This document shows, one piece after another, positions 1 to 64,000 of a DNA stretch of 64,000 nucleotides. The stretch is from Thermomicrobium sp. 4228-Ro (GTDB lineage: Bacteria > Chloroflexota > Chloroflexia > Thermomicrobiales > Thermomicrobiaceae), in the NCBI RefSeq assembly GCF_026241205.1, contig NZ_JAPFQM010000001.1, positions 1,302,001 through 1,366,000 of the forward strand, written 5' to 3'. How positions within the stretch are numbered: position 1 is the first letter of the stretch; the number at the start of each line of letters is the position of its first letter. The notes under the pieces are model-generated. The model searched no databases. It had not been told where the DNA came from and was given only the letters and a program-made list of their open reading frames with translations. A program made the position numbers and the translations under genes.

Positions 1-991
<991 letters not shown>

Positions 992-995
<4 letters not shown>

Positions 996-2044
996 CGGAC
1001 GCCTCCCTCCCATTCCGGCTCACCGGAAAGTTCGCTCATGAGTTCGGACACGACGGACGACAGGAACCGCACTGCGGCGACTGCTCGAGCATACGCCATC
1101 CGTTGTGGCCCGAGTACGCCGAGCCAGCCGGTGATGTCCGTGCCCGAGCGATAGGACGACAGCACGAGACTGAACGGCCGCAGCTCGCGCAGGGCGAGAT
1201 CGGAACCGATCAGGACGCGTACCCCTTCACCTGGCTCCAGGCGTGGTAGAAGCCAGGTCAGGAGCATACCGCCCCGCAACACTTCCAGCAGTACCTGCGC
1301 GAGGTTCGCCTGAGCGAACTCCGGCTGCCGGATCACGTATTCGAGCCCTTCGGCGTACAGTTCCGAGCGCTGCTCTTGTTCGATGAAGCGGAGCGCTTCG
1401 GCGATGCGCCGCAACACGAGCGCGATCACCGGTTCCGCTCCCCGCGCGCGTCGCTCGACCGCGTGTCGGTCCAGCCAGCGCAGCTCCGGGTTGAGTCGCT
1501 GGCTGAGCGCGCTCAACTGCTCCTGTTCGAGCGGTTCCTCGAGCTCCAGGAGCGACTGATGAATCGCTCCCGACTGGGTCACCAGCACGAGCAGCACGAC
1601 GTGCCGCCGCAAGCTGATGAGCTCGAAGTGGCGCAGTCGCTCGACGCGCGCACGCGGTGGTGTCACCAGACCCACATTGCCGCTCGCATCAGCGAGAACC
1701 GAGGCTGCCAGTTTGAGCCAGCTGGGTACCTGCTGCTCGACCTGGCGGAACTGGTGCCGGATCATCAGCTGCTCTTCCGGCGTCAGCTCGCTTTCCTCCA
1801 TCAAGTGCTGCACGTAATAGCGTAGCCCCTGCTCGGTCGGGACGCGACCGGCCGAGGTGTGTGGCTGCGCCAGGAAGTCCAGCGCCTCCAGCACACTCAT
1901 GTCGTTGCGCACCGTCGCTGGACTGACCCCCAGCGAGACGCGCTCGACGAGCGCCTTGGAACCGACAGCCCGCCCCGAGCGGAGGTACTCCTCCACCACG
2001 TGCCGGAGAATCTGTCGCTGTCGTTCGGTCAGCTGCACGCTCAT
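992..2044 (-). CDS. hrcA: Heat-inducible transcription repressor HrcA
   Basis: HrcA binds the CIRCE operator and represses class I heat-shock genes. The 350-residue product has the N-terminal winged helix (RQRQILRHVVEEYL, then SPATVRNDMSVLE as recognition helix, about residues 8-60) and the GAF-like HrcA domain with the C-terminal signature LIGSD..LR and a closing block of small residues. Length is usual for the family. It is the first gene of the operon and begins 10 bases inside the CIRCE element, so it represses itself as well as grpE and dnaK. Confidence 0.96.
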
Positions 2045-2054
2045 CGCACCCCGC

Positions 2055-2081
2055 TTAGCACTCGCGACCGCCGAGTGCTAG
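2055..2081 (-). promoter_or_regulatory. CIRCE operator (HrcA binding site)
   Basis: Inverted repeat TTAGCACTC, nine-base spacer, GAGTGCTAG. It matches the CIRCE consensus (TTAGCACTC-N9-GAGTGCTAA) at every position but the last. It sits between the promoter at 2091-2119 and the hrcA start at 2044, the usual place for repression by HrcA. Confidence 0.97.
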
Positions 2082-2090
2082 TCTACGGCA

Positions 2091-2119
2091 AGGATAAGAC
2101 TTGCTACGGATCATGTCAA
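2091..2119 (-). promoter_or_regulatory. Vegetative (sigma70-type) promoter of the hrcA operon
   Basis: On the minus strand a perfect -35 TTGACA (2119-2114) is followed after exactly 17 bases by TATCCT (2096-2091). Transcription would start around 2084, inside or just before the CIRCE element, so HrcA can block it. Confidence 0.8.
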
Positions 2120-2188
2120 GGTTCCAGGCCGGACACCGTTATGCGCAGGGTCGTGACAACACGTGCCGAGCGGAACGCACGCCGATCG

Positions 2189-3289
2189 TCACCGGTACCA
2201 CATCGCGAACGCGAGAATCCCGATGAGTTCAGTCAGAGCGAGGAGGACGACTCCGGCTGACGGCGGCCGGGCGTGGGTGGCCGGCTGGTCGCTCAGCCAC
2301 TGCTTCCATGCTCGGTCGAGCTCGTCGACAGTCGTTCCGAGACTGCGGGAGAGCGCTTCGTCGTCGGTCATCCCTTCTCGGTATGTCGCGAGGAGGCGCT
2401 GCACCCCATCCTCGCCGTACGTCAGGAGGATGAACTGGACGACGCTCCGGCTCGCTGCATACCCGAGGAGTGCTCGCTCGGGGTCAGTGCCGAAACCGCT
2501 GCTGAGTGCGCGGAGCGAGGGAAGCGTTCCCTCCCCGCGCGCTCGCTCCAGGGCGGCGTCGAGGCGGGGATCCTCGACGGCCTGATACAGGGTCGCGAGT
2601 CCTTCGTCCAGCCAGGTAGGTGGCGCGCGAAAAGGATTGTCGGTCGCCTGGGCGATGACCAGGTGGAGCACTTCGTGACTCAAGATCCGAGCGAGTTCCT
2701 GCTGTGCGCCTGGCCCGGGCACGATCCCGGCCAGAACCAGGCGATATTCGGGGATGGCGATACCGCCGATCCACTCCTCGCTGTGTGCTGGGAGTGCACT
2801 CCGCAGTGCTTCCGGTGAGGGGTACAGAAGGATCCGGAGCGGCCCTTCCAGCGAGACGGCGAACCGTTCGGAGAAAGTCGTGACCGCTTCATCCGTGACC
2901 GTAAGGGCAGCTTCGATGAAGCGGCTATCATCGACTGCGCTGTAGACCTCGATCGATCCTCGGGTACGCTGCGTCCAGCGGTAGCGATCGTCGAAGTACG
3001 CGAGCGTTCGTTCTGGCGATTCGCTCCAGCTACCGTCAGCGAAGAAGAGTCGCCAGCGGTACACGATATCGATCCCCGGTGGGAGATAGTTGACGCGCAT
3101 GTCGCGCTCGTAGCGGAGTGCGAGGTGAGTCCCTGGTACGATCGATGGGCGAGCGACGAAGGTGATGCGACCGGGTACGGGCCGGTACCGGAGCTCGACT
3201 CGCACGATCGGGGCCGTACTCTCCGCTTCAAGGGTGAAGACGATCCGGTCCGGAAACGTGACGGCCGCACCGAGGTCAGCGACGTGCAC
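2189..3289 (-). CDS. Secreted or membrane-anchored zinc metallopeptidase, MA clan (gluzincin-like)
   Basis: The zinc motif HEVLH is at residues 205-209 counted from the GTG at 3289, with a likely third ligand in WLDEG about 20 residues later, as in peptidase MA-like gluzincins. The first 150 residues form a beta-rich extracellular domain. The C-terminus ends in one hydrophobic helix (about 347-363), so the enzyme may be anchored with its active site outside. Oddity: the GTG at 3289 lies at what looks like the mature N-terminus. In the same frame upstream (about 3290-3385) there is a basic and then hydrophobic, signal-peptide-like stretch, but no ATG, GTG or TTG before the stop at 3470-3472; only a CTG (3355) is available. 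The true start is therefore unresolved. It follows prfB on the same strand. Confidence 0.75.
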   Translation of the reverse strand: MHVADLGAAVTFPDRIVFTLEAESTAPIVRVELRYRPVPGRITFVARPSIVPGTHLALRYERDMRVNYLPPGIDIVYRWRLFFADGSWSESPERTLAYFDDRYRWTQRTRGSIEVYSAVDDSRFIEAALTVTDEAVTTFSERFAVSLEGPLRILLYPSPEALRSALPAHSEEWIGGIAIPEYRLVLAGIVPGPGAQQELARILSHEVLHLVIAQATDNPFRAPPTWLDEGLATLYQAVEDPRLDAALERARGEGTLPSLRALSSGFGTDPERALLGYAASRSVVQFILLTYGEDGVQRLLATYREGMTDDEALSRSLGTTVDELDRAWKQWLSDQPATHARPPSAGVVLLALTELIGILAFAMWYR

Positions 3290-3359
3290 GCTCGGTGCGG
3301 CGCCAACCGCTTCGCTCCGACTCCCGACGGCGACGAGGAGAAGAAAGGCGAGCAGGAGT

Positions 3360-4482
3360 TCAGTTGTCCGCCACGCCCGCTTCCGCGTTGTCCGCTGCGT
3401 GCTGGTGCAGGTAGGCCTCGATGAACGGATCGATTTCTCCTTCCAGCACTGCCTGGATGTTCGGCGTGCTCACCTCGGTCCGGTGATCGGTGACCATGGT
3501 ATACGGATGCAAGACGTACGAGCGGATCCGGTTCCCCCAGCCGGTAATGACCGGCTTTCCCTTCAGGCGTGCCTGCTCCTCCTGGCGCTGGCGGATCTTG
3601 AGCTCGAGGAGCCGCGCCTTCAGGATCTTCATCGCCGTCTCGCGGTTCTGAATCTGTGACCGCTCGTTCTGGCAGGTCACGACGATGCCAGTCGGGATGT
3701 GCGTGATGCGCACTGCCGACTCGGTCTTGTTGACGTGCTGACCACCGTGTCCCGAGGCGCGGAAGGTATCGATCCGGATGTCCTCGTCGCGGATCTCGAC
3801 ATCGTCGTCGTCCTCGACGAGCGGCAGGACTTCGACGAGCGCGAACGACGTGTGGCGACGGTGCGCCGCGTCGAAGGGCGAGAGGCGTACCAGGCGGTGT
3901 GTCCCTGCCTCACCCTTCAGATAGCCGTAGGCGTACGGCCCGCGGACCTCGACCGTCGCGCTCTTGATGCCTGCTTCTTCTCCTTCGAGGAGGTCGACGA
4001 CCTCGGCCTCGAAGCCAGCCCGCTGTGCCCAGCGGAGGTACATGCGCAGGAGCATCTCGGCCCAGTCCTGCGCATCGACCCCACCGGTCCCGGCATGGAC
4101 AGCGAGAATGGCATCGTGCGCGTCGTACGGGCCATTGAGCAGCAACCGGAGTTCGAGTTGCTGGACGCGTTCGGCGAGTTCGGCTGCCTCGCGCTCCACC
4201 TCGGCCGCCAGCTCGAGGTCCTCGCTCGCGAGCGAGCGCAGTTCGACGAGGTCGCGAGCCTGCTGGGAGAGCGTCTCCCACTCGCTCACCAGTTCCCGCA
4301 GCTGGCTGAGCCGCCGCAGCAGTCGCTGGGCGCGCTGCGGATCCTGCCAGAGATCGGGATCGGCAGTTTCGTGTTCGAGCTGCTCGATCTGCTGCCGCTT
4401 GCCAGGCAGGTCAAAGACGCACCCCGATACGATCGAGTCGCTCGACCAGCTCCTCCAGATCGACAGTCATCGGCTGGACCAT
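3360..4482 (-). CDS. prfB: Peptide chain release factor 2, expressed through a programmed +1 frameshift
   Basis: RF2 recognises UGA and UAA stop codons and triggers peptide release on the ribosome. Frame 1 runs from ATG 4482 (GGGAGGTGG upstream) for 23 codons, ending with CTT at 4416-4414 followed by an in-frame TGA (4413-4411). Skipping one base continues as GAC in the frame that runs to the stop at 3362-3360, giving about 373 residues, the normal RF2 length. The RF2 tripeptide SPF (in RLSPFD) and the catalytic GGQ (in SGHGGQHVNK) are both present. A possible -10 (TATACT, 4544-4539) lies upstream on the minus strand. A caller that ignores the shift would start falsely at about 4289 and lose some 85 residues. 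Confidence 0.96.
4410..4425 (-). promoter_or_regulatory. Programmed +1 frameshift signal of prfB
   Basis: Reading on the minus strand: GGGGTG (4425-4420), three bases CGT, then CTT TGA C. This is the classical RF2 autoregulation site: a Shine-Dalgarno-like element exactly three bases before the slippery CTT, a UGA in the zero frame, and C after the stop (poor termination context). Low RF2 slows termination at this UGA and favours the shift. Confidence 0.93.
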
Positions 4483-4560
4483 ACTCCACCACCTCCCACG
4501 GAAAAAGCGGCTGACCGATCTGGCCAGCCTCTTTGAGAGTATAGCAGAATCACCCGCCGG

Positions 4561-4589
4561 TTGACGAATCCCGACCTGTGCGGTAAGGT
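4561..4589 (+). promoter_or_regulatory. Promoter of the Rrf2 regulator/iscS unit
   Basis: TTGACG (4561-4566), 17-base spacer, TAAGGT (4584-4589). Spacing is ideal and five of six -35 bases match consensus. It lies in the 188-base divergent gap between prfB and the Rrf2 gene. Confidence 0.6.
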
Positions 4590-4602
4590 AAGAGCGCGGG
4601 GC

Positions 4603-4615
4603 GAGAATGATTCTC
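4603..4615. promoter_or_regulatory. Palindromic operator candidate GAGAATGATTCTC
   Basis: A perfect 13-base palindrome (GAGAAT-G-ATTCTC) begins 13 bases after the -10 of the Rrf2 promoter, that is, just downstream of the expected transcription start. Its position suits autorepression by the Rrf2 protein encoded next; it also resembles part of a Fur box. Which protein binds is not decided by sequence. Confidence 0.45.
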
Positions 4616-4670
4616 AGCTGCGAGCGAGTCGCAAGTCGCCCCGACTTTCGCCAGCGAGAGGACGCGAGCC

Positions 4671-5111
4671 ATGAAGGTATCGACGCGTGGTGAATATGGG
4701 CTGCGAGCGATGGTCTCGCTGGCACGCATGTACGGTCGTGGGCCGATGCCGCTCAGTGTGATCGCCCAGGATTCGGCCGTGCCGGTCGCGTACCTGGAGC
4801 AGCTCATGCTCCCGCTCCGGCGTGCTGGCTTGGTCGTTTCCACCCGCGGTGCCCATGGCGGGTACCAGCTCGCCCGGCCACCGGAGCAGGTGAAGGTCGG
4901 CGAAATCTACCGCGTCATGGAAGGACCGATCGCACCGATGGACTGCGTCCGGGAGGATGCCGACGAGGAGACCTGCCCGATGATCGATGGCTGTGCGACC
5001 CGTATCGTGTGGCTCAAGTTGCGGGATAGCATCGTCGAGGTTCTGGATTCGACGACGCTCGCTGACCTGATCGCGCAAGCGCCGCGGCCGCGTGCCGAGC
5101 AGCCAGCCTGA
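4671..5111 (+). CDS. Rrf2-family transcriptional regulator (IscR-like, three cysteines)
   Basis: The 146-residue protein starts [14 protein letters not shown] and has the Rrf2 winged helix, including the wing block [13 protein letters not shown]. Cys92, Cys102 and Cys108 lie where IscR binds its [2Fe-2S] cluster, but the spacing (C-x9-C-x5-C) is wider than E. coli IscR (C-x5-C-x5-C), and the histidine that is the fourth IscR ligand is not in the matching place. It probably senses iron-sulfur status or redox state and controls the cysteine desulfurase that begins 37 bases downstream. Alternative: a CymR/NsrR-type sensor. A promoter and a palindrome lie just upstream. Confidence 0.85.
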
Positions 5112-5148
5112 CCTACTCGCTCCACGGACTATCCCTCGGGAGGTACCA

Positions 5149-6321
5149 GTGAACCGGACCGAGATTTACCTGGATCATGCTGCGACGACACCAGTCGACC
5201 CGCGCGTCCTCGAGGTGATGGTGCCGTACTTCACCCGGTCGTACGGTAACCCTTCGAGTATCTATGCCCTAGGACGCGAGGCGCGAGCTGCGCTGGATCA
5301 AGCGCGCGCACGGATCGCGCGGATCCTCAATTGCCAGGCGCGCGAGATCGTTTTCACCAGCGGAGGAACCGAGAGCGACAACCTCGCGTTGAAGGGTGTC
5401 GCCTTCTGGCACCTCCTCAACGGGCGCGGCCGGCACATCGTGACGACGGCCTTCGAGCATCACGCCGTGCTCCACAGTGCTGAATATCTGGAGCGGTTCG
5501 GTTTCGAAGTGACCTATGTCCGGCCGGACCCTGACGGCATCGTCCATCCCGAAGCGATCGAGGAGGCGCTACGACCCGACACGATCCTCGTCTCCGTCAT
5601 GTACGCGAACAACGAGATCGGCACCGTCCAGCCGATCCGCGAGATCGCTCGCCTGTGCCGCAAGCGCGGTGTCACCTTCCATACCGACGCCGTCCAGGCG
5701 GCCGGCACGCTTCCCCTCGATGTCGAGAAGCTCGGTGTCGACTTGCTCTCGGTGAGCGCGCATAAGTTCTACGGTCCGAAGGGTGTGGGGTTCCTTTACG
5801 TGCGCAGCGGCACGCCGATCCTGTGGCAACAGCATGGTGGCGCGCAGGAGAGCAACCGGAGAGCCGGAACGGAGAACGTTCCTGGCATCGTCGGGATGGC
5901 CTATGCGCTCGAGCTGGCCTATGAAGAACTCGAGGAACGCAACGCGCGGATCCAGGCGCTCCGCGATCGGCTCATCGACGACATCTTGAGCCGCATTCCG
6001 GATGCTCGGCTCAACGGGCACCGCGAGCGCCGCTTGCCCAACAACGTCAATGTCACCTTCGAAGGGGTCGATGGCGAGACGCTCCTGCTCAATCTCGATC
6101 TGCACGGTATCGCTGCTTCCTCGGGATCGGCGTGTACCACAGGATCGACCGAGCCGAGCCACGTGCTGCTCGCGATCGGTCGCACGCCCGAGCAGGCCCG
6201 CAGCAGCGTTCGCTTGACGCTCGGGAAGGACAATACGCCGGAAGAGATCGAGCGGACGCTCGATGTGCTCCAGGAGACGGTCGCTCGACTGCGCTCGCTG
6301 GCACGTGCTCGAGCACGTTAA
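5149..6321 (+). CDS. iscS: Cysteine desulfurase (IscS/NifS family)
   Basis: Pyridoxal-phosphate enzyme that takes sulfur from cysteine for Fe-S clusters and thio-modified tRNA. The GTG at 5149 has GGGAGG six bases upstream and gives [15 protein letters not shown], the standard family start; an ATG at 5092 is too far upstream. PLP lysine is Lys206 ([10 protein letters not shown]); the persulfide cysteine is Cys329 in [15 protein letters not shown], the loop typical of class I (IscS/NifS) desulfurases. Length 390 aa. No iscU scaffold follows; the next gene is scpB on the opposite strand, overlapping by 4 bases. Confidence 0.94.
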
Positions 6322-6860
6322 ACCGGTTCGCGCCGGGTGACCAAAAGCGCGCGGAGTTCCCCCGGGAGCGGGGGAAGCGCGCGGAGATCGGGCAGCCCGA
6401 AACGCTGGAGAAACAGCGCGGTCGTACCGTACTCGACCGGTTGCCCAGGGCTCGCACGCCGACCGACTGGCTCGATCAGGCCGTGTGCCAGCAAGGTCTG
6501 GATCGCTCCGCTCGAGTCGACACCACGGACGGCGTCGATCTCCGCCCGCGTCACCGGCTGCAAGTACGCGACGATCGCCAGCGTTTCCAGTGCTGCGGTC
6601 GACAACCGGCTCCGTTCCGGAATGCCCAGGAACTGGGCGATGACTGGGCCGAGCTCCGGCGCGGTGGCGAGCTGGAGACGGTCATCGTGGTGGAGAAGGA
6701 CGAGCCCGAGCGTGGCTGCTCGCTGGGTCAGTTCAACGACGACGGCATCCAGTTCCTCGAGCGAGACGCCGAGCACGGCAGCGAGTCGTTCGCGAGAGAC
6801 CGGCTCGCCGGAGACGAAGAGCAACGCGCCGAGGAGCGCGGCACGATCGGGCAGGGTCAT
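6318..6860 (-). CDS. scpB: Segregation and condensation protein B
   Basis: ScpB is the winged-helix kite subunit of the SMC-ScpAB condensin. The 180-residue product has two winged helices with the family motifs [20 protein letters not shown] and [18 protein letters not shown] (about residues 87-125). It starts inside the scpA stop (ATGA overlap at 6857-6860), so the two are translationally coupled, as in most bacteria. The 3' end converges with iscS by 4 bases. Confidence 0.95.
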
Positions 6861-7570
6861 CCTGTACTCCGTGGTCGCACCCAGATCTCGCCGAACCGTT
6901 CTGGCTGTTCGATGTCGATCTCGCGACGACGAGCGAGCGTCAGGAGTGCCAGCAAGCCGACGGCAACGTCGCTTCGTGTCGGGTGTTCACCGAGCAGCTC
7001 GCGGAACGATCGCCGTTTCTGGAGCTGCCTGCGGAACCGCTCGATCATCGCCGTGAGCGTGATGACTGGCCGCAAGCGAAGCGGGAGCGGAGGAGGCTGG
7101 CAGCGGCGTGCCCAGCGGACCAGTGCCCGCCTGAGCTGCTCGCTCGAGCCTTCCACGAGTCGAGCGGGGGATCGCGGTGGCGCTGGACGAGTCCAAGAGC
7201 GCCAGCCAGAAGCCTCGCGTGTCCGCAACCATTCCGCTGCCTCGCGAAACGCGCGGTAGCGCCGGAGTTCGACGACGAGTGGATCCTCCGTGTCCGGCGA
7301 TTCTGGCTCCGGCCGGGGCAGGAGCGCACGGGCCTTCAAGGCCGTCAACCGGCTGGCCACGACGAGGAAGTCGGCCAGGAGCTCCGGATGAGCTGTCTCG
7401 ATCGGTTCGAGGGTGGCGAGGAACTGTTCCGTGACGGCTTGGAGCGACACGGCAGTGATGGGCAGCTCCCGTGCCTGCACGAGCTGGAGCAACAGATCGA
7501 GCGGCCCGGAAAAGTCACCCACAGTCACCGGGATGTCACGGAGATGAGCCGAGAGTACTGCGGCTCGCAT
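6857..7570 (-). CDS. scpA: Segregation and condensation protein A (kleisin)
   Basis: The kleisin subunit bridges the SMC heads. From ATG 7570 the protein (237 aa) has the N-terminal motif DFSGPLDLLLQLVQARELPI, a charged middle region and a C-terminal winged helix (VAVGLLALLTLARRREIDIEQ). The reading frame stays open 44 codons further upstream, but that part is low-complexity and overlaps the M50 protease gene, so ATG 7570 was chosen. Coupled to scpB. Confidence 0.94.
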   Translation of the reverse strand: MRAAVLSAHLRDIPVTVGDFSGPLDLLLQLVQARELPITAVSLQAVTEQFLATLEPIETAHPELLADFLVVASRLTALKARALLPRPEPESPDTEDPLVVELRRYRAFREAAEWLRTREASGWRSWTRPAPPRSPARLVEGSSEQLRRALVRWARRCQPPPLPLRLRPVITLTAMIERFRRQLQKRRSFRELLGEHPTRSDVAVGLLALLTLARRREIDIEQPERFGEIWVRPRSTG

Positions 7571-7580
7571 CGTTCGGTCT

Positions 7581-8225
7581 CTAGAGCGGCGACTGACCGA
7601 CGACCAGTCGGAAGAGCAACCGATAGACCGGCAGGTACATCGCTGCCAGGATACTCCCGCCCACGCTCCCGAAGACGATGAGGACGAGCAGGATACCGAC
7701 ACCGTAGCGTTCGAGCGGGGCCAGTACGGGATACCAGAAGGCGGGCAGGATCCCGAGAAGGATCTTCAACCCGTCCAGCGGTGGGATCGGTATGAGGTTG
7801 AATGCCGCCAGGAGGAGATTGACCAGGATGAGTCGCTGGACGACGGTCATGACCGGTTCCGGTGCCGCCGGCAACCCGATCCGGTAGGGGAGGGCGAAAG
7901 CCAAAGCCAGGATCACGTTCGAGAGCGGTCCGGCGAGTGCCGTCAGTGCCATACCCCGATGGCCCCAGCGCAGCCGGTTCGGGTTCACGGGTACCGGCCT
8001 TCCCCAGCCGATCCCGAATCCGAGGAAGACGATCAGCAAGAGACCGATCGAGCCGATCGGGTCGAGGTGCGCCAGTGGGTTCAAAGTGACCCGACCCAGC
8101 CGTGCTGCCGTGTCGTCACCCAGCCGGAGTGCAGTCCACGCATGAGCGAACTCGTGGATCGTGATGGCCACCACGAACGCGAGCAACGTTGCCAGGATGG
8201 TTTCGGCATCGAATCGACCGAGCAC
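7581..8225 (-). CDS. Site-2 protease family membrane metallopeptidase (M50)
   Basis: Polytopic membrane protein of 214 residues. The zinc motif HEFAH is at residues 24-28 within the first membrane helix, and NLIPIPPLDG near residue 145 provides the third ligand and the NPDG-like loop of M50 proteases. About five hydrophobic segments are visible. It is the short form without PDZ or CBS domains; substrate unknown. GTG start at 8225, six bases after the oppF stop and ten bases before scpA, so it is probably cotranscribed with both. Confidence 0.9.
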   Translation of the reverse strand: MLGRFDAETILATLLAFVVAITIHEFAHAWTALRLGDDTAARLGRVTLNPLAHLDPIGSIGLLLIVFLGFGIGWGRPVPVNPNRLRWGHRGMALTALAGPLSNVILALAFALPYRIGLPAAPEPVMTVVQRLILVNLLLAAFNLIPIPPLDGLKILLGILPAFWYPVLAPLERYGVGILLVLIVFGSVGGSILAAMYLPVYRLLFRLVVGQSPL

Positions 8226-8231
8226 GGCAGC

Positions 8232-9255
8232 CTACGGCGTGCAGCCTGGGTAGAGGTGGCAAGCCACGTAGTGACCGCCGCCCTGGTCGACGAAGCGCGG
8301 CTCGACCTTCGCACACACGTCCATCGCGTACGGGCAGCGCGTGTGGAAGCGGCACCCCGACGGCGGGTTGATCGGGCTCGGCACATCGCCGGTCAGGATG
8401 ATCCGCTCCCGTTTCTTCTCGATCTTCGGGTCAGGAATCGGCACGGCGCTGAGCAGTGCCTTCGTGTAGGGATGGAGCGGGTCGTCGTAGAGCGCGTTGC
8501 GGTCGGCCAGCTCGACGATCTTCCCCAAGTACATCACCGCCACGCGGTCGGAGATGTGGCGCACCACACTCAGGTCGTGCGCGATGAAGAGATAGGTCAG
8601 GTGGAATTTCTCCTGGAGTTCCTCGAGCAAGTTGATGATCTGTGCCTGGATCGAGACATCGAGTGCCGAGACCGGCTCGTCGGCCACGATGAAATCCGGG
8701 TTGGCGGCCAAGGCGCGGGCGATCCCGATCCGCTGGCGCTGCCCCCCGGAGAACTCGTGCGGGTATCGGTTGGCGAAATACGGATTCAGCCCCACGACCT
8801 CCAGCAGTTCCTGCACGCGTTGGTTCCGCTGCTCCTTGGGAACCAGATTATGGATCTGCATCGGCTCGGCGATGATACTGCCGACCGTCATCCGTGGGTT
8901 GAGGGAGGCGTAAGGATCCTGGAAGATCATCTGCATGTGCCGGCGCATCTTCCGCATCTCGCCGGGCGGTATTTTCGTGAGGTCGACGCCATTGAAGAGG
9001 ACCTGTCCTTCGGTCGGCTTGTAGAGCTGGAGGATCGCCCGCCCGGTCGTGCTCTTACCGCACCCGCTCTCGCCGACGAGCCCCAGGGTCTCCCCGCGGT
9101 ACACCTGGAACGAGATATCGTCGACTGCCTTGATCCACCCGACGCGTCGTTGCAGGATGATGCCGCGGGTCAGGGGGAAATACATCTTCAGGTTGCGGAC
9201 ATCGAGCAGGACCTCGCGCTCCTTGGGCGTGTTCGCTGTCGGCTGTGCCTGCACC

Positions 9256-9266
<11 letters not shown>
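8232..9266 (-). CDS. oppF: Oligopeptide/dipeptide ABC transporter ATPase (OppF/DppF type)
   Basis: Cytoplasmic ATPase subunit of 344 aa: Walker [11 protein letters not shown]-loop [14 protein letters not shown] signature [10 protein letters not shown] and Walker B FIVADEP, followed by the C-terminal oligopeptide-transporter extension with cysteines ([14 protein letters not shown] and ACHLYPGC) that in relatives may hold an Fe-S cluster. It overlaps oppD by 11 bases. Together OppD and OppF power uptake, but the two permease genes are not in this cluster. Confidence 0.93.
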
Positions 9267-10281
<1,015 letters not shown>

Positions 10282-10394
10282 CGCGCCTCCTCACATCCGC
10301 TGGTCAGTCACAGGCCGGAATCCCGCTCGCAGCGGCTACGCGCTCAGTCTAGCGGTTTCGCGCTGCACCGTCAACAGTCGCGAACCGTGATCGA

Positions 10395-12155
10395 TCATCC
10401 GGGCTCCTGTACCTGCCACTGCTCGATACCGTACCGTGTCCGTACCACCAGCGCGTTCAGCGTTGGAACCTGCAGCCGTTCGGAGCGTACCACCACGACG
10501 TTCGGGAAGGCGAGGGGCAGGACCGGGAGATCGGTCAGCAGCCGCTCCTCGACTGCGCGATACAGCTCCGTCCGCCGGGTACGGTCGCTCGTGGCGACGG
10601 CCTCGACGAGCAGCTGATCGACCTCCGAGTTGAGGTAATGCCCGAAGTTCAAGCCATCGAAGAATGAGTCGCTCGACCAGACCGCGCTCTGATCAGGATC
10701 GACGTCCCAGAGGATCCCGATCAAAAGCGCCTCGAAGTCCCGTTCCTGTGTCGCTCGCCGCCGCACTTCGGCCCAGGAAGCGAGATCGAGCTCCACCTCG
10801 ACACCGATGGCGCGCCACTGCTGCTGCAGAAGCTCCGCGATCGCGTGGCGGCTCGGGTCGGAGCCGGTGGCCAGGAGACGGAAACGCAAGCGTTGTCCGC
10901 CCTGTACCCGGATACCGTCGTCACCGGGTACCCAACCTGCTTCGTCCAGCAGTCCCTGTGCTTCTGCCGGATCGTAGCGGTCGCGCACGGGGGGCTCGCC
11001 AGCTGCCCAGGATGCGGGTGGCTGGAGCCCCTCGGCGACCTGGGCTCGATCGCCCCACACCTTCTCGACGAGTGTTGCCCGATCGATTCCCAGGAGGAGC
11101 GCTCGTCGGATGCGGGGATCGCTGAACAGCTTGCTCTTGGCGGGATCGAGCTGGAATGCGACAACGACGAGTTCGTAGCTCGGGAATTGCTCGACCTTCA
11201 CGCCATCGATCGGCGGCAACTGCCCCGCTCGTGCCGCGTCGACCACTGCCCAGTCGATGCTCCCGTCCCGCAACCCCTCGGCGAGTTCCTCGAGTGTCGC
11301 GACGACCCGATAGGTGTACTGTGGTACCCGAGGGGCGCCCCGATAGTACGCGGGATTCGCCCGGAATGTGAGCGACACGCCGCGTACCCACTGGCTGAAG
11401 ACGAAGGGGCCTGTCCCGACTGCCGACGAGAGGCCGAACGGATCGGTCACCAGCTGTTGCGGGAGAATGGTACCGAGCACGTGCTCCGGTACGATGCCGA
11501 TCGTTCCCAAAGTCGGCAGGAACGATGCGTCGGGCCGGATGAGCGTGATCCGCACGGTCTGCGTGTCGACCAGCTCGACCGATTTCACGCGTTCGGCGAG
11601 TCTCGAGTAGCGCGGTGAGCGGACGTCAGGATCGAGCAGGCGCTGGTAGGTGAAGACAACATCGTTGGCCGAAAACGGTTGACCGTCGTGCCAGGTGACT
11701 CCTGCGCGGAGGTGAAACGTGTAGACTGTCCCGTCGTCGCTGACTTCCCAGGATTCGGCGAGTGCCGGTACCGGTTCGCCGGTCGCTGGGTCCAGTGCTA
11801 CCAGCCCATCGAATACCAGGTGACTCAGGGCATCCGAAAGCGGGTCGGACACGAAGAGCGGGTTGAGTGTCCGCGGCTCCTCGAGACCGGCTTCGACGAT
11901 ACCGCGGCTGGTTGCCGGTCCGGTGCCTGGTGTTGCCGGGAACGGCGTTGCGATCGGCGCCGGTGCTTCTCCCGTGACCGCCGATGTACTCGGGACGAGC
12001 GGTGCCGGAGCTGCGGTAGTCACCGCAGGCGTCGGTGTGGCCACCACGGGCGTGTCCACGTTGGTCGAAGAGGAACGCCGGCAAGCGAGCAGGAGAACCG
12101 CCAAGAGCGTGATAGCTACAACCAGCGATCGTCGTTGCACACCTCGCTCCAGCAT
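10395..12155 (-). CDS. Extracellular solute-binding lipoprotein, family 5 (oligopeptide-binding type)
   Basis: 586 residues with a lipoprotein signal: RR, hydrophobic stretch, and lipobox LLAC near residue 25, followed by a Thr/Pro-rich linker to about residue 85. The body matches SBP family 5 (GLVALDPATGEPVPALAESW, then TWHDGQPFSANDVVFTYQRL). It captures peptides or other solutes outside the membrane. It lies upstream of oppD/oppF on the same strand with no permease between them, so it should work with permeases coded elsewhere. Confidence 0.9.
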   Translation of the reverse strand: MLERGVQRRSLVVAITLLAVLLLACRRSSSTNVDTPVVATPTPAVTTAAPAPLVPSTSAVTGEAPAPIATPFPATPGTGPATSRGIVEAGLEEPRTLNPLFVSDPLSDALSHLVFDGLVALDPATGEPVPALAESWEVSDDGTVYTFHLRAGVTWHDGQPFSANDVVFTYQRLLDPDVRSPRYSRLAERVKSVELVDTQTVRITLIRPDASFLPTLGTIGIVPEHVLGTILPQQLVTDPFGLSSAVGTGPFVFSQWVRGVSLTFRANPAYYRGAPRVPQYTYRVVATLEELAEGLRDGSIDWAVVDAARAGQLPPIDGVKVEQFPSYELVVVAFQLDPAKSKLFSDPRIRRALLLGIDRATLVEKVWGDRAQVAEGLQPPASWAAGEPPVRDRYDPAEAQGLLDEAGWVPGDDGIRVQGGQRLRFRLLATGSDPSRHAIAELLQQQWRAIGVEVELDLASWAEVRRRATQERDFEALLIGILWDVDPDQSAVWSSDSFFDGLNFGHYLNSEVDQLLVEAVATSDRTRRTELYRAVEERLLTDLPVLPLAFPNVVVVRSERLQVPTLNALVVRTRYGIEQWQVQEPG

Positions 12156-12213
12156 CCCTCGCGTCGCTCGTGCCCCAGTGTTCCCACCGGGCTGGGCAAG
12201 CGTACCACGCCGT

Positions 12214-13164
12214 TCAGCGTGCCTCTGCTCGGTGCGCGACAGGGACTCGCGTCAAGTAGTGCCGGTAGGGTGTGTCGTCGCCACGCACCACCGAGAGGTA
12301 GAGCTGTTGGAGGCGTGCCGTGATCGAGCCGATCTCGCCACTACCGATCGTCCGCCCATCGATGTTGCCGATCGGCGAGATCTGGACGCCGGTTCCGCAG
12401 AGGAACGCCTCGTCGCAGATATACAGCTCGCTCCGATCGATCTCGCGGACTTCCACTGGGATCTCGAGGTCGCGAGCGAATTCCAGGATGGTCCGGCGGG
12501 TGATGCCCTCGAGGATGTCAGCCGTCACCGGAGTCGTGATCAGTGTCCCGTTGCGCACGATGAACAGGTTCGCTGCGCTCCCTTCGGCGACCTTTCCGTG
12601 GTGGTTCAACATGATCGCGTCATCGAAGCCGCATTCCATGGCCTGGTCCTTGGCGAAGGCGGAGTTGACGTAGGCACCGCAGACCTTGGCCCGGCTCGGG
12701 ATCACGACGTCGACGGTCCGCATCCAGGAACTGGTCATCAAGCGGATCGGGTGCGTGATCGGGAGATATTCCTGCATCGGGATCATGTAGATCGCCAGTT
12801 CGTCGCGGACCCCTTTGAGCTTCGGGCCGATCTCGAGGTCAGCCTTGTAGACGAAGGGTCGGATGTAGACGTCCGTACGCGGTGCGTTCCGGCGCACGAG
12901 TTCGACGATCAGCTCCCCGAGCTGCTCGGCATCGTAGGGAAGCTCGGCACGCAGCAGTCGGGCCGACTGCAGCAGCCGTCGCGTGTGGTCGCGGAGCCGG
13001 AAAATGTTGATCGTCTGCCCGTCACGATCGAGGTACCCGCGGATACCAGCGAAGACACCGGTCCCGTACTGGAGTGCATGGGTGGCGATACTGACTTTGG
13101 CTTCTGCGATCGGAACGAAACGTCCCTCGAAAAAGGCCACCGGGAAGATTTCCGTACCCGCCAT
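12214..13164 (-). CDS. ilvE: Branched-chain amino acid aminotransferase
   Basis: Fold-type IV PLP enzyme (316 aa) for the last step of Val, Leu and Ile synthesis. Characteristic segments: THALQYGTGVFAGIRGY near the N-terminus, the PLP lysine in SRAKVCGAY, AEGSAANLFIVRNG and LCGTGVQISPIG. GGAGGG lies seven bases before the ATG. A second, divergent copy lies at 30530-31492. Confidence 0.92.
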   Translation of the reverse strand: MAGTEIFPVAFFEGRFVPIAEAKVSIATHALQYGTGVFAGIRGYLDRDGQTINIFRLRDHTRRLLQSARLLRAELPYDAEQLGELIVELVRRNAPRTDVYIRPFVYKADLEIGPKLKGVRDELAIYMIPMQEYLPITHPIRLMTSSWMRTVDVVIPSRAKVCGAYVNSAFAKDQAMECGFDDAIMLNHHGKVAEGSAANLFIVRNGTLITTPVTADILEGITRRTILEFARDLEIPVEVREIDRSELYICDEAFLCGTGVQISPIGNIDGRTIGSGEIGSITARLQQLYLSVVRGDDTPYRHYLTRVPVAHRAEAR

Positions 13165-13197
13165 CGCTCTACCCTCCTTACCGCTCGCGCACCTGGT

Positions 13198-13965
13198 TCA
13201 CTGTACCGCTGCTCCGGCTGCTGCGAGAAGTGCTCGTGCTCCGGCAGCGAGCAACGCCGTCGTGTTCGTAGCCAGCATGCGGAAGCCGCGCTCGAGCTGA
13301 CGCTGCACGAGTTCCGGTGTGGCAGCGGTCGTCCCGAGCGGTACACGACCGCCGACCCGCTGGACGATCTCGTCGATGACCTGTTGCACGTCCGGATGCA
13401 TCGGCTGCCCGGGGTATCCCATCGATTGCGCCAGGTCGTTCGGCCCGACGAAGAGGACATCGATGCCTGGAATCGCCAGGTACTCCTCGAGCCGTTCGAC
13501 CGCGCCGATGTTCTCGATCTGAACGATCACGAGCGTCTGGGCATTCGCCTCGCGGACGTACTCGTGCAGTGGTCTGACGAGGCCGAAGGACGCGGCGCGT
13601 ACACCGGCGACGCCGCGCCGGCCGTCCGGATGGTAACGGCACGCTTCGACGACCGCAACGGCGTCCTCCGGCGTGTTGACCTGTGGGACCATCACGCCAG
13701 CGGCACCGAGGTCCAGATAGCGGAGGATCACCTGACGGTGGCCGAACGGGACGCGGACGAGCGGTACGGTTCCAGCACACTCAGCGGCCAGCACCATGTG
13801 GTACGCTGATTCCTCGGTAACCCGGCCGTGCTCGGCGTCGATCAGGACGAAGTCGAAGCCGAGGTAGCCGCAGATCTCCGCCAACTCCGGGGATGGGTAC
13901 GGAACGAAGCAGCCGATGACTGCCTCGCCTGCCTGGAGCCGCCGTTTCACCCGATTCTCGCGCAT
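13198..13965 (-). CDS. HpcH/HpaI aldolase/citrate lyase family protein
   Basis: Metal-dependent class II pyruvate aldolase family (255 aa, close to the usual length). FVLIDAEHGRVTEE holds the catalytic region, VRVPFGHRQVILRYLDLGA and GVMVPQVNTPEDA are family blocks, and FVGPNDLAQSMGYPGQ carries the metal/substrate loop. The ATG at 13965 has GGGGAG upstream; the frame is open to 14124 but without family similarity. The true substrate (2-keto-3-deoxy acid, 4-hydroxy-2-oxo acid or another) cannot be read from sequence. Confidence 0.88.
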   Translation of the reverse strand: MRENRVKRRLQAGEAVIGCFVPYPSPELAEICGYLGFDFVLIDAEHGRVTEESAYHMVLAAECAGTVPLVRVPFGHRQVILRYLDLGAAGVMVPQVNTPEDAVAVVEACRYHPDGRRGVAGVRAASFGLVRPLHEYVREANAQTLVIVQIENIGAVERLEEYLAIPGIDVLFVGPNDLAQSMGYPGQPMHPDVQQVIDEIVQRVGGRVPLGTTAATPELVQRQLERGFRMLATNTTALLAAGARALLAAAGAAVQ

Positions 13966-14102
13966 CGGTCTGCTCCCCACGCCGCAACCGACCTGCGCGG
14001 GCATTCTACCGCGACGGGCCGCTGCTGCCACGGGGATGCCACTGGTAAATTCGCAGCGCTGCGATCGCACCCCGGAGCGGTACGAGTAGCGCGCTCGACC
14101 TC

Positions 14103-14942
14103 GTGCACGGGGCGATTCCCTCACGAACCGGCTTCATGAACTCTCCCACTGGTGACCAGCTGGGAACGTCTCGCTCCGGAGAGTATTCGACGGCGCAGCA
14201 CGCCCGGCGATCGAGCGATGAGGAGCGGTCTTCCCTCACGTCTGGTGGTGCGCGCATCGATCCATCTGCTTGTACAAGACCTTTTTCGCTATACTCGAAG
14301 TGTATCGGTTCGCTGGAAGCGAGGTGCAGGACGAAGCGATCCGCGCTTCGTGTTCTGTTCTCCGTTGCGGTGCTCGTCGTGACATTCGCTTCTGCCCCGG
14401 GGGTAGTTGCGCAGGATGGAGTCGCCGAGTCACCCGAAGTCTGGGGCCTCGTGCAGAGACTCGCAGTACAGCCGGATCCAGCAGAAGCGTTTGCACAGCT
14501 TGATCCAGAGGAACAAAAGCGCGTAGCCGACTATTTGACCACTGGAACCCTCGTCGTGACGCCGATTTTTGGGAAAACCAATTATACTGTAACTGGCGAA
14601 CGCTGCGTCACACGGGGGACATCGGCGGTTTTCTACGTGGCGAATGGTGCAGCCTGGACGTACACGCTGATGATCCAGGCGTGCGATAATGGTGTCCGGA
14701 TTACCCGGTGGAACACGTGGCGCACGGTCGATGTCGCCTGGTGGGCTGTTGGGTGCAGGTTCGTCGGGGATTTCCAGCAGCTTTCGTTCCTGGGCCCGAA
14801 TGCTACCTCTGTGTATGCCTATCGTCAGGGACACTTTCAGTGGTGTATGGGATCCTTTGTCTGTTTCAGTGAACGGTATCCATGGGCCTGGTATCGCATC
14901 TACGCGAATGGATCGTGGCAGTATGGTTGGGGAGGCACGTGA
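14103..14942 (+). CDS. Secreted Trp/Cys-rich protein of unknown function
   Basis: No family I can name. A signal peptide is clear (basic RTKRSALR, hydrophobic core, cut after GVVAQ near residue 104 of the full frame). The mature part (about 175 aa) has a short helical region (PDPAEAFAQLDPEEQKRVADYL) and then a beta-rich domain with five cysteines and many Trp/Tyr, ending WYRIYANGSWQYGWGG. The arrangement C-x-NG-x-RIT ... GHF-x2-C ... YPW recalls an unnamed secreted domain I associate with actinobacteria; this is from memory. The start is uncertain: GTG 14103 and ATG 14136 give a long non-signal leader, and a TATACT (14290-14295) lies inside it. A CTG at 14313 would give a textbook signal peptide. 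The stretch is visibly less GC-rich than its surroundings. Confidence 0.6.
   Translation: MHGAIPSRTGFMNSPTGDQLGTSRSGEYSTAQHARRSSDEERSSLTSGGARIDPSACTRPFSLYSKCIGSLEARCRTKRSALRVLFSVAVLVVTFASAPGVVAQDGVAESPEVWGLVQRLAVQPDPAEAFAQLDPEEQKRVADYLTTGTLVVTPIFGKTNYTVTGERCVTRGTSAVFYVANGAAWTYTLMIQACDNGVRITRWNTWRTVDVAWWAVGCRFVGDFQQLSFLGPNATSVYAYRQGHFQWCMGSFVCFSERYPWAWYRIYANGSWQYGWGGT
14290..14295 (+). promoter_or_regulatory. Candidate -10 box (TATACT) for the secreted orphan gene
   Basis: TATACT lies 18 bases before the CTG that would start the signal peptide. A TTGTAC is present upstream, but its spacing of 14 bases is short, so the -35 is doubtful. If real, the mRNA starts near 14302 and the ATG/GTG starts further upstream cannot be used. 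Confidence 0.3.
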
Positions 14943-15003
14943 GCGAAGGAGTTAGAGGAAGATTCGGCAGGGAGAGTCCGGCGCGATTCGTGTCGCCAAG
15001 AAC

Positions 15004-15135
15004 ATGATCGTTCTACTCGTGCTCATTCTCCTCGCGCTGGTCACATTTTGGTCGTTATTTGGGTCCCTGCTGTTTCTGGCAAATGTTGTTTTTGGGCATG
15101 GTGGTGGTAGGGCGTTCATCGTAGAGCCCGGGTGA
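15004..15135 (+). CDS. Possible 43-residue hydrophobic membrane peptide
   Basis: The short frame begins MIVLLVLILLALVTFW and stays hydrophobic for about 30 residues, then ends with a glycine-rich tail (GHGGGRAF). It would form a single membrane helix. It lies 61 bases after the stop of the secreted orphan protein and on the same strand, in the same less GC-rich patch. No good ribosome-binding site stands right before the ATG (GGGAGAG is some 25 bases away), so it may be chance. Nothing is known of its function. Confidence 0.35.
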   Translation: MIVLLVLILLALVTFWSLFGSLLFLANVVFGHGGGRAFIVEPG

Positions 15136-15483
15136 ATGCTCCTGCGGCGACACGCGTTTGGAAGGGTACTCGGAGGCAGCGTACCCTTTGCGGTGCAGCA
15201 ACGCGTTCGACCGCTGATCCCGCGAGAGACGCGTCACGCAGCTTCGCGGTCTTGGGCTGTGCTTCTGATGTGGGCTTCTGTGGGGAGAGTGCATAGATTT
15301 TGTTCGCATCGGTCATCCGGAATAGGCTGGATCTGAATCCTAGCAGGGTCTTCCGCTTTCTCCACAGGCGTTCTCGCAGTATTCCTCATGAAAGCGGAGT
15401 CACGGATACTGTCAGGCCGCCGGCCAGGGGGCTCAGGCCCCCGCTGCAGGCCAGGTTGGTCTGGGGCGGTGCCTCGCGGGGCC
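15136..15483 (+). other. Non-coding gap with a GC hairpin
   Basis: About 350 bases in which I see no credible gene or tRNA. One feature stands out: a hairpin GGGGGC-TCAG-GCCCCC at 15427-15442, 42 bases before the TATAAT of the next operon. It has no T-tract, so it is at best a weak terminator for the upstream orphan transcript. Confidence 0.4.
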
Positions 15484-15489
15484 TATAAT
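15484..15489 (+). promoter_or_regulatory. Perfect -10 box (TATAAT) of the yceD-rpmF-fab operon
   Basis: TATAAT stands in very GC-rich surroundings upstream of the ribosomal-protein/fatty-acid cluster. No convincing -35 is found at 16-18 bases (TTGGTC at 15456 is 22 bases away). If used, it leaves a leader of about 165 bases before the first gene. Confidence 0.5.
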
Positions 15490-15658
15490 CGGACGGTGAG
15501 GCTGTACATGGCTGGCGTCTGCCGGTCGGGAACGGTGTCCAGTGTCGTGAATGCGTGTGTGCAGAGCAATGGTTTCGCGGTCGATTGCCGCTCCCTGCAC
15601 CGGCGGTTACACTTAGGCGGTTGTGCGTCCCCCCAGGACGCCACCGGAGGGCGATCCC

Positions 15659-16183
15659 ATGCGTGTCAGGCACCTCGAGAACGATACGATCATCAACGTC
15701 GCGCAGCTCCTCAAAGCCCCCGTCGGTACCGAGCGGTATTTCACGGTCCATCTGGATGAGCTGGTACTCGATAGCGATCTCGCCGTCCGCGATGTCGATG
15801 CCGCGGTCCGTCTCCTCCGGACATCGAACGGCATTCTGGCCACCGGTGACCTGCGCGTTACGGCGCACCTCACCTGTGTCCGCTGCCTGGCCGAGTTCGA
15901 CGGGCGTTTCGAGGAAACGTTCGAGGCGGAGTACTGGCCGACAATCGACGTGCTGACCGGATTGCCGCTCCCACCGCCGGAGGACGAGGACATCTTCACG
16001 ATCGATAAGAATCACCATCTGGACCTGCACGAGCTCCTGCGGCAATTCGCGGTGCTGGCTGTGCCGGTCTACCCGGTGTGCGGTCCGCAGTGTCCAGGCC
16101 CGGAGTCGCTGTGGAAGCCGCCAGAAGAAGCGGTCGATGCTCGCCTGGCAGTGCTCCAGGCGCTCCTTGACGAACGGGCCTGA
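15659..16183 (+). CDS. yceD: YceD/DUF177 family protein (rpmF-linked)
   Basis: 174 residues from the ATG at 15659, which has GGAGGG eight bases upstream. The DUF177 pattern is seen: a CVRCL pair after a beta-rich N-terminal half (about residues 68-72), and near the C-terminus a second pair in VCGPQCPG, together a probable zinc site. In E. coli YceD is encoded upstream of rpmF and in plants its relative is needed for 23S rRNA accumulation; a role in large-subunit rRNA or ribosome assembly is likely. The position directly before rpmF supports the call. Confidence 0.9.
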   Translation: MRVRHLENDTIINVAQLLKAPVGTERYFTVHLDELVLDSDLAVRDVDAAVRLLRTSNGILATGDLRVTAHLTCVRCLAEFDGRFEETFEAEYWPTIDVLTGLPLPPPEDEDIFTIDKNHHLDLHELLRQFAVLAVPVYPVCGPQCPGPESLWKPPEEAVDARLAVLQALLDERA

Positions 16184-16271
16184 CTGTGCGACAACTTTCC
16201 TCCAGCACGATCGGGCTCCCAGGTGGAGCCAGGTAGCGCACGAACTGCAACCGGATGGAAGGATCGACGAG

Positions 16272-16481
16272 ATGGGTGCTGTTCCGAAGCATAAAGTCAG
16301 CAAGCGCCGGCAGGGGTTCCGCGCGGCGCACCAGTACATCGAGGTTCCGCCGTTGACGACCTGCCCGACCTGCGGTCAGAAGCACCGCACGCACTATGTC
16401 TGCCCGCATTGCGGGCACTATCGGGGCCGGCTCGTCGTCGACGTGAACCGGCAGAAGCGGCAGCGCCGCCCGGAGGCGTAA
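16272..16481 (+). CDS. rpmF: 50S ribosomal protein L32
   Basis: 69-residue basic protein starting MGAVPKHKVSKRRQG, with the zinc ribbon CPTCG ... CPHCG of the zinc-binding (C+) L32 form and a basic C-terminus. It is a structural protein of the large subunit. Located between yceD and fabH; plsX, often found between rpmF and fabH, is absent here. Confidence 0.95.
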   Translation: MGAVPKHKVSKRRQGFRAAHQYIEVPPLTTCPTCGQKHRTHYVCPHCGHYRGRLVVDVNRQKRQRRPEA

Positions 16482-16509
16482 CCGGAGCCAGCGGACGAGG
16501 TGCGTCGCG

Positions 16510-17517
16510 ATGGCACAGCGTGCCGCCATCACTGGCTGGGGCGCCTATGTCCCAGCACGAGTCCTGACGAATGCCGACCTCGAGCGGATGGTCGAGACCT
16601 CCGACGAGTGGATCGTCACCCGTACCGGTATTCGCGAGCGGCGGATCGCTGGCCCCGATGAAACCACCGTCCGCATGGCGACCGAAGCAGCCCAGCGGGC
16701 CCTGGCGACGGCGACGCTCGAGCCAGATGCCCTCGATCTCGTAATCGTCGCGACGACAACGCCGGACTACCTTATGCCGGCCACCGCCTCGCTGCTCCAG
16801 GCTGCTCTCGGGGCGACGCGGGCGGGCGCCTTCGATCTCGTCGCGGCCTGTTCGGGCTTCGTCTACGCGTTGAGCGTCGGTGCCCAGTTCATCATGGCTG
16901 GGACCGCTCGAGCGGTTCTCGTCGTCGGTGTCGATGCGCTGACACGCTGGCTCGATTTCACCGATCGCAGCACGTGCGTGCTCTTCGGTGACGGCGCGGG
17001 TGCCGTGGTGCTCGAGGCGAGCGACGCGGACGAGGGGGTGCTCTCGACCGTCCACGGGTCCGACGGGAGTGGCGCGATGCACCTCTATCTCGAGGGCTTC
17101 CCCGAGCTTCTGATGTCGAACGGGGCACTGCCGCCGAAGCGTCCCTTCATGCGGATGGACGGTCGTGAGGTCTTCCGCTTTTCCGTGCGGATCATCGGCG
17201 AAGCAACGCTCGAGGCGGTCCAGCGTGCCGGCTTGACGCTCGACGAGATCGATCTCCTGATCCCACACCAGGCGAACCTCCGTATCATCGACGCGGCGGT
17301 CAAGCGGCTCGGGTTGCCGTGGGAAAAGGTCTGGGTCAACCTCGACCGGTACGGCAATACCTCGGCAGCATCGATCCCGCTCGGTATCGCCGAGGCTGCT
17401 GAGCGTGGCGTGCTCCAGCCAGGCATGAACGTCGTGCTGGTCGCCTTCGGTGCCGGGCTGGCCTGGGCAGCCAGCGTGGTGCGCTGGGGGGCAACGGGTG
17501 TCCGACGCGGGGGGTGA
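16510..17517 (+). CDS. fabH: 3-oxoacyl-[acyl-carrier-protein] synthase III
   Basis: FabH joins acetyl-CoA (or a branched acyl-CoA) with malonyl-ACP to start fatty-acid synthesis. 335 aa with the full catalytic triad: Cys114 (AACSGF), His253 (IPHQANLRI) and Asn283 (YGNTSAASIP). The N-terminal ITGWGAYVP and TSDEWIVTRTGIRERR blocks are typical. It is the first enzyme gene of the cluster; its stop lies within the ribosome-binding site of fabD. Confidence 0.96.
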   Translation: MAQRAAITGWGAYVPARVLTNADLERMVETSDEWIVTRTGIRERRIAGPDETTVRMATEAAQRALATATLEPDALDLVIVATTTPDYLMPATASLLQAALGATRAGAFDLVAACSGFVYALSVGAQFIMAGTARAVLVVGVDALTRWLDFTDRSTCVLFGDGAGAVVLEASDADEGVLSTVHGSDGSGAMHLYLEGFPELLMSNGALPPKRPFMRMDGREVFRFSVRIIGEATLEAVQRAGLTLDEIDLLIPHQANLRIIDAAVKRLGLPWEKVWVNLDRYGNTSAASIPLGIAEAAERGVLQPGMNVVLVAFGAGLAWAASVVRWGATGVRRGG

Positions 17518-17521
17518 ATCC

Positions 17522-18442
17522 GTGCACCATGCGTGGGTGTTCCCGGGCCAGGGGTCGCAGTCGGTCGGCATGGGGAAAGCGCTCGCGGAGCGAGAGCCAC
17601 TGGCCCGGGCGGTCTTCGAGGAAGCTGATAGGATTCTGGGCCTTCCGCTCTCCCGCATCGTTTTCGAAGGGCCAGACGAGGAACTCGCAGCGACACGGAA
17701 CCAGCAGCCAGCGCTGCTGGCGACCAGTATCGCGTATCTCCGCGTCCTCGAAGCACGTGGCGCATTGCCGGAGCCGGCAGTCGTCGCTGGGCACTCGCTC
17801 GGTGAGTACACCGCCCTCGTCGCTGTGGGGAGCCTCGATTTCGCTGATGGTCTCCGCATCGTGCGGCGGCGTGGCGAATTGATGGAGCAGTACGGTCTCG
17901 GCGGTATGCTGGCTGTCATCGGGCTCGACCGGGCGACGCTGGAGTGGATCGCCGCTGAGTCGGGGGTGGAGCTCGCGAACGAGAATGCACCGAACCAGCT
18001 CACGCTCAGCGGGCGTCCGGAGGCGCTCGATCGAGCTGCGACGCTAGCCCGCGAGCGTGGTGCGCGTCGGGTGGTGCGGTTACCCGTCAATGCTGCCTTC
18101 CATTCGTCGCTCATGCGGCCGGTCGCGGAGGAGCTCGCGCGTGACCTGGCAGGTGTCACGATCCGTCCACCGCGGGTACCGCTCATCGCCTGTTCGGACG
18201 CCCGTGTCTTGACCGACCCGGAGGAGCTGCGAACCGAACTCGTGGTTCAGATCGCTGCGCCGGTGCGTTGGGTCGACGTTGTCCGTCGCGCGGTCGAGTG
18301 CGGTGTCTCGACCTTCTGGGAGGTCGGTCCGGGGCAGGTGCTGAGCGGGTTGATCCGTCGTATCGAGCCGGATGCAGCGACCCACACGGCGGAGCAACTG
18401 CTTGATGGCGTCCTGGCACAGGTGTCCGAACCGAGCCGGTGA
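17522..18442 (+). CDS. fabD: Malonyl-CoA:ACP transacylase
   Basis: FabD moves malonyl from CoA to ACP. From GTG 17522 (GGGGGG seven bases upstream) it has 306 aa: FPGQGSQ at residues 7-13, the active Ser92 in GHSLGEYTA and His194 in NAAFHSSLM. A GTG at 17498 is a possible earlier start. Lies 4 bases after fabH. Confidence 0.95.
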   Translation: MHHAWVFPGQGSQSVGMGKALAEREPLARAVFEEADRILGLPLSRIVFEGPDEELAATRNQQPALLATSIAYLRVLEARGALPEPAVVAGHSLGEYTALVAVGSLDFADGLRIVRRRGELMEQYGLGGMLAVIGLDRATLEWIAAESGVELANENAPNQLTLSGRPEALDRAATLARERGARRVVRLPVNAAFHSSLMRPVAEELARDLAGVTIRPPRVPLIACSDARVLTDPEELRTELVVQIAAPVRWVDVVRRAVECGVSTFWEVGPGQVLSGLIRRIEPDAATHTAEQLLDGVLAQVSEPSR

Positions 18443-18451
18443 GGGGGAGCG

Positions 18452-19207
18452 ATGGAAGCGACGAGCGAACGGGGTGCAGCGATCGTGACGGGTGCGGTGC
18501 GCGGCATCGGTCGCGCGACTGCCCTGCGGCTGGCCCGGGATGGGTTCAAGATCGTGGTCAACTACCGGGGCGAGGAGCAGCTCGCCGAGGAACTCGTCCG
18601 CGAGATTGTCGCGCAGGGCGGGACAGCGATGGCCTTCCGCGCCGATGTCACCGATCCCGACCAGGTCGGCGCGATGATCGAGGCGACGATCGACCGCTTC
18701 GGGCGGCTGGATGCCCTGGTGAACAATGCTGGGATCACGCGCGACACGCTGCTCCTCCGGATGCGCGACGAAGACTGGCGTGCCGTGCTGGAAACGAACC
18801 TCACGAGCGTCTTCTACTGCTGTCGGGCAGCCCTCCGGCCGATGCTGCGACAACGATACGGGCGGATCGTCAATGTTTCCTCGGTCGTCGGCCTTGTGGG
18901 GAACATGGGGCAGACCAACTATGCCGCTGCCAAGGCTGGGATCATCGGTTTCACGAAGTCATTAGCGCGAGAGGTCGCAAGTCGCGGTATCACCGCGAAC
19001 GTCGTCGCACCCGGTTTCATCCAGACGCGCCTCACCGAAGTGCTGCCGGCCGACCTTCAGCGCAGGATCCTCGAACAGATTCCCGTTGGCTTCTACGGCA
19101 CCCCAGAGGACGTGGCCGAGGCGATCGCCTTTCTCGTTTCGCCTGGTGCACGGTACATCACCGGTGCGGTCCTGGCGGTCGACGGTGGCCTCTTCATGGC
19201 TTCGTGA
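18452..19207 (+). CDS. fabG: 3-oxoacyl-[acyl-carrier-protein] reductase
   Basis: NADPH-dependent short-chain dehydrogenase (251 aa) that reduces the 3-oxoacyl-ACP. TGAVRGIG (13-20) binds the cofactor; NNAG (91-94), Ser144, Tyr157 and Lys161 (YAAAK) form the catalytic set; the C-terminus has the ITGAVLAVDGG block of FabG. GGGGGAG lies just before the ATG. It is followed directly by accC with no gap. Confidence 0.94.
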   Translation: MEATSERGAAIVTGAVRGIGRATALRLARDGFKIVVNYRGEEQLAEELVREIVAQGGTAMAFRADVTDPDQVGAMIEATIDRFGRLDALVNNAGITRDTLLLRMRDEDWRAVLETNLTSVFYCCRAALRPMLRQRYGRIVNVSSVVGLVGNMGQTNYAAAKAGIIGFTKSLAREVASRGITANVVAPGFIQTRLTEVLPADLQRRILEQIPVGFYGTPEDVAEAIAFLVSPGARYITGAVLAVDGGLFMAS

Positions 19208-20566
19208 ATGCCGATGATCCGGAAAGTCCTGATCGCCAACCGTGGTGAGATCGCCCTGCGCGTCCTGCGTGCCTGCTGGGAACTCGGTATTCCGGCCGTG
19301 GTCGCTTACTCCGAAGCGGACCGTGACTCGTTGCCGGTGCGCCTGGCCGATCAGACGATCTGCATCGGGCCGGCACCAGCTGACCGGAGCTATAACAACA
19401 TTCCCGCGATCATCAGCGCTGCGGTCGTGACCGGGTGCGATGCGATCCATCCCGGATACGGGTTCCTGGCGGAGAACGCGCTCCTGGCCGAGATCTGCGA
19501 GGAGTGCGGGATTACCTTCATCGGGCCGCGCCCGGCGACGCTCCGGGCCCTCGGGGACAAGGCCGAAGCGCGGAAACTGATGCAGCGTGCCGGACTCCCG
19601 ATCGTTCCCGGCAGCGAGGATCCGGTGCGCGATGTCAGCGAGGCGCGCCGGGTCGCCCGCCAGCTGGGCTATCCGCTCCTCGTCAAGGCGGCGGCCGGTG
19701 GTGGCGGGCGCGGTATGCGGATCGTGCGCGACGAGCGGGAACTCGCCACTGCCCTCCAGGTTGCGCAACAGGAAGCGCAAGCGGCGTTCGGTGATCCCTC
19801 GGTCTATCTCGAGCGGTACCTCGAGCGACCGCGACACGTCGAAGTGCAGATTCTGGCCGACCAGTACAGGAATGTCTATGCCGTCGGCGAGCGTGATTGC
19901 TCTATCCAGCGTCGGTACCAGAAGCTGATCGAGGAGGCACCGGCACCCGAACTCTCCCCGAAGCTCCGCCGTGCACTGCACGAGGCAGCGGTCCGCGGCG
20001 CGCGCGCTGTCGGCTACGTCGGTGCGGGAACGTTCGAATTTCTCCTCGACCAGGAAGGGCGTTTCTACTTCACGGAAGCGAACGCTCGGATCCAAGTCGA
20101 ACATCCAGTCACCGAGGTCGTGACCGGACTGGATCTGGTGCAGTGGCAACTCGCGATCGCTGCTGGCGAGGTGCTCAGCCTCCACGAGCGTGAGCTCGTG
20201 CCGCATGGACATGCGATCGAGGTGCGTATCACTGCAGAGGATCCTGACCGCGATTTCGCTCCCAGGGCTGGGAAAATCGAGGAACTGATCTGGCCCGGTG
20301 GGCCGGGGATCCGCGTCGATTCCCATGCCTTCAGTGGTTATGTTGTCCCGCCGCACTATGACTCGCTCCTCGGCAAGGTGATCGCCTGGGGAGTCGACCG
20401 CACGCAGGCGATCGAACGGCTCGATCGAGCGCTTCGGGAAACGATCGTCCGTGGCGTGCCCACGCCGATTCCCGTTCTGCGGCGCATCCTCCAGCATCCC
20501 GATTTTCGGGCTGCGCGCCACAGCACGACGTTCCTGGCCGAGTTCCTGTCCAGCCAGCACTCTTGA
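19208..20566 (+). CDS. accC: Biotin carboxylase subunit of acetyl-CoA carboxylase
   Basis: 452-residue ATP-grasp enzyme that carboxylates biotin on BCCP, feeding malonyl-CoA to FabD. Seen: HPGYGFLAEN (81-90), the glycine-rich loop GGGGRGMR (164-171), and ARIQVEHPVTE in the active site. It begins on the base after the fabG stop; a second ATG two codons in is possible. No accB is adjacent, so BCCP and the carboxyltransferase are encoded elsewhere. It could instead serve another biotin enzyme (propionyl-CoA carboxylase), but the fab context favours acetyl-CoA carboxylase. Confidence 0.9.
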   Translation: MPMIRKVLIANRGEIALRVLRACWELGIPAVVAYSEADRDSLPVRLADQTICIGPAPADRSYNNIPAIISAAVVTGCDAIHPGYGFLAENALLAEICEECGITFIGPRPATLRALGDKAEARKLMQRAGLPIVPGSEDPVRDVSEARRVARQLGYPLLVKAAAGGGGRGMRIVRDERELATALQVAQQEAQAAFGDPSVYLERYLERPRHVEVQILADQYRNVYAVGERDCSIQRRYQKLIEEAPAPELSPKLRRALHEAAVRGARAVGYVGAGTFEFLLDQEGRFYFTEANARIQVEHPVTEVVTGLDLVQWQLAIAAGEVLSLHERELVPHGHAIEVRITAEDPDRDFAPRAGKIEELIWPGGPGIRVDSHAFSGYVVPPHYDSLLGKVIAWGVDRTQAIERLDRALRETIVRGVPTPIPVLRRILQHPDFRAARHSTTFLAEFLSSQHS

Positions 20567-20726
20567 CCGCGGGTACAATCGGTGTGCGGGCTACAGCCGT
20601 AGCACCGCTCCAGCAGACGGCTCCTCACGCCGGGAGGATCCGGAAATGGTCACGATCGCCTCGTCCACAACCGAAGTTCGCCGGCGGACGACCGGCCAGC
20701 GGCGGGGGAGCCGGGAGGAACGGACG

Positions 20727-21152
20727 ATGACGCTCGCTCGCATCCGTCGCCAGGCGCGGATCCTGGCGCTCCAGATTCTGTACGAAGTCGATGTCGCCGG
20801 GCACCGGCTGGACGACGTGCTCGAACGCTACCGCTCGGAGGCGCAGATCCCACAGCCAGTACGCCGCTATGCCGAGCGCCTCGTCACCGGAGTCCGAGCC
20901 GACCTCGAACGGATCGATCGGATGATCGGCGAAGCAGCACCGGCGTTCCCGGTCGAGCAGCTTCCGCCGGTCGATCGGAACATCCTGCGTATCGCGATCT
21001 ACGAGCTCTTGCACGAACCGGACGTCCCGCTGAAGGCCGCGATCAACGAAGCAGTCGAGATCGCCAAGCAGTACGGGGGTGAGAGTTCCGGCCGCTTCGT
21101 CAACGGGGTGCTCGGCACGATCGCGGCGAACCTCGCGTCTTCCGGAGGATAG
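20727..21152 (+). CDS. nusB: Transcription antitermination factor NusB
   Basis: NusB, with S10/NusE, binds boxA RNA in rRNA antitermination. From ATG 20727 the protein (141 aa) reads [20 protein letters not shown], the usual start, and contains [15 protein letters not shown] and [17 protein letters not shown]. An in-frame ATG at 20646 also has a strong ribosome-binding site (GGGAGGA) and would add 27 basic, low-complexity residues; both may be used. It sits between accC and acpP. Confidence 0.93.
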
Positions 21153-21241
21153 GGGTAACCGGTGTCGGCCGGGCTGCGGCCATCGATGCTGCCGCCCGCA
21201 GTCCTTCGTCGACGAGGAGGTCGACTTCCCGTCACGCCTGC

Positions 21242-21270
21242 TTGCACAAGACGGGCGTCTCAGTCATACT
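21242..21270 (+). promoter_or_regulatory. Own promoter of acpP
   Basis: TTGCAC (21242-21247), 17-base spacer, CATACT (21265-21270), in the 176-base gap after nusB. Predicted start near 21277 leaves a 50-base leader. ACP is needed in large amounts, so an extra promoter makes sense. Confidence 0.6.
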
Positions 21271-21328
21271 ACCGGAGAACAGTGGATGCCCTCGGGGTGC
21301 AGGTTCGAACGCTGGGGAGGTGGTTCGC

Positions 21329-21577
21329 GTGTCCTCGTCATCGATTCTTGAGCGGGTGCAGGCCGTCGTCGCGGAGCAGCTCGGTGTCGATCCGAGCGAG
21401 GTGACGCTGGATGCCGAGTTCGTCAAGGATCTCAACGCCGATTCGCTCGACCTGGTCGAGCTGATCATGCAGCTCGAGGAGGAGTTCGGTATCGAGATCT
21501 CCGACGAAGAAGCAGCCAACATCGTCACGGTGCGCGACGCGATCAACTTCATCGAGGAGCATCTCAACAAGAAGTGA
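21329..21577 (+). CDS. acpP: Acyl carrier protein
   Basis: Small acidic protein (82 aa) that carries the growing acyl chain on 4'-phosphopantetheine attached to the serine of [12 protein letters not shown]. The acidic recognition helix ([16 protein letters not shown]) is typical. The GTG at 21329 has GGGGAGG eight bases upstream; the frame is open further upstream but overlaps the promoter region. Followed by a strong hairpin. fabF, usually next, is absent. Confidence 0.95.
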
Positions 21578-21601
21578 CGTCCTGGCGGCGGTACCCGAGG
21601 G

Positions 21602-21639
21602 CAGACGGGCGCGAGACTCGTCGTCTCTGCGCCCGTCTG
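21602..21639 (+). terminator. Terminator-like hairpin after acpP
   Basis: Sixteen paired bases: CAGACGGGCGC plus GAGAC on the left, GTCTC plus GCGCCCGTCTG on the right, five-base loop and one bulged T. Only two T follow, so termination may be partial or factor-aided. It separates the fatty-acid cluster from tatC. Confidence 0.7.
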
Positions 21640-21688
21640 TTACGCTTGTCGACGGGAACGAACTCGTCGCGCAGCAGCGAGGGAGACG

Positions 21689-22465
21689 ATGGTCAGCCTT
21701 CTCGATCGTGTTCGCGGGCAGTCCGCTCCACAGCCGAACGAGCCGGAGCCAGAACCGGAAGAGTTCTACAAGGAAATGACCCTCCAGGAGCATCTGGAGG
21801 AACTCCGGCAGCGGTTGATCATTTCTCTCCTGGCTGTCGCAGTCGGCTTCATCATCGGTCTCGCACTCGCCTTCCCGACCATGCGGCTCATCGTCCGCAT
21901 GTCGGGGATCGAACGGCTCTATTCCATCACGCCGACTGAATCGTTCATCACTTATACGAAGGTCGCGCTGTATCTCGGTGTCGGCTTCGCGATGCCGGTC
22001 ATCGTGTACGAGCTGGTGCGTTTCCTCGCGCCCGGTCTGACGCGCAAGGAACGACGCTATCTCTTCCGCGCGCTCCCCTTCGTCTCGATCATGTTCGTGT
22101 CCGGTGTAGCGTTCGCTTTCTTCGTCATCGTCCCGCGTGCACTCTCGTTCCTCTCGCACTTCGGCGCGAGCGTGTTCGAGGCGCAGTTCCGCGCCGAAGA
22201 AGTGATCTCGTTCTACATGACCTTGCTCTTGTGGGTCGGTGTCGTTTTCGAGCTTCCGGTCGTCATCTTCATCCTGGCCAAGCTCGGAGTCGTGACGGCG
22301 AAGCGGCTCGCCTCGCTCCGCAAGTTCGCGATCTTGATCATCGCGGTGGCAGCGGCGATCATCACGCCGACGCCCGATCCGTTCAACATGTTCCTGGTCG
22401 CTGCGCCGATGTACGTGCTCTACGAGCTCGGTGTGCTGCTCGCGCGCTTCGCGAAGCCGGTCTGA
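21689..22465 (+). CDS. tatC: Sec-independent protein translocase subunit TatC
   Basis: Six-helix inner-membrane protein (258 aa) that recognises twin-arginine signal peptides. The N-terminal amphipathic motif TLQEHLEELRQRL, the cytoplasmic loop with FLAPGLTRKERRY, and the TPTPDPFNM block are TatC hallmarks. A Glu/Pro-rich N-terminal tail (residues 12-27) is an extra. No tatA/tatB is adjacent. GAGGGAGACG precedes the ATG. A substrate candidate with an RR signal is encoded at 31751-33547. Confidence 0.95.
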   Translation: MVSLLDRVRGQSAPQPNEPEPEPEEFYKEMTLQEHLEELRQRLIISLLAVAVGFIIGLALAFPTMRLIVRMSGIERLYSITPTESFITYTKVALYLGVGFAMPVIVYELVRFLAPGLTRKERRYLFRALPFVSIMFVSGVAFAFFVIVPRALSFLSHFGASVFEAQFRAEEVISFYMTLLLWVGVVFELPVVIFILAKLGVVTAKRLASLRKFAILIIAVAAAIITPTPDPFNMFLVAAPMYVLYELGVLLARFAKPV

Positions 22466-22469
22466 GCCT

Positions 22470-24236
22470 TTATCCTTCGCTGAGGCCGAGTTCGCTCGGC
22501 GGGAGCGGTCGGACATGGAGCGTCCGCTCGTTCCGGTAGCGGACGAGACCAGGAGCCGCTCCAGGAATGCGCCGCACATCGCGCCGCCGTGTGGCGTCGA
22601 CGGCGACCCGCGTGCTCTCCCGTCCCTCGCTGTACCAGGCGGCGAGCGCAGCCGCTTTCTCGAGAATGCGCGGATCTTCCGGGCCAGCCCACTGGACGAT
22701 CACGTGCGATCCGGCGAGCCCGCGAGCGTGGAGCCAGGTGTCGTCGGGGCGGGCAACGGAAAACGTTATCCAGTCGTTCTCGCGGGCGTTCCGGCCCACG
22801 ATGATGCGGTCGCCTCGCTCCGTCCGCCAGATGCGGAGCTTGCGCTGACTACTCTTCTTGCGCGGTGAGGGCGTCGCTGTTCGTTCCCCGGCGAGCCCCA
22901 ATTCCTGCCGCAGCATTTCCAGTGTCTCAGCCGATTCTGCAACCGTCGCGAGGCCGCGCAATTGCTCGAGATACTCGAGTTCCAACCTGGTCGCTTCCAG
23001 GCGTGCCGGTACCTGTTCAGCGGCTGCTTTCGCCTTGCGGTAGCGCTCGAAGTACTCCTGGGCATTCTCCACCGGCGTCCGCTCCGGATCGAGCGGGATC
23101 TGCAGGCCATCGAAGACGAGTTCGCGCTGGCCCGGTTCGATCGTGCCGAGCGAGGCCAGGATCGCCTCGCCCATGAGGCGCCAGCGTTCTGCCTCGGCGG
23201 CGTGATCGTGCTCTTGCTCGAGCGCCCGGAGGCGCGCCTCGACCCGTGCACGTTCGCGCTCGATCGCCTCCAGCAGCCGTAGGCGACGCTGGAGATATCG
23301 GTCGGTGGTCGGCTCGGTCGCCTCGGCTCGTTCGGCGAAGAAGCGCTCGATCGCCTGCGATATCGTCAGGCAGGTTTCGACGTCGAGCCCTTGCAGATAG
23401 TGCAGGCGGATAGCTGCGAACGCCACCGGTTCACCGCTGCTCCAGTACACGGTTGGCTCGAAGACGTGGGTCTGCAGCGGCTCGAGCACGCTCGCGACCG
23501 CGGCGGCGAGTCGGGCAGGCCCGTCCGGCTGCTCGCGAACGTCGGCGACGGTCACGCCGGTGGCACCCAGGGCTCGAAACGTCGCTTCCCGCGCCATTTG
23601 TGGGCTGAATCCCGCGAGGTGCTGCACGAGGAGCGTGGGCAGCTCCGTGTCCGGCCGTGCTTCCAAGAGGAGCGACGCGACACTGTCGGCCGTCAGCTGG
23701 CGGGGATCACGCTTGAGCTGCGGTGGCGGGGGCTGGTAGGTGCGGCCTGGCAGCACCGGTCGCGCTGTGCTCATCGTCGGTGGAACGCGCTTCAACGCAT
23801 CCAGGATGCGGCCGTCCGCGGTGACCAGTATCGCGTTGCTGTGTCGTCCCATCAGTTCGACGATCAGTTCCGTCTCGACCGGGATCCGCTCGATGCCACC
23901 GCGGCGTTCTTCGACGAGCACGGTAGCGAACCGGAACCGGAGGATCCGTTCCAGCGGTACCTGCTCGACTCCCACGAGCCGCGCACCACGGACGTACTTG
24001 CGGAGCAGCAACAGGAACGGTGTCACCTGGTCGGGATCGCTGGCGGGCAGTGCACGGCTCAGAAAGAGCTTCGGTTCCTGTGGCCTCACGTCGATCACGA
24101 GTCCCCAGCGCTGGCCGACATACACTTCGAGGGCTGCCGCGAACGGTCCGGTCTGCACGACTTTCTGGACACGGCCGCCGACGAGCGTGCGCTGCAACTC
24201 GTCGACGAGAGCAGCGATCGTCAGCACGTCGAACAC
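22470..24236 (-). CDS. rqcH: Ribosome quality-control factor RqcH (NFACT family)
   Basis: 588 residues, normal length. Architecture: NFACT-N domain (1-190) with VELMGRHSNAILV, HhH region, a long coiled coil (about 320-455) and a C-terminal NFACT-R domain with RNARENDWITF and DTWLHARGLAGSHV. RqcH binds split 50S subunits holding peptidyl-tRNA and adds C-terminal alanine tails; older annotations call the family fibronectin-binding. Converges with tatC; gmk diverges upstream. Confidence 0.92.
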   Translation of the reverse strand: MFDVLTIAALVDELQRTLVGGRVQKVVQTGPFAAALEVYVGQRWGLVIDVRPQEPKLFLSRALPASDPDQVTPFLLLLRKYVRGARLVGVEQVPLERILRFRFATVLVEERRGGIERIPVETELIVELMGRHSNAILVTADGRILDALKRVPPTMSTARPVLPGRTYQPPPPQLKRDPRQLTADSVASLLLEARPDTELPTLLVQHLAGFSPQMAREATFRALGATGVTVADVREQPDGPARLAAAVASVLEPLQTHVFEPTVYWSSGEPVAFAAIRLHYLQGLDVETCLTISQAIERFFAERAEATEPTTDRYLQRRLRLLEAIERERARVEARLRALEQEHDHAAEAERWRLMGEAILASLGTIEPGQRELVFDGLQIPLDPERTPVENAQEYFERYRKAKAAAEQVPARLEATRLELEYLEQLRGLATVAESAETLEMLRQELGLAGERTATPSPRKKSSQRKLRIWRTERGDRIIVGRNARENDWITFSVARPDDTWLHARGLAGSHVIVQWAGPEDPRILEKAAALAAWYSEGRESTRVAVDATRRRDVRRIPGAAPGLVRYRNERTLHVRPLPPSELGLSEG

Positions 24237-24352
24237 GATTCTGCCTCCGTGCGTCTCGCGATCGAATCGCGCGAACTATGGCACAATGACCCTGGGTGGC
24301 GGGTACCGCCGCGCAGGGTGGGAGCAGCAGGCAAAACAGGAGGTCGGTGCCG

Positions 24353-25006
24353 GTGACGGACGATCTCGGGTTGAATACGCAAGCCGACGAACTGCTCGAA
24401 GAACTCCGGCAGCGTGTCCGCCCGAAGCTCATCGTCATCTCCGGCCCTTCCGGTGTCGGGAAGGACACCGTCATCGAGCGGATGCGCCAGGCGCACCCTG
24501 AGTTCTACTTCGCCGTCACCGCCACCACCCGACCGCGCCGGCCGGGCGAGATCGACGGTGTACATTACATTTTCATGACGCGCGAGGAGTTCCTCGCGGC
24601 CCGCGAGCGCGGCGAGTTCCTGGAATCGGCTGAGGTCTACGGTCACCTCTACGGTGTCCCGAAGGAGCGTGTGCGCCGGGCGCTCCGCAGCGGCAAGACC
24701 GTCGTCGTCAAGGTCGACGTCCAGGGAGCGGCCTCGATACGGCGCCTCGTGCCGCAAGCGATCCTCATCTTCCTCGCTCCACCGTCGATGGCCGAGTTGA
24801 TGCAGCGGCTGCGGAGTCGGAAGACCGACGATCCCGCGACCCTCATGGAACGGATCGCCACGGCGTCGCGCGAACTCGCGCGGGTCTACGAGTTCGACTA
24901 CGTGGTCTTCAACGAAACGGATCGCATCGACCAGACGCTCGCGACCATCGACGCAATCCTGCTCGCCGAGCAGAGCCGTGTCCATCAGGCCGAGATCGTC
25001 CTCTGA
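24353..25006 (+). CDS. gmk: Guanylate kinase
   Basis: Phosphorylates GMP to GDP with ATP. From GTG 24353 (GGAGG nine bases upstream) the protein has 217 aa, with P-loop GPSGVGKD (31-38; the more usual Ser after the Lys is Asp here), the GMP-binding block TTRPRRPGEIDGVHYIF, and VDVQGAASI. A GTG at 24296 is an upstream alternative without a better site. Some 15 extra residues precede the core fold. Next gene (def) converges. Confidence 0.94.
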   Translation: MTDDLGLNTQADELLEELRQRVRPKLIVISGPSGVGKDTVIERMRQAHPEFYFAVTATTRPRRPGEIDGVHYIFMTREEFLAARERGEFLESAEVYGHLYGVPKERVRRALRSGKTVVVKVDVQGAASIRRLVPQAILIFLAPPSMAELMQRLRSRKTDDPATLMERIATASRELARVYEFDYVVFNETDRIDQTLATIDAILLAEQSRVHQAEIVL

Positions 25007-25016
25007 CGCGGCGTTT

Positions 25017-25553
25017 TCACGACGCCGCGGCCTCGGCGGGCGGTGCCTCCTCGTCCGCTTCCTCAGGAATGTAGCGGAGAGTCGAGCGGTCCTCGATCCG
25101 ATCCACGAAGAGGATGCCGTCGAGATGGTCGATCTCGTGCTGGAGGACACGCGCGAGCAGGCCGCTGCCCTTGACCCGTACCTCCCGGCCGTCGAGGTCG
25201 AGCGCCTTCACCGTCACGTGCATGAAGCGCGGCACTTCGCCGTACCAGCCAGGAATGCTCAAGCAACCCTCGAGCCCGACCTGCCGACCGCTCGCACGTA
25301 CGATCTCGGGATTGATCAACGTGAGCTCGACGCCGGGATCGCCCTCCTCGACGTAATCAGGGGGGATCGATACCACGACGATCCGGCGCAGTACCCCGAT
25401 CTGCGGCGCTGCCAGCCCCAGCCCTCGGGCTTCCCGCACCGTATCCCACAAGTCGCGCGCCAGTCTCCGCACCTCTTCATCGACGGTGCGGATGCGCAAC
25501 GATTTCTGTCGGAGCCGCGGATCACCTTCGGTGATGATCGTCCGTACTGCCAT
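25017..25553 (-). CDS. def: Peptide deformylase
   Basis: Removes the formyl group from N-terminal methionine of new proteins. 178 aa from ATG 25553 with the three family motifs: GLGLAAPQIG (44-53), EGCLSIPG (95-102, metal ligand Cys97) and HEIDHLDG (139-146, ligands His139 and His143, catalytic Glu140). The acidic, alanine-rich C-terminal tail is unusual but probably disordered. Downstream of priA on the same strand. Confidence 0.95.
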   Translation of the reverse strand: MAVRTIITEGDPRLRQKSLRIRTVDEEVRRLARDLWDTVREARGLGLAAPQIGVLRRIVVVSIPPDYVEEGDPGVELTLINPEIVRASGRQVGLEGCLSIPGWYGEVPRFMHVTVKALDLDGREVRVKGSGLLARVLQHEIDHLDGILFVDRIEDRSTLRYIPEEADEEAPPAEAAAS

Positions 25554-25597
25554 CGTCCTCGAAACCCCACGCTCGTATCCGCAAAAAGTATAGCTGC

Positions 25598-28030
25598 TCA
25601 AAGCAGGCTGACGGGGTCGACGTCGACGAGCCAACCGCCGTGCAACGGTACCTCGGCGACGACTCGCGGACCGTCCGCGCCGCGCAGGAGGAGCTGCCAC
25701 TGGTAATAGCCACGGATACGGCTCACGAACGCTGGTGTCGGCCCGAGTACCTCGCAGTCCGTGTTTCCTCGTGCCTGCGCGCGTGCTTTCAAGCGTGCAG
25801 CCATCTCTTCAGCCGCCATCCGACCCGCGACTTCGTCCCGGTGACGAACCAGCAAGCGGACGAGACGCCGGAAGGGCGGGTAACCGTGTCGTTCGCGGAA
25901 GGCGAGTTCCTCCTCGTAGAACGTGTGGTAGTCTTGCTGGCTCGCAGCGCGGATCGCGTAGTGCTCAGGCGTGTACGTCTGGATCACGACGCGGCCGTGC
26001 GGGAGATGTCGCCCAGCTCGCCCGGCGACCTGGGTCAGCAGCTGGAACGTGCGCTCGGCGGCTCGATAGTCTGGCAAATAGATGCCGCTATCGGCGTGGA
26101 GGATCCCGACCACCGTCACGGCCGGAAAATCGAATCCTTTCGCGATCATCTGCGTGCCGACGACGATATCGATCTCGCGGCGGAGAACTGCTTGGAAGAG
26201 ACGCCGCGGATCGCTCCCGCGTCGTACCACGTCCTGGTCCCAGCGCAAGACTCGTGCGCTCGGAAACCGCAGCTGGGCTTCCCGCTCGACGCGCTGCGTC
26301 CCCGCGCCGTAATAGCTGAGCGTCGGATGCCCGCAGGCTGGGCAGGTGAGGCTCGGGAGTCGGCGGAGGTCGCAGCGGTGGCAGATGAGCTGGCGCCGGT
26401 CAGCATGGAAGACGAGCGGCACGTCGCACAGCGGACAGCGTTCGACGTGCCCGCAGGTGCGACATTGGACCAGCGTGGCCAACCCACGCCGGTTGATGAG
26501 GAGCAACGTTTGCTGGTTGGCCCGGAGTGCGCGTTCGATCGCCTCGACGAGCGCTCGGCTGAAGAGTCCCGGATTGCCGAGCTGGTGTTCGAGCCGCATG
26601 TCGACGACTTCGACCACCGGTAGACGGAGCGCGATCCGCTCGACTCGCCCAGCACTCCCGACCACGGCTGGCCCGACACGTTCGTGCAAGCGCACGACCC
26701 GGATTTCGCCGATCGATGCTCGATATGCCGTCGTGACATCCGGTGTCGCGCTCCCGAGGAGGGCGACCGCTCGGGCCAACTCGGCGAGTTTGAGAGCGAC
26801 AGCTCGGGCGTGATAGCGCGGGGCCGGCTCTTGCTGCTTGTAGGCCGCATCGTGCTCCTCGTCGATGACGACGAGACCGAGATCGCGGAACGGTGCGAAG
26901 AGGGCCGAGCGGGGCCCGACGACGATATCGGCGCGTCGCTCGTGGATCGCTTCCCAGCTCGCGGCACGCTCGGCCTCACGCAGTCCGCTGTGCAGGAGGA
27001 CGGTGCGGCCCGGGAACCGGGCTGCGACACGCTGGACGACCTGCGTTGCCAGCGCGATCTCCGGAACCAGAACGAGCGCTTGGCGCCCCCGGCGCAGGCA
27101 CTCGCCGATGGCACGAAGGTACAGTTCCGTCTTCCCGCTCCCGGTCACGCCGTGAACGAGGATCGGCCGCGGGCACGGCTCGTCGAAGGCCGACCGGATC
27201 GTCTCCCAGGAGCGTTGCTGCTCAGCAGAGAGGACCGGCGGACGATCGATCGGCCCGGACAGCGGAGCGAGAGCGCTCCGCGGCAGCTCCAGACACTCCA
27301 GCGCTCCGCGTTCGATCAACCGCTGGATCGTGCGGGGGGCGATCCCGAGTCGCCGAACGAGCGCCCGTGGGAGCAGCGCACCCTCGTGTTCCTGCGTCCA
27401 GTGGGCGATCCTTTCGTAGGCGGTACGGGCTTCCTCGTCCAGAAGCGCGACGCCCGGCCGTAGCTTGAGAAACTGTTCCTGCGCGACGCGTTGCACCGGG
27501 CGCACGACCGGAACCCGTTCGATGGCGCCAGCAGCGATCGCTCGCTCGACCACCGTCGTCAACGAGCGTCCGAGCATCCGGCGAGCTTGCTCGAGGGTCA
27601 GGGGGCCACGCTCCTGCAGGAGTTCGAGCAAGCGCCGCTGCAACGGCGAGAGCCGCGGGGGGATGCAGCCGGTCGGTCGCAACAGGTAGGTGACACGTTG
27701 GGTCAGGCGGGGCGGGAGAAAGAGTGCCACTGCCTCCCAGAGCGTGCAGAGCGTCTCCTGGACGAGCCATTCGGCGAGCGCCCACTGGACGGGGGTGAGC
27801 GCGAACCCTGGCTCGACGACTGCCACCAGTGGTCGAACCGCGAAAGCAGGCGGGTCGTCGTGGAGGCGTGCGACGACACCGAGCTGGACCTCGTCCCGCA
27901 GCGGTACCCAGACTGCCTGGTAGGGGCGTATGCTGCCGGCGAGCGATGCCGGTACGCTGTAGGTCAGGATCGGATACCGCTCGGTCGGATCGAGCTCGAG
28001 CACGACGTCGGCAAAGCGCTGTTCGCTCAC
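25598..28030 (-). CDS. priA: Primosomal protein N' (replication restart helicase PriA)
   Basis: 810 residues. N-terminal DNA-binding domain (1-105), winged helix, then a superfamily 2 helicase core: Walker A GVTGSGKTE, DEEH Walker B (VVIDEEHDAAYKQ), GSATPD motif. The zinc region follows with CRTCGHVERCPLC and two more Cys pairs (CHRC, CPAC). Motifs IVVGTQMIAKGFDFP and QVAGRAGR complete the helicase. PriA reloads the replisome at collapsed forks. GTG start at 28030 overlaps the stop of the upstream gene by four bases. Confidence 0.95.
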   Translation of the reverse strand: MSEQRFADVVLELDPTERYPILTYSVPASLAGSIRPYQAVWVPLRDEVQLGVVARLHDDPPAFAVRPLVAVVEPGFALTPVQWALAEWLVQETLCTLWEAVALFLPPRLTQRVTYLLRPTGCIPPRLSPLQRRLLELLQERGPLTLEQARRMLGRSLTTVVERAIAAGAIERVPVVRPVQRVAQEQFLKLRPGVALLDEEARTAYERIAHWTQEHEGALLPRALVRRLGIAPRTIQRLIERGALECLELPRSALAPLSGPIDRPPVLSAEQQRSWETIRSAFDEPCPRPILVHGVTGSGKTELYLRAIGECLRRGRQALVLVPEIALATQVVQRVAARFPGRTVLLHSGLREAERAASWEAIHERRADIVVGPRSALFAPFRDLGLVVIDEEHDAAYKQQEPAPRYHARAVALKLAELARAVALLGSATPDVTTAYRASIGEIRVVRLHERVGPAVVGSAGRVERIALRLPVVEVVDMRLEHQLGNPGLFSRALVEAIERALRANQQTLLLINRRGLATLVQCRTCGHVERCPLCDVPLVFHADRRQLICHRCDLRRLPSLTCPACGHPTLSYYGAGTQRVEREAQLRFPSARVLRWDQDVVRRGSDPRRLFQAVLRREIDIVVGTQMIAKGFDFPAVTVVGILHADSGIYLPDYRAAERTFQLLTQVAGRAGRHLPHGRVVIQTYTPEHYAIRAASQQDYHTFYEEELAFRERHGYPPFRRLVRLLVRHRDEVAGRMAAEEMAARLKARAQARGNTDCEVLGPTPAFVSRIRGYYQWQLLLRGADGPRVVAEVPLHGGWLVDVDPVSLL

Positions 28031-29046
28031 GATGCGACCGTGTCCCCCGCCGCGAAAAAGTGTGCCAGTTCGCCAGCCTGCGCGAACAGCGCCGGAGCTC
28101 CGCCGGTATGCAAGAAGATGACCGTTTCGCCCGGCTCGATCTCCCCGGCTCGGGCGTGCCCGATCAGTCCAGCCAGCGCCTTGCCAGTGTAGACCGGGTC
28201 GAGCACCAACCCCTCGGTCCGGGCTGCCAGCGTCATCGCCTCGATCGTGCTCGCATCGGGAACGCCGTAGTCCGGTCCGATCCAGCGGTCATCGACGAGA
28301 ACATCAGCGGGTGCGAGTCGCACGGCGAGGCCGAGCGTCGCTGCTGTCTCGTTGGCCAGTGCGACGACCCGCTCACGGATCGTTGCCGCATCGTGCTCGA
28401 CTGCCACGCCGACGATGCGGAAGGGGTCGCCGAGCAGTTTCGTGCCTAAGGCCAAGCCAGCATGCGTGCCTCCCGACGTCGAACTCGCCAGGAAGAGACG
28501 AGTCGGGTGCACCTGCCGCTCGACCAACTGCTGCACGAGTTCGAGCGCTGCCCGAACGTAGGCTGCGGCTCCGACTGGTGTCGAACCGCCGGTAGGAATG
28601 ACGTACGGCCGCTCGCCACGTTCGGCTCGTTCCTGGGCGAGCTGCTCGAGCAAGCGAGCGCGTTCCTCGCGTGTCCGCACCAGGTGGATCTCGGGGCCGA
28701 ACAGGTGATCGAGCAACAAGTTGCCCTGTGGCGACGGACGCTCCTCAGCGCTGCTCAGGACGAGGACACAGCGGAGACCGGCCCGCGCAGCGACAGCGGC
28801 AGTTTGCCGGCAGTGGTTGGACTGGACTGGCCCCTCGGTGAGGATGACGGTGGCACCGTGGGCCAGCGCGTCGCCGAGGAGGTATTCGAGCTTCCGCGTC
28901 TTGTTGCCGCCTAGTGCGACCCCTGTCAGATCGTCGCGTTTGACCAGGATGCGGAAGCTGCCGAGCGCGGCGCTCAAGCGCGGTGCCTCCTCGAGTGGAG
29001 TCGGCAGCTGGGCAAGTGGATATCGGGGGAGATCGAGTAGTCGCAT
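28027..29046 (-). CDS. D-cysteine desulfhydrase / ACC deaminase family PLP enzyme
   Basis: Fold-type II PLP enzyme (339 aa) of the DcyD/ACC deaminase family. The PLP lysine is in GGNKTRKLEYLLGDA, preceded by KRDDLTG; VQSNHCRQTAA is the substrate loop and TGGSTPVGAAAYV the phosphate-binding loop. D-cysteine desulfhydrase activity is the commoner role and is favoured, but ACC deaminase or another D-amino-acid lyase is possible. ATG 29046 has AGGAGG six bases upstream. Coupled to priA by a GTGA overlap. Confidence 0.85.
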   Translation of the reverse strand: MRLLDLPRYPLAQLPTPLEEAPRLSAALGSFRILVKRDDLTGVALGGNKTRKLEYLLGDALAHGATVILTEGPVQSNHCRQTAAVAARAGLRCVLVLSSAEERPSPQGNLLLDHLFGPEIHLVRTREERARLLEQLAQERAERGERPYVIPTGGSTPVGAAAYVRAALELVQQLVERQVHPTRLFLASSTSGGTHAGLALGTKLLGDPFRIVGVAVEHDAATIRERVVALANETAATLGLAVRLAPADVLVDDRWIGPDYGVPDASTIEAMTLAARTEGLVLDPVYTGKALAGLIGHARAGEIEPGETVIFLHTGGAPALFAQAGELAHFFAAGDTVAS

Positions 29047-29062
29047 CCAGCGCCTCCTTTCC

Positions 29063-29090
29063 TTCACGCCTTCCGTTCCCATGCGATAAT
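29063..29090 (+). promoter_or_regulatory. Weak promoter candidate for the class III aminotransferase gene
   Basis: GATAAT (29085-29090) with TTCACG 16 bases upstream, in the 82-base divergent gap. The -35 is poor. Confidence 0.35.
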
Positions 29091-29128
29091 CCCTTGCGGG
29101 GCAGCAGATAGGCAGAGAGGAACGGACG

Positions 29129-30508
29129 ATGGCCCGGCGAACGCTGACGATCGAGGAAGAATACCGCGCCAAGCATCCGACGTCCCAGGCGCGCTACGAG
29201 CGCGCGCTGCGCGATTTCCCGAGCGGGGTGACGCACGACGTCCGATACCAGAAGCCGTTTCCGCTCTATGTCGACCGTGCGAGCGGCTCCCGCAAGTGGG
29301 ACGTCGATGGTAACGAACTCATCGATTACACGATGGGACACGGGGCGCTCCTCCTCGGGCACGCCCATCCCCAGATCGTCGAGGCGGTGCAGGCACAGAT
29401 CCGGCGCGGCACCCACTACGGAGCAGGCCATGACCTGGAACTCGAGTGGGCCGAGCGGATCCGCGAGCTGAAACCCTCGTGCGAGCGGGTGAAATTCACT
29501 GCTTCGGGCACTGAAGCGACACTGCTCGCGATGCGGCTGGCTCGTGCCTACACCGGACGGGAGAAGATCCTCAAGTTCGCTGGGCACTTCCACGGCTGGC
29601 AGGACTACGCGTTGCCCGGCGAGAAACCACCGTTCGCAGGAGGGCCGATACCCGGGGTGCCACGGGCTGTCCTAGAGTCGGTCGTCGTCGCACCGGTGAA
29701 CGACCTGGAGTTCGTGGAGCGCCGGCTTTCGGAAGGCGATATCGCTGCGGTGATCCTGGAGCCCTCGGGGGCCTCCTGGGCGTCCATCCCGCTGCCCGAG
29801 GGGTTCCTGCACCGGCTCCGGGCTATCACCGAGCGAACCGGAACGCTCCTCATCTTCGACGAAGTGATCACCGGCTTCCGCTGGTCACCCGGTGGTGTCC
29901 AGGGGCTCGTCGGGATCCGCCCGGATTTGACCACGATGGCCAAGATCGTCGCCGGTGGACTTCCGGGCGGTGCTGTCGGTGGGCGTGCCGACATCATGGC
30001 GCTCCTCGAATTCCGCGACGACCCGGAGTGGAATCGCCGGCGGGTAGCGCACCCGGGTACGTTCAATGCTAACCCACTCTCAGCAGCCGCTGGTTGCGCC
30101 TGCTTGCAGCTCGTCGCTGATCCGGCTGTCCAGCGCCACGCCGATGCCATGGCGGCACGACTCCGGCGCGGTATGAACCAGGTTCTCGTCACGCACGGCA
30201 TCCCAGGGTTCGTCTGGGGTGAGAGTTCCGTCTTCCATATCGCACTCGGGCACACCTGCACGAACCAGCGGGGTGACGATATCCGTATGCCGGAGGGTGT
30301 GTCCCCGGTCGTCCTCAAGACCGGCATGTCACCAGCGCTCGCGACGACGCTCTATCAGGCCATGGTCAACGAGGGTGTCGATCTCTTCCATGGCGGTGGG
30401 CTTTTGAGCGTCGCACATACGCCGGACGACATCGATCGTACGGTCGAAGCGTTCGAACGCGCCCTTCTCCGCATGCGCGAGGAAGGCTGGTTCGACAGGG
30501 TGACCTGA
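29129..30508 (+). CDS. Class III PLP aminotransferase (glutamate-1-semialdehyde aminomutase-like)
   Basis: 459 residues. It resembles HemL (FPSGVTHDVRY, VKFTASGTEATLLAMRLARAYTG, FHGWQDYA, LIFDEVITGFR, PLP lysine in MAKIVAGGLPGGAVGG, HPGTFNANPLSAAAG). It is probably not the true tetrapyrrole enzyme: the N-terminus is longer, there are no hem genes nearby, and several HemL blocks differ (EPSGASWASIPLP where HemL has an EP-GNMG-type segment). A beta-amino acid or similar aminotransferase is more likely. Single gene with a good GAGAGGAACGG site. Confidence 0.8.
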   Translation: MARRTLTIEEEYRAKHPTSQARYERALRDFPSGVTHDVRYQKPFPLYVDRASGSRKWDVDGNELIDYTMGHGALLLGHAHPQIVEAVQAQIRRGTHYGAGHDLELEWAERIRELKPSCERVKFTASGTEATLLAMRLARAYTGREKILKFAGHFHGWQDYALPGEKPPFAGGPIPGVPRAVLESVVVAPVNDLEFVERRLSEGDIAAVILEPSGASWASIPLPEGFLHRLRAITERTGTLLIFDEVITGFRWSPGGVQGLVGIRPDLTTMAKIVAGGLPGGAVGGRADIMALLEFRDDPEWNRRRVAHPGTFNANPLSAAAGCACLQLVADPAVQRHADAMAARLRRGMNQVLVTHGIPGFVWGESSVFHIALGHTCTNQRGDDIRMPEGVSPVVLKTGMSPALATTLYQAMVNEGVDLFHGGGLLSVAHTPDDIDRTVEAFERALLRMREEGWFDRVT

Positions 30509-30529
30509 GTCGAGTACAGCCAGAGGCGG

Positions 30530-31492
30530 TCAGCTCCCGGCTCCCGGCACTGCGGCGCGTTCGGCGAGCCCGACCGGTGTCCGCCACTCTGGCCGCCGCG
30601 GATCGATACCACGCGCGATATCGTGGTACAGCCGCTCGAGTGCTCGGGTCACCGGTCCCGCCTGGCCATCACCGATCTGGTAGTGGTCGATTTCGCCGAC
30701 CGGTGTGATCTCGTAGGCCGTGCCGCAGAGGAAGACCTCCTCAGCCACGTAGAGTTCCGTGCGATCGACCGCACGCTCCTCGACCTGGAGACCGAGCTCT
30801 TCGCGGGCCAGCCGGAGGAGGGCATCGCGCGTGATGCTTTCCAGGATGCTCTGCGTGATGTCGGGAGTGATGAGCTTTCCGTTGCGCACGAGCATCACGC
30901 AGGCGCCCGGTGCTTCGGCGACCTTCCCCTGCTGATTCAACAAGATCGCTTGGTCGTAGCCGTCGAGTTGCGCTTCCATCGCCGCGAGTTGTCCGTTCCG
31001 GTAATTGGAAATGTTCTTGACGCGCGGTGGCATGACCTCGTCGCTGATCCGTCGCCAGGAGCTCACCTTTGCCCGGACGATTCGCCCGGTGAGTAAGTGG
31101 GAGGGCATCGGACGGGTGACGATGTAGAGGCCGGATTCTTCGGAAAAGCCGCTCAGCGTCTTCGGGCCAGCTGCGCGGTAGGCAACCGGCTGGATGTAGG
31201 TGTCCTCGCGACACTCGTTGTCGCGCAACAACTGCAGAATCGCACTGGTCAAGTCACCGATACTCCAAGTCGTTGCCAACCGGACGAGCCGCATCGAGCG
31301 GAGCAGCCGCTCGAGGTGCTCGCGCAAGCGAAACACGTACGCCTCGCCGGTCTCCGCGTTCCAGTAGGCACGAATCCCTTCGAAAACCGCTCCGACCGTC
31401 GACCAGCCGAGTTCGGTCACATGGACAGTCGCCTCTTCCCAACGAACCTGCCGGCCGTTCCACCAGAGATACCGTGGATGCGTCTCGCTCAC
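30530..31492 (-). CDS. Branched-chain aminotransferase family protein, second copy
   Basis: Fold-type IV PLP enzyme (320 aa) related to the IlvE at 12214-13164 but clearly diverged: WSTVGAVFEGIRAYW, PLP lysine in PRVKNISNY, CGTAYEITPVGEID. GTG 31492 with GGAGG six bases upstream. It may prefer other substrates (D-amino acid or 4-amino-4-deoxychorismate type), but general features fit branched-chain enzymes. The 258-base gap upstream holds a short ACCGC/GCGGT hairpin near 31580-31597 and no gene. Confidence 0.82.
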   Translation of the reverse strand: MSETHPRYLWWNGRQVRWEEATVHVTELGWSTVGAVFEGIRAYWNAETGEAYVFRLREHLERLLRSMRLVRLATTWSIGDLTSAILQLLRDNECREDTYIQPVAYRAAGPKTLSGFSEESGLYIVTRPMPSHLLTGRIVRAKVSSWRRISDEVMPPRVKNISNYRNGQLAAMEAQLDGYDQAILLNQQGKVAEAPGACVMLVRNGKLITPDITQSILESITRDALLRLAREELGLQVEERAVDRTELYVAEEVFLCGTAYEITPVGEIDHYQIGDGQAGPVTRALERLYHDIARGIDPRRPEWRTPVGLAERAAVPGAGS

Positions 31493-31750
31493 GACGTGCC
31501 TCCAACCCTCGCGTGGGGACCGTTCCCGGTCGAGTTCGTCCCTTACCCTTCCTGGTCAAACCGCCGATCATCGTAACACACCGCTGCGAAACGCGGTAGT
31601 GAGGAAGCGGCTGCATGAAACCGCCGATCTGCTGAAACGGCACGAAACAGGATCGAGTGCCGCTCGTCGCTCGCCGAAACGAACCCATCATGTCACGAAC
31701 GGCACAGAAACGCCTGACGGGAGTGAACTGGCGCTCAGAGGCCGCAGTCG

Positions 31751-33547
31751 TTACGGTGACGGTATCGCGCGCCGCTGGGCATCGAGGACCACCCCGCTCA
31801 CGAACCGGTTGAAGAGCAATCCTGGACCGACCAGCATGCCGTTCCGCGCTCGGGGCAGACTGGCGACCCATGGCTGGACGAGATACGTGGCCACTGGGTA
31901 GACGACCGGGACGGCGACGTAGGCTTCTTGGACGAGTGTCTCGCATTGCCGGTATGCCCCCAGCCGGCGCGTCGTCTCGGTTTCGGCGCGTGCGAGCGTG
32001 AGGAAGCGCTCCAGCTCCTCGTGTTGCCAGTGTAGACCCCGAAGTTTCTTGCGGTCCCGGCTCAGGAGCCATTCGTAGACGGCCGCACCGTCGGGAAACG
32101 GCAGCGGCCACCGCCACCAGAGGAGCTGAAAAGTCCCTTCGTCGACCGTCCGTTTCCAGTCGGACGGGCTCGCTCGCTCCAGTGTGACGTCCACACCGAG
32201 GTTCATGCGCAGTTGTTCCGCGACATCCAGTACGACTGCCTCCTCGACCGGGTCGTTCGTCTCCGGAGCGGTCAGTCGGAGCGGTCCGGATCGCTGGTTC
32301 CGCACTGGTTCCCAGCGCAGGTACGCCTCGAGCGGTGCGAAGCGGTGGAGAGTGGCGAGTTGCTCGTCCGCGACGAAGCCAGGGACAGCCGGTGGAACCA
32401 ACGCCGACGCTGGTTCGACTGCCCCGTAGACGAGATCCCGCAAGCGTTGGCGGTCGATCGCCCGGCTGAGGGCCGCACGGAGTTCCAGCTGATCGAGTGG
32501 TGGGGTGTCCGGTTGTATGACGAGCAGCCAGACTTCCGGGAGGATACTGCGCTCCAGCTGCTCCAGCAGTGCCTCTTGGCTCGTGACTTCGGCGAGCTGC
32601 GTGAACGGTACCGGTGCGAAATCGACCTGGCCGCGGAAGAACGGCAAGAGCGGGTCTTCCTCCGGAGCGATCGTCACGGTGTAGTCGTCCACCATCGACA
32701 ATGCCCGGTTCCAGTAATATGGGTTACGTGTCAGGGTGTATCCCGAACCGTGGATCCAGGAGACGAGGCGGAAGGGGCCGTTCGAGACACACTTCCCGGC
32801 TTCAGTCCAGCGATCGCCCCATTGTTCGACGGCTGGTCGGTACGCTGGAAGGAAGCCGGTAGTGCCCAGGATGAGCGGAAAATACCCGGCTGGGTGCTCC
32901 AGCTCCACCTCCAGTGTCCGCTCATCCAGTGCCCGGACCGCGAGTGCGCTGGGTTTCGCTTCTCCACTGCGCACCGCTCGAGCGTTCCCGACGATGTCGA
33001 GCAGCCAGGCTTGTGGTGCCGTCTGGGCAGGATCGAGCATGCGCTGCCATGACCAGACGAAATCGGCAGCTCGAACTGGTTCGCCATTTGACCAGCCGGC
33101 TGGTGCCTGCCGCAGGGTAAAGACCCAGCGTGTCCCATCGGCCGATACGTCCCACCGTTCCGCCCAGTCGGGTCGGACGTCATAGTCGGGAGAGAGACGG
33201 ACCAGACCGGCGAAGAGTTCCGGCTCGCCACCGCAGGAGAGGTCACGGTTGAAGTCGTGGCTCTGTGGCTCGTCCGTGCGTGAACGCGCAAAGACCAGCT
33301 TGCTCCGCTGTGCGGTCGGTGTTGGGGTTGGGCTGCGCTGGACAACGGTCGGAGAAATGCGAACCGTCGGTACGGTTGCGGTTGGACTCGTCGGTGCTGG
33401 CAGACTCGGTGTGGGGACGGTTCCTGGACTCGGGGATGTCTCGCTCCGGCGACAAGCCGTGAGCAGGAGCCCCGGGGCCAACGCGATGAATCCGCGGCGT
33501 GTCATGCGACGTCTGGCAGATCGTGTGCCGGTGGACGGCACGCCCAC
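31751..33547 (-). CDS. Solute-binding lipoprotein, family 5, with a Tat-like signal
   Basis: 598 residues. The leader holds TRRGFIALAPGLLLTAC: a twin-arginine motif followed by a hydrophobic core and a lipobox, so a Tat-exported lipoprotein is likely. A Thr/Pro-rich linker follows to about residue 80. The body is SBP family 5 (LVRLSPDYDVRPDWAERWDV, FVWSWQRMLDPAQ, SNGPFRLVSWIHGSG). GTG 33547 has GAGAGGA upstream; ATG 33505 is an alternative. No transporter genes are next to it; a ROK kinase gene ends 24 bases upstream on the same strand. Confidence 0.85.
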   Translation of the reverse strand: MGVPSTGTRSARRRMTRRGFIALAPGLLLTACRRSETSPSPGTVPTPSLPAPTSPTATVPTVRISPTVVQRSPTPTPTAQRSKLVFARSRTDEPQSHDFNRDLSCGGEPELFAGLVRLSPDYDVRPDWAERWDVSADGTRWVFTLRQAPAGWSNGEPVRAADFVWSWQRMLDPAQTAPQAWLLDIVGNARAVRSGEAKPSALAVRALDERTLEVELEHPAGYFPLILGTTGFLPAYRPAVEQWGDRWTEAGKCVSNGPFRLVSWIHGSGYTLTRNPYYWNRALSMVDDYTVTIAPEEDPLLPFFRGQVDFAPVPFTQLAEVTSQEALLEQLERSILPEVWLLVIQPDTPPLDQLELRAALSRAIDRQRLRDLVYGAVEPASALVPPAVPGFVADEQLATLHRFAPLEAYLRWEPVRNQRSGPLRLTAPETNDPVEEAVVLDVAEQLRMNLGVDVTLERASPSDWKRTVDEGTFQLLWWRWPLPFPDGAAVYEWLLSRDRKKLRGLHWQHEELERFLTLARAETETTRRLGAYRQCETLVQEAYVAVPVVYPVATYLVQPWVASLPRARNGMLVGPGLLFNRFVSGVVLDAQRRAIPSP

Positions 33548-33570
33548 GATGGCCGTCCTCTCGGGTCCGG

Positions 33571-34548
33571 TCAGGGGAGCCGGATTTCCGCTCCGCTTCC
33601 TTCGCTCGCCAGGAAGGCGCGAGCGGCGGCACCGTACAGTCCCGTGTCGTCGCCGAGTGCCGAGAGGCGAAGCTCGACGTGCTCGACGATATAGTGAATC
33701 GCGTAGACCGGGAGCCAGCGGCGCAATGGGTCGAGCAAGAATTCCCCTGCCCGAGCGACTCCTCCCCCGAGCACGATCAGTTCCGGGTTGAACACGTTGA
33801 CGAGCCCAGCGAGTCCTTGCGCGAGGGCGCGTGCAGCGTTCTCGAGGATCGCCTGGGCAGCATTATCCCCCGTGCGGGCAGCTTCGACTACATGCGCAGC
33901 TGTCACCGGGCCATCACTAGCCAGCTCGCGCAGGCGTTCCGAGCGACCCGAACGGACGAGTGCTTCACCGTCTCTGGCGAGCGCCCAACCGCCGATGTAG
34001 GCTTCGATACAGCCAACACCACCGCAGCTACACCGTGGCCCGGTCGGATCGACCGAAACGTGCCCGATCTCGGTGCCGAGGCCACGTACCCCTTCGATGA
34101 GCTGGCCATGCGAGATCACGCCGCCTCCGACCCCGGTGCCCAGCATGACATGCACGAGGTGGCGGCATCCCTTGGCTGCCCCGAACAGTACCTCACCGAG
34201 GGCTGCCCCGTTCCCGTCGTTGCCGAGCACGACCCGACGACCGAGGCGCTCTTCCAGGAGTGTGCGCAACGGCACGTGTTGCCATCCGACCAGGTTCGGC
34301 GCGAAGAGGACGACACCGGTCGCGGGTTCCAGCGGCCCCGGCGCGACGATGCCGACCGGAACGGACCGGTCGAGGCTGGCGTCACTCGCCACCTGTTCGA
34401 CCAACCGGGCGATCCGCTCGATAACTGCGACGACACCATCGCGCGCACCGGTCGCCGTCTGCCGATGGTAGAGGAGGGTTCCGTCGCGGCGGACGACCGC
34501 AGCACGCAAGTTGGTCGCTCCGAAATCGACGGCGAGTACCGTCTCCAT
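33571..34548 (-). CDS. ROK family sugar kinase (probable glucokinase)
   Basis: 325 residues. N-terminal ATP motif VDFGATNLRAAVV, catalytic aspartate in NDGNGAALGE, GTGVGGGVI, and the ROK zinc signature EIGHVSVDP ... CSCGGVGCIEAY. There is no N-terminal HTH, so it is a kinase and not a repressor. Glucose is the most likely substrate; N-acetylmannosamine or fructose cannot be excluded. Confidence 0.87.
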   Translation of the reverse strand: METVLAVDFGATNLRAAVVRRDGTLLYHRQTATGARDGVVAVIERIARLVEQVASDASLDRSVPVGIVAPGPLEPATGVVLFAPNLVGWQHVPLRTLLEERLGRRVVLGNDGNGAALGEVLFGAAKGCRHLVHVMLGTGVGGGVISHGQLIEGVRGLGTEIGHVSVDPTGPRCSCGGVGCIEAYIGGWALARDGEALVRSGRSERLRELASDGPVTAAHVVEAARTGDNAAQAILENAARALAQGLAGLVNVFNPELIVLGGGVARAGEFLLDPLRRWLPVYAIHYIVEHVELRLSALGDDTGLYGAAARAFLASEGSGAEIRLP

Positions 34549-34563
34549 CGTCTCACCTGCCTG

Positions 34564-35277
34564 TCAACGATCGAAAAGGCGGCAGCGGAGCAGCGTCCAC
34601 AGAACCGTCAGGCCGTCTCGCCAGGTAATCTTCTTGCCTTCCCAGTACTCGCGCCCGTTGTAGGAGATCGGCACTTCGTAGATCCGGTAGCCCCGCTTCA
34701 AGATCTGGGCCGTGATTTCGGGGTCGAACCCCCAGCGGTCGCTGCGCAACCGCAACTGACGGGCGACCTCCGCGGTGAACACTTTGTAACCGGTTTCCAT
34801 GTCGGTCAGTGTCGTATCGTAGAGCAGGTTCGTGACGAGTGTGAGGAAGCGATTGCCGACCCAGTGCCAGAAATACATCGCCTTGTGCTCACCGAGGAAG
34901 CGCGAGCCGTAGACGACCTGGCTTCTTCCCTCGACGATCGGTCGGAGCAAACGGGGATAGTCACGCGGATCGTACTCGAGGTCGGCATCCTGGACGATCA
35001 AGACGTCGCCGGTCGCGGCAGCTAGTGCCGAGCGGATGGCTGCACCCTTCCCGCGGTTTTCCGGATGACAGATCAGGACGAGATCGCGTGACTGCATTGC
35101 TTCTCCCTGCAAGTACTCCCGCGTCCCATCGGTCGAACCGTCGTCGACCACGACCAGTTCGAGCTCGTACGGGAGCTCGACCGCTCGGACACGGCGAAGG
35201 ACTTCCCCGACCGTCCGCACCTCGTTGTAGACCGGGATCAACACCGAGAGGCGACGGATCGGTCGGGGTTCGTGCAT
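34564..35277 (-). CDS. Family 2 glycosyltransferase (polyprenyl-phosphate sugar transferase-like)
   Basis: 237 residues. GT-A fold with SVLIPVYNE, VVVDDGSTDGT, the DxD in IVQDADLEYDP, and WGFDPEITAQILKRGYRIYEVPISY typical of dolichyl-phosphate mannose synthase-like enzymes. There is no C-terminal membrane domain. It probably transfers a sugar to undecaprenyl phosphate or a lipid. ATG 35277 has GGAGGGA upstream and is preferred over ATG 35298, which overlaps hslU. Confidence 0.87.
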   Translation of the reverse strand: MHEPRPIRRLSVLIPVYNEVRTVGEVLRRVRAVELPYELELVVVDDGSTDGTREYLQGEAMQSRDLVLICHPENRGKGAAIRSALAAATGDVLIVQDADLEYDPRDYPRLLRPIVEGRSQVVYGSRFLGEHKAMYFWHWVGNRFLTLVTNLLYDTTLTDMETGYKVFTAEVARQLRLRSDRWGFDPEITAQILKRGYRIYEVPISYNGREYWEGKKITWRDGLTVLWTLLRCRLFDR

Positions 35278-35294
35278 CTGTTCCCTCCATCCGT

Positions 35295-36731
35295 TCACAG
35301 GATGAACTTGCTGAGGTCCTCGTCAGCGACGATCTCACCGACCCGCTGGCGGACGTAGTCGGGGCCGATCCGCACCGTCTGGCCCGCGAATTCCGGAGCC
35401 CGGAAGCTGATTTCCTCGATCACTTTCTCCATGATCGTTGCCAGGCGCCGCGCACCGATATCCTCGGCACGACTGTTGACCAGTGCTGCGAGTCGCGCGA
35501 TCTCGCGCAACCCATCTTCGGTGAAGTCCAATTCGACACCCTCGACGCGCAAGAGTTCGCGATACTGACGGGTCAGCGCGTTCTCCGGAACCGTCAGGAT
35601 GCGGTAGAGATCGTCCTCGGTCAAGCGGTGCAGCTCGACGCGGATCGGAAAGCGTCCCTGGAGTTCCGGAATCAGGTCGGACGGACTCGCGTTGTGGAAC
35701 GCTCCGGCTGCGATGAACAGGATATGGTCCGTCCGCACCGGGCCGTAGCGTGTCATCACGACCGAGCCTTCGACGATCGGGAGGAGGTCGCGCTGCACGC
35801 CTTCACCGGAGACGTCCGGCCCGTACTCGCCGTCCTTCGTGATCAGCTTGTCGATCTCGTCGATGAAGACGATACCGCTCTCCTCGGCCCGCTTGACCGC
35901 TGCCTCGACGACGGCATCGAAGTCGACGAGTCGCTGGGCCTCCTGCTGTGTCAGGATGCGCCGGGCTTCCCGGATGGAGACACGCCGCGTCCGTCGCCGT
36001 GTCTGCAGCGATTCGAGCAGATCAGCGACCGTCTCCTCGAACTCCTCGAGGTCGAGTCCCCCGTTCTCGGCATACGGCGTGACGAAGAGATCGAACTCGG
36101 TTTCGAGGTCCAGTTCGATCGTCTCGTCCTCCATCCCGTCGCGGGAGAGGAGTTCGAGCAGGCGCCGGCGCTCGCGGGCCATCCGCCGCTCGCGCTTGCG
36201 CCGTTCCTCTGGCGGCTCCGCCTCTTCCTTCTCGCCCTCCTGACCGTGGCGCTTGGCCCGGCGACGCTCGCGCTGCTCCACCAGCAGATCGGCCAAGCGC
36301 TGGAGGGCTGCGCGCGACGCTTCCTCGCGCACTGCCTCCAGCCGTTCGCCGTGGAGCATGCTGATGCTGACTTCGACGAGTTCCCGGATGATCGACTCGA
36401 CGTCACGACCGACGTAGCCGACTTCGGTGAACTTCGTTGCCTCGACCTTGACGAACGGTGCGTCGACCAGCTTGGCGACACGGCGAGCGATTTCTGTCTT
36501 GCCGACCCCGGTCGGTCCGATCATGAGGATGTTCTTCGGGACGATGTCGCGCCGGAGTTCTTCCGGCAGCTGTTGCCAGCGCCAGCGGTTCCGGATCGCG
36601 ATCGCGACCGCCCGTTTCGCCTCCTGCTGCCCGACGATGTACCGGTCGAGCTCGGCGACGATTTCGGCTGGCGTCAAGGGAATCGTGCCCCGTTCAGGGC
36701 GAACGTTGGGTGTCATCAGTGTATTCATCAT
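35295..36731 (-). CDS. hslU: HslUV protease ATPase subunit (ClpY)
   Basis: AAA+ unfoldase (478 aa) that feeds substrates into HslV. Seen: [18 protein letters not shown], Walker [11 protein letters not shown] (71-80), [18 protein letters not shown], a charged I-domain (about 150-260), Walker [10 protein letters not shown] and the C-terminal LSKFIL that docks into HslV. The I-domain is somewhat longer than in E. coli. The start overlaps hslV by 38 bases; ATG 36716 is an alternative. Confidence 0.95.
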
Positions 36732-37287
36732 CTCCGCGCTCTGGTGGTGCGGTGAGGATCGTCACCGCATGATTGGTATAGACGCACAGGTCGGCGGCTA
36801 CCTCCATGGCCGCACGAGCGATCTCGACTGCGCTCATCCGGGTGTGCCGGAGCAGTGCCCGTGCTGCTGCAGCAGCGTACGGCCCACCGGTCCCGATCGC
36901 TGCGATCCCATCGTCGGGCTCGATCACGTCGCCGTCTCCCGAGATCATCAGGATCTGACCGGGATCGGCGACGAGAAGCTGCGCCTCGAGACGCCGGAGA
37001 TAGCGATCGGTTCGCCACTCCTTGGCGAGCTCGACGGCCGCGCGACGGAGGTCGCCGTCGGCTGCGCGCAGCTGCTGCTCGAACTTCTCGAAGAGCGCCA
37101 GCGCATCAGCGACCGCTCCGGCGAACCCGGCGAGCACGCGCCCACCCGCGAGAGCGCGGATCTTGCGTGCACGGTGTTTGAGCACCACGTCACCGGCCGT
37201 CACCTGCCCGTCGCCGGCGATCGCCACCCGTCCGTCGCGCAGGACGCCCAGGATGGTCGTCCCGTGCCAGATCGCGCCCTCGCGCAC
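36694..37287 (-). CDS. hslV: HslUV protease proteolytic subunit (ClpQ)
   Basis: Proteasome-like peptidase of 197 aa. The catalytic threonine should be Thr10, in HGTTILGV, so nine residues (MREGAIWHG) must be removed. This is a propeptide longer than the single Met of E. coli Hsl[10 protein letters not shown] and [14 protein letters not shown] are family blocks. The acidic C-terminal tail overlaps the hslU start. AGGAGG lies eight bases before GTG 37287. Confidence 0.94.
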
Positions 37288-37342
37288 GCTGTCATCCTCC
37301 TGCGGCCGGTGTGGCCGTCAACTCCTCAAGTATACCCCCTGC

Positions 37343-39577
37343 TCACACCTCGACTGCTGCAGCCTCTTCCGCGGGGCGGTAGCTACAGGACGAGCAGTGG
37401 ACGCTTTCCTGGCCACGGCGCTGGCTGACGACGAGGAGCCCACCGCACTGGGGACACCGCTCACCGGTCGGCCGCTCCCAGCTCACGAAGGTGCACTCAG
37501 GATACCGGCTGCAGCCGTAGAAGATGCGACCCTTCTTGCTCCGCCGCTGGACGAGCTCACCCTCGCCGCACTGCGGGCAGGTGACACCGATCTTCTCGAG
37601 CAGCGGCCGCTTGTTCTTGCACTCGGGGAAGCCGGAGCAGGAGAGGAACCGGCCGTACCGGCTCTCCTTGATCACCATCGGCCGCCCGCACAGCTCGCAG
37701 GCTTCGTCCGTCGGCTGATCGGCGATCCGCACGCGCTCGATATTCCGCTCGGCCGCTTCCACCTGTCGGTGGAACGGTTCGTAGAACTCCCGCACCACCG
37801 GTACCCACTCGCGCTCGCCCGAGGCGATCTCGTCCAGCTCTTCCTCCAGGCGAGAGGTGAAGGTGACGTCGACGACGTCCGGGAAGTGCTGGACGAGGAG
37901 ATCGGTCACCAGCGTACCGAGCTCGGTCGGTACCAGCTTGCGGTCTTCGACGACCACGTACCGGCGCTGCTTGAGCGTCTCGATCGTCGGCGCGTAGGTG
38001 CTCGGCCGGCCGATACCGAGTTCTTCGAGCGTCTTGACCAGCGTCGCCTCGGTGTAGCGCGGTGGCGGCTGCGTGAAGTGCTGCTCCGGCCGGACAGCCA
38101 GCAGGCGCAGCCGTTCTCCCTCTGTGAGCGGCGGCAATGGCCGCTGGTCGAGTTCGTCCGTTTCCTCCTCGTCACGTCCCTCGCGGTAGACGACGAGGAA
38201 ACCGGGGAAGCGCACCACCGAGCCGCTCGCCCGCAGGAGATAGGGCGCATCACTGCCGGCCTCTGGGCCAGCTGCGATCTCGACCGTCACGGTGTCGTAG
38301 ACAGCTGGGGCCATCTGGCTGGCGATGAAACGCTCCCAGATGAGCCGGTAGAGCTGGTACTGACGTGGTGTGAGGTACGGACGTACCGACTCCGGGTCGC
38401 GCGCTGGATCGGTCGGCCGGATCGCCTCGTGCGCTTCCTGTGCTCCTTTGGCCTTCTTGGCGTAGACGGGGGGCCGTTCGGGCAGGAAGTCGGTACCCCA
38501 GCGCGCAGCGATCACCTCGCGGGCCCGTTCTTGTGCAGAGGCCGCGACCTGTGTCGAGTCCGTGCGCATATAGGTGATGAGACCGACGCTGCCCTCCGGG
38601 CCGAGTTCCACGCCCTCGTAGAGCTGCTGGGCCAGCTGCATCGTGAGGCTGACCGGAAAGCGCAGCTTCCGTCCAGCTTCCTGCTGCAGCGTGCTTGTCG
38701 TGAACGGTGGGGCGGGTCGTCGCTGCTTCTGACGCTCTTTGACCGAGACGACCCAGTACCGGGCAGCCTCCAGCTCGCGCGCGACGGCCTGGGCTGTCTC
38801 CTCGTTCGGCAGTTCTGGCTTTTCTCCCCGGATGCGTGCCAGCGACGCAGTGAACGGTGTCGGCTCGCGCGCACCGTTCACTTCCGGTACGAGGTCGACG
38901 TCGATCGTCCAATATTCTTGCGGCACGAACGACTGGATCTCGCGTTCCCGATCGACGACGAGGCGCAAGGCGACCGACTGGACACGCCCGGCCGAGAGAC
39001 CACCCTTGACCTTCCGCCAGAGGAGGGGGCTGATCTCGTAGCCGACCAGACGGTCGAGCACCCGGCGCGCCTGCTGCGCGTTGACAAGCCGCATGTCGAT
39101 CCCGCGCGGATGCGCCAGCGCCTCGCGGATCGCGTCCTCGGTAATCTCGTGGAAGACGATCCGCCGCACCGGCTTGTCGTGCGCTTGCGTCGCCTCGATG
39201 AGGTGCCAGGCGATCGCCTCGCCCTCGCGGTCCGGGTCGGTCGCCAGGATCAACTCGCGTGCCTTCTGCACGCTTTCTTTGAGTTCCTTGACGACCGGCT
39301 GCTTCTCCTTCAGTACCGTGTAGGTCGGCTGGAAGTCGTGCGCGACGTCGACACCGAGCTTGCTCTTCGGCAGGTCGCGCACGTGCCCCATCGAGGCCTT
39401 CACCGTGTACAACGGCCCCAGGAACCGGCTGATCGTCCGCGCCTTGGCCGGTGACTCGACGATGACGAGCGCCTTCCCCTCCGCACTCGCCGTGCTACCG
39501 GTCGTGCGCGTCGTCACCTGCTTCGTGCTTCCCTTCTTCGCTGTCGTCTTCTTCGTCGTTTTCTTCTTCGTTGCCAT
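37343..39577 (-). CDS. topA: DNA topoisomerase I
   Basis: Type IA topoisomerase (744 aa) that relaxes negative supercoils. A lysine/threonine-rich tail (residues 4-20) comes before the TOPRIM domain (VIVESPAKA, DPDREGEA at 114-121). Active-site Tyr336 is in ITYMRTDST. Three C-terminal zinc ribbons follow (CELC...C, CPQC...C, CPQC...C). The basic tail is unusual compared with E. coli and may help DNA binding. GAGGGGGACG precedes the ATG. Confidence 0.96.
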   Translation of the reverse strand: MATKKKTTKKTTAKKGSTKQVTTRTTGSTASAEGKALVIVESPAKARTISRFLGPLYTVKASMGHVRDLPKSKLGVDVAHDFQPTYTVLKEKQPVVKELKESVQKARELILATDPDREGEAIAWHLIEATQAHDKPVRRIVFHEITEDAIREALAHPRGIDMRLVNAQQARRVLDRLVGYEISPLLWRKVKGGLSAGRVQSVALRLVVDREREIQSFVPQEYWTIDVDLVPEVNGAREPTPFTASLARIRGEKPELPNEETAQAVARELEAARYWVVSVKERQKQRRPAPPFTTSTLQQEAGRKLRFPVSLTMQLAQQLYEGVELGPEGSVGLITYMRTDSTQVAASAQERAREVIAARWGTDFLPERPPVYAKKAKGAQEAHEAIRPTDPARDPESVRPYLTPRQYQLYRLIWERFIASQMAPAVYDTVTVEIAAGPEAGSDAPYLLRASGSVVRFPGFLVVYREGRDEEETDELDQRPLPPLTEGERLRLLAVRPEQHFTQPPPRYTEATLVKTLEELGIGRPSTYAPTIETLKQRRYVVVEDRKLVPTELGTLVTDLLVQHFPDVVDVTFTSRLEEELDEIASGEREWVPVVREFYEPFHRQVEAAERNIERVRIADQPTDEACELCGRPMVIKESRYGRFLSCSGFPECKNKRPLLEKIGVTCPQCGEGELVQRRSKKGRIFYGCSRYPECTFVSWERPTGERCPQCGGLLVVSQRRGQESVHCSSCSYRPAEEAAAVEV

Positions 39578-39625
39578 CGTCCCCCTCTATGGATGTCTCG
39601 GCAACCAGTGCCTGCTCCACGAGCC

Positions 39626-40699
39626 TCAGAGCAGGTCGTGCCGCCCGAGTTCTTCGAGACGACGGACCACCTCGCGGACCGCTTGTGCCCGCGAGCGGTG
39701 TGCGACCAGCAGCACGTCATCGGTGTCGACGACCACCAGGTCCTCGACGCCGAGCGTCACCACCAGTCGACGGCCGCCATAGATGAGCGTAGCACGGGTG
39801 TCCAGTCCCAGGTGCTCGCAACCCAGCACGACCGAATCGTCGGCATCGTCTGCCAGGAGGTGCGCGAGCCCATGCCAGTCACCGAGATCGGCCCAGCCAA
39901 AGTCGGCGGGAACGACTGCGACCTCGTCGGCCCGTTCCATGATACCGTGATCGATGGTGATTTCCGGTATCCGCGGCCAGTACTCGGCAAAACACTGCTC
40001 GGCCTCCGGAGCATCCCAGCAGGCCGCGATCGCTGCTAGCGGTGCGTACACGTCCGGGAGCAGGCGACGGAGCGTCTCGAGAAAGCTATCGACGCGCCAG
40101 AGAAACATGCTCGCGTTCCAGCAGTATTCCCCGGAACGCACGTATTCCTCGGCGGTCGCCCGGTCCGGTTTCTCCTTGAACTGCTGGACCCGGTGGACCG
40201 TCAACCCTTCCGCGGTGAGGAGCGGTTCCCCAACTCGGATATAGCCGTACCCAGTCTCCGGATAGCGGGCCGGTACCCCGATCGTGACCAGATAGCCCTC
40301 GCTGGCCGCTCGCAACCCGGCCCGAACCGCTCGCCGGAACGCTTCCGGGTCGGCCACGTAGTGGTCGGCGGCGAACGAGCCCATCAGCGCACTGGGGCTG
40401 TGCCGGGCGATGAGGAACGCTGCCAGGCCGATCGCCGGACCGGTACCCCGCGGAGACGGTTCGGCGATGATCCGGTCAGCGGGCAGCTCGGGGAGGTGTT
40501 CGCGGACCGCTGCGACATGCGCCGCGCCGGTGACGACGAAGCAATGGTGCGCAGGGACGAGCGGCCGCAGGCGTTCCCAGGTCGCCTGCAGCATCGATTG
40601 CGGACCCGGAAGCGGCAGCAAGAACTTGGGTCGGTTGCGGCGGCTGGCTGGCCAGAGGCGCGTGCCGCTTCCGCCAGCCGGTATCACGGCCCACATCAT
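39626..40699 (-). CDS. manC: Mannose-1-phosphate guanylyltransferase
   Basis: Makes GDP-mannose. 357 residues with the nucleotidyltransferase signature AGGSGTRLWPASR near the start, KFLLPLPG, FAADHYV, the sugar-binding FKEKPD, and FGWADLGDW. There is no C-terminal isomerase domain, so it is the single-function type. It could supply the glycosyltransferases at 34564 and 49338-53200. Coupled to dprA by a four-base overlap. Confidence 0.93.
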   Translation of the reverse strand: MMWAVIPAGGSGTRLWPASRRNRPKFLLPLPGPQSMLQATWERLRPLVPAHHCFVVTGAAHVAAVREHLPELPADRIIAEPSPRGTGPAIGLAAFLIARHSPSALMGSFAADHYVADPEAFRRAVRAGLRAASEGYLVTIGVPARYPETGYGYIRVGEPLLTAEGLTVHRVQQFKEKPDRATAEEYVRSGEYCWNASMFLWRVDSFLETLRRLLPDVYAPLAAIAACWDAPEAEQCFAEYWPRIPEITIDHGIMERADEVAVVPADFGWADLGDWHGLAHLLADDADDSVVLGCEHLGLDTRATLIYGGRRLVVTLGVEDLVVVDTDDVLLVAHRSRAQAVREVVRRLEELGRHDLL

Positions 40700-41799
40700 C
40701 GCTTGCCTCCTCTCGCCAGCGCGGGTACGGCGAGCGCGTAATGCTGTGCACCGAGGTGCGTGACCAGTCCTTCCAGTTGCAGTTCGAGCAGGAGCGCGCT
40801 CAGCTGTGCGATACCCATTCCGACCTCCGCTGCGAGCTCGTCGATGTGCTTCGGCTCGGTACCGAGTGCAGCGAAGACCGGTCGGGCGTGCTCCGGAACG
40901 ACTGGCGGCGTCGCGAGCGGGAGCTGTCGCGCCTCGAGCTGCAGATCCGCGAGTACGTCCTGGGCCGAGCCGACCGGTATCGCCCCCTCGCGCAGGAGCC
41001 GGACGATGCCTGCTGCTCCGCTCGAGAAGATCGGTCCGGGTACGGCGTAGACAGTGCGGTTCTGGTCGAGCGCGAAGTTGGCCGTGATGAGTGCCCCGCT
41101 CCGCTCGGGCGCTTCGACGACGATCACTCCGAGCGAGAGGCCGCTGATGATCCGGTTCCGGATCGGGAAGTTACCGGCATGCGGCGGCGTTCCCGGCAGG
41201 AACTCCGTCACCAGCGCTCCCTGTTCGGCGATCCGCTGAGCCAGGAAACGATGCCCAGCCGGATAGACGACATCGATCCCTGTTCCCAGCACGGCGACCG
41301 TCCGTCCGCCGGCATCGAGCGCTGCCTCGTGCGCTGCCCGGTCGATACCTCGCGCCAGCCCGCTCACGACGGTTACACCAGCCTGGGCGAACTCGGTGGC
41401 GAACGTCCGGGCGACCTGCACACCGTAGCTCGATGCCTGCCGCGTGCCGACCAGCGCGACCGCCCGCGAGTCCGCCGGCTCGATCGTACCCTTCACGAAG
41501 AGTGCGAGCGGTGGGCTCGCGATTTCGCGCAGGAGCGGCGGATATTCCTCGTCCGGATAGACGAGAACCCGGGCACCGGCCCGCTCGGCCGCCTCGAGAA
41601 TCCGGTGGGGAAGGCCGGCACGGCGCGCAGCGACCAGGCGAGCGAGCGGCCCTTCCGGTAGGCCGAGTGCCCGCAGCTCGGCTTCCGGCGCGTTCCAGGC
41701 TTCCTGTACTGTCCCGTAGTGCGCGAGCAACCGTTCCAGCCTTTGCAGGCTGATCCTCTCGATCGCATGGAAACCGAGCCAGGCGACACGCGCGTCCAT
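40696..41799 (-). CDS. dprA: DNA processing protein DprA (recombination mediator)
   Basis: DprA/Smf protects incoming single-stranded DNA and loads RecA in transformation. 367 aa: HhH-like N-terminus, Rossmann-like core (ALVGTRQASSYG, GLARGIDRAAH, FPIRNRIISGLS, SGALITANFALDQNR), and a C-terminal winged-helix domain. GGAGG lies six bases before ATG 41799; the open frame further upstream has no similarity. No other competence genes are in the window. Confidence 0.93.
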   Translation of the reverse strand: MDARVAWLGFHAIERISLQRLERLLAHYGTVQEAWNAPEAELRALGLPEGPLARLVAARRAGLPHRILEAAERAGARVLVYPDEEYPPLLREIASPPLALFVKGTIEPADSRAVALVGTRQASSYGVQVARTFATEFAQAGVTVVSGLARGIDRAAHEAALDAGGRTVAVLGTGIDVVYPAGHRFLAQRIAEQGALVTEFLPGTPPHAGNFPIRNRIISGLSLGVIVVEAPERSGALITANFALDQNRTVYAVPGPIFSSGAAGIVRLLREGAIPVGSAQDVLADLQLEARQLPLATPPVVPEHARPVFAALGTEPKHIDELAAEVGMGIAQLSALLLELQLEGLVTHLGAQHYALAVPALARGGKR

Positions 41800-41903
41800 C
41801 CCGCGCCTCCCGAACGTGTGCGGAATCCTACCAGCCGGCTGAACACAGCGTCGACGTCTGGGCCTGTTCGATGACTGGTACACTCGACATCGGGAGGAGG
41901 CCG

Positions 41904-42626
41904 ATGGCCCGCATCATGCTCGTCGAAGACGACGAAACGTTGCAGGTAACCATCCGGTACAACCTGGAGCGGGCTGGCCACGACGTGATCGTCCTGTCCG
42001 ACGGCGAGGCTGCGTTGGAACGGGCTCCAGCGCTCCGGTCCGACCTCGTTATTCTCGACGTCATGCTTCCCGGCCTCGACGGCTTCGAAGTCTGTCGACG
42101 CTTGCGCGAGCAGAGCACGGTACCGATTCTGATCCTGACAGCCCGCGACGACGAGATCGACCGGGTGCTCGGTCTGGAACTCGGTGCTGACGACTATCTG
42201 ACCAAACCGTTCTCGATGCGCGAGCTGCTTGCCCGTGTCAAGGCCCTGCTCCGTCGACGCGAGCTGCTCGCGCGCGAACTGCGGAGCGAACCGGCAACCG
42301 GCGATGTCTTGACGGTTGGCCCGCTCCGGATCGATCTCGCGCAGCGGCGTGTCTGGCGCGGGACACAAGAGATCACGCTCAAGCCGCGCGAGTTCGACTT
42401 GCTCGTCTACCTGGCGCGACATCGCGAACGCGTCTGTCGTTCCGAGGAAATCCTTCGGGCCGTTTGGGGTTACGAAACGTTCGGTGATCATCGCACACTG
42501 GCTGTCCACGTCCACGGGTTGCGCGAGAAGCTCGAGGACGATCCGCGCCAACCGCGGCTGATCGAGACCGTTCGTGGCGTCGGATACCGTCTGACGGTGC
42601 GGCACGTACAAGCGATGGCGCGCTGA
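41904..42626 (+). CDS. OmpR/PhoB-family response regulator
   Basis: 240 residues: receiver domain with Asp52 as phosphoacceptor (VILDVMLPGLDG), Thr79 and Lys101 (YLTKPF), then a winged-helix effector (LKPREFDLLVYLARHRERV, GYETFGDHRTLAVHVHGLREKLE, GVGYRL). GGGAGGAGG precedes the ATG. Paired with the histidine kinase 67 bases downstream. PhoB-like by layout; no phosphate genes are nearby to confirm. Confidence 0.93.
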   Translation: MARIMLVEDDETLQVTIRYNLERAGHDVIVLSDGEAALERAPALRSDLVILDVMLPGLDGFEVCRRLREQSTVPILILTARDDEIDRVLGLELGADDYLTKPFSMRELLARVKALLRRRELLARELRSEPATGDVLTVGPLRIDLAQRRVWRGTQEITLKPREFDLLVYLARHRERVCRSEEILRAVWGYETFGDHRTLAVHVHGLREKLEDDPRQPRLIETVRGVGYRLTVRHVQAMAR

Positions 42627-42693
42627 GTGCCATCGGTTCGTCACACGCCCACCGACTTCTCCCGTTTACACTCGCATCTGAGGGCGGAGAGCG

Positions 42694-43959
42694 ATGTGGA
42701 CACTCCTGCTCGCAGTTGGACTCGGAATGCTCGCCGGTGCGCTCATGGTCTGGGCCTGGCAGCGCTGGTCGCTGCACGAGCGCCTGGCGGCAGCGCTCGA
42801 TCGGCTCCGGCGCGAACACCCGTCGGTGGCCCCGCTCCAGCGCCCACTCCTCGGCGACGATGCGCTCGATGCGCTCCTGAACCAGCTCGGCGAGTCCTTT
42901 CGCTACCTCGAACGCGAACTGGAGCAGGCCCAGGCACGCCAGCACCAGCTGGCTGCGCTCTTCGACCACCTGAGCGACGGTGTCGTCCTGATCGATCCGG
43001 AGGGACGTGTCGTTGGACTGAACCGGGCGGCTCGGAACCTTCTGGCCGGCGCACGCGACAGCGCTGTCGGGCGGCCGTATCCGGAGGTGGTGCGTGACTA
43101 CGAGCTGAACGAGCTCGTTGCCCAGGCACTCGCCGGGTCGGATACGCAGCCGGGGCGTTTCGTCGAACTCGGACGCCCCCGGCGTAGTGTCCAGGCGCTG
43201 GCCTCCGTGCTTCACGGTGCCGAGCAGCCGCTGGTCACGCTCGTCCTGCGCGACATCACCGAACTGCGGCGGACGGAGACGATCCGCCGTGACTTCGTGG
43301 CCAACGTCTCGCACGACCTCCGCACGCCGCTTGCTGCATTGCAGGCGCTGGTCGACACACTCCTCGACGGAGCGCTCGCTGACCGTGCAGTAGCCGAGGA
43401 CTTTCTGCGCCGCATCGCGACCGAGGTCGAACACCTGACCCGTCTGGTGAGCCAGCTCCTGGAGCTGACCAAGGCCGAAAGTGGCCAACTGCATCTCGCT
43501 CGCGTACTGACCGACCTGGTGACGCTCGCGCGTTCGACGCTCGAGCGGTTTCGTCCCCGAGCGGACGCCAAACGGATCAGGCTCGAACTGGTGGCTGACG
43601 ATCGATTACCGCCCGTTCCCTGCGATCCCGACCGGATCGTCCAGGTACTGGCGAACATGCTCGATAACGCGCTGAAATTCACGCCAGAGGACGGCTGCGT
43701 GCGGCTCGAACTCGCGCGTGACGAGAATGCAGTGCATGTCCGCGTCCGCGACACTGGCCCGGGTATTCCGAGCGAGGAGATCGACCGCGTCTTCGAGCGG
43801 TTCTTCAAGGGCGACCGGGCTCGCTCGAGTTCTGGCAGTGGGCTGGGGCTAGCGATCGCGAAGCATCTCGTACAGCTCCACGGTGGTCGTGTCTGGGCCG
43901 AGAACGCACCAGAGGGTGGTGCGGTCGTCGGCTTTACGTTACCGCTGGCACGCGACTGA
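42694..43959 (+). CDS. PhoR-like sensor histidine kinase
   Basis: 421 residues. One N-terminal membrane helix (about 3-22), a coiled linker, a PAS domain (about 85-190, FDHLSDGVVLIDPEGRV), the HisKA domain with His207 in SHDLRTPL, and HATPase_c with NALKFTPEDG, DTGPGIP and GSGLGLAIAKHLV. With no large extracellular domain, it probably senses in the membrane or cytoplasm, as PhoR does. Forms an operon with the regulator upstream. Confidence 0.92.
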   Translation: MWTLLLAVGLGMLAGALMVWAWQRWSLHERLAAALDRLRREHPSVAPLQRPLLGDDALDALLNQLGESFRYLERELEQAQARQHQLAALFDHLSDGVVLIDPEGRVVGLNRAARNLLAGARDSAVGRPYPEVVRDYELNELVAQALAGSDTQPGRFVELGRPRRSVQALASVLHGAEQPLVTLVLRDITELRRTETIRRDFVANVSHDLRTPLAALQALVDTLLDGALADRAVAEDFLRRIATEVEHLTRLVSQLLELTKAESGQLHLARVLTDLVTLARSTLERFRPRADAKRIRLELVADDRLPPVPCDPDRIVQVLANMLDNALKFTPEDGCVRLELARDENAVHVRVRDTGPGIPSEEIDRVFERFFKGDRARSSSGSGLGLAIAKHLVQLHGGRVWAENAPEGGAVVGFTLPLARD

Positions 43960-44309
43960 CGTGCCGAACATTCATGGCTCCGCAAACTCCTTGGCCACGC
44001 CTGCTGGTATCGTCGGGGTGGGTCGAACGGAGCACGCAGTCTCGCGCAGCCCCGTACTCCTCCTCACGACCGGACGGTGCCGAGCCCCCACCGGCACCGT
44101 CCGTTTTCGTCTACCCCCTGAGCGGCTCGCGTGGGGCACTGAAACCGTACCCGTTCCTCGATCGTCATACCATTGAGAGCGGCTGGAGCCGGGTGTCTCG
44201 GTGAGCGCTCCGCACCGGTGTTTTCTCGAAAGAGCGGGTGACTGCTGCACCTCGTCCTAGCCAGGCTGGTACCGAACCGAGCAGTCAGTCACAGGGAAGG
44301 AGGTCACCC
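43960..44309 (+). other. Intergenic region between the two-component pair and the surface protein
   Basis: A 350-base gap. It contains the strong terminator at 44071-44107. After that, no gene, tRNA or convincing promoter is seen; the surface protein must have a promoter between about 44108 and 44290 that I cannot place. Confidence 0.5.
44071..44107 (+). terminator. Intrinsic terminator after the histidine kinase
   Basis: Perfect 12-bp stem CGGACGGTGCCG / CGGCACCGTCCG with a nine-base loop, followed at once by TTTT. Confidence 0.9.
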
Positions 44310-45503
44310 ATGCGAACCGGTCGACGAGCGTCGCGGTTGCTCCGAATCGCTACGGCCCTCGTGCTCGCTGCGAGCAGTCTCGTGATGCTCGTGCCGAGCG
44401 TGTCTGCAGCGCCACCCCTCAGCGAGCAGCAATCCCGCGTCACGCTCGCTGCTGTCTATAACGGCGAAACATTGCCCGGCGGCTTCGGCCCGCTCTGGAG
44501 CACCGTCGTCGTCCAGAACCTCGAGGCTTTGCCGATCGAGATTCGCGTGCGGAACCAGCGCATCGGCGGTACCATCCAGGGCCCCTTCACGCTGGCACCA
44601 CGGGCGGCCCGGGCGTTCACCGCGGCGGAGCTGGCGGGGTTCGGCCTCGTGCCGAGCGGCGGCAGCGCCGGGTTGGTCATCGAAGCGAGCTTCACCGATA
44701 CGAGCCAGGCCATTCTCAGCGAACTCGGCATCTGCACGGTTGCCTGCAACCCAGCGATCGCCGTCGTCGAGAAGCATGGTGGGCCGAGCGCGCTCGGCAT
44801 CGACCTGCGCACGACGAGCGCCTTCCAGAGCGTCTCTGGCGCGACTGGGATCCGCGATGACGACTGGGAAGCGGCCAACTTCGGCCGTAACTGGGTTCTC
44901 CCGGTCGTCCAGACGAACAGCAACTGGCGCACGGTGATCAAGATCGCCAACCTGCGCAACCAGCTCAACCAGGTGACCGTCACGCTGCGGCGCTCGCGCG
45001 GTGTCACTGCCGGTGAACAGACCTACACGCTGAACCAGACGCTGAGTGCTGGCCAGACTTGGACGATCGATCTCTCCAGCGTTGTCCCGCCCGAATGGGT
45101 CGGTGCTGCCTTCGTCGATGCCACCTCGACCGGCGTCGCGGTCGTCGCGGAGCGGTACAAGCCGGAGTGGCGCATGCTGCTCACCAACGAGGGTGTGCCG
45201 CGTGTCACTGCAACGACGCGTTATGCGCCGATCGTCTTTCGCGATTTCAACAACTGGAACACCGGTATCACGGTGGTGAATCTCGACTCCTCCAACTCGA
45301 ACACCTTGACGTTCACCTACTTCGACCGGAACGGTGTAGCCCAGGTCGTGCCACCGGAACTTTCGACGATCACGCTCCAGCCGGGGAGAGCGCCTTCATC
45401 TATCGCCCGGATATCAGCGCCGTTCCGAGCGTCGACCCAGCTCGCGTCAATGCCGTCGTCATCAGTGGGCAGCGTCCGTTCGCCGCGGCGGTCGACGAGG
45501 TGA
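44310..45503 (+). CDS. Large secreted surface protein, N-terminal part before a frameshift
   Basis: From ATG 44310 (AAGGAGGT upstream) comes a signal peptide (RTGRRASRLLR, hydrophobic core, cut near VSAAPP), then long beta-rich repeats with many Asn, Thr and Val. Two blocks look alike: IEIRVRNQRIGG and VTVTLRRSRGV both follow an opening of the type W-x-TVV/TVI. The frame agrees with a beta-rich protein up to LQPG (about 45386). After that the read goes into unlikely sequence until the stop at 45503. The true continuation is in the -1 frame (45386-46774). With one base added in GGGG at 45383-45386 the protein would be about 821 residues. Function unknown, probably cell surface. Confidence 0.75.
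   Translation: MRTGRRASRLLRIATALVLAASSLVMLVPSVSAAPPLSEQQSRVTLAAVYNGETLPGGFGPLWSTVVVQNLEALPIEIRVRNQRIGGTIQGPFTLAPRAARAFTAAELAGFGLVPSGGSAGLVIEASFTDTSQAILSELGICTVACNPAIAVVEKHGGPSALGIDLRTTSAFQSVSGATGIRDDDWEAANFGRNWVLPVVQTNSNWRTVIKIANLRNQLNQVTVTLRRSRGVTAGEQTYTLNQTLSAGQTWTIDLSSVVPPEWVGAAFVDATSTGVAVVAERYKPEWRMLLTNEGVPRVTATTRYAPIVFRDFNNWNTGITVVNLDSSNSNTLTFTYFDRNGVAQVVPPELSTITLQPGRAPSSIARISAPFRASTQLASMPSSSVGSVRSPRRSTR
45383..45386 (+). other. Frameshift point in a G4 run of the surface protein gene
   Basis: Reading the run as GGGGG would restore one open frame: ...LQPG|ESAFIYRPD.... The sequence thus lacks one G relative to an intact gene. It may be a natural mutation, phase variation by slippage in a short G tract, or a sequencing error. 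Confidence 0.8.
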
Positions 45504-46774
45504 AGTATCGAGCCGGCCCAGGACAGGGCCAGGCGATGAGCTATATTGCGCCGGCAGCCCCCGACTTCTCCGGGAGCAAGCAGAGCTGGTCGGCGGCTGA
45601 AACGCAGTCCGCGACTGCTGGGCAGGTTACCGGTCGGGCCTGGTTCACGCACACGCTGGCCTTGCCGCTGTTCCAGGTGGGTGACACGAACGGCCAGGGT
45701 GACATCAGCGGCTTCACGCTCTTCAATCCGACCAGCCGGCAGCAGCTGGCTAATGTCCAGATCCTGAGCGCGAGCGGGGCCGCAGTGCCGCCCAGCCAGG
45801 TGGGTACCAGCGAGAATCCAGTGCTCGTCGCCGTACCAGCCGGTGGCTACGCCGTCATCTACCCGTACCCGACCGACTTCGGGACGACCTTCACGAGCGT
45901 GCCGCGTAATTTCACCGGGACGGCCCTGGTCGGCGTCACCGACGGGGCGGGCAGCGGGAGCGGCTTCCTTGTCGGCGTCTCGAACGTCGTCAACTACCAG
46001 GTCGCTGGTGACGGCTCGGGCGTCTTCGTCCTCACGCCGACCCGCCACCCGGCACTCACGCTCGAGAACTTCGCCCTCCGCCTCGAGCCGAGTGTCACGC
46101 TGGCCAAGACCGGCGAGGAGGTCACCCTGACCGCCACGCTCACCGCGGACGGCTCGCCGCTCGAGGGCCGCACGATCCGCTTCCGTGTCAGCAGCGAGGG
46201 TTCTCCCGACCCCGCGACCGGGTCGGCGACGACCGACAGCGACGGTCGAGCCTCGTTCGCCTTCAGCAACGACACCGCCGTGACGAACACGGTGACCGCC
46301 TGGTGGGATATCAACCAGAACGGTCTGCAAGACGTCGGCGAGCTGGCCGACACGAGCCAGGTGACGTGGGTGGCGACCGTCAGCGGTGAGCTGACACTTC
46401 AGGGCGGTGTGAGCGGCTCGGCTCCGAACTACACCGTACCGGCGTCCAGCCTCGCCGGGAGCGGAACGGTTACTACCCAGGCCCGCTGTGACCTCGACCC
46501 CAATACGCCGACCGGTATCCCGGTGCTCTTGCACTTCGAGAGCACCGGCGGTGCGACAGCCCGCTGGGGCGGAGCGCCGACCGCGAGCACGTCCGGCACC
46601 ACCGCCGTGGTGACGAGCGGTGCGAACAACGTCGCGACAGCGAACCTGATCCTGGTCGATGGGAGTGCGGGGAACACCTACACCGTCACCTGCTACCTCG
46701 ACTACGGCGCGACCGGCGTGCTGGAGAGCACCGATCCGTTGCTCGACACCGTGACGATCGAGGTCACGAGCTGA
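45386..46774 (+). pseudogene. C-terminal part of the frameshifted surface protein (Ig-like domain)
   Basis: About 462 residues in the -1 frame relative to the first part; it has no ribosome-binding site of its own (first ATG at 45536). Beta-rich, with an invasin/Big-1-like domain near the middle: LAKTGEEVTLTATLTADGSP, then TIRFRVSSEG, TTDSDGRASFAF, then VTAWWDINQNGLQD. The C-terminal third is Thr/Ser/Ala-rich and has single cysteines at CDLDP and CYLDY. No sorting motif or membrane anchor is seen. Followed by a strong terminator, so the gene was a functional unit. Confidence 0.7.
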
Positions 46775-46787
46775 TCACAGGCGAGCG

Positions 46788-46816
46788 ACCGCCCCGGGGC
46801 TATCCCGGGGCGGTTT
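46788..46816 (+). terminator. Intrinsic terminator after the surface protein gene
   Basis: 11-bp stem ACCGCCCCGGG / CCCGGGGCGGT, loop GCTAT, then TTT (two of them beyond the stem). Confidence 0.85.
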
Positions 46817-46914
46817 GCTTCCCGGGCCAGCTCCGCTACAATCGGCGCGGTGTGCAGCGCGGTCGCCCGCGCGCCACTGGACGGGAAGGAAGCGAGGGAG
46901 AGGAGCGGATCGCG

Positions 46915-47277
46915 ATGGCTACTGCCCAGCGCCAGTCGTCGGCCTTCTGGGACTACGTCGCCGCGCTCGTCATGGTCATCGGGCTCTGGATCGCGGCGTC
47001 CCCCTATGTCATTCCCGATGCCTGGCTCTACGACGTGACCCGCCTGAGCGCGACCTTCTTCGGCGGCTGTATCGTCATGTTCGCGATCGCTGAGCTGGCG
47101 CTCTCGCCAGGCCTCCGCTGGGTCGGACTGGCCAACGTCCCGACCGGCCTCTGGATCGCCGCCGCACCCTTCGTCAGCGGCGAGACGGCCGTCAGCGCGA
47201 TGGTCGTGAGCTGCGTCGTCGCCGGGATCGCGGTCGCCGTGCTCAGTCTGGCCAGCGTCGTGTTCGCCCGCCGCTGA
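46915..47277 (+). CDS. SPW-repeat membrane protein
   Basis: 120 residues, four membrane helices in two similar halves: WDYVAALVMVIGLWIAASPYV and WVGLANVPTGLWIAAAPFV, the duplicated motif of SPW-repeat proteins. In these, the Ser-Pro-Trp triplet is SPY and APF here. The function of the family is not known. ATG 46915; GGAGAGGAGCGG lies upstream. A terminator follows on both sides, so it is a single-gene unit. Confidence 0.8.
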   Translation: MATAQRQSSAFWDYVAALVMVIGLWIAASPYVIPDAWLYDVTRLSATFFGGCIVMFAIAELALSPGLRWVGLANVPTGLWIAAAPFVSGETAVSAMVVSCVVAGIAVAVLSLASVVFARR

Positions 47278-47305
47278 ATGGAGCGCATCCGCGCAACGAC
47301 TGTCG

Positions 47306-47328
47306 GCCGCCGTACCCGCGGCGGCTTT
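47306..47328 (+). terminator. Terminator after the SPW-repeat gene
   Basis: Stem GCCGCCG / CGGCGGC with a six-base loop (TACCCG) and TTT. Confidence 0.75.
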
Positions 47329-47415
47329 CGTGGTGCCTCTCCTCGCTTCGGCTGGTGATCCACCGGTGCGCTGCACCGACTGGTGCCGGCGGTTCTCTGG
47401 GGGGAAGGGGTGGCC

Positions 47416-48714
47416 TCAGCCGAGCGTGAGCGGGTCGGCAAGGTCGTAGAACACGATCCCCTGTGGCAACTTCGGGAAGAAGTAGGTCGTCTTCGGTGGT
47501 AGCAGCTGACCGGCCTGCGCCCGGGCGAGGATGGTCGCCAGCGGGGTGGGACGGAGCAAGACCGCCAGCACAGCCCGACCGGACTGCACGGCAGCAACTG
47601 CCTCGCTGGTGTCGGGCGTGTAGGTGGCCACTCGCTCGATCGTGGCCTGGTCGAGCGCACAGACGTGCCGCAGGAGCAGCCTGTCGACCACGACGGCGTC
47701 CGGCTCACCGTCGGCACCGGTGGGGAGTTCGACGGCCAGGAGTTCCTGGCGATGGAGCAACAGGACGTGCGGACGGCGCGAGCGCGCGAGGTCACCGGCC
47801 AGCTGGACGACACCGTCGAGCGGTCGGGGGGTGAGCGAGTCGACCGCTGCGTGTCGGGCGAGATGGGCTCGGAGCGTGTCCCAGTCGCAGGGCAGCCAGG
47901 ACAGCACGCGGTGGATCGGACGGACAACCAATGCCGGGTCGGCCGCGTCGACCACATGCACGGGCACCCAGGCACGTGGGTCGGCGCTTGGATCGCTGAC
48001 TCTGGCTCGCTCGGCGAGGCGCTGGGCAGCCGCGTAGCGGTGGTGTCCGTCAGCGACGACCAGCGGGCGACTGGTAGCGAGCGCAGCGAGTTCCTGTGCA
48101 CGAGCACCGGTCACCGCCCAGAGGCGGTGCTCGTCGCCGTTCACCGTTACCGACCAGAGCGGTGGTTCGTCACGAACGATCGCCTCGAGTGCTTGTCGCA
48201 GCGCACCGTCCCCAGCCCAGATCGCGTAGACCGCGCCGGCGTGCGCCTGGACGGCTTCGAGCTGACGGAGGCGGCGCTCGACGAGTTCGGTTGTCGTCCC
48301 CTCGTGCGGGAGCAGTCGTGCACCCGCGACCGGATCGAGCGAGGCGACGAGCAAGACACCGAGCCGTTCGAAGCGAACTCCTTCGAGTGCGAAACGGTGG
48401 GCATAGACGTAGCAGGCTGGCTGGGCATCGCGCTGGAGCACTCCCTCGGCACGCCAGATCCGGTACCGGCGGGCAGCTTGCGTGAACTGTTGACCATCAG
48501 CATCCGGAACCTCGAGATGCAGACAATGATACGGATGCTGGGCAGCCAAGGCAGCAGCAAGCTCCGCGCTCGGCACATCGTCGGGCGGGCCGAGCACGGC
48601 TGCCAGGTCACCGACCCGCTCCGGGGCGTAGCGGACAGCACGGAACGGCCGGAGCGGAAGCATCCGTGCTGCCGTCCCGTCGTACGCGCGGTCCGGCTGC
48701 GGTCTCGCTGTCAC
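47416..48714 (-). CDS. DUF1015 family protein
   Basis: 432 residues from GTG 48714 (or 415 from ATG 48663, which opens with MLPLRPFRAVRY as the family usually does). Typical blocks: HPYHCLHLEVP, the ADGHHRYAAA motif, and the C-terminal PPKTTYFFPKLPQGIVFYDL. The family is found beside serine/phosphoglycerate genes in many bacteria and is thought to be an enzyme, but its reaction is not known. Here it has no such neighbours. Converges with the SPW gene. Confidence 0.88.
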   Translation of the reverse strand: MTARPQPDRAYDGTAARMLPLRPFRAVRYAPERVGDLAAVLGPPDDVPSAELAAALAAQHPYHCLHLEVPDADGQQFTQAARRYRIWRAEGVLQRDAQPACYVYAHRFALEGVRFERLGVLLVASLDPVAGARLLPHEGTTTELVERRLRQLEAVQAHAGAVYAIWAGDGALRQALEAIVRDEPPLWSVTVNGDEHRLWAVTGARAQELAALATSRPLVVADGHHRYAAAQRLAERARVSDPSADPRAWVPVHVVDAADPALVVRPIHRVLSWLPCDWDTLRAHLARHAAVDSLTPRPLDGVVQLAGDLARSRRPHVLLLHRQELLAVELPTGADGEPDAVVVDRLLLRHVCALDQATIERVATYTPDTSEAVAAVQSGRAVLAVLLRPTPLATILARAQAGQLLPPKTTYFFPKLPQGIVFYDLADPLTLG

Positions 48715-48733
48715 GAGTCCACCGGTCGGGAAC

Positions 48734-49144
48734 TCAGGAGCGCTGTGCCTGCAACGCGGTGAGCTGGGCGAGGACCGGCTCGTCGTCTTCCTCGGCTCCG
48801 AGCAGGACGAGGACGACCGCTTCCGGTACCGGTTCGGTTTCGGCCAGCGCCTCTTCGGGGGAGGGAACGTAGCGATCGTCCGCCCACTGGCCGGGCCGAT
48901 CCGGGTGGTAGGTTTCCACCAGCCACGTCCGGCTCACGATCGCGTTACTGCCGAGCTTGCGCCGGGCGCGCTCCTGATAACGGTCGATCCGGCCGTCCGG
49001 ATGGAGGACGAACAGCTCGACCACCCGACGCCCCTCGTGCCGGCCGCGGTGGAGGATCTGCTGGCCGGTCGCCTCGTCCAGTTCCCGCGCTGGCTGACCA
49101 CGGTCGGTCTTCAAGAAGTACCGCACGGCCTTCCTCCTGGTCAT
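48734..49144 (-). CDS. Hypothetical 136-residue protein
   Basis: Starts MTRRKAVRYFLKTDRGQ at ATG 49144, with a mostly basic N-terminal half (GRHEGRRVVELFVLHPDGRIDRYQERARRK) and an acidic C-terminal half (SPEEALAETEPVPEA). No signal peptide or membrane helix. No family recognised. The ribosome-binding site is weak. It lies 19 bases upstream of the DUF1015 gene on the same strand and may share its mRNA. The next 190 bases upstream hold no gene. Confidence 0.55.
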   Translation of the reverse strand: MTRRKAVRYFLKTDRGQPARELDEATGQQILHRGRHEGRRVVELFVLHPDGRIDRYQERARRKLGSNAIVSRTWLVETYHPDRPGQWADDRYVPSPEEALAETEPVPEAVVLVLLGAEEDDEPVLAQLTALQAQRS

Positions 49145-49337
49145 GGTTCCAGAGCTGCAGCGGAACGTTCGCTGCAGAACACAAGTGTACCGCGTCGGGG
49201 CGAACGGTTCGCCGGTCGTACGGCCGCACCAGGCGCACGGTCCGCAGTCTGCGTCCAGTGCGTAGCGGCTGGTCAACCGAGTTCTGTGCAGTACGCCATC
49301 GACGCGGCGATCCGAGCGATGTCGCTGCTCGATCCCT

Positions 49338-50504
49338 TCAGTCGCCCCACGAGTATCTGGACCACTGTCGGACCACCTCGTACAGCTGCGCATGGCGCTG
49401 GGCGATCCGTTCCCAGGCGAACGCGGCGGCAACGGTGCGGGCGCCCGCCCGTAGCTGGTCGCGACGCGTGGGGTCAGCGAGGAGACCGGCCAGTGCCTGC
49501 GCGAGTGCTGTCGGATCGTCTGGCGGGACGAGGCAGCAGTGCTCGCCGTCGCGGAGCGGGAAGAGGAGAGTCGGATCGGCTGGCCGCGTGGTGACGAGCG
49601 CTGCGCCGGACGCCAGCGCGGCGATCAAGCTGCCATGCCGGAGGCTCGCTCCGTCCCGGAACGGGAGCGCGACGACGTCGGCTGCTGCCAGAAGATCGGC
49701 GACGTCCTGAGCTGGGCGGTACCCGAGATCGACGAGCGGTACGGCGGCGATGTCCCGGTAGGCGGTCGCGTCACCGGCGCGTGCGCCGGGCGTGTCCGGT
49801 CGGTCGCCACCGAGCAAAACGAGCAGTGGACGCGGTTCGGGCAGGCGTGCGATCGCCGCGATCAGTGTCTCCAGCCCCTTCTCCGGTTGCCGGAAGCCGA
49901 AGAAGGCGACCAGCGGTTGCTGGCGCGGCAGACCGAGTCGCTGGCGGGCGGCTCGCGGATCGCGCGGAGCCGGGAGATTGGAGCCGATCGGGATACGCCA
50001 GAGTCGTGCGCCGGAAATGTCCCAGCGGCGTACCGCCCGTTCGTCCTCCGGATTGGTCACGACGACAGCAGCGCTGGTCCGGGCCAGCCAGCGCAGAACG
50101 AGATGCCGGAGCGGGCCGGCCTTGGGGAAGAGGTACGGAACGCGCAGGTCATGGAACGTCGTGACGACCGGGAACGGATGCGCCAGTTGGGGCAAGAGGG
50201 CGATGCGCCCTTGCAGGTCGAAGGCTCCGGCCTGGTACTGGAGGTGGACGATGCCGCGCCAGCCCTGAGCGTAGAGTTCCTGGAGTATCTCCCGGAGTCG
50301 CCAGCCCCAACCGGTCGTCACGCGGATCGCTGGACTGGTTGCAGTTCGGTCCGGTGACGGCCGCGTCACCACCGTCACCGACCAGCCGTGGTCGGTGAGC
50401 GCTTCCGCCAGGCGCGCCGTGTAATCACCGACGCCCCCACGGAGCGGGGGATACTCGCCAGTCACGAAGAGGACAGCTCGGTCGATCGGCAAGCGGTCAG
50501 CCAC
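49338..50504 (-). CDS. Family 4 glycosyltransferase
   Basis: 388 residues, GT-B fold. N-terminal Rossmann half begins FVTGEYPPLRGGVGDYTARL (the donor-independent GGxxxY loop); the C-terminal half has VAFFGFRQPEKGLETLI and the acidic donor site region DVVALPFRDGASLRHGSLIAALASG. It transfers a nucleotide-sugar, probably in surface glycan synthesis. Start chosen at GTG 50504, overlapping the stop of the preceding glycosyltransferase by 8 bases; the open frame further upstream is a shadow of that gene. Confidence 0.85.
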   Translation of the reverse strand: MADRLPIDRAVLFVTGEYPPLRGGVGDYTARLAEALTDHGWSVTVVTRPSPDRTATSPAIRVTTGWGWRLREILQELYAQGWRGIVHLQYQAGAFDLQGRIALLPQLAHPFPVVTTFHDLRVPYLFPKAGPLRHLVLRWLARTSAAVVVTNPEDERAVRRWDISGARLWRIPIGSNLPAPRDPRAARQRLGLPRQQPLVAFFGFRQPEKGLETLIAAIARLPEPRPLLVLLGGDRPDTPGARAGDATAYRDIAAVPLVDLGYRPAQDVADLLAAADVVALPFRDGASLRHGSLIAALASGAALVTTRPADPTLLFPLRDGEHCCLVPPDDPTALAQALAGLLADPTRRDQLRAGARTVAAAFAWERIAQRHAQLYEVVRQWSRYSWGD

Positions 50505-52275
50505 GTTCGGCCCACATCCGGACGATTCGGGGTCGCAGGAGCGAGCGAAACGCGTGCCAGTCGCGGGCCATACGGCGCCAGCGGAGCACACGCTTGTGCC
50601 CGACCAGCCACTTGGCAGCTTCGCGAGCGAAGCGGACGGCATAGGTGAGGAGGAGGAAGGCACGGAGCACCTCGGCGGCCAGCGGCCCGTACAGGCTCCG
50701 GAACAGTTGCACCTTGGCTGTATCGAACGCAATCTGCCGGAAGGCCGACTCCGGCTCGCTCGATCCCCCTTCGGCGTGCACGACTTCGGCATCCGGGAGG
50801 TAGTAGACGCGCCAACCGGCTCGCCGCACGCGCCAGAACCATTCCACTTCCTCGGAGTAGAGGAAGAAGCGCTCGTCGAAGAGCCCGACCGTTGCCAGCG
50901 CCTCGCGGCGGATCGCCAGGCACGCTCCGACCAGCCAGTCGACCTCTTGCAGCTCGTCGTCGCTCCGGTCGGCAACGTAATAGCGCCGGAGGACCCGGTT
51001 GTCGCGCCAGTAGTCCTGAACGAGCGTGCTCTCCAGAAAGCCGGTCAGCAGGGTCGGGAAACGCCGCCGTGACGGTTGCGTGCGGCCATCCGGATACCGG
51101 AGACGCGGCCCGACGGCACCGGCTGTCGGGTGCTGGTCGAGGAACCGTACCAGACGACCGAGGGCTTCCCCGACCAGCCGCGCGTCCGGATTCAGGAGCA
51201 CGATGACGCGTCCGCGCGCGAGCTGTATCCCCTGGTTGGCTGCTGCCGCGAATCCCCGGTTCGCCGAGTTGGCGACGAGGCGGACCCAGGGATAGTGCGT
51301 GGCGACCAGGTCGGCCGAGCCGTCCGGTGAGGCGTTGTCGACGACGATGACCTCGCCGCGCAGCTGGCTCGCCTCCAGGCTCTGCTGCACCGAGTCGAGG
51401 CATCCGGGAAGGTGCGCGCGGCTCCGGTAGCTCACGATCACGACCGAGACGTCGAGGGCCGCTGGCTCGGCGAGCGCGGTGACTCGTTGGCTCCGCCGCA
51501 GTGCACGCCGCCGCCAGAGGCGGACGACCAGGATCCAGGTTACCAGCGTGGCGAACGCCATCATCGTCGCCAGGAAGAGTCCGTCGAGGCCATCGCGGTA
51601 TCCCCGGAGCGTCACGAAGCGACGCCAGAACTCGCGCAGGGGCTGCCCGAGGAACGTCCGGCGGCGCGGCCGTCTGCCCTGCAGGACGAGCGAGCGGGCA
51701 GCGAGACGCGCATAGGACAACTGTTTCCGCACGAACTCCCGTCGCGAGTCGTAATTGAGGTGCACGAGCGGTGAAGCCAGATGTCGCGCCTCACCGTCCA
51801 GCTCGACGACCTCATGGACGGTGATCTCCGAGCGGTACCGGGCACGTCCGACGCGCAGGAGGCGAAGATGCTCGTCGGGCCACCACCCGCCGCCACGGAT
51901 CCATTTCCCCCACATCCAGTTCTGCGTCGGGATCCAGAAGCCAGCGACCCGCTCGTCTCCCTGGGCGAGCGCAGCCCGGATCTCTTCAGCCAGTTGCGGA
52001 GTCACCCGTTCGTCGGCATCGACGAAGAGGACCCACGGCTCGCGTGCCAGCGCCAGGGCCGCATTCCGCTGCGAGGGAAAGTCGACGAAACGATGCGTCA
52101 CCACCTCGGCACCGGCTGCCTGTGCGATCTCCACAGTGCGGTCGGTCGAACCGGAGTCGACGACCACGAGTTGCCGTCCCAGCCCACGCACGCTCTCCAG
52201 GCAGCCCGGGAGGTGTCGCTCCTCGTTGAGTGTCAGAACGATGACGGACAGCGGTAACGGATCACGCTGGTTCAT
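50497..52275 (-). CDS. Double-domain family 2 glycosyltransferase
   Basis: 592 residues made of two GT-A domains. Domain 1 (about 8-225; LSVIVLTLNEERHLPGCL, VVDSGSTDRT, LFVDADERVT, WMWGKWIRGGGWWPDEHLRL) is like WaaE/LPS core glucosyltransferases. A hydrophobic segment (about 235-255) follows. Domain 2 (about 275-520; SVVIVSYRSRAHLPGCLDSV, IVVDNASPDGS, NRGFAAAANQG, LLNPDA) is like rhamnosyltransferases. The fusion suggests two sugars added in sequence to one lipid-linked acceptor at the membrane. Overlaps its neighbours at both ends. Confidence 0.88.
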   Translation of the reverse strand: MNQRDPLPLSVIVLTLNEERHLPGCLESVRGLGRQLVVVDSGSTDRTVEIAQAAGAEVVTHRFVDFPSQRNAALALAREPWVLFVDADERVTPQLAEEIRAALAQGDERVAGFWIPTQNWMWGKWIRGGGWWPDEHLRLLRVGRARYRSEITVHEVVELDGEARHLASPLVHLNYDSRREFVRKQLSYARLAARSLVLQGRRPRRRTFLGQPLREFWRRFVTLRGYRDGLDGLFLATMMAFATLVTWILVVRLWRRRALRRSQRVTALAEPAALDVSVVIVSYRSRAHLPGCLDSVQQSLEASQLRGEVIVVDNASPDGSADLVATHYPWVRLVANSANRGFAAAANQGIQLARGRVIVLLNPDARLVGEALGRLVRFLDQHPTAGAVGPRLRYPDGRTQPSRRRFPTLLTGFLESTLVQDYWRDNRVLRRYYVADRSDDELQEVDWLVGACLAIRREALATVGLFDERFFLYSEEVEWFWRVRRAGWRVYYLPDAEVVHAEGGSSEPESAFRQIAFDTAKVQLFRSLYGPLAAEVLRAFLLLTYAVRFAREAAKWLVGHKRVLRWRRMARDWHAFRSLLRPRIVRMWAERG

Positions 52276-53200
52276 CGTCGCTCGATGCCTGGCGATAGAT
52301 GCGCGCCGCCTCCTGCAGGAGACACGCTCGCTCGGCGAGCTCGGGTCGGCCGGTCAGGTGCGCCCGGAGCGCCGACCAGCCTGCGGCGAGCGATGCCAGC
52401 AATGCCAGCCGCTGGACGAAGCGGGGACCGTGCCAGCGGCGAAAGTACCGTGCCCGGCTCCGGTGCAGCTCGAGAAAGCTCCGGGCCGACACCTGGCGCG
52501 TACTCCCCCCGGCGTGGTGGACGACCAACGCTGCCGGTGCAGTCAGGATCGTCCAACCAGCCGCCCTGATCCGGCGGCACCAGTCGATCTCCTCGCTGTA
52601 ATAGAAGTAGCCTTCGTCGAGTCCACCCACCTGCTCGATGACCGCACGCCGGACGAGCATGCACGCTCCCAACGGATGGTCGATCGCGAACGGCGAGAGG
52701 CCGTCACCGGGACCGAAGCGACCGTTCAGGCGCGAGCCGATGAGGCGCGGATGGATCGGGAAGAAGTCGAGCACGTTCTGGACGTAGCCGGGAAACCGGT
52801 AGCCGGCCGATTGGAGGGAGCCGTCGGGGTTGAGCAAGCGTGCTCCCACCAGCCCGACGTGCGGGGCAGCCTGCAGCGCAGACCATAACCAGCTGATCGC
52901 GCCCGGGCGGACTTCGGTATCCGGGTTCAGGAGGAGGATCGCCTCGCCGCGGCTTGCCCTGATTCCAACGTTGTTCGCAGCGGCGAAACCGCGATTCGCT
53001 TCCAGGGCGATGAGGTGTACCCACGGGTAGCGTTGGCGCACCAGCTCGACCGTCCCGTCGGTCGAGTCGTTATCCACGACGATGACTTCGCTCGCGAGTC
53101 GGCTCCGTGCGAGCTCGCGGGCGAGGCTGTTCAGACAGGCCGGGAGCAGTTCCCGGACGTTCCAGCTGACGATAACGACCGAAAGGTCGCAGCCGTCCAC
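52262..53200 (-). CDS. Family 2 glycosyltransferase (rhamnosyltransferase-like)
   Basis: 312 residues from GTG 53200, with AAGGAG nine bases upstream. SVVIVSWNVRELLPACLNSL, VVDNDSTDGT, ANRGFAAANNVGIR, LLLNPDTEVRP and YYSEEIDWCRRI show the same type as domain 2 of the next gene. A C-terminal hydrophobic segment near residue 265 may attach it to the membrane. The upstream extension of the frame to 54313 is a shadow of nth and has no similarity. First gene of the three-gene glycan cluster. Confidence 0.87.
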   Translation of the reverse strand: MDGCDLSVVIVSWNVRELLPACLNSLARELARSRLASEVIVVDNDSTDGTVELVRQRYPWVHLIALEANRGFAAANNVGIRASRGEAILLLNPDTEVRPGAISWLWSALQAAPHVGLVGARLLNPDGSLQSAGYRFPGYVQNVLDFFPIHPRLIGSRLNGRFGPGDGLSPFAIDHPLGACMLVRRAVIEQVGGLDEGYFYYSEEIDWCRRIRAAGWTILTAPAALVVHHAGGSTRQVSARSFLELHRSRARYFRRWHGPRFVQRLALLASLAAGWSALRAHLTGRPELAERACLLQEAARIYRQASSDDEPA

Positions 53201-53291
53201 GGATGCGCACTCCTTTACCGTCCACCATCCTAGCGTGCTCGACGCAGGACCGTCGAATCGGGGCCTGGACCTGTTATGCTCCGGCCGGGAT

Positions 53292-53990
53292 ATGACGATC
53301 CGATGCAGGGACGAGACGATGCAGCGCGAGGCGGACTCCTTCGACATCGACGAAGCGATCCGGCGTCTGCGGGAGGTGGTGCGCTCGCTGCCACCGGCAG
53401 CCTTGTTCCAGCTGGCTGCAGAAGGCTTTCGGACACTGTTCGAAGTGCTCGTCGCCTGTATCGTATCGGTGCGAACCCGCGACGAGGTCACCGTACCGGT
53501 CGCGCGGCGTCTGTTCGCGCGTGCTCGCACGCCGGAGGCCCTCGCGCAGCTCACCGAGCCGGAACTCGCCGCGCTGCTCCGGCCTGCCACCTTCGCCGAG
53601 ACGAAGGCGCGCAATTTGCTCGTCATCGCCGGGCGCCTCCAGCACGAGTCCGACCAGAAGCGGCTCTGTGACGAGACGTTCCTGCTCCAGCTCCCCGGCG
53701 TCGGCCCCAAGTGCGCGCATCTCGTCCTCGGGATCGCCTGCGGTCTGCCACGCATCGCGGTCGATGTCCACGTCCACCGGATCACCAACCGTTGGGGATA
53801 CGTGCGGACCCGGGCACCCGAGCAGACGTTACGGGAACTCGAGCGGAAGCTGCCCCAGCAGTACTGGATCGAGATCAACCGGTTGCTCGTTCCCTTCGGC
53901 AAGCATATCTGTACCGGCGTCCTCCCTCGTTGCTCGCAGTGCGTGCTCGCTGACCTCTGTCCCCGGATCGGTGTGGCGCGGCACCGTTGA
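53292..53990 (+). CDS. nth: Endonuclease III (base excision repair glycosylase/lyase)
   Basis: HhH-GPD DNA glycosylase (232 aa from ATG 53292; ATG 53319 is an alternative). The helix-hairpin-helix LLQLPGVGPKCAHLVLGIA has the catalytic lysine, the aspartate is in IAVDVHVHRITNRW, and the C-terminal [4Fe-4S] loop has the exact spacing C-x6-C-x2-C-x5-C. It removes oxidised pyrimidines and cuts the strand. Confidence 0.92.
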   Translation: MTIRCRDETMQREADSFDIDEAIRRLREVVRSLPPAALFQLAAEGFRTLFEVLVACIVSVRTRDEVTVPVARRLFARARTPEALAQLTEPELAALLRPATFAETKARNLLVIAGRLQHESDQKRLCDETFLLQLPGVGPKCAHLVLGIACGLPRIAVDVHVHRITNRWGYVRTRAPEQTLRELERKLPQQYWIEINRLLVPFGKHICTGVLPRCSQCVLADLCPRIGVARHR

Positions 53991-54065
53991 ACGAGAGGCC
54001 GCGGGGACACTTCGTCAGTGTCATACTGGGCACTGGGGACGGTACGGCGAAGAGGGGAGGTCAGC

Positions 54066-54644
54066 ATGACCGCGCTGGCGAATGTCGCGGACGTGCTCGA
54101 ACAGATCCGCAAGGTACGGCAGATCCGGCAATACCGGCCCGACGCGGTTCCCGAGGCTGTGGTCTGGCAGGTGCTCGAAGTCGCTCGCTGGACAGGAAGC
54201 TCACGCAATACGCAACCGTGGCACTTCATCGTCATCGACGATCGGGAGATTCTCCGGCAGCTGAGCCAGCTGCGCCCGCCGATCGCCTGGCTCGCCGGTG
54301 CGCCGCTGGGCATCGCGATCGTCCTCGATGGGCAGAGCGAGATCAGCGAGGCCTACGACGAGGGGCGTGTCACCGAGCGACTGCTCATCGCAGCCAAACT
54401 TCTCGGTCTCGGCGGCGGGGTGGCTTGGTACGGTGACGCCGCACAGCAAGCGGAGGCCAAGCGGATCCTCGGGATCCCCCAGGAGCGGACAGCCCGCTCG
54501 ATCGTGGCCATCGGCTATCCCCTCTCGGCCCGTGACCCGAGGCCGTCGCCGGTGCAGCGCGGCCGCAAGCCGCTCGCCGAACTCGTCAGCTGGAACCGGT
54601 ATGGCCAGCGGCGTCAGGCGACACCAGACGGTTCCGATTCGTGA
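54066..54644 (+). CDS. Nitroreductase family flavoprotein
   Basis: 192 residues. FMN-binding blocks VRQIRQYRPDAVPE and ARWTGSSRNTQPWHFIVID near the N-terminus, and GYPLSARDP near the C-terminus. Probably an NAD(P)H-dependent oxidoreductase acting on an unknown substrate. GGGGAGG is close to ATG 54066. 75 bases after nth, on the same strand. Confidence 0.87.
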   Translation: MTALANVADVLEQIRKVRQIRQYRPDAVPEAVVWQVLEVARWTGSSRNTQPWHFIVIDDREILRQLSQLRPPIAWLAGAPLGIAIVLDGQSEISEAYDEGRVTERLLIAAKLLGLGGGVAWYGDAAQQAEAKRILGIPQERTARSIVAIGYPLSARDPRPSPVQRGRKPLAELVSWNRYGQRRQATPDGSDS

Positions 54645-54709
54645 GCGCGCAGCCCGTGTACCGGGAAACGGCTGACCGCGGAGAACCAGCTGGCCGCGCA
54701 TGCGCCTGC

Positions 54710-54738
54710 TCGACGAAGATACCCCCTATGGGTATACT
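54710..54738 (+). promoter_or_regulatory. Promoter of the copper ATPase gene
   Basis: TCGACG (54710-54715), 17-base spacer, TATACT (54733-54738). The operator at 54719-54735 overlaps the spacer and the first bases of the -10. Confidence 0.6.
54719..54735. promoter_or_regulatory. CsoR-type copper operator candidate
   Basis: Perfect inverted repeat ATACCC-CCTAT-GGGTAT. G/C-tract arms flanked by TA are typical for Cu(I)-sensing CsoR repressors, and the gene behind it is a copper-type ATPase. No csoR gene is in the window. Confidence 0.65.
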
Positions 54739-54782
54739 GGGGTGCGCTGCCAGCTGCCCATGCGGGGCATGATCCAGGCCTC

Positions 54783-54986
54783 TTGCGGCGCCGCTTCTGG
54801 ATCTCGCTCGTTGCGACGATCCCGGTGGTACTCGTCCAGAGCCCGTTGCACGACCTGCTCGGTCTCCCGACCGTACCCGGTGCTGCCATCGTCGCACTGG
54901 CGCTCTCGCTCTTCGTCTATGCAGCGGGGGCATCATCTTCCTCCAAGGAGCCCGCGACGAGCAGCGCGCCCGCCATCCTGGGATGA
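54783..54986 (+). pseudogene. N-terminal fragment of the copper ATPase (CopB), frame 1
   Basis: The frame reads (HAGHDPGL)LRRRFWISLVATIPVVL, matching the beginning of CopB ATPases: a His-containing tail, RRRFW and the first helices. No ATG or GTG starts it; TTG 54783 or CTG 54747 are the only options. After YAAG the correct continuation (GIIFLQGARDEQ...RHPGMMT) is in the -1 frame: one G too few in the G5 run at 54926-54930. Confidence 0.7.
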
Positions 54987-56083
54987 TGACGCTGGTCGCT
55001 CTGGCGATCACCGTCGCCTTGCTCTACAGCCTCGCCACGACGCTCGGTTTCCCCGGCGAACCGTTCTTCTGGGAGCTGACCACGCTGATCGTCGTCATGC
55101 TGCTCGGGCACTGGCTCGAAATGCGGGCCGTCGGGCGGACGCAACGGGCACTGGAGGCGCTGGCACGGCTGCTCCCCGCCACCGCGGAGCGGGTCGAGCC
55201 GGACGGCAGCGTGCGCGAGGTACCGGTCTCCGAACTCCGTCCTGACGATATCGTTCTCGTCCGTCCCGGTGCGCGGATCCCGGCTGATGGCATTGTCATC
55301 GACGGTGAATCGGAGGTGAACGAAGCGGCGGTGACCGGCGAGTCGCGCCCGGTACCCAAGCAGCCGGGGAGCGCGGTCATCGGTGGGACGATCAACGGCT
55401 CTGGCCTCTTGCGCGTCCGGGTGACGCACGTCGGAAGCGAGTCGTTCCTCGGCCAGGTGCTGCAGCTCGTCGCTCGCGCCCAGCAGGAACGCACGTGCCT
55501 GCAGGCACTGGCCGATCGGGTCGCCTTCTGGCTCACCATCATCGCGATCATCATCGGTACGGTGACCTTCCTCAGCTGGCTGGCCGTCGGTGATGTCACC
55601 ACCGTGGTGACGCGAGCCGTCACGGTGCTCGTCATCGCCTGCCCCCACGCGCTCGGCCTGGCTATCCCGCTGGTGGTCACGCTCTCGACCGGTCTCTCGG
55701 CGCGGAGCGGCATTCTCATCCGTAACCGGCAAGCGTTCGAGCGAACTCGCGCCGTCGATACGGTCGCCTTCGATAAGACCGGGACGCTCACGCGGGGCGA
55801 GTTCGCTGTCGTGGAGACAGCCGTGGCTCCGGGGTTCGACGAGGGGCGAGCGCTGGCGCTGGCTGCTGCCGTCGAGAGCGGTTCCGAGCACCCGATCGCG
55901 CGGGCGATCACCCAGCGGGCTGCCGAGCGCTCGCTGCCGCTACCGGTCGCCGAGGACGTGCGTGCCATACCTGGACACGGTATCACGGCGCGTGTCGACG
56001 GCCACACGGTCACGGTCGGACGGCTCGGCTTGCTCGACGGACGACCGGACTGGCTCGAGCCCGCTAGGAAGAGCGTGGCATGA
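54983..56083 (+). CDS. copB: Copper-type P1B ATPase (CopB), central part
   Basis: From ATG 54983: helices 3-4, actuator loop with TGES (118-121), the ion-channel motif CPH (220-222, [10 protein letters not shown]) that marks P1B-3 CopB-type ATPases for Cu/Ag, phosphorylation site DKTGT (264-268) and SEHPIARA of the N-domain. The frame ends at 56083 with ATGA, and the rest (GDGINDAP) follows in the next frame from 56080. The first two membrane helices are in the fragment at 54783. Export of copper is the family role; whether this split protein works is uncertain. Confidence 0.85.
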
Positions 56084-56721
56084 CGATCGCCGTCTTGTTG
56101 GTCGACGAGGAGCCGCGTGCCGCCTTCGCGCTGGCTGACGAGATCCGACCGGAGTCGCGCGAAGCTGTCGCACTGCTGCATCGCGTGGGGATCCGTGTCG
56201 CCATGTTGACCGGCGACCAGCGGGCTGTGGCATCGTGGGTGGCTCGGGAACTCGGTATCGACCGTTTCATGGCCGAAGTGCTGCCTGAGGACAAGCAGCA
56301 CTCCGTCCGCCAGCTCCAGCAGGAGGGACACATCGTCGCCATGGTCGGCGACGGGATCAACGACGCGCCGGCCTTGGTCGCGGCTGACCTGGGGATCGCC
56401 ATCGGCGCTGGTACCGATGTGGCGATCGAGAGCGCTGACGTGGTGCTGGTGCGCAACGATCCGCGCGATGTGGTCACGGTGCTGGAGCTGAGTCGCCGGA
56501 GTTACCGCAAGATGCTCGAGAACCTGGGATGGGCACTCGGCTACAACGTCATCGCCATTCCACTGGCTGCTGGCGTGCTGGCACCGTATGGCATCGTGCT
56601 CGCACCAGCGGTCGGCGCGTTGCTGATGTCGCTCAGCACGGTGATCGTCGCGCTGAACGCGCTCACCCTGCGAGCCGGCTCCGCGCTCTCGGGAAGTGTG
56701 GCGACAGCCCACGCGCACTGA
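56080..56721 (+). CDS. copB: Copper-type P1B ATPase (CopB), C-terminal part
   Basis: 213 residues beginning at ATG 56080, overlapping the stop of the previous part (ATGA). It holds the second half of the catalytic domain ([35 protein letters not shown]) and the last two helices, with the CopB signature [12 protein letters not shown]. Alone it cannot hydrolyse ATP. Either one base is missing at 56079-56080 (natural or by error) or the two parts are made as separate, assembling chains by translational coupling. Confidence 0.85.
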
Positions 56722-56768
56722 CCGCGCGGCAGTCCGGCATAGTACGGTGGATCGGATACGGTTCTCGT

Positions 56769-57935
56769 TCAGTCCGAAGACGCTGTCGCGTGTGTCGAGA
56801 GCGGTACACCGGTGAGGAGCCGTGCGCGAAAGCCGCTCGGTAACGCGGAAGGCGCGACCTGCTTGCCGAAGAGGGCGACGCGGAAGCGCCCCATCCCACC
56901 TGGATCGAGGAGGTGAAAGGCCGCGGCACGCGCCGCAAGGTAGCGCTCGGCGGTCATGCCGGGCTCAGTCTGGAGCGCGACGAGCAGTTCACCCAGACCG
57001 CCGTGAGCGAGAAATTCGGCTTGCGTAGTGAGCGCGAGCGGTACGAGGCCGCGGTCCTGTGCTGCGAGCTCGAGCATCGTGAAGTCGACGTGCGCGGTGA
57101 TGTCCCGCTCGCCCGTGTCCTGGAACGGATCGTCGGCGACGGTGTGGCCAGCGTAGGTGCGGATCGTCCCGGTGGGAAAACGCTCGGCATCGTAGCGTTG
57201 CGGAACGGGATACCCGTAATCGAGGACGAGGAGAAACCCGCGATCGAGAAACCGTACGGCCTCGTCGAGCCAGGCGAGTATGGCCAGGCAGAGTTCGGTC
57301 GTCTGCCCCTCGGTCAGCTGCACGCCGAGTCGATCGAGCCAGTGGGCGAGTTCCGCTGTCGAGAGCGGCCCGGCGACTTCGACGAAGCGCGTCCCGTCCC
57401 AGCCGACGTACAGCTCGCGCAGCTGCCCTCGCTCGCAGCGGAGCCGGTGGACGGGCAGCGCGTCGAGCACTTCGTTGGCCAGCACGATACCGGTCACCGG
57501 TTCCCGCGGTGGCTCGATCGCGAGATGCCCGAATCCGGCCTGCTGGAAGCGAGCGACGAGCGCCTGTCGAGCGACGGGGCTCCGTTCGATCGGGCAATAG
57601 CGCACGCAGCCGAGCAGATCCGGTTCGTTCTCGGCCAGATAGGCGCAAATGCCCAGTGCGAGCGTACCGGTTCCCGGACCGTACTCGAGGAGCGTGAACG
57701 GGTCGGGCTGGCCGAGGGCGTCCCAGAGTTCGCGCAGTTGCCGGGCGATCACCCAGCCGAAAATGGGGTGCATCTCGGGTGCGGTCAGGTAGTCGCCGGT
57801 GCGACCCACTCGGATCGCACGTGTGTAATAGCCGTAATCCGGATCGTAAAGCGCGTACTCCATGTATCGGGCGAAGGTGATCGGCCCGGTGCGCTCGATT
57901 TCGTTGCGGATACGCGCGACGAGTTCCTGGCTCAC
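56769..57935 (-). CDS. SAM-dependent methyltransferase, MidA/NDUFAF7 family (DUF185)
   Basis: 388 residues. GPITFARYMEYALYDPDYGYY and the SAM site LLEYGPGTGTLA, then GIVLANEVLDALPVHR are the family signature. The human relative NDUFAF7 methylates an arginine of complex I; in bacteria the substrate is not settled. GTG 57935 with GGAGG upstream. Single gene, divergent from trmH. Confidence 0.88.
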   Translation of the reverse strand: MSQELVARIRNEIERTGPITFARYMEYALYDPDYGYYTRAIRVGRTGDYLTAPEMHPIFGWVIARQLRELWDALGQPDPFTLLEYGPGTGTLALGICAYLAENEPDLLGCVRYCPIERSPVARQALVARFQQAGFGHLAIEPPREPVTGIVLANEVLDALPVHRLRCERGQLRELYVGWDGTRFVEVAGPLSTAELAHWLDRLGVQLTEGQTTELCLAILAWLDEAVRFLDRGFLLVLDYGYPVPQRYDAERFPTGTIRTYAGHTVADDPFQDTGERDITAHVDFTMLELAAQDRGLVPLALTTQAEFLAHGGLGELLVALQTEPGMTAERYLAARAAAFHLLDPGGMGRFRVALFGKQVAPSALPSGFRARLLTGVPLSTHATASSD

Positions 57936-58019
57936 CGAGGCAGCCTCCGCTCCCTGCTCAGTCTACGCGATCGACGCTGCGCAGCGTATGGCTCCGTAGA
58001 ATCAGCCTAGGGGTGAACG

Positions 58020-58676
58020 ATGGAGCGACGCGAACGGCCGATCACCGAGCGACGCTTGCAGCGGATGCGCGAGGTGCTGGCACGTCGCCAGCCTGATCTG
58101 ACGGTCGTCCTCGAGAACGTGCACGACCCGCACAACGTGAGTGCGGTCCTGCGGTCCTGCGATGCGGTCGGCCTCTTGGCTGTCCATCTCGTCTACACCG
58201 TCGAGGCGTTTCCCGAGCTGTCCGAGAACGTGTCGGGCAGCGCGCTCAAGTGGCTCGACCTGGTCTTCCATCCGACGATCGCTGCCTGCTGCGAGACGCT
58301 CCGCTCGCAAGGGTTCACCATCTACGCAACCTATCTGGGCGATCTTGAACACAGTTTCGATCTCTACGAACTCGATCTGACCAGGCCAGTCGCGCTCGTC
58401 TTCGGGAACGAGCAACGGGGTGTGTCCGACGAGGCGGTCAGGCTGGCCGATGGGAACTTCGTGATTCCGATGATGGGAATGGTGCGGAGCCTCAATATCT
58501 CGGTCGCCTGTGCGGTCTCGCTCTACGAGGCCTTGCGCCAGCGCCGGTTGGCGGGCCAGTACGATCGGCCGAAGCTGAGCGAGGCGGAGCGGCTGGGGCG
58601 CCTGCGGCGCTGGCTGGAGCGCGAGGGGCGGGCGCTTCCGGAAGAACTCCTCGGCCCCTCGCTGTCCAGCAGCTGA
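58020..58676 (+). CDS. trmH: tRNA (guanosine-18-2'-O)-methyltransferase
   Basis: SPOUT-fold RNA methyltransferase (218 aa) with the three TrmH motifs: VHDPHNVSAVLRSCDAVG, VFGNEQRGVSDEA and IPMMGMVRSLNISVACAVSLYE. It starts RRQPDLTVVLENVHDPHNV like E. coli TrmH. The product methylates G18 of tRNA. GGGGTGAACG precedes the ATG. Confidence 0.92.
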   Translation: MERRERPITERRLQRMREVLARRQPDLTVVLENVHDPHNVSAVLRSCDAVGLLAVHLVYTVEAFPELSENVSGSALKWLDLVFHPTIAACCETLRSQGFTIYATYLGDLEHSFDLYELDLTRPVALVFGNEQRGVSDEAVRLADGNFVIPMMGMVRSLNISVACAVSLYEALRQRRLAGQYDRPKLSEAERLGRLRRWLEREGRALPEELLGPSLSSS

Positions 58677-58780
58677 CGGGCGATGCCGCGCGGACAAAGG
58701 GACGAGCCTCGTCGCGACGGCAGGTTGCGACGCCGGGTGGCGTGTCGCACCCTTGGCGTCGCGTCGCCAGTGCTGGACGA

Positions 58781-58808
58781 TGAGACGGAAAAGGTCAAAG
58801 TCGTCTCA
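58781..58808. promoter_or_regulatory. Inverted repeat before the TetR gene (operator candidate)
   Basis: TGAGACG and CGTCTCA, 14 bases apart, end 9 bases before the tetR ATG; the last base overlaps the ribosome-binding site AGGAG. This is a likely autoregulatory site. No clear -10 is visible. Confidence 0.55.
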
Positions 58809-58817
58809 GGAGTCTCC

Positions 58818-59528
58818 ATGCGGCGGATGCGGGCGAGCACGGAAGCGCGGATCATGGAGGCAGCCAGCCAGCTCTTCCTCCGGTACGGCTTCGAGAAGAC
58901 GACGATGGACGACATCGCCCGGGAAGCTCGGGTCGCCAAGGCGACGCTTTACCGCTACTGGCCGAGCAAGGAAGCGCTGTTCGAGTCGCTGCTCTATCGC
59001 GAGATCCGCCTGGTAAATCGTGACTTCCTCGCCCGCGTCGAAGCCGACTCACGGGGTGGCACGATCGGCCGGATCATCTACCACGGCTTTGCGGCGGCCT
59101 ACGACCGCCCGTTCCTGCGCGCCCTCATGACGACGGAAAGCCGGACGCTCGGTGACTTTCTCCGTCGCCACAGCCCTGACCTCTCGCATTGGCAGTTCCG
59201 GCTCGACCGGCAGCTCGTCGAGGCGTTGCAGCGCGCTGGCGTCCTGCGCGACGACATCGAGCCGGGATTGCTCACCTACCTCCTGTCGGTGGTTTCGCTC
59301 GGCCTAGCGAGCGCGGCCGAGTTCATCGCGCCCGACTACGCACCGCCGGTGGAGGCCCTGACCGAGGGGATCGCCGAGATGGTCGAGCAGGCTTTCGCAC
59401 CGCCGGGTGACGGTGATTCGGCGCGCGGCAAGGAGGTCCTGCGCCACTTCATCGGTGTGATCGACGAGCGTCTCGCCGAGCTGGAGCGAGCGACCCGCCG
59501 GAGACTGCTGGAAGGAGACGCGGTATGA
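58818..59528 (+). CDS. TetR/AcrR family transcriptional regulator
   Basis: 236 residues. N-terminal HTH: IMEAASQLFLRYGFEKTTMDDIAREARVAKATLYRYWPSKEALFES pattern (residues about 11-57), then a helical ligand-binding domain. ATG 58818 has AGGAG five bases upstream. It overlaps the ABC exporter ATPase by four bases, so it almost certainly controls that transporter, probably in response to a drug-like ligand. Confidence 0.9.
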   Translation: MRRMRASTEARIMEAASQLFLRYGFEKTTMDDIAREARVAKATLYRYWPSKEALFESLLYREIRLVNRDFLARVEADSRGGTIGRIIYHGFAAAYDRPFLRALMTTESRTLGDFLRRHSPDLSHWQFRLDRQLVEALQRAGVLRDDIEPGLLTYLLSVVSLGLASAAEFIAPDYAPPVEALTEGIAEMVEQAFAPPGDGDSARGKEVLRHFIGVIDERLAELERATRRRLLEGDAV

Positions 59529-60451
59529 GCGGGAACCTGCCCATCACGGTCGAGCAGTTGACCCGGAGCTATGGAATGCAACGTGGCGTCATCGACCTGA
59601 CCTTCACGGTCGAGCCGGGTGAGATCTACGGTTTCTTGGGGCCGAACGGTGCTGGGAAGACGACAACGATCCGCGTCCTCATGGGGTTCCTCCGCCCGAC
59701 GAGCGGCAGCGCTCGTGTCTTCGGTCTCGATTGCTGGAGCGAGTCGACACGTGTGAAGGAGCGCGTCGGCTATGTTCCGGGTGACGTCCGGATCTGGGAG
59801 GACATGACGGGCAAGCAATTCCTCGAGTTCATGGGGGCATTCCGACCGTCTGTCTCGCCCGAGCGGCGCAGGATGCTTCTCGAGCGGTTCCAGGTCGAAC
59901 TCGACAAGCGGATCAAGCAACTGTCACGCGGCAATCGACAGAAGCTCGCCCTCGTCCAGGCGTTCCTGCACGATCCGCCGCTCCTCGTCCTCGACGAGCC
60001 GACCAGCGGGCTAGACCCGCTCATGCAGCACGAATTCCTGACCTTCCTGCTGGAAGAGAAGGAACGTGGCAAGACCATCTTCCTTTCCTCGCACCAGCTC
60101 CCGGAGGTCGAACGGGTGGCTGATCGAGTCGGGATCATTCGGGAGGGGCGTCTCGTCGCGGTCCTCACGAGGGAGGAACTGAAACAGCGCCGGACGCGTC
60201 CGATGGAAGTCGTCTTCGCCGAGCCAGTCGACCCGGAGCGTTTCGCTGACCTGCCGGGAGTGCGCGTCCTCTCCGTCGAGAACGGGGGAACGCGTTTCCA
60301 GCTCGGGGTGCGCGACGATCTCCGGGCGCTCCTGCGCCGGCTGGCCGAGCTGCCGACCGTCGATTTGACGTACGCCCCGCCCGACCTGGAGAGTGTCTTC
60401 CTCACCTATTACCAGGCTGAGCACCGTGAGCGACAGGAGGCGGCGTCATGA
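59525..60451 (+). CDS. ABC exporter ATPase subunit (drug/antibiotic type)
   Basis: 308 residues. Walker A GPNGAGKTTT, Q-loop region YVPGDVRIWEDM, signature LSRGNRQKLAL, Walker B LLVLDEPTSGLDP, switch His in SSHQLPEVERVAD. The DrrA/CcmA-like class with a C-terminal extension (residues 220-300). Its ATG overlaps the tetR stop and its stop overlaps the permease start, so the three are coupled. Confidence 0.92.
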   Translation: MSGNLPITVEQLTRSYGMQRGVIDLTFTVEPGEIYGFLGPNGAGKTTTIRVLMGFLRPTSGSARVFGLDCWSESTRVKERVGYVPGDVRIWEDMTGKQFLEFMGAFRPSVSPERRRMLLERFQVELDKRIKQLSRGNRQKLALVQAFLHDPPLLVLDEPTSGLDPLMQHEFLTFLLEEKERGKTIFLSSHQLPEVERVADRVGIIREGRLVAVLTREELKQRRTRPMEVVFAEPVDPERFADLPGVRVLSVENGGTRFQLGVRDDLRALLRRLAELPTVDLTYAPPDLESVFLTYYQAEHRERQEAAS

Positions 60452-61257
60452 GCTGGCCGATGGTCTGGAAGGCGATACGGGATCTCAGGTGGACGGTGTT
60501 CTGGTATGCCCTCGGGTTGGCGGTCTACATCGTGCTGCTCGCCTCGTTCTACCCGACGCTCGAGCGCCAGCGCGAGGAATTCGAGCGCGTGCTCCAACAG
60601 TACCCGGAGTTCCTCTTTCGTGTGTTCGGGATCGATCCCCAGCACACCCTGTTCACGAGCTTCGCTGGGTTCATGCATGCAGAAACGTTCGGTTTTATCT
60701 GGCCAGCGACGGCGCTGATTTTCGTCGTCCTGAGCGGTGCGGCAGCGGTCGCGCAGGAGGTCGAGCGTGGCACGGCGGAATTCTGGCTGTCGGTGCCGGT
60801 CTCGCGCGCTCGCTTGCTCATGAGCAAGCAGCTCGCATTGCTCGCTGGCATCCTGTTCGTCGTCCTGACCAGTGCGGTCGCGCTCGCCGCGAGTGCGGCT
60901 GCGTTCGGCGGCGAGTTGACTGGCCGCGGGCTCGGCCAGCTCGTCCTGACATTGACGAGTTTCCTCGTCGCCTTCGCTGGGTTGGCCACGCTCGCTTCGG
61001 CCTTCACGAGCGAGCGGTCGAAAGCGGCAGGCCTCGTCGCGGGCGTGATTCTCCTCATGTATCTCGCCTGGCTCGTCGCGGGTCTCAGCGAGGAAGCACG
61101 CTGGCTTCGTTACCTTTCGCTCATGACAGCCTATGACCCGCAAGCCGCGATGCTGGGTGGGCTGGCCTGGTACAAGCCGATCGTCCATCTTGTGGTCGGC
61201 ATCGGCGCGGCGCTCGCGGCACTCGTCGTGTTTGCCCGACGTGATATCGTGGCCTGA
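60448..61257 (+). CDS. ABC-2 type exporter permease
   Basis: 269 residues, six membrane helices (about 17-37, 78-98, 125-150, 165-185, 195-215 and 243-263) with a helical loop between the first two. The VAQEVERGTAEFWLSVPVSR segment is the ABC-2 coupling region. It is the partner of the ATPase upstream. Substrate unknown. Confidence 0.88.
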   Translation: MSWPMVWKAIRDLRWTVFWYALGLAVYIVLLASFYPTLERQREEFERVLQQYPEFLFRVFGIDPQHTLFTSFAGFMHAETFGFIWPATALIFVVLSGAAAVAQEVERGTAEFWLSVPVSRARLLMSKQLALLAGILFVVLTSAVALAASAAAFGGELTGRGLGQLVLTLTSFLVAFAGLATLASAFTSERSKAAGLVAGVILLMYLAWLVAGLSEEARWLRYLSLMTAYDPQAAMLGGLAWYKPIVHLVVGIGAALAALVVFARRDIVA

Positions 61258-61308
61258 GGACATGGCACACTAGAGAGAGACGGGCCGGTACAGCGAGAGG
61301 GGGACGCG

Positions 61309-61848
61309 ATGGCTGAACTCACTGGCAAGCGGGTCGCGATGTTGCTCGCCAAGGATTTCGAGGACGTCGAGGCGACCGATCCGAAGCAGTACCTGGAGGC
61401 GCGTGGCGCCGAGGTCGTGATCGTCGGCCTCGACCGGGAGCCGATCACCGGCAAGAAGGGAACCGTGCTGCAGCCGGACAAGACGATCGACGAGGTGACG
61501 GTCGAGGAGTTCGATGCGCTGGTCATTCCGGGCGGTGGCTCGCCCGAAAACCTTCGCATCGATGACCGAGCGGTCGCCTTCGCGCGCGCCTTCGTCGAGA
61601 GCGGCAAGCCGGTCGCGGCCATCTGCCACGGGCCGCAACTCTTGATCTCGGCCGATGTGTTGCGTGGCCGGACGGTCACCTGCGTCAAGAAGATCCGCGA
61701 CGACGTGAAGAACGCCGGTGCGATCTACGTCGACGAGGCGGTGGTCATCGACGGGAACCTGATCACCTCGCGTGTCCCGGCGGATCTGCCGCTCTTCGAC
61801 GAAGCGATCGCCAAGGCGCTGGCTGCTGTCCCAGCGCGCGGTGATTGA
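61309..61848 (+). CDS. DJ-1/PfpI family protein
   Basis: 179 residues. The nucleophile cysteine is in AAICHGPQLL (the elbow of the family) and LVIPGGGSPENLR supplies the oxyanion region. Members act as deglycases/glyoxalase III, chaperones or peptidases; this close to the YhbO/PfpI branch. GAGAGGGGGACG precedes the ATG. 51 bases after the exporter. Confidence 0.88.
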   Translation: MAELTGKRVAMLLAKDFEDVEATDPKQYLEARGAEVVIVGLDREPITGKKGTVLQPDKTIDEVTVEEFDALVIPGGGSPENLRIDDRAVAFARAFVESGKPVAAICHGPQLLISADVLRGRTVTCVKKIRDDVKNAGAIYVDEAVVIDGNLITSRVPADLPLFDEAIAKALAAVPARGD

Positions 61849-61884
61849 ACTCCTGCCTTGTACCAGCGGGTGGGCGGCCGGTCT

Positions 61885-62730
61885 TCAGCGGCCGGTCGCC
61901 TGCTCTTGCATTTCGGCCCGCACGCGTTCGATCCGGTCGCGCAACCGTCGGGCTACGTCCCGGGCTGCCTGAGCGAAATCGCTCCCGCGACTCGCATAGA
62001 GGATCGCCCGCGAGACGGTGACGAGCAGGGGGCCGTTTCCTTCGCTGATCCCCGCGCGTACTGCTTCCTCCAGGTCACCGCCCTGCGCACCGACACCGGG
62101 AGCCAGGATCGGGAGATCCGGGCAGCGTTGCCGGATCAGTGCGAGGTCGACCGGGTACGTCGCACCGGCGACGATCCCAAGATTTCCGTATCGTTCGTTC
62201 CATTCCCGCACGCGATCGGCTAACCAGAGGTACAGGGGGTCACCGGCTTCGCCGACCGGCGCGTCCTGCAGCTCGACCGCACCCGGATTCGAGGTGCGCA
62301 CTAGGACGAAGACGCCGCGGTCAGCGTACGCGAAGAACGGCTCGAGTGCCTCGCTGCCGAGGTAGGGATGCACGGTGACCGCATCGAAGCCCAATGCCTC
62401 GAAGACCGCCTGCGCGTACGCAGCCGACGTGCTCGCGATGTCGCTGAGCTTGGCATCCAGGATGACTGGGATCTCCGGTGGAACGAGTTGCCGCGTTTCG
62501 GCGAGCGCCTCGATGCCCGCGGCACCGTGGGCGAGATAAAAAGCGAGGTTCGGCTTGTAGGCGCAGACGAGGTCGCTCGTCGCCGCGACGATCGCGCGGT
62601 TGAACGCGACGATGCCGCGCGCATCGCGCGTCACCCCCTCGGGAAACCGTTCGGGGTCGGGATCGAGTCCGATGCACAGGAGTGACTGGTTGCGGGCTAT
62701 CGCCTGCTCGAGACGCTCGCGAAACGCCAC
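61885..62730 (-). CDS. pyrF: Orotidine 5'-phosphate decarboxylase (type 2)
   Basis: Last step of UMP synthesis. 281 aa from GTG 62730 (AAAGGAG upstream). LCIGLDPDPERFP, KPNLAFYLAHG, the catalytic block VILDAKLSDIASTSAAYA (Asp92, Lys94, Asp97) and VLVRTSNPGA are type 2 features; most type 2 enzymes have DAKRGDI, here DAKLSDI. Other pyr genes are not nearby. Confidence 0.93.
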   Translation of the reverse strand: MAFRERLEQAIARNQSLLCIGLDPDPERFPEGVTRDARGIVAFNRAIVAATSDLVCAYKPNLAFYLAHGAAGIEALAETRQLVPPEIPVILDAKLSDIASTSAAYAQAVFEALGFDAVTVHPYLGSEALEPFFAYADRGVFVLVRTSNPGAVELQDAPVGEAGDPLYLWLADRVREWNERYGNLGIVAGATYPVDLALIRQRCPDLPILAPGVGAQGGDLEEAVRAGISEGNGPLLVTVSRAILYASRGSDFAQAARDVARRLRDRIERVRAEMQEQATGR

Positions 62731-62793
62731 GACCGCGCTCCTTTCACGAGCCCTAGAATAGCAAGGAACCCGACACGGGTGTCCGAGCATGCC

Positions 62794-64000
62794 ATGACGA
62801 CCGGTGACGAGCTACTCACGACGACGCTCCAGCGTCTCTTCGGTCCACGGCTCGGGGGCTGGGCCAGTGCACCGGCTCGAGGCCGGTCAGTGCCTGAGCG
62901 CCTTGCCGTCGTGTGGTGGCGAGGACAGCTCGTGCTCCTGCTCGCTCGTCTCTGCTGGAGACGTCCTCGGGTCGATCTCGCTGATTTCGTGCTCGCACTC
63001 CATCTCCACGGTGCGACGCTGCGGGACCTCGCGGCGGTCAGTGGGCTCGACGAGGAGCGATTGAGCCAGCTGGTTCTCGAGGCTCGCCGGCGCTACAGCG
63101 CATCCTGGGTGTCCCCGTGCCCGGACGGTGCTGACCTCGTGACCCGCTGGCGCGACCTCGCAGCCGAGCCCGACAGCTGGCGGCTGTTGCTAGCGCACAG
63201 CGCGTCGTGCCGATCCTGTCGTTTCGCCCTCGCCGCCTGCCGCCTCGCCGATGAGCGCTTCGCGGCTGGCCCGCTCGAACACGGCGTCGTTGCACGATCC
63301 CGCCCAGGCAACCGGTTCGTCCGTGCACTCGCCGTGCTGGCCGTGCTGCTGCTGGTGCTCGGACTGGGTTACCCGCTGCGGCGGGAGCCAGCACCCGCTC
63401 TGCTGGATGCTGTGCCACCAGTGTCCGGCCCGTTCGTCTGGCTCGGATCGGCTGGGCCGTACAGCCTGGCCTTCGATCTGGGGCGGCGCCAGTGGATGCC
63501 CGTGCCAGTCCAGTTTCCTGTCGATGCAGGGAGCTTCCGTCTGCTCAGCCCGGACGACCAGCTGGTCGCAACCTGGACACCTGACCCGCCGCGCGAACCG
63601 CGCTGGCTCGACGTGCTCGCGCTCGACGGCACGCGGATCGCGCACTGGCGGTGGGACAAGACGACGACACGGCGGCCGCTCGGCTGGCTCGATCGTGTGA
63701 CCCTGCTCGTGCGCGAGACACCGAGCCGCCTTCCCTACGAGCGCGAGGCCGAATATCTCGAGCGGCTCCAGCAGTCTTCCCGCTTGCTCGCGGTTTCAAT
63801 CCCGAGCGGCCAGGAAACGATACTGGCTCAGGAGCTGGTGAGCGATGCCGTCCCGGCACCGGACGGGAGAACGCTCGCGCTCGTGCGAGCCATGGAGCCG
63901 TTCGGCACTGGAGCGACGAGTCGTGCGATCGAGCTCCGCACGCTAGGTGGAGCGGAGTCTGCCGGTACGCTCGCGCGCGTCGACGGCTATCTGGGCTCGA
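62794..64000 (+). CDS. Membrane protein with HTH and anti-sigma zinc motif, incomplete at the right edge
   Basis: 402 codons are seen and the frame continues past 64000. GTG 62779 is an in-frame alternative start five codons earlier. N-terminal cytoplasmic part: an HTH-like GATLRDLAAVSGLDEERLSQ (about 73-92), much like sigma factor region 4, then His135-x3-Cys139-x2-Cys142 (HSASCRSC), the zinc motif of ZAS anti-sigma factors. A single membrane helix (about 177-194) leads to an outer domain with beta-propeller-like repeats (PYSLAFDLGRRQW, WLDVLALDGTRIAHW). No known family matches as a whole. A role in signal transduction across the membrane is inferred. Confidence 0.7.
   Translation, partial: MTTGDELLTTTLQRLFGPRLGGWASAPARGRSVPERLAVVWWRGQLVLLLARLCWRRPRVDLADFVLALHLHGATLRDLAAVSGLDEERLSQLVLEARRRYSASWVSPCPDGADLVTRWRDLAAEPDSWRLLLAHSASCRSCRFALAACRLADERFAAGPLEHGVVARSRPGNRFVRALAVLAVLLLVLGLGYPLRREPAPALLDAVPPVSGPFVWLGSAGPYSLAFDLGRRQWMPVPVQFPVDAGSFRLLSPDDQLVATWTPDPPREPRWLDVLALDGTRIAHWRWDKTTTRRPLGWLDRVTLLVRETPSRLPYEREAEYLERLQQSSRLLAVSIPSGQETILAQELVSDAVPAPDGRTLALVRAMEPFGTGATSRAIELRTLGGAESAGTLARVDGYLGS

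What the first reader, a model, noticed from the sequence alone, without database searches (positions are those of the whole stretch)
14103..14942. Secreted Trp/Cys-rich orphan in a less GC-rich patch
A signal peptide plus a compact domain with five cysteines and about ten tryptophans, on DNA poorer in GC than its surroundings and with no recognised family. Its start codon is unclear (TATACT within the leader, CTG at the best place). This looks like an acquired or fast-changing exported factor.
Basis: partly seen in the sequence, partly recalled or inferred. Interest (0 to 1): 0.55.

Follow-up and report, generated by a model that had tools for sequence, protein, structure and literature searches.

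The report
Secreted protein with small membrane partner
A short inserted stretch of a bacterial chromosome encodes a secreted, cysteine- and tryptophan-rich protein next to a tiny membrane protein; in related bacteria this pair is exchanged and broken in the way bacterial toxins and their antidotes often are, but no activity has been shown.

Summary
The domain has five cysteines and ten tryptophans and lies in the GC minimum of the window. The listed ORF start is wrong: the only well-placed start is an ACG at 14331, behind a GAGGTG ribosome site and giving a good signal peptide, so translation of this copy is doubtful. It is not an orphan. It belongs to an unnamed Chloroflexota family without a Pfam or NCBIfam match (3 of 7 genomes of the genus, 10 of 400 sampled in the phylum). 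A small transmembrane ORF follows in 14 of 18 members against 4 of 99 control genes; three genomes have the domain fused to membrane hairpins. The window copy sits in a 1.59-kb insertion; four congeners have a 42-47 bp gap there. At one megaplasmid locus the mature domain and the N-terminal part of its partner were replaced as one block between conserved flanks. Nine secreted copies are broken or lack a normal start, each beside an open membrane ORF. Best reading: a mobile, fast-changing secreted antagonist with membrane immunity (0.45). Main rival: a membrane-anchored extracytoplasmic complex, which the fused forms favour.

The parts
14018..15604 (.). Inserted stretch (~1.59 kb) between an aldolase-like gene and a DUF177-like gene; exact ends uncertain by a few bases
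   Evidence: Homology to G001, G003, G005, G006 stops at 14013-14017 and resumes at 15604-15605, with only 42-47 bp between in those genomes; the HR27 contig shares 15381 onward at 88.7% and ends there. The two flanking gene names are by eye, from no family search
14290..14295 (+). TATACT, possible promoter -10 element
   Evidence: Sequence; the consensus scan did not list it as a promoter
14321..14326 (+). GAGGTG, ribosome-binding site candidate
   Evidence: Four bases ahead of the ACG
14331..14333 (+). ACG, most likely start codon or a mutated ATG
   Evidence: Only near-cognate in-frame codon at the right distance; gives (M)KRSALRVLFSVAVLVVTFASAPGVVAQ
14331..14414 (+). Signal peptide (28 codons, to VVAQ)
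   Evidence: By inspection; no signal-peptide program was available
14415..14540 (+). Helical pro-region (three helices; PAEAFAQLDPEEQKRVADYL)
   Evidence: AlphaFold model residues 1-42; similar segment in several relatives
14541..14942 (+). All-beta Cys/Trp domain, with stop codon
   Evidence: Nine strands; whole model mean pLDDT 75.9, pTM 0.61; conserved C..C-x-NG-x-x-x-T..QG-x-F-x-x-C..C..YPW
15004..15135 (+). Small transmembrane partner ORF, 43 aa, with stop codon
   Evidence: 19-residue hydropathy maximum 2.9; 40-43% identical over the aligned part to partners at another locus of this genome and in G005; no NCBIfam match

Best explanation
The locus is one copy of a mobile two-gene cassette. 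Gene 1 encodes a protein exported by a signal peptide, with a helical pro-region and a disulfide-capable, tryptophan-rich all-beta domain. Gene 2 encodes a small integral membrane protein. I propose that gene 1 is an antagonist released against close relatives, acting at the cell surface or membrane, and that gene 2 protects the producer by binding the domain at the membrane. Shown here by sequence: export signal, gene pairing, insertion polymorphism, block replacement of domain plus partner at one locus, frequent breakage of gene 1 beside an open gene 2. Inferred: toxicity, immunity, target, disulfides. In this window the start codon reads ACG, so this copy is probably weakly expressed or silenced.
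For: (1) Small transmembrane ORF directly downstream in 14 of 18 members against 4 of 99 control genes; 11 of 15 when copies of the same locus are counted once. (2) Empty site in four congeners. (3) Megaplasmid locus, G000 against HR27: codons 1-50 have pS 0.05-0.13, then divergence is saturated (pS mostly 0.6-0.9) through the mature domain into partner codon ~16, after which the sequence is alike again. With G005 as third sequence, sites favouring G000+HR27 against HR27+G005 are 264:57 in the flanks and 58:153 in the block. (4) Patchy distribution: 3 of 7, 5 of 21, 7 of 158 and 10 of 400 genomes. (5) Nine broken or start-less gene-1 copies, all with an open gene 2. (6) In G077 the pair lies beside a second secreted ORF and further small membrane ORFs, one of them a 60% identical second copy of the partner without its own gene 1. 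(7) One member (L082) adjoins a serine-recombinase-like gene.
Against: Five members have no adjacent small membrane ORF: L019, L029, L031, L037 and L083. In G248, G269 and G410 domain and membrane hairpins are fused in one chain, which is unusual for a released toxin and its antidote. The excess of broken gene 1 is not significant by length alone (P about 0.11), and some of those genomes are draft bins. Partner searches in 21 genomes found partners only beside gene-1 copies or remnants, no stand-alone immunity gene. Block replacement was seen at one locus only, and the G000 block is itself a pseudogene. No fold match reaches significance. No transporter or modification gene was recognised among the few neighbours scanned.
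Confidence: 0.45

Rival explanations
1. A membrane-anchored extracytoplasmic complex: the Cys/Trp domain is held at the cell surface by the small membrane protein and serves in sensing, adhesion or ligand binding, not in killing.
For: Fused forms in G248, G269, G410 read domain - two-helix hairpin with an RRxxxRG loop - domain - hairpin, and 378-405 aa ORFs carry further hairpins; the charge of the loop would place the domains outside (inference). Two-gene partners of L025 and L082 have the same two-helix layout with an arginine-rich loop. Gene pairing fits equally.
Against: Does not by itself explain the insertion polymorphism, the block swap and the many broken copies.
Confidence: 0.32
2. 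A lineage-specific secreted factor of another kind (for example an inhibitor or binding protein) that merely evolves fast; the membrane ORF is an expression or export helper.
For: Five members without partner; no family name.
Against: 14 of 18 pairing and fusion to membrane hairpins argue for a physical link.
Confidence: 0.13
3. The window copy is simply a decaying relic without function, whatever the family does (not exclusive of the other readings).
For: ACG start; two paralogues in the same genome are pseudogenes; low third-position GC.
Against: 203 codons without a stop, all four family cysteines and the YPW motif kept; partner open.
Confidence: 0.4

Closest known systems
Secreted bacteriocin/polymorphic toxin plus adjacent immunity gene (general kind; polymorphic toxins: PMC3482391, of which I saw the start of the abstract and passages)
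   Same: Export signal, adjacent small gene, patchy presence, block replacement of effector domain with its neighbour
   Different: No toxin or immunity family recognised; fused domain-membrane forms; no activity known; small single-domain protein, not a large multi-domain polymorphic toxin
Zea (Lmo2686, PDB 4K15; PMC6907008, passages read)
   Same: Small secreted protein with beta-sheet structure; best VIA-align row, Z 7.2 over 91 residues at 3.3 A
   Different: 1% identity; Z below the level that means more than a common arrangement; no sequence relation
Staphylococcal leukocidin/gamma-hemolysin beta-sandwich
   Same: Weak arrangement match, Z 4.5-5.6 over 106-113 residues
   Different: 4-6% identity, target longer; Foldseek gives nothing below 1e-3
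LlsX family (NCBIfam NF033904)
   Same: Weak score of the HR27 partner, a small membrane protein, E 0.0026
   Different: 17.9 bits against a cut-off of 29; likely shared hydrophobicity

Membership tests
Any curated Pfam-A family (secreted domain) | Score above the curated cut-off | tested here: not met
   Window protein and relatives have only weak rows far below cut-off; 15 members of A8 scanned one by one, none above cut-off
Any NCBIfam family (secreted domain) | Score above the curated cut-off | tested here: not met
   None for the window; among relatives only L013's signal region, 17.5 bits against 31, and chance rows
PADLOC anti-phage defence proteins | Profile match | tested here: not met
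   0 of 15 members at E up to 0.1
Secreted toxin plus immunity pair (kind) | Export signal on the effector | tested here: met
   Signal-peptide-like N-termini by eye in the window (from ACG), L004, L013, L015, L018, L024; no signal-peptide program run
Secreted toxin plus immunity pair (kind) | Conserved adjacent partner gene | tested here: met
   14 of 18 against 4 of 99; 5 members lack it
Secreted toxin plus immunity pair (kind) | Effector and partner exchanged together | tested here: met
   One locus, three genomes
Secreted toxin plus immunity pair (kind) | Immunity gene outlives the toxin gene | tested here: inconclusive
   9 broken gene-1 copies with open partner but P about 0.11; partner copy without gene 1 in G077; none stand-alone in 21 genomes
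Secreted toxin plus immunity pair (kind) | Toxicity and protection | not testable with these tools
   Needs bench work
Zea (4K15) fold | Same fold | tested here: inconclusive
   Z 7.2, 91 aligned, rmsd 3.3; model of moderate confidence
Leukocidin beta-sandwich | Same fold | tested here: inconclusive
   Z up to 5.6
LlsX family (partner) | Score above 29 bits | tested here: not met
   17.9 bits for the HR27 partner; window partner no match
Lactococcin 972-type bacteriocins (recalled) | Profile match | tested here: not met
   Not among Pfam/NCBIfam matches of the members scanned; the family name and its presence in the libraries are recalled

The most novel reading that the evidence does not exclude
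An undescribed Chloroflexota family of secreted antagonists whose disulfide/tryptophan beta-domain and membrane immunity protein recombine as one exchangeable module between a conserved leader and a conserved partner tail, and which some lineages have turned into fused, tandem membrane proteins.
Probability: 0.38. Interest if true: 0.66.

Novelty: new variant of a known kind. Interest (0 to 1): 0.5.

Why it matters
If right, it gives a small, testable two-gene antagonism system in a phylum where few are known to me, with natural allele swaps that predict which pairs should match. It also shows that a Cys/Trp ORF dismissed as an orphan has a family and a probable physical partner (fusion evidence). 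The ACG start is a direct test of whether a non-AUG codon is used or a gene has just been switched off.

Tried and rejected
Named families: Pfam, NCBIfam and PADLOC gave nothing above cut-off. PDB by sequence: chance-level rows only. Phage, plasmid and viral collections: no match; plasmids and viral contigs were asked with two queries each, phages with one. Rfam on the stretch: none. Exact direct or inverted repeats of 8-12 bases shared by the two ends of the insertion: none found. Fold search: nothing significant; a second model (HR27 protein first) was poor, pLDDT 55. Neutral decay as the cause of divergence at the megaplasmid locus was rejected because flanks and the first 50 codons are nearly identical. 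Homologues in other phyla could not be tested: the one genome-contig scan found 3 loci, all in genomes already seen. Papers: searches for Thermomicrobium with bacteriocin, Chloroflexi with secreted toxin, immunity protein and bacteriocin and Thermomicrobia with toxin and immunity protein listed nothing on this family in title or start of abstract; I read only those listings, and passages of PMC6907008 and PMC3482391. A search on initiation from all codons was read as a listing only.

Full report
What is there. The frame 14103-14942 is open, but its first 228 bases are a mechanical extension. In frame, the only near-cognate start at a proper distance from a ribosome site is ACG at 14331, four bases behind GAGGTG (14321-14326); CTG 14313 lies before that site, and GTG 14370 and 14379 lie inside the hydrophobic core. 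Read from the ACG, the protein is (M)KRSALRVLFSVAVLVVTFASAPGVVAQ followed by 175 residues. Whether ACG is used is not known; it may be a mutated ATG. The protein has 5 Cys and 11 Trp. AlphaFold, on four sequences, gives three helices and then nine strands, mean pLDDT 75.9, pTM 0.61; a model of the HR27 homologue was poor. No fold match is convincing.

Composition. The gene has 57.4% GC against 65.9% for the window, and the gene-sized windows as poor as this all lie here. Third-position GC is 0.616 against 0.776-0.804 in five neighbouring genes. By eye the same holds for the members in L069, L070, L071 and L073 against their coding-looking neighbours, but not for L044.

Insertion. In G001, G003, G005 and G006 the aldolase-like and DUF177-like genes that flank the locus are 42-47 bp apart; here they are 1.59 kb apart. 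HR27, the closest genome, shares the right-hand 224 bp of the stretch before its contig ends. The simplest history is a gain in the ancestor of this genome and HR27. No shared end repeats were found. The genus is Thermomicrobium-like by inference: HR27 lies in the same genus and Thermalbibacter longus in the same family, identified by matching contigs.

Family. Two degraded paralogues lie on contig 6 of the same genome (L002 with two in-frame stops, L003/L016 with a frame break between duplicated pieces). Matches were found in 3 of 7 genomes of the genus, 5 of 21 of the family, 7 of 158 of the class with the HR27 protein as query, 10 of 400 sampled in the phylum with a profile and 4 of 177 in the class of G225; each count includes the centre genome. 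Conserved are four cysteines, the C-x-NG stretch with its T, QG-x-F-x-x-C and YPW; distant members lose some of these. No Pfam, NCBIfam or PADLOC model matches above cut-off.

Partner. A small ORF with a strong transmembrane segment starts within 110 bases of the end of the secreted gene in 14 of 18 members, against 4 of 99 ordinary genes from the window and nine loci (members were not removed from the control). Counting copies of one locus once, it is 11 of 15. Not in that count: L082, L084 and L036 have one, L083 does not. Members without: L019, L029, L031, L037, L083. In the window it is 15004-15135, 43 aa, 40-43% identical over the aligned part to the partners at another locus. In G248, G269 and G410 domain and two-helix membrane hairpins are fused and repeated in 561-606 aa ORFs; that is the best evidence for a physical link.

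Block replacement. At the megaplasmid-like locus (contig 6, 743 kb), G000 and HR27 agree at about 85-90% in the flanks and almost fully over the first 50 codons (pS 0.05-0.13). From there through the mature domain, the spacer and the first ~16 codons of the partner they are saturated (pS mostly 0.6-0.9, pN up to 0.6), after which the partner tail and downstream DNA agree again. G005 at the same locus shares HR27's version: site patterns G000+HR27 against HR27+G005 are 264:57 in the flanks and 58:153 in the block (sites are not independent, so the P-value there is only a guide). The G000 block carries the two stops.

Breakage. The secreted gene is broken or lacks a normal start in nine loci: the window (ACG), L002, L003/L016, L005, L006, L007, L008, L036, L084; in all nine the membrane ORF is open. 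With one lesion per locus, length alone would give this with P about 0.11, so it is suggestive only. L030 is short at its 5' end and was left unclassified. The partners themselves do not look strongly constrained (L004 against L005: pS 0.31, pN 0.19). Partner searches over 21 genomes found partners only beside gene-1 copies. In G077 a second copy of the partner (60% identity) sits among further small membrane ORFs and a second, unrelated secreted ORF.

Reading. Pairing, mobility, co-replacement and loss fit a secreted antagonist with membrane immunity (0.45). Fused forms and partner-less members fit an anchored extracytoplasmic complex or another role better (0.32). The window copy itself may be silent (0.4, not exclusive). 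Killing, protection, target and disulfides are inferred, not shown.

Noticed in passing
L071:6904-9069 (G077): A second secreted ORF (229 aa, with YELFWWGVRIFL and a hydrophobic C-terminal part) followed by three related small membrane ORFs and a copy of the partner; no Pfam or NCBIfam match above cut-off for the secreted ORF. Looks like another secreted/membrane cassette.
   Followed up: partly
L045:3489-4634 and the syntenic part of L067: Coiled-coil-like protein with repeats of RMERVEAQIEALTQ directly upstream of the megaplasmid cassette; many overlapping repeat matches between genomes suggest changing copy number.
   Followed up: no
L082:258-1145 (-): Serine-recombinase-like gene (Pfam Recombinase, E 2.5e-11) directly downstream of an intact cassette.
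   Followed up: partly
L029:2240-2809 (+): ECF sigma factor gene shortly downstream of a family member that lacks the conserved domain cysteines.
   Followed up: no
window 15136-15604: About 450 bases of the inserted stretch without a recognisable gene or RNA family.
   Followed up: partly
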